Below, piece after piece: positions 1 through 26,639 of a stretch of DNA of 26,639 nt; position 1 is the stretch's first letter; each line of letters begins with the position of its first letter. Below the pieces are notes generated by a model. The model had not been told where the DNA came from and did not search any database. It was given only the letters and a program-made list of their open reading frames with translations. Source of the DNA: a bacterium (GTDB taxonomy: Bacteria > CSSED10-310 > JAJRTK01); contig JAJRTK010000435.1 of the NCBI GenBank assembly GCA_024278345.1, positions 1-26,639 of the forward strand, in the 5' to 3' direction. Made by a program: the position numbers and the translations under genes.

Positions 1-175
1 GCAACGGGAAGTTGAGGTAACTCCCTGGTGGGTGCAGGGCGAAGCCCTGCCAGGGGATGGAATCCCCGGACGACGTTCGGGTAACGCACGGCGTGACCCG
101 CCAAGCGACAGCGAGGCGTTGCCCGGCCGCTTTCGACTCCACAGTCCCGGGAATGTCCCGCCTTGCGTGGAGACC
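1..175 (+). repeat. R1 multi-hairpin repeat, copy 1 (5' end cut by window edge)
   Basis: The first copy of a dispersed structured repeat also found at 11400-11670, 14146-14406 and 19262-19518, always on this strand. It begins inside the module that reads GCAACGGG in the other copies. A hairpin GCAGGGC-GAA-GCCCTGC (34-50) is enclosed by CCCTG/CAGGG arms. It is followed by GGGGAT-GGA-ATCCCC, then a GGGTAACGC/GCGTGACCC imperfect stem, and ends near a TGTCCCGCC...GTGGAGACCC motif. No start codon, ribosome site or conserved reading frame makes it look coding. Its function is unknown. Confidence 0.8.
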
Positions 176-420
176 CTTCGGAAGCTAGGGCCGGCTCCTT
201 CGGCGAAGCGACGGGTGGGTTGAAGCTCTCCCACGGGCCTCCACTCTCCGTCACTCCTCGCAGGTGGAACCGCGCCTCAGAATGCATCGCTACGAATTTT
301 CCATGAGAGTTCAGGGTGAGGGATTCGCTTGTTTCTGCCGGGAATGGGGCTCCCCTGTTGGCCTGCTCTTTACAGGGAGGGGTCCGCCGGGGCAAGATTC
401 GGGCCTGGAGTGGCAAAGAA

Positions 421-1248
421 ATGGAAAGCGACCTGATTCGGATCTTTTCAGACTGGGGCCTGGTGGCGACCTTTACGGTCCTGTACCTTTCGGGTTTGGG
501 CTTGCCGATTCCCGAAGAGATCACGCTTTTGACCTGTGGTTACGTGGCGTCCATGGGAGCGTATGATCCCTTCACGGCTTCGGTTGTGGCCGTCTTCGGC
601 ATTCTGGCGGGTGATTCCAGCATCTTCTACATCGGTCGCCGGTTCGGGAGGCGTGCCGTAACCCATGGCCCGTTCCGCAGGTTTATCAAGGAGGAAACGA
701 TCAACCGCGCGGAGGCCGCCTTCCACCGCCGGCGGGATCTGTTCGTCTTCGGTGCCCGTTTCATGGCGGGCGTCCGCCTGGTGGGCTACTTTACCGCCGG
801 CATGATGCGGGTCAAGTACCTGCGCTTCCTTTTTCTGGATTTCTTGGGAGCGATTATTTCAGGACCCACCTCCATTTATTTTGCCTACTATCTGGGAAAG
901 ACCTTCACCATCGAGGTGATCCAGACCCAGATGCACCACTATCGGAATTGGGCTGTGGTCGGGATCGTCATAGCCATCGTCCTCGGCCTGCTCATCCGAA
1001 AATTCCACCGCCGGGTCAACGCCTATTTGTTCGGAAATGGCGCCAATGGTGTCGTTTCGCCTCCTGCAACGAGTTCGGCCACGGAGCCTATCTCCGCGGC
1101 GCCTACGATCCTGGCGCTGGACAAGAACCTGCCCGACGCCAGCGGGATGAAGGCGCCGCCTGTGGCGGCAAAGGATGGGGAGGAACTGGAGGTGGAGCTG
1201 CCCGACGACGGCGGGCCCCAAGGAGAATCAGAGGCTCGAGTTTCCTGA
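421..1248 (+). CDS. DedA/SNARE-associated family inner-membrane protein
   Basis: A predicted 275-aa polytopic membrane protein of the DedA family, whose members are linked to lipid flipping and membrane homeostasis. Visible family marks are GLGLPIPEE in the first hydrophobic stretch, a GDSSIFYIGRRFG segment, and FGARFMAGVR followed by a glycine-containing amphipathic segment. Several hydrophobic segments follow, and a last helix ends around residue 205. About 70 C-terminal residues are Pro/Ala/Glu-rich and look disordered; this tail makes it longer than a typical DedA protein of about 200-220 aa. I chose the ATG at 421 because GGAG lies 10 nt upstream and the protein then begins as DedA proteins do. 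An in-frame ATG at 316 would add 35 unconvincing residues. The family is clear; the substrate is not known. Confidence 0.88.
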   Translation: MESDLIRIFSDWGLVATFTVLYLSGLGLPIPEEITLLTCGYVASMGAYDPFTASVVAVFGILAGDSSIFYIGRRFGRRAVTHGPFRRFIKEETINRAEAAFHRRRDLFVFGARFMAGVRLVGYFTAGMMRVKYLRFLFLDFLGAIISGPTSIYFAYYLGKTFTIEVIQTQMHHYRNWAVVGIVIAIVLGLLIRKFHRRVNAYLFGNGANGVVSPPATSSATEPISAAPTILALDKNLPDASGMKAPPVAAKDGEELEVELPDDGGPQGESEARVS

Positions 1249-3067
<1,819 letters not shown>

Positions 3068-3094
3068 GAGAATTGGACTCCTTCTTTTGGCTAT

Positions 3095-3155
3095 CTTCTG
3101 CTTTTTGGCTGCGTTCCGCTCCCATCGGCGGCAATCCGTCCGCCGATACTCGCCC
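3095..3155 (-). repeat. R2 repeat, copy B (downstream of proS, inverted)
   Basis: Type-2 copy. On the minus strand it reads GGGCGA, then a perfect hairpin ATCGGCGG/CCGCCGAT with an 8-nt loop, then the core GATGGGAGCGGAACGCAGCC, then AAAAAGCAGAAG. It starts about 27 bp after the proS stop and points back toward proS. Its core is nearly identical to that of copy A, while the arm before the core differs. Confidence 0.75.
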
Positions 3156-3228
3156 GTATAATCCGCGCTTTTGGGCCACGACACCGAAGAACGAGTCGAT
3201 CCCCGAGTTTGCATGAGGTCACCCCGCC

Positions 3229-5439
3229 ATGACCCATACATCGCGTTTACCCGGCTTTAATGGCCGTTCCCGGGAGGACAGGGTCGCCGCCGTGCGCGAC
3301 TTCGCCGCTCTTTCCGACGAAGAAGCCAGGCTTTTCGCCAACGGCGACGCGCTTCCCCTGGAACAGGCGCAAAAGGTCATCGAAAATGTCCTCGGACGGT
3401 ACGCCCTCCCCTTCTCCGTGGCCACGAACTTTCGCATCAACGGGCGGGATTACCTGGTCCCCATGTCGGTGGAGGAGTCCTCCATCGTGGCGGCCGCGAG
3501 CTACGCCGCCAAGCTCGCCAGGGAGTGCGGCGGTTTCCAGTGCCGGAGCTCCGATCCCCTCATGATCGCTCAGGTCCAGCTTCTTCGGGTGCCGTGCTTG
3601 GAAGCCGCCTGGCGAGAGATTGAGATCCAGAGGGCCGATCTCGTGGCCGAGGCCAACCATCAATTTCCTCGGATGGTGGAGCGCGGCGGCGGGGTCCGGG
3701 ATGTGGAGGCCCGGGTGGTCCAGGCCGAGGGCGGGCCGCCGATGTTCGTCGTTCACTTGATCGTGGATGTGCGCGACGCCATGGGGGCGAACCTGGTGAA
3801 CTCCATCGCCGAGGCCATGGCTCCAAGACTAGAAGTTTTGACTGGCGGGGAGGCGCGCCTCCGGATCTTGTCCAACCTGAGTGATCGGCGGATCGCGCGG
3901 GCCGAGGTTCGGATCAAGCACGAGGTCTTGGGAAGCCGCGGCTTGAACGGCCGGGAAGTGGCCGTGCGGATCGCGGAGGCGCACCAGTTTGCCGAGGCCG
4001 ATCCCTATCGCGCCTGCACCCACAACAAGGGGATCATGAATGGTATCGATCCCATTCTTGTGGCCACGGGGAACGACTGGCGAGCCGTGGAGGCCGGCGC
4101 CCATGCCTATGCCGCCCGCACGGGGCAATACGGACCCATGAGCCAGTGGTGGTGCGACGAAGAAGGAGATCTTCGCGGAGTCCTGGAGCTTCCGCTGGCC
4201 TTGGGAATCGTGGGCGGGATCACCCGCGCCCACAAAATGGCGCGGCTTGCCCTGAAGATCGCCGGAGTCAGGACGGCTCAGGAGCTTGCCGAGGTTGCGG
4301 TGGCGTCGGGGTTGGCCTCGAATCTGGCCGCGTTGAAGGCCCTGGCCACGGAGGGAATCCAGCGGGGCCACATGGCACTCCATGCACGGAATATCGCCTT
4401 TTCCGTGGGCGCCGCCACCACCGAAATCGACAGAGTCGTCCAGGAGATGATCGACCGGGGGAATATCAGCCATGCGGCGGCCCGGGATATCGTGGAAAAA
4501 TTGAAGGCTCATGCAGGGCAGAAACGTCCCGATCCAAGTCCCGTCAACCAGTACGCCATGGCGAAGGTCAACCTGTTCGGGGAGCACTCGGTGGACTACG
4601 GGAAGCCGGCGATTGCGCTTCCAGTCAGGAAAGCCTTGGTGACCATTCTGGTGGAGGATAACGAGTATGGAGAGATCCTCATCCGGTCGCCCAACGAATT
4701 GGATGACGAGATTCCCGTGGCCATCACGCGAACGGTGCTCCGGGAGCTCGGGCTGCCGGAGGATACGGCATTGACCATCACGGGGTACAGCTCCATTCCA
4801 GTTCACGCGCAGCTTGGAAGCTCGGCGGCCTTCGCCGTGGCCATCACGCGAGCCATTGCACAGAAATATGGCCTCGACCTGGGGCCGCGGCGCGTCAACG
4901 AGGTGGCTTTCGAGGCCGAAAAGATCTGCCATGGCAGTCCTAGCGGGCTGGACAATACCGTCGTCACCTACGAGCGTCCCGTTTGGTTCTTGCGGGGCGG
5001 AGAGTTCGAGTTTTTGTCCATCGGGGCAAACTTCGATCTTTGCATTGCCTATACCGGGGAAGAAGCGCCCACGATCCGGGCGCGAGAGCGTTGGGACGCG
5101 GCGATGAAGGCGGAACCGGAGCGGTTCGAGGCCGCCATTGAGGAGCTTGCCAAGATAACCGAGCAGGGGCGGGAGGAGCTTGCCGCTGGCCGCCTGGTGG
5201 AGCTGGGCGCCCTCATGACGCGGAGTCATCAGGTTTTTCAGCGGCTGGGCTTTTCCACTAGGCGCTTGGATGAACTGGTGGAAGCCGCACTTTCTGGTGG
5301 CGCCCTGGGAGCGAAGCTCACCGGTGAGGGTCAGGGCGGATGTATCGTCGCCCTGGCCGAATCCGGGAAGCGGCACGCCGTACTGGGAGCTCTGCGAGCT
5401 GTGAATCCCACCGCCCTCTTCTCGACGGAAGTCCGTTGA
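3229..5439 (+). CDS. Bifunctional class II HMG-CoA reductase / mevalonate kinase fusion
   Basis: A single uninterrupted 736-aa frame carries two complete enzymes of the mevalonate pathway. Residues 1 to about 428 are a class II HMG-CoA reductase. The catalytic residues E83 (in SVEESS), K267 (HNKG), D283 (GNDW) and H381 (GHMALHARN) fall at exactly the numbers used for the Pseudomonas mevalonii enzyme. After a linker of about 15 residues, a GHMP-family mevalonate kinase begins: KVNLFGEHSVDYGKP from K446, LGSSAA at 529-534, HGSPSGLDN at 568-576 with D575 as the expected catalytic base, and KLTGEGQGG at 696-704. The combined role would be HMG-CoA to mevalonate to 5-phosphomevalonate in the cytoplasm. 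The kinase motif-2 lead-in is VHAQLGSS rather than the usual GAGLGSS. GAGG lies 10 nt before the ATG. No other pathway gene is in the window. Assignment of both domains is firm; the biosynthetic direction is inferred from the fusion. Confidence 0.95.
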   Translation: MTHTSRLPGFNGRSREDRVAAVRDFAALSDEEARLFANGDALPLEQAQKVIENVLGRYALPFSVATNFRINGRDYLVPMSVEESSIVAAASYAAKLARECGGFQCRSSDPLMIAQVQLLRVPCLEAAWREIEIQRADLVAEANHQFPRMVERGGGVRDVEARVVQAEGGPPMFVVHLIVDVRDAMGANLVNSIAEAMAPRLEVLTGGEARLRILSNLSDRRIARAEVRIKHEVLGSRGLNGREVAVRIAEAHQFAEADPYRACTHNKGIMNGIDPILVATGNDWRAVEAGAHAYAARTGQYGPMSQWWCDEEGDLRGVLELPLALGIVGGITRAHKMARLALKIAGVRTAQELAEVAVASGLASNLAALKALATEGIQRGHMALHARNIAFSVGAATTEIDRVVQEMIDRGNISHAAARDIVEKLKAHAGQKRPDPSPVNQYAMAKVNLFGEHSVDYGKPAIALPVRKALVTILVEDNEYGEILIRSPNELDDEIPVAITRTVLRELGLPEDTALTITGYSSIPVHAQLGSSAAFAVAITRAIAQKYGLDLGPRRVNEVAFEAEKICHGSPSGLDNTVVTYERPVWFLRGGEFEFLSIGANFDLCIAYTGEEAPTIRARERWDAAMKAEPERFEAAIEELAKITEQGREELAAGRLVELGALMTRSHQVFQRLGFSTRRLDELVEAALSGGALGAKLTGEGQGGCIVALAESGKRHAVLGALRAVNPTALFSTEVR

Positions 5440-5604
5440 TCGTGTATCGATATCTTCGTAACGAAACCACGAAACCCCTTCACCTGGATTTCAGTCCGCC
5501 CAACCGGCGAAAGAGGCCGGCGGGAACTTTAAACCGGGCGCTGCCCGCGATTTGCCGTGAAGATTTCCTGTTGAGTGGGTTTGATTCTTGCTGGCGAGGA
5601 AACC

Positions 5605-7083
5605 ATGTCTGAGAAGTATTTGCTGCGTTACATGGGACAAACGGACGCACAAAACCTCGATTACGCCCTGGAGCATGGCGCTTACTCGGCGCTGAAAAAA
5701 GTGCTGTCGGAGATGCCTCCCGGTGAAGTGACCGGTCTGGTGAAGGCGGCCGGCTTGCGAGGTCGTGGCGGCGCCGGGTTTCCCGCCGGCGTCAAGTGGG
5801 GTTTCATCCCGTCGGCGGAAAAACGGGGCGGAAAACCGGTCTACCTTGTGGCGAACGCCGACGAAAGCGAGCCTGGAACCTTCAAAGACCGCGCCATCAT
5901 GACCTACGACCCACACCTCTTCATCGAGGGGATTGCCATCTCCTCCTACGCTGTGGATGCACACCAGGCCTTCATCTACATCCGAGGCGAATTCCATCAA
6001 GAATCTCTCATTCTTGAGCGGGCGGTTGCCCAGGCTTACCAGGCGGGATTTCTGGGGAAGGATATCCAGGGCAGCGGATTCGACCTGGATCTGGTGGTCC
6101 ATCGCGGCGCTGGCGCCTATATCTGTGGCGAGGAAACTGGCCTTTTGTCCTCCTTGCAAGGGGGGCGCGGTGAGCCTCGGCTCAAGCCTCCGTTCCCGGC
6201 TGTCGTCGGGCTCTATTCCTGTCCCACGGTGGTCAACAATGTGGAAACCCTTGCCTGCGTCCCCTGGATCGTCAATCGGGGCGTCGATTGGTTCCGGTCC
6301 ATGGGTCCCGCCAGCGGACCGGGGCCGAAGATCTATTGCGTGAGCGGCCACGTCAAGCGACCCGGCCTTTACGAGCTGCCCATGGGGGTTTCTCTCCGGG
6401 AGCTCATCTACGAACATGCCGGCGGGATCCGGATGGACCGGAAGCTCAAGGCCGTGATTCCCGGCGGAAGCTCGACTCCCGTGCTGACGGCCGACGAGAT
6501 CGACGTGAACATGGACTTCGACAGCCTTGGCAAGATCGGGACGATGCTTGGCTCCGCGGGCGTCATCGTCATGGACGAGACCACCTGCATGGCCAAGGCC
6601 CTGGCCAACCTGACCTATTTCTACGCCCACGAATCTTGCGGGCAGTGTTCCCAGTGCCGTCAAGGGACCCACTGGATCGATCAGATCGCCTCAAGGATCG
6701 CCCAAGGCCGCGGAAACCCCGGGGACATCGAAAAACTCTATGACGTGGTCCGCCGGACCCGTGGTGGACCCACCATCGAAATGATTCCAGCCGAGCCGGG
6801 CGCGACCATCGGTTGTAGCCCTGAGCTCTTCAGGGAGGAGTTCGGGACCGTGCTGAAACCGGAGACCTTGCTTCGGATTCTGGATAGCGAAGCGACGGAG
6901 GAGGATCTGGGGGCCGTCACGGGGATCATGCCCCGCATGGCCGGCCAGACGATCTGCGTGCTACCCATGGCCGTCGCCGCCCCGGTGGAAAGCTTCCTCA
7001 CGAAGTTCCGCCAGGAGTTCGACTACCTCATCGAGAACCGGAAGTCCATGGTGGAAGGCGGCTTCGAGCTCGCGTCCGCCTGA
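5605..7083 (+). CDS. nuoF: NADH-quinone oxidoreductase subunit F (NuoF) with an approximately 59-residue insertion
   Basis: A 492-aa NADH- and FMN-binding subunit of respiratory complex I, which passes electrons from NADH through FMN to an Fe-S cluster at the membrane's cytoplasmic face. Visible motifs are GRGGAGFPAG (from G53), ANADESEPGTFKDR, the nucleotide-site GAGAYICGEETGLL (from G168), and the cluster ligands C345, C348 and C351 in ESCGQCSQC. The usual fourth ligand appears to be C451 in GQTICVLP. Third-to-fourth cysteine spacing is 100 instead of the 41 residues of Thermus Nqo1 (359 to 400), so about 59 residues are inserted. The inserted stretch includes an extra C404. I chose the ATG at 5605 over 5575 because GAGGA lies just upstream. 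nuoE and nuoG are not adjacent, so this is an orphan or dispersed copy. A hydrogenase or formate-dehydrogenase diaphorase subunit is a less likely alternative. Confidence 0.9.
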   Translation: MSEKYLLRYMGQTDAQNLDYALEHGAYSALKKVLSEMPPGEVTGLVKAAGLRGRGGAGFPAGVKWGFIPSAEKRGGKPVYLVANADESEPGTFKDRAIMTYDPHLFIEGIAISSYAVDAHQAFIYIRGEFHQESLILERAVAQAYQAGFLGKDIQGSGFDLDLVVHRGAGAYICGEETGLLSSLQGGRGEPRLKPPFPAVVGLYSCPTVVNNVETLACVPWIVNRGVDWFRSMGPASGPGPKIYCVSGHVKRPGLYELPMGVSLRELIYEHAGGIRMDRKLKAVIPGGSSTPVLTADEIDVNMDFDSLGKIGTMLGSAGVIVMDETTCMAKALANLTYFYAHESCGQCSQCRQGTHWIDQIASRIAQGRGNPGDIEKLYDVVRRTRGGPTIEMIPAEPGATIGCSPELFREEFGTVLKPETLLRILDSEATEEDLGAVTGIMPRMAGQTICVLPMAVAAPVESFLTKFRQEFDYLIENRKSMVEGGFELASA

Positions 7084-7175
7084 ACCGGGATGCCTTTATC
7101 ATCGAGGGGGCAGTGAGCCCGGCCCGGCGGCGATCCGGGGCGGGCGCGGACTAGATTCGTCGTGAGAGTTTCCGG

Positions 7176-7679
7176 CTAATCCACCCACTCCAGGTTTGGG
7201 CGGGAGGGATACTTTTGGGTCAGGGCTTCCAGGACGAAGTCCGGAACCAGGCCGCGCACGCTGCCGCCAAGGGAAAAAACCTCCTTCACCAGCCGTGAGG
7301 AAAGGTAGGTATAGAGCTCCTGGGGCATCATGAAGAGCGTCTCGACTTCGTCCCGGAGCCGCCGGTTCATGAGGGCCATCTGGAACTCGTACTCAAAATC
7401 GCTCACCGCCCGGATGCCCCGAATGATCACGGAAGCATCGTGCCGGTAGCAATAATCCACCAGAAGCCCGGCAAAGAGATCGGCGGTCACGTGAGGAAGC
7501 CCCACAACGCTCCGCTCGATGAGACCGACTCGTTCTTCAGGCGTGAAGAGTGAGGATTTCGCTGGGTTGCTAAGGACTGCCACGACAACGCGGTCGAAGA
7601 GCTTAGAGGCTCTCTCGATGATGTCCAGATGGCCATTGGTAATGGGATCGAAGCTTCCAGGGTAGATGGCTGTCGTCAC
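7176..7679 (-). CDS. coaD: Phosphopantetheine adenylyltransferase
   Basis: A 167-aa cytoplasmic enzyme that transfers AMP from ATP to 4'-phosphopantetheine, the penultimate step of coenzyme A synthesis. It shows the nucleotidyltransferase signature [16 protein letters not shown] with TNGH at residues 14-17, then [16 protein letters not shown] (87-102), and [12 protein letters not shown] (123-134) in place of the usual ISSTLVKE. Length is typical. The start is a GTG, with AGGA about 10 nt upstream. It is the last gene of a compact minus-strand cluster, 56 bp after rsmD, a pairing seen in many bacteria. Confidence 0.97.
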
Positions 7680-7735
7680 GAATTCGAATTCCTTAGGTCA
7701 GAGCGGGAGCTTGGTTCCAGTGGCGCCAGGGTTTC

Positions 7736-8293
7736 TCAACCTCGGGCATAGAAGCTCAGGCAGGTATCGCCCCAGCGCACGAGCCTCGTGCGCATGAGCT
7801 TACCAAAGGCCTGTCCCGGATCGTTTTTGTGGAAATGTTCGTAAATGACCGGTGCGGCCGGTGATTGTACCGGATACTTCGCGATGGTGTTGAGGGTCTC
7901 GAGACCCGCCGGATCTCCGTAGGGCGGGTCCAGAAAGACGATGTCGAACAACTGTTGCCGGTTGTTGAGCATCACAAGGGCATTGGAGGCATCAAAGTGG
8001 ATGATTTCAGTTTGCTGTTGAAATCCACAAGTTTCCAGGTTCTTCGTGATGACTTTGATGCTGCCCCGGGCCATTTCCACCACCGTGAGCCTCTCGGCGC
8101 CGCGGCTGAGAGCCTCAATACCGATGGCGCCGGTTCCGGCAAAGACGTCCAAGAACCTGGTCCCCTCCACGGAACGCCCCAGAATGTCGAAGAGGGCGCC
8201 CCGCACCTTCGCCGAAGTCGGTCGCGTTTTTCGGCCTCGCAATGTTTTGAGCTTTTTTCCCTTCATCAGTCCCCCAAGAATCCGGATCTCCAT
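7736..8293 (-). CDS. rsmD: 16S rRNA (guanine966-N2)-methyltransferase
   Basis: A 185-aa SAM-dependent methyltransferase acting on 16S rRNA during small-subunit assembly. It begins with the usual MEIRILGG...KGKKLKT and has RPT at 24-26. SAM motif I is DVFAGTGAIGIEA (49-61), and the catalytic motif is DPPYG (122-126). Length matches the family. A purine-rich GGAAAGGTAAAGG precedes the ATG. It lies 40 bp after the PEGA gene and 56 bp before coaD, so the three are probably co-transcribed. Confidence 0.95.
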   Translation of the reverse strand: MEIRILGGLMKGKKLKTLRGRKTRPTSAKVRGALFDILGRSVEGTRFLDVFAGTGAIGIEALSRGAERLTVVEMARGSIKVITKNLETCGFQQQTEIIHFDASNALVMLNNRQQLFDIVFLDPPYGDPAGLETLNTIAKYPVQSPAAPVIYEHFHKNDPGQAFGKLMRTRLVRWGDTCLSFYARG

Positions 8294-8333
8294 CCTTTAC
8301 CTTTCCGACCCCGCTGGCCTTCTTTCTTGCCCA

Positions 8334-9368
8334 TCATTTCGCGCCGCCCAAGCTATCGCTCAGAGTCCCGCTGCCCTTGACGATCCGCCCTCGAAGACCC
8401 GTGGGGCTCATCTTCTCACGCGCCACCAATAAATCGAGACTCACGAGTCTTTTGGGATCGAGCTGGAGCCCCTCCACCCGAAATACAGCGTCAGGCCGGG
8501 GCGCCCGTGTCCCATCCAGGCTTCGAACCGCGCCTGTCCAAAAATAGATTTCGACGCAGGTGCTCTGTTGCGGGAACTCTTTGCCAGCGGCGCTTCGCAA
8601 AACGATCCGGCCATCTTCCGCGTCGTCTCGCCGAACAGGCACGCCGCCACCGGCGCAGCGGTCAAGGCCGCGGACCGCCCACTGGCTTCCGGCGGGAAGA
8701 TCCTCCATGAGCAGCCCCACTGAGACTCCAAGCCGTTCCAGCACCAGAGCTTCATCGATGCGAATCTTGTCGCCGACCTTGGCCGTAATCCGCTTGGTCA
8801 GCGGACGGTAATATTTTTTGGAGATGTAGATCTCGTGACGGCCTTCGCCGATGCGATTCCCAATAAACGGAGTCTTCCCCTCCACCGGAACTCCGTCGAT
8901 GATCAAATTGGCTCCCGGCGGAGAAGTATGGACCACCAGGGTCACCCCTGTCCCGCCGGCAGTCCGTTCCTCGACCGGGCTTTCACCCTCGGGAGACTTG
9001 TCCGTGCTCTTGAGCGCTTCCAAAATGAACTTGTCCGACGCACCTGCTTCCCGCAGGTTCAGAATCTCCTTTGGCGTGAGCTCGAGCCAATCTCCCGACT
9101 CATTGATCTTGTACAGGATGACCTCTTCACTGACGCCAGCCTTGAGAAGGGCAATGATCTCCTCGGCATCGAGGAGCTGAGCACTGGCCACGCCACCATG
9201 GAGTGCGGTGAGAAACAGGAGAGGCAAAATCCAGCGTTTCAGACCTGGAAATCTCTCCAACCATGGCCGACCGGCAGAGCGAGGCGCTTTCTTACCCGGG
9301 AAACTCTTTTCCCCGGGCCGACTTCGAGAGAGTGGCGAGCTCATTGGAGTAGAGAGCGGATTACGCAT
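8334..9368 (-). CDS. Exported or membrane-anchored PEGA-domain protein
   Basis: A 344-aa protein. A charged N-terminal stretch of about 44 residues precedes a hydrophobic segment (about 46-60) that ends in an Ala-x-Ala site before QLLD, so it looks exported. Residues about 67-121 form an LLKAGVSEEVI...LREAGASDKFILEAL module, a short helical repeat often found in surface proteins. A PEGA domain follows (about 142-211): SPPGANLIIDGV, then TPF, then GRHEIYISKKYY. The remaining 130 residues are unrecognised and include two cysteines. PEGA domains are associated with surface or cell-wall-linked proteins. Its ATG overlaps the stop of the upstream small gene (ATGCGTAA), suggesting translational coupling. 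An in-frame ATG eight codons later is possible. No enzymatic function is visible. Confidence 0.82.
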   Translation of the reverse strand: MRNPLSTPMSSPLSRSRPGEKSFPGKKAPRSAGRPWLERFPGLKRWILPLLFLTALHGGVASAQLLDAEEIIALLKAGVSEEVILYKINESGDWLELTPKEILNLREAGASDKFILEALKSTDKSPEGESPVEERTAGGTGVTLVVHTSPPGANLIIDGVPVEGKTPFIGNRIGEGRHEIYISKKYYRPLTKRITAKVGDKIRIDEALVLERLGVSVGLLMEDLPAGSQWAVRGLDRCAGGGVPVRRDDAEDGRIVLRSAAGKEFPQQSTCVEIYFWTGAVRSLDGTRAPRPDAVFRVEGLQLDPKRLVSLDLLVAREKMSPTGLRGRIVKGSGTLSDSLGGAK

Positions 9369-9573
9369 AGTCGATCTTTCCGGTTTCGAGGTCGATCGTA
9401 AGTGTTCTGCCCTGCCAGCGGATCACGACGGTGCCCGAGTCATAGATGCTCACGGCGGAATCCTCACCATCAACTTCAGTGCGGGAAATCAGTGTCCCGT
9501 GGGTGGGATGCAATCGATCCGTGGCAAGAATTTTGTAAGAGCAGGCCTTGTTGATTTCGACTCTGGCGGTCAT
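9361..9573 (-). CDS. Small uncharacterised protein coupled to the PEGA gene
   Basis: A 70-aa acidic protein with no signal peptide or membrane segment. I do not recognise a family. The second half alternates hydrophobic and polar residues (SAVSIYDSGTVVIRWQGRTLTIDLETGKIDYA), suggesting a small beta-sheet fold. Evidence that it is real: it starts 24 bp after the transglycosylase stop with GGAAG before the ATG, and its stop codon overlaps the start codon of the PEGA gene. A chance frame would rarely fit so exactly between two genes. There is no basis for a function. Confidence 0.65.
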   Translation of the reverse strand: MTARVEINKACSYKILATDRLHPTHGTLISRTEVDGEDSAVSIYDSGTVVIRWQGRTLTIDLETGKIDYA

Positions 9574-9597
9574 CAGGCTTCCAAGTCCGGTAGTGGG

Positions 9598-10311
9598 TTA
9601 GCGGAGGTTCGTGATCTCGATGCGGCCAAGGGAATCGACCCGAACGCGGATGGGCCGATCCACGGGCTTTCGGCTGCGCGGGGGGCGTCTCCTGGTTTGG
9701 CGAGGTTCGCGGGAGCCTTGACTCCGAAGCTTGCCCCCGCGCCACCGGTATTGGCGGAGGACATCGACGACATACTGTCTCGTGGAGGCGATCTCGGGAA
9801 CTCCGCCAGCAGCCGCAACAGCCGTCTCACCCGCATGATAGGCCGCCAACATCAACTGAAGGTCGTTTCTATACCTTGTCTGCAAGTGCTTGAGAAAACC
9901 GATGCCGCCTCGGAGGTTCTGTTCCGCATCGAACACATTCTTGACACCGTAGTGTCTCGAAATTCCCGGCATGAGCTGCATGAGACCCTTGGCTCCGGCG
10001 GTCGAAACGGCATGTTTGCGGAAATCGGATTCCACGCGAACCATGGCGCGAACCAGACGAGAATCGACCTGGTGCAGCTGCGAGATTTTTTCGATGAGCG
10101 GAACCAGCTCCACCTCCCGTTTGGATATTCGCGGCTTGCCTCTTGGGGCCCTGGAAATCGGGCGCCGAACCGGGCGGCTCACGAAATGGAGCACGCCGTT
10201 TCGGTCCACGTAGTGGACCAGCTCCGACGCTGAACTTCCCGGAGCCCAACAGAACGGGAGTATCGCCATCACCCCGAAGCCCAGTTTTCCAAACCCCCAA
10301 AATCGAGCCAC
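9598..10311 (-). CDS. Periplasmic lytic transglycosylase (SLT/GH23) with N-terminal DUF4124-like segment
   Basis: A 237-aa murein hydrolase that cleaves between MurNAc and GlcNAc in peptidoglycan. A signal peptide covers about residues 1-29 (ending SSA-SE). A YVDRNGVLHFVSRP stretch (34-47) resembles the DUF4124 module that often precedes SLT domains. The catalytic domain has the glutamate E94 in VRVESDF, then GAKGLMQLMP (107-115) and AAYHAGETAV (156-165). The tail is Arg/Pro-rich. The start is a GTG at 10311, chosen because a perfect AGGAGG lies 8 nt upstream. It heads a cluster with the 70-aa protein, the PEGA protein, rsmD and coaD, and R2 copy C lies about 60 bp upstream in sense orientation. 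Confidence 0.93.
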   Translation of the reverse strand: MARFWGFGKLGFGVMAILPFCWAPGSSASELVHYVDRNGVLHFVSRPVRRPISRAPRGKPRISKREVELVPLIEKISQLHQVDSRLVRAMVRVESDFRKHAVSTAGAKGLMQLMPGISRHYGVKNVFDAEQNLRGGIGFLKHLQTRYRNDLQLMLAAYHAGETAVAAAGGVPEIASTRQYVVDVLRQYRWRGGKLRSQGSREPRQTRRRPPRSRKPVDRPIRVRVDSLGRIEITNLR

Positions 10312-10319
10312 GAAAACAC

Positions 10320-10325
10320 CCTCCT
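10320..10325 (-). promoter_or_regulatory. Ribosome binding site fixing the GTG start of the transglycosylase
   Basis: A perfect AGGAGG on the minus strand, 8 nt before the GTG at 10311. It is what makes the non-ATG start credible. Confidence 0.85.
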
Positions 10326-10371
10326 AGAGCCATGTTCCCATTCCAAATGCCGCTTCCCCCCTTTGCATCAG

Positions 10372-10420
10372 CCTCTCTTGGCTGCGTTCCTCTCGGGCTA
10401 CTCGCGGCCGCTCGCATCCC
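10372..10420 (-). repeat. R2 repeat, copy C (upstream of the transglycosylase, sense)
   Basis: Type-1 copy, the most divergent. On the minus strand it has GCGAGCGGCCGCGAGT, identical to copy A over that stretch, then CGAGAGGAACGCAGCCAA, which keeps the GGAACGCAGCCAA end of the core but not GATGGGAGC. It lies about 60 bp before the transglycosylase GTG and on the same strand as that gene. Confidence 0.55.
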
Positions 10421-10464
10421 TCAAACAAGAATTGGCCGTCCCTCTTAAAAACGCGCAAGAAAAC

Positions 10465-11157
10465 TCAACGCCGGGTCGTGTCCTTGACTCGGACATTGCC
10501 CCCATAATAGCTCATTCCCGTCAACAATTCGCCCGAGGCCCCGTACACCTCGCCAAACCAGTCCTTGAAATAAAGAATTGAAAAACCCACATCGGTCCCA
10601 ATAAACCTCAAAGTCGCAAGGTCACCTTGCTGTTGATCCTGGCTGCTTGCGGGAATCGAGATATCCACCGAAAGCAGCCCAACCGGCTGGCCCTTGGCGA
10701 ACCGTTCTTCAATGACGTAGGAAACCTGGCTCCCAGGGGCCGCCGCCTCGAAAAAATCCCCCGGATCATATCCCTGGAACTCGATGGTATTTGGATCATA
10801 GCGAAGATCGAAACGGACGCGGGTCAATCCCTCTATGAGCAGAGGATCCGGAAGCTCATCATCTTCCCCGATTGTCGCCGTTCGCCCCGCCCGCACGCGG
10901 AAAAAGACTTCATCCGAGTTTCCACCAGCGGCGCTTTGCAGGCTGATGGCATTGTCTCTGGGAAGCGCGTTCGCCGGATTGAAGGAAGCCTGCAATGGAC
11001 TCTCGGTGCAGCCCGCAAACAAAATTAGCGGAAGCAGAGCTCCCAGTCCACTCAAAAATGGTAGCGGTCGTGGCAGGCAGCCAACTTGCCGCTTTGGAAG
11101 AGAAACCTCTAGTCGTTCCATCATCGCCGGTCTTTCGGATTGCTGGTGAGTTGTCAT
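10465..11157 (-). CDS. Cohesin-like domain lipoprotein
   Basis: A predicted 230-aa lipoprotein. A hydrophobic stretch ends in the lipobox LILFAGC, with the acceptor cysteine near residue 50 from this start. The mature part contains a cohesin-like immunoglobulin fold: FRVRAGRTA, then RVRFDLRYDPNTIEFQGYDPGDFF, then GLLSVDISIP and GDLATLRFIG. Such domains are used for protein-protein attachment at the cell surface. The open frame continues upstream to a GTG at 11250, but that would place an intrinsic terminator inside the gene, so the start must be internal. Candidates are the ATG at 11157 (GAGG only 2 nt away) and the ATG pair at 11124/11121, which would give a more usual signal length. It ends 153 bp before the transglycosylase. 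Confidence 0.75.
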   Translation of the reverse strand: MTTHQQSERPAMMERLEVSLPKRQVGCLPRPLPFLSGLGALLPLILFAGCTESPLQASFNPANALPRDNAISLQSAAGGNSDEVFFRVRAGRTATIGEDDELPDPLLIEGLTRVRFDLRYDPNTIEFQGYDPGDFFEAAAPGSQVSYVIEERFAKGQPVGLLSVDISIPASSQDQQQGDLATLRFIGTDVGFSILYFKDWFGEVYGASGELLTGMSYYGGNVRVKDTTRR

Positions 11158-11194
11158 ATCCTCGAACAAGATGCTTGAAGCGGAGCTTTCCACC

Positions 11195-11220
11195 AAAAAA
11201 AATCGGGGAGCGTCGCTCCC
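11195..11220 (-). terminator. Intrinsic terminator or attenuator upstream of the cohesin-like gene
   Basis: On the minus strand a 6-bp GC-rich hairpin GGGAGC-GAC-GCTCCC is followed after 3 nt by eight T. It stops transcripts running leftward about 40-75 bp before the cohesin-like start. No minus-strand gene lies immediately upstream, so it either insulates the gene from repeat-region transcripts or acts as an attenuator in a leader. Confidence 0.7.
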
Positions 11221-11399
11221 GCCTTTCTCCTCGCGGCGGATCTGTAGCACGAAATCCGTTCTAGGTCTTGGACGTTTCTGGTGAGGCGATCTAGCATGGC
11301 GGATTCAGTCACCGTGAGCGGAAATTTGGGTTAAAGTTATGGCGCTTTCACCTTCAGGTCAACCCCGGGATTGCCATCCAAGGGACAGGGTATCCACTT

Positions 11400-11670
11400 A
11401 ACGCTCATGGGAGAATCGAACCACCCCGAAGAATGAAAGAAAAGGCGCGCAGCGTACAAAGATGTGGGTCCAGGGAGGTAACTCCCTGGTGGCTGCAGGG
11501 CAAAGCCCTGCCAGGGGACCGGGGAAGGAATCCCCGGACGACCGCCGGGTAACGCGAGGCGTGACCCTTCGAGTCACGCAAACGTGACCCGCCAAGCGGA
11601 GCGAGGCGTTGCCCGGACGCTTGGCAGTGCCACAATCCATGGAGTGTCCCACTTTACGTGGATGCCCCAA
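11400..11670 (+). repeat. R1 multi-hairpin repeat, copy 2
   Basis: It begins with a lead-in (ATCGAACCACCCCG at about 11415) that recurs near 11804, then CGCGCAGCGTACAAA. The hairpin chain is: CCAGGGAG-GTAA-CTCCCTGG (11470-11489, with a GNRA-type loop); GCAGGGC-AAA-GCCCTGC (11495-11511); CCGGGGA...TCCCCGG; GGGTAACGC/GCGTGACCC; and GTCACGCAAACGTGAC. It ends with CCACAATCCATGGAGTGTCC and CACTTTACGTGGATGCCCC. The CGTTGC/GCAACG hairpin of copies 3 and 4 is missing here. Confidence 0.85.
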
Positions 11671-11691
11671 TACGTCTCCGCCGCCAAGAGC

Positions 11692-11717
11692 GTGCGCGGG
11701 CCGGAAGGCCCGCGCAC
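11692..11717. repeat. Perfect 11-bp hairpin with GGAA loop
   Basis: GTGCGCGGGCC-GGAA-GGCCCGCGCAC is a perfect inverted repeat just after R1 copy 2. No T tract follows on either strand, so it is not a standard terminator. Confidence 0.85.
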
Positions 11718-11742
11718 AAACTCCATTCCCCAATTTTGTCGC

Positions 11743-11955
11743 ATGGAGGCCTTCCGGCCTCCATGCCGGCGTGTACTTTCACGGTAACACTCATGGAGAC
11801 CCATCGAACCACCCCGGAAGCATGAAAGGCGGGACGCCGCGGACCCCCGATGTTTTAACCCCCCAATCTTTTCGCCTGGAGGCCTTCCGGCCTCCATGCT
11901 GGCGTGTACTTTCACGGCGAGACAGATGTCTGCTTTGCGTGTACTTTCACGGTAA
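11743..11955 (+). repeat. Tandem hairpin repeat with TTCC loops (two and a half units)
   Basis: Two units about 134 bp apart each contain a hairpin GGAGGCC-TTCC-GGCCTCC (11743-11764 and 11877-11896), followed by CGTGTACTTTCACGG. A third copy of the latter motif occurs near 11939 without the hairpin. Between the units lies the ATCGAACCACCCCG motif also seen near 11415. I know of no named family for this. Confidence 0.75.
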
Positions 11956-12175
11956 AGTTCCAAGCAAGGTTTGCATGATCTTGGAATTTCATTCCTTCCT
12001 TCATAAGTTATTGTTTTCATAAACTGTTTCTCCTTGAAGTGAAATTCCTTATCTTTCAATTATGATCGATCGGATTGGTCTCTTGTTGGCCTCCTCTGAT
12101 ACAATTCTTTCTTCAAATTCCTCAAGCCTGGAACCTGGGACTCCCATCGCCAAATTCGTGACAAGGCAGACTGAT

Positions 12176-12580
12176 ATGAGTTCTCTTCTCGCCCACTGGC
12201 GGACTCTTTTAGCCCCTTTCATCTTTTTGATCCTGCTGCGCGTTTGGGCGCGGCGCCGCAGCCGAAAACGGGAATGGGCAGCGTGGCAGAAGGAGCGTGA
12301 ACGCCTCCAAAAGCTCCGGAAAAAGGAGCAACAGGAAGAGGCTGACAGGCAAAAGAAAGCCGCTCAAGACCGCATTCCCTGTCTCACGGAAGAGGCCGTC
12401 GCCAAGGCCATCGCAAGAAGGGCGGCCACCATCGTCATCGAAGGCCCGCTGGCCCAGGGCCGCGATTCGGAGATCCTCCAGGGACTCCCCGCGGAATACC
12501 AGATCACCGTCGCCCGTCACGGTAAGCTTGTCCTTAAAAGCAAAGCGCGGGCTTCCCGGGCAACAGAACCGGCGACCTGA
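12176..12580 (+). CDS. Small membrane-anchored coiled-coil protein
   Basis: A 134-aa protein of unknown function. One N-terminal hydrophobic helix (about residues 10-23) is followed by a strongly basic stretch (WARRRSRKREW), then a charged Glu/Lys/Arg/Gln-rich helix of about 40 residues that should form a coiled coil. The C-terminal half is more globular (EEAVAKAIARRAATIVIEGPL...AEYQITVARHGKLVLKSK). The positive residues after the helix suggest an N-out/C-in anchor with the bulk in the cytoplasm. The frame opens at an ATG at 12062, but AGG lies about 8 nt before 12176 and a -10-like TACAAT lies at 12100-12105, so the shorter start is preferred. Not recognised as a named family. Confidence 0.6.
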   Translation: MSSLLAHWRTLLAPFIFLILLRVWARRRSRKREWAAWQKERERLQKLRKKEQQEEADRQKKAAQDRIPCLTEEAVAKAIARRAATIVIEGPLAQGRDSEILQGLPAEYQITVARHGKLVLKSKARASRATEPAT

Positions 12581-12889
12581 CCTGTTCTCCCCTTTCCGTC
12601 AGGGATTGATTGCCGTCAAGGAAGCTCTTCGGGGGACCTATCAGATACGGTTGACAAGTCCACGCACGAAAGGAACCCACCGTTCAATTCCGTGAATCCC
12701 GTCCGGCCCGCCACCGGCAAGATGCCGGTGCCACCAGGGCGGCGCCGCGGAGTGTAAAGCAAAAACGCGGGGATTTGATAGGTCCCCTCTTCGGTTTTCC
12801 CCCGGTTGCCGCGCCTGGCCTTTCTTCGGGTCCCGGAGCATGATTCCTGGTGGTTTCTCCGCTAAAATCCAACTGGAAAAAGGAATAAA
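12581..12889. other. Intergenic region holding MITE-like element R3
   Basis: 309 bp with no gene. Half of it is the R3 element (12633-12786). The rest shows nothing recognisable beyond the ribosome site of the following phosphatase (AAGGA about 5 nt before 12890). Confidence 0.7.
12633..12786 (+). mobile_element. MITE-like element R3, complete copy with 8-bp target duplication
   Basis: A 154-bp element bounded by perfect 11-bp terminal inverted repeats (GGGACCTATCA at 12633-12643, TGATAGGTCCC at 12776-12786). It is flanked on both sides by the same 8 bases, CTCTTCGG (12625-12632 and 12787-12794). Inside is a 7-bp hairpin CACCGGC-AAGAT-GCCGGTG (12712-12730), then GTAAAGCAAAAACGCG. It encodes no transposase, so it would need one in trans. 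A second copy starts at 26499. An 8-bp duplication fits several IS families (ISL3, IS66, IS1595, IS256), and I cannot choose between them. Confidence 0.85.
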
Positions 12890-13798
12890 ATGTCCAAGAA
12901 TGATCGAATTCAAAGAACTTTTTCGAGAGGAATGCTGGTTTTTTTGCTGCTCCTTGGTGCGGGACCTGTTGCCAAGAACTCGATCTGGACTGACGTCCAG
13001 CGGATCGTGGCGGTTGGTGATGTGCATGGAGACTACGCACAGCTTGTCCGAACGTTGCGGGCTGCCAAGGTCATCGACAAGGAGAATCGGTGGATCGGAG
13101 GCAAGACCCACCTAGTGCAAACCGGGGATGTGCTGGACCGTGGGGCGGACTCGCGGAAGGTCATGGACTTGCTGATGGACCTGGAAGTGCAGGCGCCGGA
13201 GGCGGGAGGCCGTGTCCACGCACTGATAGGGAATCACGAATCTATGATCTTGTTCCGGGATCTGCGCTATGTGCATCCTGGAGAGTATGCCTCTTTCGGA
13301 GGCAAAGACGCCTATTTGGATGCGTTGAGTCCGGAGGGAAAATATGGGAAGTGGATTGCCAGCCACAATGCCGTTATCCAAATCAATGATACGCTTTTCC
13401 TTCATGGCGGCATCAGTGCGGACTATGCGTCAATGCCCCTGAAGAAGATCAACGAGATGATCCGGGAAGATCTGAAAAAAAAGGGTCACCACAAAGGAAG
13501 TTTTGCCACGGACATAGACGGCCCGTTGTGGTATCGCGGTCTTGCCAGGAAGGATGAAGACGAGATTGCAACGATCCTGGAAACCGTTTTCGAGACTCAT
13601 GGCGTCAGGAGGATCGTCACGGGACATACCGTGTCGAAAGGCGGAATCCAGAGGCGAGCTGAAGGCCGTGTCGTGATGATCGACGTCGGGATGTCAAGGC
13701 ACTATGGTGGACCGGCAGGATGCCTTTTGATCGAGGACGGGAAAGCCTACGCGGTCTATCCGGAGTCTACGGAAGAACTCGTCACTGCCCGGGAATGA
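12890..13798 (+). CDS. Secreted Shewanella-like (PPP family) protein phosphatase
   Basis: A 302-aa metallophosphoesterase with a likely signal peptide (basic MSKNDRIQRTFSRG, then hydrophobic MLVFLLLLGAG). The binuclear-metal motifs occur in order: GDVHGD (43-48), GDVLDRG (79-85), GNHE (114-117), HGG (172-174) and GHT (245-247). GPLWYRGLA between the last two is typical of the Shewanella-like phosphatase group within the PPP Ser/Thr/Tyr phosphatases. It would act in the periplasm or outside the cell; its substrate is unknown. AAGGA lies about 5 nt before the ATG. The R3 element lies just upstream and may have altered its promoter. Confidence 0.92.
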   Translation: MSKNDRIQRTFSRGMLVFLLLLGAGPVAKNSIWTDVQRIVAVGDVHGDYAQLVRTLRAAKVIDKENRWIGGKTHLVQTGDVLDRGADSRKVMDLLMDLEVQAPEAGGRVHALIGNHESMILFRDLRYVHPGEYASFGGKDAYLDALSPEGKYGKWIASHNAVIQINDTLFLHGGISADYASMPLKKINEMIREDLKKKGHHKGSFATDIDGPLWYRGLARKDEDEIATILETVFETHGVRRIVTGHTVSKGGIQRRAEGRVVMIDVGMSRHYGGPAGCLLIEDGKAYAVYPESTEELVTARE

Positions 13799-14145
13799 GC
13801 GGGAACGTGTTGTGCAGTCAGGACCCTACCAAATCAGAGACGCGTTTCGGGTAAGGAGGAGGAGAGACGGACACCGGAGGCGTAGTCCCTCACACCATCG
13901 AGGAGCCGGCCGACGAGGACGCCGCTGGAAGCGATGGATAAGCCGCCGCGGTAGAGACGTGATGAGATATCCGGGTCCAGGGGTGAAGGACGATGAAAGA
14001 GAGACGGAGCAGGAAAGGCGCTCGATCGGGAATGTATTCGGAGTCGCGATTCAGGGCCATCCATGTAAGGCGGGACAGGGAATGAAAACAAGAAGGAAAA
14101 CGCGGGGCCGAGCGACGTGAGACGCCGAGCATGAGCGAGGCCTAC
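13799..14145. other. Noncoding region of unknown content before R1 copy 3
   Basis: Together with R1 copy 3, the gap from the phosphatase to the epimerase is 631 bp. This part is purine-rich on the plus strand (GGAGGAGGAGAGACGG and similar). I see no ribosome site, family motif or repeat matching the rest of the window. Open frames on both strands are low-complexity Arg- or Ser-rich and not credible. Confidence 0.5.
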
Positions 14146-14406
14146 CGTACAAGAATGTGGGTGGGGAACTCGTTGCTTTTCATTGCAACGGGTCCTAGTT
14201 CGCTCCCTGGTGGGTGCAGGGCAACGCCCTGCCAGGGGACGGGGGACGGGTCCCCGGACCACCTTCGAGTCACGCAAACGTGACCCTTCGAGTCACGCAA
14301 ACGTGACCCGCCGAGCGGAGCGAGGGGCAAGCGGTCGCCGAACTGTCCCGCTTTGAGTGGACACCCGAAAGCAACGAGTTTCCCAACCCTCTTTGTGCGC
14401 TGCGCG
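14146..14406 (+). repeat. R1 multi-hairpin repeat, copy 3, with terminal inverted repeats
   Basis: The most complete copy. It runs CGTACAAGAATGTGGGTGGG (14146-14165), GGAACTCGTTGC with hairpin CGTTGC/GCAACG, GCAGGGCAACGCCCTGC, GGGGAC-GG-GTCCCC, two tandem copies of TTCGAGTCACGCAAACGTGA, then TGTCCCGCTTTGAGTGGACA. The right end (14368-14406), read in reverse complement, gives CGCGCAGCGCACAAAG, GGG, and GGGAAACTCGTTGCTTT. That matches the left end of copies 3 and 4, so the element is bounded by imperfect inverted repeats of about 35-40 bp. Confidence 0.85.
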
Positions 14407-14429
14407 ACTTTTTCGGGTGGGCATCATCG

Positions 14430-15548
14430 ATGACCACTTCCGGCTTAACTCGAGACCACGTCGTCCGCTTCCTTATGAAGGCGGATGGCCAACACGGGAT
14501 TCAAGGCATTAAAAAAGTTCTAGTTACCGGCGGCGCCGGCTTCTTTGGTGGTTTGCTCAAAAGGCACTGCCTGGATCTTGGCCTTGAAGTTGTGAGCCTG
14601 GATCTTTGCGAAGACGAAGACCACCACCCCAACCTCCGGTCCATGCGCGTGGACCTTGTGGACCCTGTGGCCTTGGAACCGGTTTTTCAGTCTGGCGGCT
14701 CATTCGACGCGATCTTTCACTGCGCGGCCATCATGGCCCACGCGGTACAGGACAAAAATGCCCTTTGGCGGTGCAATGTCGAGGGAACGCGCAACATCGG
14801 ATTGATGGCAGGGAAATATGACGTTCCAAAGATTGTTTTTACGTCGTCGAACTGCTTGTGGGGCAGGGGCTTCGGCCGCCCTGTCACCGAGGAAGACGAG
14901 CCCGCTCCCATAGAGATTTACGGCAAGTCGAAAGTCGAAGGGGAAAAGGTCTTGTGGGAGATGCGGAACGGACTCGACGTGGTGATTTTGCGGTGCCCCA
15001 CCATCATGGATGCCGGGCGGCTAGGCCTCTTGACAATCCTATTCGACTTTGTTCGCGAGGGCCGGAAGGTTTGGGTGGTGGGCGGCGGAAAAAACGTCTA
15101 CCAGTTCATTTACGCTCCGGATCTCATCAATGCCTGCCTCAAGGCTGCGAAATACGACGGATCGGAGATATTCAACATCGGCTCCGACCACGTCAAGTCA
15201 TTCCGGGAGGTTTACGAGCATGTCATCCGCGAAGCCGGTACCAAGGCCCGGATCGCCAATTTCCCGCGCTTCCTTGCCCTGCCCGCAATGAAGCTTGCCT
15301 ACGCCTTGAAGCTGTCGCCTCTGGGTCCGTACCAGTACAAGATGATTGCCGAGGACTTTCTCTTCGACACGTCGAAGATCAAGGAAAAACTGGGCTGGAA
15401 GCCCACGGCTACCAACGAAGAAATGCTCCTCAAGGCCTACCATTACTACGCCGAGAACTTCGACGAGATCCACGCCAGAAAAGATGTCTCCTCCCATCGG
15501 CACCCGGCGAAAATGGGGGTCATCAAACTCCTAAAATGGATCTCTTGA
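14430..15548 (+). CDS. NAD-dependent epimerase/dehydratase (extended SDR)
   Basis: A 372-aa Rossmann-fold enzyme of the extended short-chain dehydrogenase family, whose members modify nucleotide sugars or sterol-like substrates in the cytoplasm. It has the NAD-binding TGGAGFFGG (33-41), FHCAAIMAH after the fourth strand, TSSN (138-141) providing the catalytic Ser/Thr, and the Y164-x3-K168 pair in IYGKSK. IFNIGS and the C-terminal LGWKPT motif are also typical of the family. The exact substrate cannot be read from sequence. The start is uncertain: 14430 has only a weak GGTGGG about 8 nt upstream and lies 23 bp after the end of R1 copy 3, and an in-frame ATG at 14475 is possible. The Rossmann domain begins only around residue 27. 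Confidence 0.88.
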   Translation: MTTSGLTRDHVVRFLMKADGQHGIQGIKKVLVTGGAGFFGGLLKRHCLDLGLEVVSLDLCEDEDHHPNLRSMRVDLVDPVALEPVFQSGGSFDAIFHCAAIMAHAVQDKNALWRCNVEGTRNIGLMAGKYDVPKIVFTSSNCLWGRGFGRPVTEEDEPAPIEIYGKSKVEGEKVLWEMRNGLDVVILRCPTIMDAGRLGLLTILFDFVREGRKVWVVGGGKNVYQFIYAPDLINACLKAAKYDGSEIFNIGSDHVKSFREVYEHVIREAGTKARIANFPRFLALPAMKLAYALKLSPLGPYQYKMIAEDFLFDTSKIKEKLGWKPTATNEEMLLKAYHYYAENFDEIHARKDVSSHRHPAKMGVIKLLKWIS

Positions 15549-15778
15549 CGGTCTCGGTCATCAGTGGTTGCGCTTCGGCGGTCACTGGCTTCGGTCATCG
15601 GTAGTAGGCAACGTCCACTCTCGCGGCGCTCGGCTCCGCCCACCAGGTATTCACGTAAAACGTGACAATGTCGTCGCCGCGGCGAAAAACTAGGCTGCGC
15701 AACGCTTTGCTTGGCCGAGGGCGGCGAGAGCTGCCAAATCAGACGCTGGCGACCGGTTTCCACGACAAGTTACTCGAT

Positions 15779-15805
15779 CTGGCGCTGCCGGACCGGCAGC
15801 GCCAG
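15779..15805. repeat. Perfect 13-bp inverted repeat
   Basis: CTGGCGCTGCCGG and its exact reverse complement are separated by a single A and enclosed by GATC on both sides. No T tract follows, so it is not a standard terminator. It lies in the gap between the epimerase and protease genes. Confidence 0.8.
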
Positions 15806-15993
15806 GAGATCGGACAGCCCAAGAACAAGTGATCGAGGAACGGAACCCAACACGAAGAAAACGCGTTCATCTTTTGCCGGGTGGCCGGCAATTTGACTAT
15901 TCTGTGGGCTTTCGCCTGAGACCATTGCCAAGGGTCGTCCGTGGCACCTGCTCCGCCGGCGGCACCGGCGTCTTTCGAGTCCTTCCAATCAAC

Positions 15994-16000
15994 AGAGGGA
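15994..16000 (+). promoter_or_regulatory. Ribosome binding site fixing the protease start
   Basis: AGAGGGA lies 6 nt before the ATG at 16007. That ATG is immediately followed by a signal peptide; the longer GTG start at 15941 would bury the signal peptide. Confidence 0.7.
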
Positions 16001-16006
16001 ATCTTG

Positions 16007-19000
16007 ATGCGACTGTTGAACCCGATCTTTTTTACCGTCGCCTCCTTTGCAGGGATCTTCCTGCCATCGGTAAGCGGCACCCAGACCCCAGAGTCCCAGC
16101 CGGCTTCGACAGTGGGGTCTCGCCACACTTCCCAGCCGACTTCGGCGCCAGCCTCCAGCCCCACCTCGAAAGCGGCTTCTCGACCCGCCTCGGAAAAGAA
16201 CTCCGGGCCTACGGCTGCAAAGGCGGATGAAAAGCGGTTCTTGTCGCGCACTCGACGGCTCACCTACACGGGTCTGCGTTCCGGCGAGGGCTATTTTTCC
16301 TCTGATGGCCGCTACGTCGTCTTCCAGAGTGAGCGGGACCCCGAGAACCCATTTTTCCAGATATTCCTCCTTGATTTTGAAACAGGGGATACTTGGCAAG
16401 TTTCTCCCGGGTCAGGCAAGACCACGTGTGCTTTTTTCCGACCGGGCACTGATGAGCTTTTGTTCTCCTCGACTCACTTGGATCCCGGAGTGGTGGAGAA
16501 ACAGAAGGCGGAGATTGAGCGTAGGGCCACTGGCAAAAAGAAGCGGTACTCGTGGGACTACGACAGGGCAATGGACATCTTTTCCATCCATCGCGACGGC
16601 GCGAGCATCAAGCGGTTGACAACTACCGAAGGCTATGACGCGGAGGCTTCCTATTCACCGGATGGATCGAAGATCGTCTTCGCATCGATCCGGACTGCCT
16701 ACCCGGTGAGTGACCTTTCCGCGGAGGACCAAAAGAGGCTTGAGAACGATCCAGCCTATTTCGCCGAAATCTACATCATGAATGCTGATGGCACGGACCA
16801 GCGCCGTCTCACCCAATGGGCCGGCTACGACGGAGGCCCTTTCTTCTCTCCCGATGGCCAGCGCATCATCTGGCGCCATTTTGACGAAAGCGGCATGTTG
16901 GCCGACATCTACACGATGCGCCTTGACGGCACTGACCGCCAGAGGATCACCGATTTTGGGTCCATGTCCTGGGCCCCCTTCTTCCACCCGTCTGGGAAGT
17001 ATGTGATCTTCGCTACGAACAAGCATGGCTTTGAGAATTTCGAACTCTATCTAGTGGATGCCTCGGGGCGGAAAGAACCGGTGCGGGTGACGGCAACGGA
17101 TCGGTTCGACGGGCTGCCGGTCTTTTCTCCCGATGGCAAGAAGCTCCTTTGGACTTCGGACAGAAGCGCCCAGAAGAGGTCGGATCTCTATTTGGCCCAC
17201 TGGGATCACAAGGCGGCCTTGGCGGCCTTGGAAGCCGCGCCCCCGCGGGCGGCGGCAACACCACCTGTAAAGCAGGATTCTTTGGAACCGAAGGATACCG
17301 AAAAGACTGGCGCGGCGATAGACAAAAGGCCCGCGGTGAAGCTTTCGGAAGAGATCACGGCAGCCGATCTGAAAGCGGTGGTGGCCTATTTGGCATCGGA
17401 CAAGCTGGAGGGTCGGAAAACGGGATCTGATGGAGCGAAGCTAGCTGCGGCTTATCTTGCAAGTCGCCTTCGAGAGGCGGGTTTGGGTCCCAAGGGGGAC
17501 GATGGAGATTATCTGGCTTCCTTCCCCTTTACCGCGGGCTTGAACATCCAAGAAGATGCGACCGAACTGAAGCTTGTCGGTGGGGAAGAAGAGAAGGAGG
17601 TGGAGCTTCACAAGGGATTCCGACCGCTGGCCTTTTCTTCCAACGGTGAGGTAGAAGGCGAAGTCGTTTTTGCCGGCTACGGCCTGAAGGCTCCGGGAGA
17701 TACGGCGAAGGGATACGACTCGTACGGAGACCTGGACGTGGCCGACAAGATCGTGTTGGTTCTTCGCTACGTCCCCGAAGAAGTGGAGATGAAGCGGCGT
17801 CAGGAACTCAATCTCTATGCGGGTCTTCGCTACAAGGCAATGGTGGCTCGGGAACGCAAGGCCAAGGCTCTTCTGGTGGTGACGGGACCAACTTCGCCGA
17901 ACTCGGGGGAGTTGGCTCCTTTGTCGTTCGACACGAACCTGGCGGGCTCCGGAATCCTGGCGGCGACCATTGACCTCGACACCGCCAAGGCGCTATTTTC
18001 GGAGTCGGGCAAGGAACTTGAGGCGATCCAAAAGGCGCTTGATGTCGAAGATCCCCACGCTGATGGGACTTTGTCCCTTCCGGGAGTCAAGGTGCATCTC
18101 AAGGTAGAGTTAGAGCGCATCCGGGAGTCTGATGGCAACGTGGTCGCCTTCCTTCCCGCCTACAAAAACCCAGACACCGCGGAGACGGTCTGCATCGGCG
18201 CCCACTACGATCACCTCGGCCACGGGAAAATCGGGAATTCCCTTGCTCACAAGGGCGAAGAGGGGGAGATCCACAATGGCGCGGACGACAACGCATCGGG
18301 CACGGCAGCGGTTCTGGAGATCGCCGCGGCCCTGGCGGCGGAGCACCGACGCCATCCCGAGAGCTTTCGCCGAAACCTGCTGGTAGCCTTCTGGTCGGGA
18401 GAAGAAATGGGCACATTGGGTTCCTCGTACTTCGCGCAACACCCACTCGTGCCGCTGGAAAGCATGGCGGCCTACGTCAACTTCGACATGGTGGGCAGGC
18501 TAAAGGAGAACCACTTGATCCTTCAGGGAGTTGGATCTTCCCCCGCCTGGACGCCCCTATTAGAGAAGCGAAATATCGTTGCGGGATTCGATCTACGCCT
18601 CCAGGAAGATCCCTATTTGCCTACAGATGCCACTCCCTTCTATCTGGCCAAGGTGCCGGTCCTCAATTTTTTCACCGGAAGCCACGAAGACTACCATCGC
18701 CCCACGGACGACCCGGAGCTCTTGAACTACCTGGAAACAGAACGGATCAGCAAGCTCGCCTCCCGGATTGTGCTCGATCTTCTGCGGAGTGAGAAGCGCC
18801 CCGAATATGCGGAGGTCAAGAGCACCAAGAGCCAGGCGGGGGGCCGGGATACCATGCGCGCCTACCTGGGGACGATCCCCGACTATGCGGCTGAAGGGGC
18901 TGAAGGCGTGCCTCTCTCGGGCGTGCGCTCCGATGGGCCGGCGGACAAGGCCGGAGTCCAAGGAGGCGACATCGTCGTGGAGCTGGGAGGGCAAAAAATC

Positions 19001-19123
19001 GTCAATATCTACGACTACACCTATGCTCTGGATGCCGTAAGGATTGGGAAACCGGTAAAAATGGTCGTTCTTAGAAAAGGGGAGCGGTTGACCCTTGAGG
19101 TCACGCCAGAAGCCCGGAAATGA
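16007..19123 (+). CDS. Secreted PD40 beta-propeller / M28 zinc aminopeptidase / PDZ protein
   Basis: A 1038-aa exported multidomain peptidase. The signal peptide (MRLLNPIFFTVASFAGIFLPSVSG) is followed by a Pro/Ala/Ser/Thr-rich linker (to about residue 70). About five TolB/PD40-type blades follow (SPDGSKIVFAS, SPDGQRIIW, HPSGKYVIFA, SPDGKKLLWTS), then a second linker. From about residue 445 there is an M28 peptidase with an inserted PA-like segment. Its zinc and catalytic residues are H733 (GAHYDHLG), D760 or D761 (NGADDNASG), E799/E800 (SGEEMG), D827 (NFDMVG) and H897 (HEDYHRPTD). A PDZ domain ends the protein (about 945-1035, with SGVRSDGPADKAGVQGGDIV). It likely degrades peptides in the periplasm or outside the cell. 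AGAGGGA lies 6 nt before the ATG at 16007, preferred over a GTG at 15941. Metal ligands are all present, so it should be active. Confidence 0.93.
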   Translation: MRLLNPIFFTVASFAGIFLPSVSGTQTPESQPASTVGSRHTSQPTSAPASSPTSKAASRPASEKNSGPTAAKADEKRFLSRTRRLTYTGLRSGEGYFSSDGRYVVFQSERDPENPFFQIFLLDFETGDTWQVSPGSGKTTCAFFRPGTDELLFSSTHLDPGVVEKQKAEIERRATGKKKRYSWDYDRAMDIFSIHRDGASIKRLTTTEGYDAEASYSPDGSKIVFASIRTAYPVSDLSAEDQKRLENDPAYFAEIYIMNADGTDQRRLTQWAGYDGGPFFSPDGQRIIWRHFDESGMLADIYTMRLDGTDRQRITDFGSMSWAPFFHPSGKYVIFATNKHGFENFELYLVDASGRKEPVRVTATDRFDGLPVFSPDGKKLLWTSDRSAQKRSDLYLAHWDHKAALAALEAAPPRAAATPPVKQDSLEPKDTEKTGAAIDKRPAVKLSEEITAADLKAVVAYLASDKLEGRKTGSDGAKLAAAYLASRLREAGLGPKGDDGDYLASFPFTAGLNIQEDATELKLVGGEEEKEVELHKGFRPLAFSSNGEVEGEVVFAGYGLKAPGDTAKGYDSYGDLDVADKIVLVLRYVPEEVEMKRRQELNLYAGLRYKAMVARERKAKALLVVTGPTSPNSGELAPLSFDTNLAGSGILAATIDLDTAKALFSESGKELEAIQKALDVEDPHADGTLSLPGVKVHLKVELERIRESDGNVVAFLPAYKNPDTAETVCIGAHYDHLGHGKIGNSLAHKGEEGEIHNGADDNASGTAAVLEIAAALAAEHRRHPESFRRNLLVAFWSGEEMGTLGSSYFAQHPLVPLESMAAYVNFDMVGRLKENHLILQGVGSSPAWTPLLEKRNIVAGFDLRLQEDPYLPTDATPFYLAKVPVLNFFTGSHEDYHRPTDDPELLNYLETERISKLASRIVLDLLRSEKRPEYAEVKSTKSQAGGRDTMRAYLGTIPDYAAEGAEGVPLSGVRSDGPADKAGVQGGDIVVELGGQKIVNIYDYTYALDAVRIGKPVKMVVLRKGERLTLEVTPEARK

Positions 19124-19598
19124 GGCATGGGCCATTCTACGAAAACTGTTTTGACCTTCGCGGCCCACGGCCACGCCACCGAAAAAGACTTGCTACTTTT
19201 CCCAGCGACCCATTGTAGGGTATGCACCTAAGCCGGGACACACGACAAAACCAGAAAAAGACGCGCAGCGTACAAAAATGTGGGTGGGGAACTCGTTGCC
19301 TTCCAATTGCAACGGGTCCGCAGCTAGCTCCCTGGTGGGTGCGGGGCAAAGCCCTGCCAGGGGACTGGGGACGGAGTCCCCAGACGACCTTCGAGTCACG
19401 CAAACGTGACCCGCCGAGCAGCGCGAGGCGTTGCCCGGACGATTGGCATTACCACAATCCATGAAGTGTCCCGCTTTACGTGGATACCCCCCATTGTCCC
19501 GCCTTGAGTGGATACCCGTGGAGACGATGGATCGACCGCTGCAGTGGAGCCGTGATGAGAACTTCGGGTTTGGAGCCAGCGGCCAGCCACTCTTCAGA
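19124..19598. other. Intergenic region dominated by R1 copy 4
   Basis: 475 bp between convergent genes. Apart from R1 copy 4 (19262-19518) nothing is recognisable, and no T-tract terminator is visible for either neighbour. Confidence 0.6.
19262..19518 (+). repeat. R1 multi-hairpin repeat, copy 4
   Basis: It begins CGCGCAGCGTACAAAAATG, then GGAACTCGTTGCC with hairpin CGTTGC/GCAACG. Next come GCGGGGC-AAA-GCCCTGC (one G-T pair), a perfect 8-bp hairpin CTGGGGAC-GGA-GTCCCCAG, and one GTCACGCAAACGTGAC. It ends with two direct copies of a TGTCCCGC...GTGGATACCC motif (about 19467-19490 and 19496-19518). The inverted right end of copy 3 is absent. Confidence 0.85.
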
Positions 19599-20033
19599 CT
19601 AGCGCCTCTCGGCCACTTCCATGGCCAGCTTCTCCCGTTGCCGTTCCGCTTCCAGAATCTCTTTTTGCAGGCGGAGCAGTTCCCGTTTGGCCTTGACGAG
19701 CCTTTTATCCCGCTTTCGATCTTGCGGAAGCAGCCTGTCGTAGTGCCCCAGGAGCTCATTCTGGGCGCCATAGGCCTTCTGCCGTTTGAGCCGGATCTGG
19801 TCCTCCGCCTCGTGAAATCGCCGGAGCAGCTTCCGGGTCTCCAGGTTTTCGGCCTCCAGAATCTCGCCCTTGTCCTGACTGATGATGCCAAAGAAGACCA
19901 TCATGGCAATCAAGGCCAAGATCAGAATGAAGATGTAGAGATCTCCCGATCGATAGCTGTAGCTGCCGCCACAAGAGGGAAGAAGGATCAGCAGAACCGC
20001 CGGTGCGGCAAAAAATGCTCCCTGTCGGATCAT
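19599..20033 (-). CDS. Small membrane protein with lipobox-like site and coiled coil
   Basis: A 144-aa protein of unknown function. It opens with a hydrophobic segment ending in LLILLPSCGG, which could be a lipobox with the cysteine near residue 21. A second transmembrane helix follows (about 31-50, YIFILILALIAMMVFFGII). Then comes an Arg/Lys/Glu/Gln/Leu-rich region of about 90 residues predicted to be a coiled coil. AAGGAG lies 5 nt before the ATG at 20033, so the longer open frame from 20108 is not used. Architecture resembles the small membrane protein at 12176-12580, but sequence similarity is not obvious. Confidence 0.68.
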   Translation of the reverse strand: MIRQGAFFAAPAVLLILLPSCGGSYSYRSGDLYIFILILALIAMMVFFGIISQDKGEILEAENLETRKLLRRFHEAEDQIRLKRQKAYGAQNELLGHYDRLLPQDRKRDKRLVKAKRELLRLQKEILEAERQREKLAMEVAERR

Positions 20034-20038
20034 TGGCT

Positions 20039-20044
20039 CTCCTT
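20039..20044 (-). promoter_or_regulatory. Ribosome binding site fixing the start at 20033
   Basis: AAGGAG on the minus strand, 5 nt before the ATG. It rules out the 25-codon longer start. Confidence 0.7.
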
Positions 20045-20273
20045 GGTGTTCGAGCGGGTAGAGCGGCGCTCTTTTGCTATTGTGGCCTAACTTGGCTTCG
20101 GGGTCCACTCCTTGTCCCGGACGTGGAGTTTGGCACGGCGCCTGATGGCCGACACCTTTTTTCTAACCCTTCGACCCGATTCTTATCACCGATGGTTGAG
20201 GCCGCCCAGAGCCGCCTCATCACGGCCTTTTGGTCATCAGGCGTCGCCACGAGCTCCCGGATAGATTTCCTGG

Positions 20274-21095
20274 TCAGTCCGCCAAGGAATCTCTGGCCTT
20301 TTTTACGGCTTCCAGCAGGGCGTCCGCCCTCTGGCGCTCCAAGGGGGCGCCGGCGCGCCCTTTCTCCCGAAGAGTGCTGGAAACGATGGCGCCATCTACC
20401 AAACGCGTCAGCACCGCGTTCTCCGGGTTCAAGCCACTAGCCAGATAGAGGGGAACCCTGGCCAGGCCGCGGACCCTGGCAAGCTGTTCAGGGGTTGGAG
20501 GCGCCCCGGTGCGCGGGCCAGTCACCAATATCCCGTCGGCGAGGGCGCGATCTTGGAGCTCGGCGACTTCGTCTTCCAGGGGAGAAGGGGCCAGGGGGCG
20601 GCTGTGTTTGACACGGATATCGGCAAGGATGGCGATTTTTTCGGCGCACCACTCCCGGCGGCGCCGGAGCGTTTCATGGGCGCGGCCCTGGATGAGGCCC
20701 TGATCGGTGAGCCTGGTGCCGCAGTGGACGTTGACCCGGATGAAATCGGCGCCGGCACAGGTTGCAATGGCCATGGCGGCCAGAGGATCGCAGCGGAGCA
20801 CGTTGACGCCAATGGAAAGTTTCGGGCAGGCATCCCGGACGCGCTGGACGCACACAGCCATGGCCGCTACCACCTCGGGCCCCACGGCACCGGGAAGGAA
20901 GGGTGCGTCGCCGAAGTTTTCCACGATCACTCCCTGAAATCCCCATTCCGCCAGTTGCGCCGCTTCCCGGACGGCTCGGGCAAAAACCGCCTTTGCGTCA
21001 CCGTCAAATCCTGGACTGCCGGGAAGCGGCGGCAAATGGATCGCCGCCATAAGAGCGAATGGCGTCTCCGTGAAAAGCCGCTGGCCTCTTGTCAT
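20274..21095 (-). CDS. BtpA/SgcQ family TIM-barrel protein
   Basis: A 273-aa protein of the BtpA family. In cyanobacteria BtpA is needed for photosystem I stability; the SgcQ branch in other bacteria has no settled biochemical role. Family marks are MAAIHLPPLPGSP near the N-terminus, GVIVENFGDAPF, IGVNVLRCDPLAAMAIA, GADFIRVNVHCG, ADIRVKHSRPL, and the C-terminal ASGLNPENA...DGAIVSSTLR. Together these describe a (beta/alpha)8 barrel. The ATG at 21095 is preferred because GGTGAGGG lies about 7 nt upstream; 21131 is an alternative. There is no photosynthesis gene nearby, so the cyanobacterial role should not be transferred. Confidence 0.9.
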   Translation of the reverse strand: MTRGQRLFTETPFALMAAIHLPPLPGSPGFDGDAKAVFARAVREAAQLAEWGFQGVIVENFGDAPFLPGAVGPEVVAAMAVCVQRVRDACPKLSIGVNVLRCDPLAAMAIATCAGADFIRVNVHCGTRLTDQGLIQGRAHETLRRRREWCAEKIAILADIRVKHSRPLAPSPLEDEVAELQDRALADGILVTGPRTGAPPTPEQLARVRGLARVPLYLASGLNPENAVLTRLVDGAIVSSTLREKGRAGAPLERQRADALLEAVKKARDSLAD

Positions 21096-21130
21096 CGTGC
21101 AACCCTCACCTTTTCTGAAACTCCGCGCCA

Positions 21131-21160
21131 TTGACTTTGAGAAAACACTAGAATTAGCAT
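21131..21160 (+). promoter_or_regulatory. Possible sigma-70 type promoter for the TPR gene
   Basis: TTGACT (21131-21136) and TAGCAT (21155-21160) are 18 bp apart in the only AT-rich part of the divergent gap between the BtpA gene and the TPR gene. Read from sequence alone, so weak. Confidence 0.3.
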
Positions 21161-21270
21161 ATTCTTCCTTCTAAAGGGGAATCTCCGATAGATTGGGATT
21201 CCTGGGAGAATCGTAAAGACCAGAAATCCGAGAGGATCGTGCCGGGCAGGTCCATGGAGCGGGCGAAAGC

Positions 21271-22287
21271 ATGAAAAAGAAACCTCGTGGCCTCGCGACA
21301 GCCTTCGCGGTCGGCCTCTTTTTCCTGAGCGCGGCGCCGGTGCAGGCTCAACAGCCGCTCTTGGACAAAATCAACCGGATCGCCTTTCGTCAAGGGGAGC
21401 TTCCTTCGGGCTGGATCCTCCTGGAGGATCGTGTGGAAGACCCGGTCTTCTTTCAGGAGATTTCGACCCTCATCAGCTTGGTGATGACCCTTCCAGGCGC
21501 GGCTGCCATCAATCTAGGCCACGCCATCGAAACGCCGGAAGGCGCTTTCAACGTCGAGTATTTTGCCTTTCCGTCGTTCAAAGGCGCGACGAAGGCCGGG
21601 CCGCAGTTCAAGGGCGCCGCCGATGGGCACGGTTGGCTGAGCTTGCGCCTGGGAGATGTCATCCTCTTCGTCGGCAGCCAGGATCGCCCCGTCCAGGAGT
21701 TTGTGGTCAACGCGAAGCTGATCCCCTACCTCGACCGCCTCCTCCAGGAAGCACTGGCCGCCCAGCGGGCGGGGGAGCTGGTCGAAGCCGAACAGGGATT
21801 CTATGCCGTCGTCAAGGCAGCGCCGGTCTACGCCAAGGCCTGGCTCCAACTGGGGGTGATCTACCAGCAGGCATCGCCTCCAAAGGTGGGAGCCGCAAAG
21901 AACGCCTACCGGAAAGCGGTGGAAGCGCAAAAGTCCACGGGAAGCCTCACGGAGAAGGAGCTCTGGCAAGCTTTGGTGGGTTGGGGTATGACAACGCTCT
22001 ACGAAGGAGACGCCGCGGAAGCGGGAAGGATCCTGGGGAATGCCCGGACCCTGGGTGCCTCCGTCGGTCCGGTGGAGGAGGCGAAGAGCTACTACTTCTG
22101 GGCATCCACCTTCGTGCCCCGGAACGACTTCGATCAGTTCCTTGACAAGCTGGAAAAGGCGTTTCAGACCCAAAAGCGGGCAGGTCTCGGGGATCTGGTG
22201 GAGCACGCTGCCACGAACCCGAACTTTGCGCCCTTCAAGGACAAGAAAAAATTCAAGAAACTCCTCAAACGGTACCGGCGAAAATGA
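21271..22287 (+). CDS. Exported TPR-containing protein of unknown function
   Basis: A 338-aa protein with a clear signal peptide (MKKKPRGLATAFAVGLFFLSAAPVQA, cleaved before QQP). The N-terminal half (about 30-150) is an unrecognised mixed domain. The C-terminal half is helical and TPR-like: LLQEALAAQRAGELVEAEQ, then APVYAKAWLQLGVIYQQA, then further helical pairs, ending in a Lys-rich FKDKKKFKKLLKRYRRK. A periplasmic scaffold role is plausible but not shown. GGAG lies about 11 nt before the ATG. It precedes the RNase II-family gene by 208 bp with R2 copy D in between. Confidence 0.75.
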   Translation: MKKKPRGLATAFAVGLFFLSAAPVQAQQPLLDKINRIAFRQGELPSGWILLEDRVEDPVFFQEISTLISLVMTLPGAAAINLGHAIETPEGAFNVEYFAFPSFKGATKAGPQFKGAADGHGWLSLRLGDVILFVGSQDRPVQEFVVNAKLIPYLDRLLQEALAAQRAGELVEAEQGFYAVVKAAPVYAKAWLQLGVIYQQASPPKVGAAKNAYRKAVEAQKSTGSLTEKELWQALVGWGMTTLYEGDAAEAGRILGNARTLGASVGPVEEAKSYYFWASTFVPRNDFDQFLDKLEKAFQTQKRAGLGDLVEHAATNPNFAPFKDKKKFKKLLKRYRRK

Positions 22288-22390
22288 GTCCGGGAGTCGT
22301 GGAACATGCTGGGACATTCTTGTTGGACGCCGGGCGGTCTGCGGTCTCAGGGCGGTTTTGGACCCGGTTTGGGCTTTGGCTGGGCGGAAC

Positions 22391-22450
22391 GGGCGACTAG
22401 CGCGAGCGGCTGCGAGCGATTAGGAGCGGAACTCAAGTAAAAAGGAGCAA
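22391..22450 (+). repeat. R2 repeat, copy D (upstream of the RNase II gene, sense)
   Basis: Type-1 copy: GGGCGACTAGCGCGAGCGGC, TGCGAGC, then the core variant GATTAGGAGCGGAA (from 22418), CTCAAG, TAAAAAGGAG. It closely matches copy A over its full length and lies about 45 bp before the RNase start on the same strand. Confidence 0.75.
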
Positions 22451-22495
22451 CCACGGGGAAGAGTTTGCCCCCGGTTTGGGAAACTGCTGTCAACG

Positions 22496-24628
22496 GTGGC
22501 GAAACGCTTTGGAACGAAACGGAGTCCCGATGGGCGAAGGAAGCTCGAGGCCCATGAGCGAAGCTCCAAGAATGGGCATGGTGTTGTGTTGAAGGAAACC
22601 AGAGAAGGTTCGGTTTGCGCGTTTCTTGAAAAGGGGCACCTCGTGCTGGGCGCGGTCTTGAAGATCAAGGGCGCTCAGCTTCGGGTCCTGGGTGATGATC
22701 GTCGTGAGCGGAACATCCCGCAACGTCGGCTTCTTGGGGTCTGCGGTGTACTTTCCATAGACGGGTCTCAGGACGCGATTTTGGAGGGGCTTTCCCGGCT
22801 CAAGAAGGCGATTTTGGAGCAGTCCAAGGAGATCGATCTCCCGATGCTCTGGGAGGCGTTGGTGGGGGATCTCGACGTGGTGGAGCCCGAAGAATTGGGG
22901 CTTCAGTGGTTTGGGGATGATGCGGAGCCGGATCAGATCATGGCCGTGATCTGGGCGGTCCTTCAGGACTCCCTTCACTTCAAGCTCAAGGGCGGCAAGA
23001 TCCGGGTGCAACCGGTGGCCACGGTGGAGCAGAAGCAAAGAGAACGCCAGTTGGCCCAACGCAGGAAAGAGGCGCAGCAGGCGGCTGTCGCTTGGATCCG
23101 TGGGGGCTTGCCGCCGGAGAACCAGGAACTTCTTGTGGGGCAGCTCAAGGAGGTGGCGCTGTTTGGGAGCGAAGCTCCGAAGTTCGGGGAGCTAAAACCT
23201 CTGTTGAGAGAACTTGGGCGGGCTGGAGATGAGGCGCATACGGCGTTCAAGGCACTGGTCGAGGTCAAGATTTGGACCCCGGAAGAGAATCTGGCGCTCC
23301 AGCGCGAAGGCGTCTCGGTGGAGATGGAACCTGGGATCGTACAGGCTGCCAACTCGGTCTTGGACCGCGGATGGGACAGCTCTTTGCGCCAAGACTGGAC
23401 CGGGCGCCACACCTTCAGCGTGGATCAAGAGAAAACCCGGGATGTCGATGACGCCATGAGTTGTTGGGAAGATGGCGCTCGGCTGATGGTGGCGATCCAT
23501 ATTACCGACGTGGCCGAATTTCTCGATCCTGGATCGGAGCTGGACCTCGATGCACGGATGCGGGGACAGTCGATCTACCTGCCGGATCGCGTCATTCCCA
23601 TGCTTTCCAGGGTTCTTTCGGAACAGGGAGCCTCGCTCCTTCCCAAGCAGTTGCGCCCGGCCCTGACCATGGTTTTCCATGCCGATCCAAGCGGCGTATG
23701 CCAGGATCCTCGTTTCGAGCTCACCCTTGTGGCCGTAGACGAAAAACTCACCTACGATGAGGTGGATGAGAGGCTCGGGTCCAATTCCATGTTCCAGAAG
23801 CTTTTGGCCTTTTGCCAGGCTCACCGCCAGGTCCGCCGGGAACAGGGCGCCCTTCACCTTCCCCTCCCGGAGATCGCTCTCGTGGTGAACGAGGAGGGGG
23901 AAATCAACGTTTCGATCCAGCCCGATTCCCCCTCGCACGAATTGGTGTCCGAGCTCATGATTTGCTTCAATGAGCAGGTGGCCAAACTGTTGAGCCAGCG
24001 GGAAATCCCCGCTCTTTACCGAGGCCAGCCCGAGCCTAGAAAACGGATCTTGGGAGAGACACCCACCCTTTTCCAGTCTCTGCTCCAGAGGCGCCAGATG
24101 CTCCGATCACTCCTCGAGTCCAAGCCCTTGCGACACACGGGGCTGGGCCTTGAACACTACACGATGGCCAGCTCGCCACTGAGGCGATACCTCGATCTTT
24201 GCGTCCAAAGACAGCTCAAAGCGGCCGTCACCGGCTGCAAGCCTGTGTACGATGCCGCCGACTTCGAGGAGCTCAAACCCTATCTGGCACTCGCCCAACG
24301 GAGAGCCCAACGGATCCAGAGGGCGACTGAACGGTTCTACATGCTGCTCTACCTGGAACGTCTGAAGGAGCCTTTGATCCAGGCGCTCTGGTTCGAGCCC
24401 TATGGAAAGCGGGAGAAGGTGATCCTACTCCCCTTCCTCAACGAGGCGGAGGTTGCCATAAAAAAACGGGAGCCACCGCCGCCGGGAACCCTGGTTGATC
24501 TGGAGATCCTCGATGTCAATGCCAGAAAGGAAACTCTGAAGCTGGGCTATCGGTCCGTCGCCAAAAAGCCCAAAGGCCCCTCGGAGCTGCTGGCTCCCTG
24601 GCTATCGGAGAAGATAGCCGATGGCTGA
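22496..24628 (+). CDS. RNase II/RNase R family exoribonuclease, cyanobacterial-type architecture
   Basis: A 710-aa 3'-5' exoribonuclease for RNA turnover. The RNB catalytic domain (about 300-620) has TFSVDQEKTRDVDDAM, with D310, D316, D318 and D319 spaced exactly as D201, D207, D209 and D210 of E. coli RNase II. DRVIPMLSRVLSE, GALHLPLPE and ASSPLRRYLDL follow in the usual order. The N-terminal 290 residues lack the tandem cold-shock domains of RNase R. They instead carry a small beta domain (VVLKETREGSVCAFLEKGHLV) and a helical segment resembling cyanobacterial and plastid RNase II-like proteins. The start is taken as a GTG at 22496 with no good ribosome site, so it may lie a little further in. 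R2 copies D and E flank the gene. Confidence 0.92.
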   Translation: MAKRFGTKRSPDGRRKLEAHERSSKNGHGVVLKETREGSVCAFLEKGHLVLGAVLKIKGAQLRVLGDDRRERNIPQRRLLGVCGVLSIDGSQDAILEGLSRLKKAILEQSKEIDLPMLWEALVGDLDVVEPEELGLQWFGDDAEPDQIMAVIWAVLQDSLHFKLKGGKIRVQPVATVEQKQRERQLAQRRKEAQQAAVAWIRGGLPPENQELLVGQLKEVALFGSEAPKFGELKPLLRELGRAGDEAHTAFKALVEVKIWTPEENLALQREGVSVEMEPGIVQAANSVLDRGWDSSLRQDWTGRHTFSVDQEKTRDVDDAMSCWEDGARLMVAIHITDVAEFLDPGSELDLDARMRGQSIYLPDRVIPMLSRVLSEQGASLLPKQLRPALTMVFHADPSGVCQDPRFELTLVAVDEKLTYDEVDERLGSNSMFQKLLAFCQAHRQVRREQGALHLPLPEIALVVNEEGEINVSIQPDSPSHELVSELMICFNEQVAKLLSQREIPALYRGQPEPRKRILGETPTLFQSLLQRRQMLRSLLESKPLRHTGLGLEHYTMASSPLRRYLDLCVQRQLKAAVTGCKPVYDAADFEELKPYLALAQRRAQRIQRATERFYMLLYLERLKEPLIQALWFEPYGKREKVILLPFLNEAEVAIKKREPPPPGTLVDLEILDVNARKETLKLGYRSVAKKPKGPSELLAPWLSEKIADG

Positions 24629-24664
24629 ATCGCGGCCAACACTGAGGAAATGGCTGTGGCCGAA

Positions 24665-24735
24665 CGTTTTTCCTTGGGTTGTGTTCCGCTTCCATCGCCG
24701 GCCATCCGGCCGCCGCTGGCCGCCTCTTAGAGCCC
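24665..24735 (-). repeat. R2 repeat, copy E (downstream of the RNase II gene, inverted)
   Basis: Type-2 copy. On the minus strand it has a GC-rich arm with hairpin CGGCC-GGAT-GGCCG, then the core GATGGAAGCGGAACACAACC, then CAAGGAAAAACG. It begins about 37 bp after the RNase stop and points back toward that gene, as copy B does for proS. Confidence 0.7.
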
Positions 24736-24798
24736 CAGTTTTGGGCTTCCGCCCGCAAGTGGGCCACCCCCTGAATCCAAGCTGTTGGAAGTGAAAGC

Positions 24799-24804
24799 AA
24801 GGAG
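24799..24804 (+). promoter_or_regulatory. Ribosome binding site fixing the start at 24812
   Basis: AAGGAG lies 7 nt before the ATG at 24812, which opens a signal peptide. An in-frame TTG at 24785 lies upstream of this site and is rejected. Confidence 0.75.
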
Positions 24805-24811
24805 TCTTTTT

Positions 24812-25408
24812 ATGAAACGGTCGATGTTTGCCTGGCTGCTTTTGCTGCCAGCCCTGGTCGTGGCACAAAACCCGGCCAAACCGGCACCAGCTCCGTCTCG
24901 TGCCCAAGAAAATCTGCTTGAGATCCAGTACGAACCCGGAAATGTCCTGCCGCTGCCCTTTCAGAACTGCGAAGTTCGGACTCGCGCAAAGGCGGATCCC
25001 TACCCCTTCAAGATGCCCGTCAACGTGGAGATCTACGTCTACACGCCTGAAACTGGCAAGAGGTCAGGCCCCATATTCCAGGGATCACTGTCCAAACCCA
25101 TGAAACTCGAAGTCGGCTACTATTCCATCGACGGTCAGGGGATCGACAAACCCATCATCGTTGCCTATGGCATTAAAATTGCCCCGAGAACCTATAAGAT
25201 TTACAGGAACAAGACCTACATGGTGGGAAATTTCATCATCCCCGGAACAGCGCGACTCCCCGCGTCGGGCCAGTATACCGTGAGTTTCAAGACGGTGGAC
25301 ATGCCCGTACGCTGCCGCCACAAAGAGCGCGCGGTCATCGAGGTTCCCGGCTACAAAGGGCTTCCTCCTTTCCTGGAACCGGCGGAAGGCGCGGCCTGGC
25401 CCGAGTAG
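24812..25408 (+). CDS. Secreted protein of unknown function
   Basis: A 198-aa exported protein. The signal peptide is MKRSMFAWLLLLPALVVA, cleaved before QNPAKP, followed by a short Pro/Ala linker. The mature part looks all-beta, with alternating strands (KMPVNVEIYVYTPETG, PIIVAYGIKIAPRTYKIY, GQYTVSFKTVDMPVRC). There are two cysteines, one in the NCEVRTR stretch and one in VRCRHK, which could form a disulfide. I do not recognise the family. Its last 58 bp overlap the convergent nucleotidyltransferase gene. Confidence 0.72.
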   Translation: MKRSMFAWLLLLPALVVAQNPAKPAPAPSRAQENLLEIQYEPGNVLPLPFQNCEVRTRAKADPYPFKMPVNVEIYVYTPETGKRSGPIFQGSLSKPMKLEVGYYSIDGQGIDKPIIVAYGIKIAPRTYKIYRNKTYMVGNFIIPGTARLPASGQYTVSFKTVDMPVRCRHKERAVIEVPGYKGLPPFLEPAEGAAWPE

Positions 25409-26202
25409 CCGCGAAAAGCCTCGGCCTCAAGCCTGGATTTCACGACCTCCAAGGCGCGTTTGGGGAAGGCGTGGACATGAACTTTGAGCTCGCGCTCCGC
25501 CAGATCTAGCATCTCCAAAGCAGACCGCGGAACCGGAAGCCCCATGATTTTATCGAGATCGCGGCCAAGTTTTGGGAAAACCACCTCGAAGCGGCGGAGT
25601 GGATCAAGACTGTCCAGGAGGGGCCGGCGGGCTGCGGGAAGGTGCTTTTCGAAAAGCTGGAGCAGGTGGCGCAATGCCTCCGTTTGTACCGTGGCCCGGC
25701 CGCTGAGATGTTCTCCACGGTAGTAGTGGCCTACACCGACGAGCAATTTGGTCAGGAACTGGCCGAAAAGCTCGTCGTCGTTAGCGATGGCGGCGCGGCT
25801 TTGGTACAGAGTTGTGGTGGAGATGATTCCAAGTCGCCGCTCGATGTTCTTCCGGTCGAACAGAACCTTGAACCGGTTCAGCCGCGCCAAATGCAGATCC
25901 TTGAGACCGAAAATGCCGAATTCCACGAGGTGGCCCCCTTCGTAGAGCACTTTCAGACCATGCCTGGTCTCTTGGAATGGCAAGACCACGGCATCGAACT
26001 GGGGGAGCCAGTCCAACTCTTCACGAAAAGCTGTCTGCTCTCCGTCCTTGACGACGACGAAAAAGTCGTGATCCGACCAGCGATCCGGGTGGCTCTCCCG
26101 GCCGGCCATGGAGCCCACCGCTACAAGGCTCACGACTCGTTGGTCCCGAAGGAGCTGCTCCTTCAGGGCCAAAGTGTATCCGCGATAGGCTTCAGGTGTC
26201 AT
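25351..26202 (-). CDS. Nucleotidyltransferase-fold protein (AadE/streptomycin adenylyltransferase-like)
   Basis: A 283-aa protein with a DNA polymerase beta-type nucleotidyltransferase fold. The signature is VAVGSMAGRESHPDRWSDHD, giving G30-S31 and metal-binding D44 and D46, with a likely third acidic residue in LPQFDAVVLPF (D70). The rest is helical (KLLVGVGHYYRGEH...EALRHLLQLFEKHLP), as in aminoglycoside adenylyltransferases. It might modify a small molecule, but the similarity is general and resistance should not be assumed. The ATG at 26202 is chosen because a perfect AGGAGG lies 8 nt upstream; the open frame to 26376 is ignored. Its 3' end overlaps the convergent secreted-protein gene by 58 bp. 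Confidence 0.85.
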   Translation of the reverse strand: MTPEAYRGYTLALKEQLLRDQRVVSLVAVGSMAGRESHPDRWSDHDFFVVVKDGEQTAFREELDWLPQFDAVVLPFQETRHGLKVLYEGGHLVEFGIFGLKDLHLARLNRFKVLFDRKNIERRLGIISTTTLYQSRAAIANDDELFGQFLTKLLVGVGHYYRGEHLSGRATVQTEALRHLLQLFEKHLPAARRPLLDSLDPLRRFEVVFPKLGRDLDKIMGLPVPRSALEMLDLAERELKVHVHAFPKRALEVVKSRLEAEAFRGYSGQAAPSAGSRKGGSPL

Positions 26203-26498
26203 GACGCAAACCTCCTGGTGCCCGGTTGATCGCCTCTCTCCTTCTGGTAGCCGAGATTCGGTCGGGGTCCGTAAAATGCTTTCGGCTCCCGGGGACTCTC
26301 CCAAAGGAATTGTGGGTCTAACAAGGGCGAAAAACAAGGAGAGGCAGAGCGCCCCAGCATGGCTAAACAGAGCCAACGGCCGGTGACAAGGGATGTGACA
26401 GCATGTCTATTTTTTTTGTTTTCCCATCTTTTTCGGCGGTCTTCGCGACTCGTGGAGGCCTGAGAAGATTTGCCGACTTCCTGCCGGCAAAGAGAAAT
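26203..26498. other. Upstream region of the nucleotidyltransferase, no gene seen
   Basis: 296 bp before the second R3 copy. It contains a T-rich patch (26409-26434) that follows only a 4-bp hairpin, too weak to call a terminator. Nothing else is recognisable. Confidence 0.5.
26211..26216 (-). promoter_or_regulatory. Ribosome binding site fixing the start at 26202
   Basis: A perfect AGGAGG on the minus strand, 8 nt before the ATG. It removes 58 upstream codons from the open frame. Confidence 0.85.
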
Positions 26499-26639
26499 GA
26501 GACCTATCAGATTCGGTTGACAACTTCACCGCTGGGGCGGGCCTCCTTCCCGGCTCCGTGCAGCCCGGAGGGCGCTACACCGGCAAGATGCCGGTGCCAC
26601 CGTTTCGGCGAAGAAAATTGTAAAGCAAAAACACGACAA
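26499..26639 (+). mobile_element. MITE-like element R3, second copy (right end beyond window)
   Basis: It starts GAGACCTATCAGAT, then CGGTTGACAA, matching the left 25 bp of the copy at 12633 with two differences. It keeps the central hairpin CACCGGC-AAGAT-GCCGGTG (26578-26596) and GTAAAGCAAAAACACG near the right end. The regions between these blocks have diverged. The right terminal repeat should lie within about 20 bp past the window edge, followed by a copy of the 8 bases AGAGAAAT (26491-26498). Confidence 0.8.

Follow-up and report, generated by a model that had tools for sequence, protein, structure and literature searches.

A bacterial gene joining class II HMG-CoA reductase to mevalonate kinase, probably by a second, independent fusion

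Results

One reading frame encodes a reductase and a kinase

The window analysed here is a 26,639-nucleotide stretch of bacterial DNA. On its forward strand lies a single uninterrupted reading frame that runs from ATG to TGA (Table 1). Its N-terminal half is a class II HMG-CoA reductase (HMGR), matched by Pfam HMG-CoA_red over residues 16-386 (341 bits) and by NCBIfam TIGR00532 (399 bits against a cut-off of 260). Residues 3-413 align to residues 3-413 of Pseudomonas mevalonii HMGR with identical numbering (1qax, E=1.2e-134). The C-terminal half is matched across all 276 positions of the mevalonate kinase (MK) model TIGR00549, with 201 bits against a cut-off of 163. A preliminary description of the locus had proposed one polypeptide carrying both enzymes, with all four reductase catalytic residues in place. 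Both points were confirmed: the assembled sequence reads through from one half to the other with neither stop nor frameshift, and positions 83, 267, 283 and 381 hold E, K, D and H. HMGR and MK are, as also stated there, consecutive steps of the mevalonate pathway.

Table 1. Features of the HMGR-MK fusion gene, in window coordinates.
Feature	Position	Strand	Basis
GAGG, probable ribosome-binding site	3215-3218	+	sequence; 10 nt ahead of ATG
HMGR-MK fusion gene, 736 aa plus stop	3229-5439	+	frame, family matches, catalytic residues
Class II HMG-CoA reductase, large and small domains, residues 1-376	3229-4356	+	PF00368, TIGR00532, 1qax alignment
Catalytic E83	3475-3477	+	residue at P. mevalonii position
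Cofactor patch, residues 146-152 (F146 P147 R148 ... R152), NADPH-type	3664-3684	+	determinants per PMC10070635
Catalytic K267	4027-4029	+	residue at P. mevalonii position
Catalytic D283	4075-4077	+	residue at P. mevalonii position
C-terminal flap, three helices, residues 377-429	4357-4515	+	model secondary structure
H381, within C-terminal flap	4369-4371	+	residue at P. mevalonii position
Flexible linker, residues 430-438	4516-4542	+	pLDDT <50 at 430-436
GHMP mevalonate kinase domain, residues 439-736	4543-5436	+	TIGR00549, 201 bits; AlphaFold2 model
K446, motif 1 catalytic lysine, retained	4564-4566	+	MK alignment
V456D	4594-4596	+	V in 69/69 other MKs
GHMP ATP loop, residues 523-532, IPVHAQLGSS	4795-4824	+	MK alignment
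G528Q, inside ATP loop	4810-4812	+	MK alignment
D575, catalytic aspartate, retained	4951-4953	+	MK alignment
GHMP motif 3, residues 694-704, GAKLTGEGQGG	5308-5340	+	MK alignment

An AlphaFold2 model of the protein, built on a 34-sequence alignment, contains two complete domains (mean pLDDT 88.4). In the PDB it best matches P. mevalonii-type HMGRs, and its kinase half best matches the MK structures of Leishmania and Methanosarcina. The flap is whole, with helices at residues 377-392, 397-410 and 415-429, and is followed by a linker that is disordered in the model and by the kinase from residue 439. This agrees with the earlier placing of the kinase after the flap that bears H381. The HMGR flap is mobile, and its dynamics have been described (PMC10070635). 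That a fused kinase might affect flap closure is a reasonable idea; as modelled, the flap is complete and a flexible linker follows it, which would not in itself point to a hindered flap.

A promoter scan 5' of the gene gave no signal above chance. Immediately 5' of the gene is a short repeat (3114-3155) that recurs on contig C218 and on three or more further contigs, and a TATAAT lies at or just past its end. Dispersed repeats of about 60-280 bp and 78-98% identity occur at window positions 1-176, 11436-11670, 13834-14325, 19218-19490 and 26501-26639, with copies on several other contigs; minus-strand ORFs that overlie them (3-524, 11398-11733, 13834-14277 and 19193-19891) are probably mere repeat. 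Positions 20274-21131 encode a BtpA/SgcQ family protein.

Further pathway genes lie elsewhere in the genome

The fusion gene is flanked upstream by proS (type I ProRS) and downstream by nuoF, and no further mevalonate gene was identified adjoining it. We determined gene content by family searches of the source assembly (6.06 Mb, 550 contigs, 87.9% complete), in which the fusion protein is the sole HMGR. Three genes sit together on contig C218. One encodes a free-standing canonical MK (240 bits) with 41% identity to the fused kinase; the others encode MVD (261 bits) and a PMK-like protein that scores 111 bits, under the 166-bit cut-off. In the frame listing, the free-standing MK (L037:10944-11906) overlaps the beginning of MVD. 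IDI-2 is present on contig C385, and a leftover GHMP match on contig C480 resembles homoserine kinase on inspection of its sequence. Family searches of the 87.9% complete assembly found none of the MEP-pathway markers Dxr, IspG and IspE. Of the pathway partners named in the preliminary description, MVD and a PMK-like protein are thus encoded, and HMG-CoA synthase was not found with PF08540 or TIGR00748 in this 88% complete assembly. Its absence possibly reflects missing assembly or an alternative source of HMG-CoA such as leucine breakdown.

Both the fusion contig and C218 match the genome in GC and tetranucleotide composition (r 0.78 to each other) and carry dispersed repeats that also occur elsewhere in the assembly, so both kinases probably come from one organism. 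Contamination as the origin of C218 is disfavoured on the same grounds. Among the eight genomes of the host's phylum that were searched, the fusion, or indeed any HMGR match, occurs in the source genome only.

Cofactor residues and genome content point to biosynthesis

NADPH-specific class II HMGRs carry Y146-P147-S148 and R152, whereas the NADH-specific P. mevalonii enzyme carries D146-Q147-L148 and L152 (PMC10070635). The window protein has F146-P147-R148 and R152, an FPRR patch that resembles NADPH-type YPSR and not NADH-type DQLL. D146 of the NADH-binding helix, present in all 20 of the unfused degradative-type Pseudomonadota HMGRs compared, is replaced by F146. The enzyme therefore differs from P. 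mevalonii HMGR (1qax, 4i4b), which is unfused, NADH-specific and degradative, in its cofactor residues and its C-terminal kinase, even though the two share ~53% identity, their numbering over residues 3-413, the four catalytic residues and the three-helix flap. Judged by these residues, the window HMGR probably uses NADPH.

The fusion enzyme is probably biosynthetic because its cofactor residues are of NADPH type, it is the sole HMGR of a genome in which the three MEP markers were not found, and PMK, MVD and IDI-2 are encoded elsewhere in that genome. The biosynthetic role that the preliminary description had argued for, despite class II membership, is thus supported, and the same cofactor residues and genome content counter a degradative HMGR. 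For NADPH-type enzymes embedded in the pathway, the database label 'HMG-CoA reductase, degradative' (TIGR00532) is misleading.

HMGR-MK fusions are widespread

We scanned GTDB genomes with an HMGR-based query and retained the best 80 loci, 49 of which have HMGR and MK in one open frame. At least 49 other species in six or more phyla share this domain order, which rules out a fusion unique to the source genome. Carriers in the Pseudomonadota include Woeseiaceae, Rhodanobacteraceae (Rhodanobacter, Dyella), Salinisphaera, Wenzhouxiangella, Nevskia and others; beyond that phylum they include Calditrichota, KSB1, Acidobacteriota, Planctomycetota and Actinomycetota (Cryobacterium, Nakamurella). In all 39 fusion-carrying genomes searched, no MK other than the fused kinase exceeds the cut-off; this, with the number of species, indicates that fusion of HMGR to MK is compatible with function.

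This common family resembles the window protein in possessing both domains in the same order with a similar linker length. Its own features are a separate clade for both domains, canonical kinase motifs, a kinase that is the genome's only MK, and a gene order that at most loci is MVD-PMK-fusion; MVD and PMK are not beside the window gene but on C218. The distance from H381 to the MK lysine is 65 residues in the window protein and mostly 61-84 (range 31-109) in the common family, a variation that argues against any conserved fixed geometry. One member (L066, match 6001-8025) lacks flap helices 2 and 3; its spacing is 31 residues, and the kinase comes almost straight after the catalytic helix. 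Cofactor patches are nearly all HPxR in common fusions, HP[AS]R in Myxococcota and other combinations (SSTL, DPVL and others) in Chloroflexota relatives.

In Myxococcota (G035, Corallococcus), idi2-HMGR-MK-MVD-PMK operons likewise place MK directly after HMGR, but in G035 the two are separate genes a few nucleotides apart. It is plausible that such neighbouring genes represent a pre-fusion state. Away from its mevalonate operon, G035 carries another class II HMGR gene (L039:6851-8275), which has no MK adjoining.

MvaE is the usual example of a bacterial mevalonate-pathway fusion. In Enterococcus it joins acetoacetyl-CoA thiolase to a class II HMGR (PMC10070635) and so differs from the window fusion in that the partner is a thiolase, N-terminal to HMGR and upstream in the pathway. 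MvaE is the sole fusion listed in a 2026 review of isoprenoid pathways in bacteria (PMC13001223). No publication describing an HMGR-MK fusion was found in the open literature; subscription papers and preprints lay outside this search and may hold a prior description. The architecture hence appears to be widespread yet undescribed.

The window fusion groups with unfused Chloroflexota enzymes

Neither domain tree favours placing the window protein in the common fusion family. Its HMGR falls among unfused Chloroflexota and degradative HMGRs and its kinase among unfused Chloroflexota MKs, in each case apart from the fused clade. Once closer Chloroflexota sequences are included, the grouping with Chloroflexota is supported at 100/98 (HMGR) and 99/97 (MK), although the window branch is long. 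These nearest relatives (Roseiflexus, Chloroflexus and others) reach 57% identity for HMGR and about 43% for MK and differ from the window protein in their HMGR cofactor residues. The search of 400 Chloroflexota genomes gave matches in 94, and among the matches listed HMGR and MK are always apart in the genome. The fused kinase does not pair with the C218 MK in the tree, so that a recent duplication is not favoured, though the AU test does not reject the pairing (p=0.235).

From these trees, the window fusion probably arose a second time, convergently, from an HMGR and an MK that would have been related to the unfused Chloroflexota enzymes. The rival account, a single origin shared with the common family followed by fast divergence, would be equally compatible with a bifunctional enzyme. 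It draws on the common domain order and similar spacing, on an FPRR patch nearer to HPxR than to the Chloroflexota residues, and on those AU tests that do not reject grouping of the window protein with the common fusions (p=0.167 for HMGR alone; p 0.276 for HMGR and 0.299 for MK in earlier tests on broader single-domain sets). Against this, each domain separately groups with unfused Chloroflexota proteins, and the grouping is rejected for MK alone (p=0.028) and for the concatenated domains (p=0.036, obtained after closer Chloroflexota sequences had been added and the domains concatenated). We consider a shared origin unlikely.

The kinase half departs from otherwise conserved positions

Comparison with 69 other MKs gave 34 columns that are at least 95% conserved. 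The fused kinase departs at five of them (I448N, V456D, G528Q, V619R and L670F), the maximum among the 70 sequences, and at V456, G528 and L670 the 69 others show no variation. G528 is the first glycine of the GHMP ATP loop (GLGSS). The catalytic residues K446, E452, E564, D575 and T615 are all retained. In motif 3, the site of Q702 is also R or W in Chloroflexota MKs, so the change there is less odd than at first sight. The preliminary description had spoken of a complete GHMP mevalonate kinase; this is likely, given the full TIGR00549 span and the catalytic residues, but is qualified by the departures at otherwise invariant sites and by the second MK in the genome.

Discussion

We favour, with moderate confidence, the reading that the gene encodes a bifunctional biosynthetic HMGR-MK enzyme. 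The N-terminal class II HMGR would convert HMG-CoA to mevalonate, probably with NADPH, and the C-terminal GHMP kinase, held by a short flexible linker at the end of the flap, would convert mevalonate to mevalonate-5-phosphate. PMK, MVD and IDI-2 encoded elsewhere in the genome would carry this product on to IPP and DMAPP. The likeliest benefit of fusion would be production of the two enzymes at a fixed 1:1 ratio and release of mevalonate near the kinase. Channelling, the direct hand-over of mevalonate that the preliminary description raised, would be a hypothetical further gain. That both halves are active is what the sequence leads us to expect.

The chief doubt concerns the kinase, since a canonical MK elsewhere in the genome could have allowed the fused one a relaxed or altered function. 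Its MK activity may have been lost or much reduced, the domain being kept as a structural or regulatory part of HMGR and the phosphorylation of mevalonate being left to the C218 enzyme; the domain could, for example, bind mevalonate, ATP or an isoprenoid and act through the attached flap. This account is supported by the second MK, by substitutions at sites that do not vary in 69 MKs (V456D, and G528Q in the ATP loop) and by the tethering of the kinase to the flap end in the model. It is a serious alternative but, in our estimation, the less likely one because all five catalytic residues are retained, the score exceeds the MK cut-off and part of the motif 3 change (Q702) lies at a site that varies in Chloroflexota MKs. 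An active kinase is, on sequence grounds, the more likely case given the intact frame, the intact catalytic residues and the dozens of genomes that depend on a fused MK. More speculative still is the specific proposal that, after a second, independent fusion, the second MK freed the kinase to turn regulatory, so that it would sense mevalonate, ATP or an isoprenoid and govern HMGR via the flap.

An active kinase might instead favour another substrate and leave mevalonate to the C218 enzyme. Such a preference would fit the pair of MK-like proteins in the genome and the changes close to the motif 1 substrate/ATP region, but the nearest relatives and nearest solved structures are all mevalonate kinases and fusion to HMGR itself favours mevalonate, making it very unlikely. 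Least probable by far is an artefact of assembly or binning that merged two genes or brought in a contig from another organism. The assembly is fragmented into 550 contigs, yet coding is continuous and in frame across the join, composition and repeats tie the fusion contig and C218 to the genome, and isolates such as Dyella and Rhodanobacter have the same architecture.

The window gene is a genuine fusion with a widespread, apparently undescribed architecture, here with an unusual kinase half and probably reinvented. HMGR is widely regarded as rate-limiting for the mevalonate pathway. A natural HMGR-MK fusion that occurs in many bacteria, and was apparently made at least twice, makes selection for coupling of the two steps testable, and these fusions are natural starting material for mevalonate engineering.
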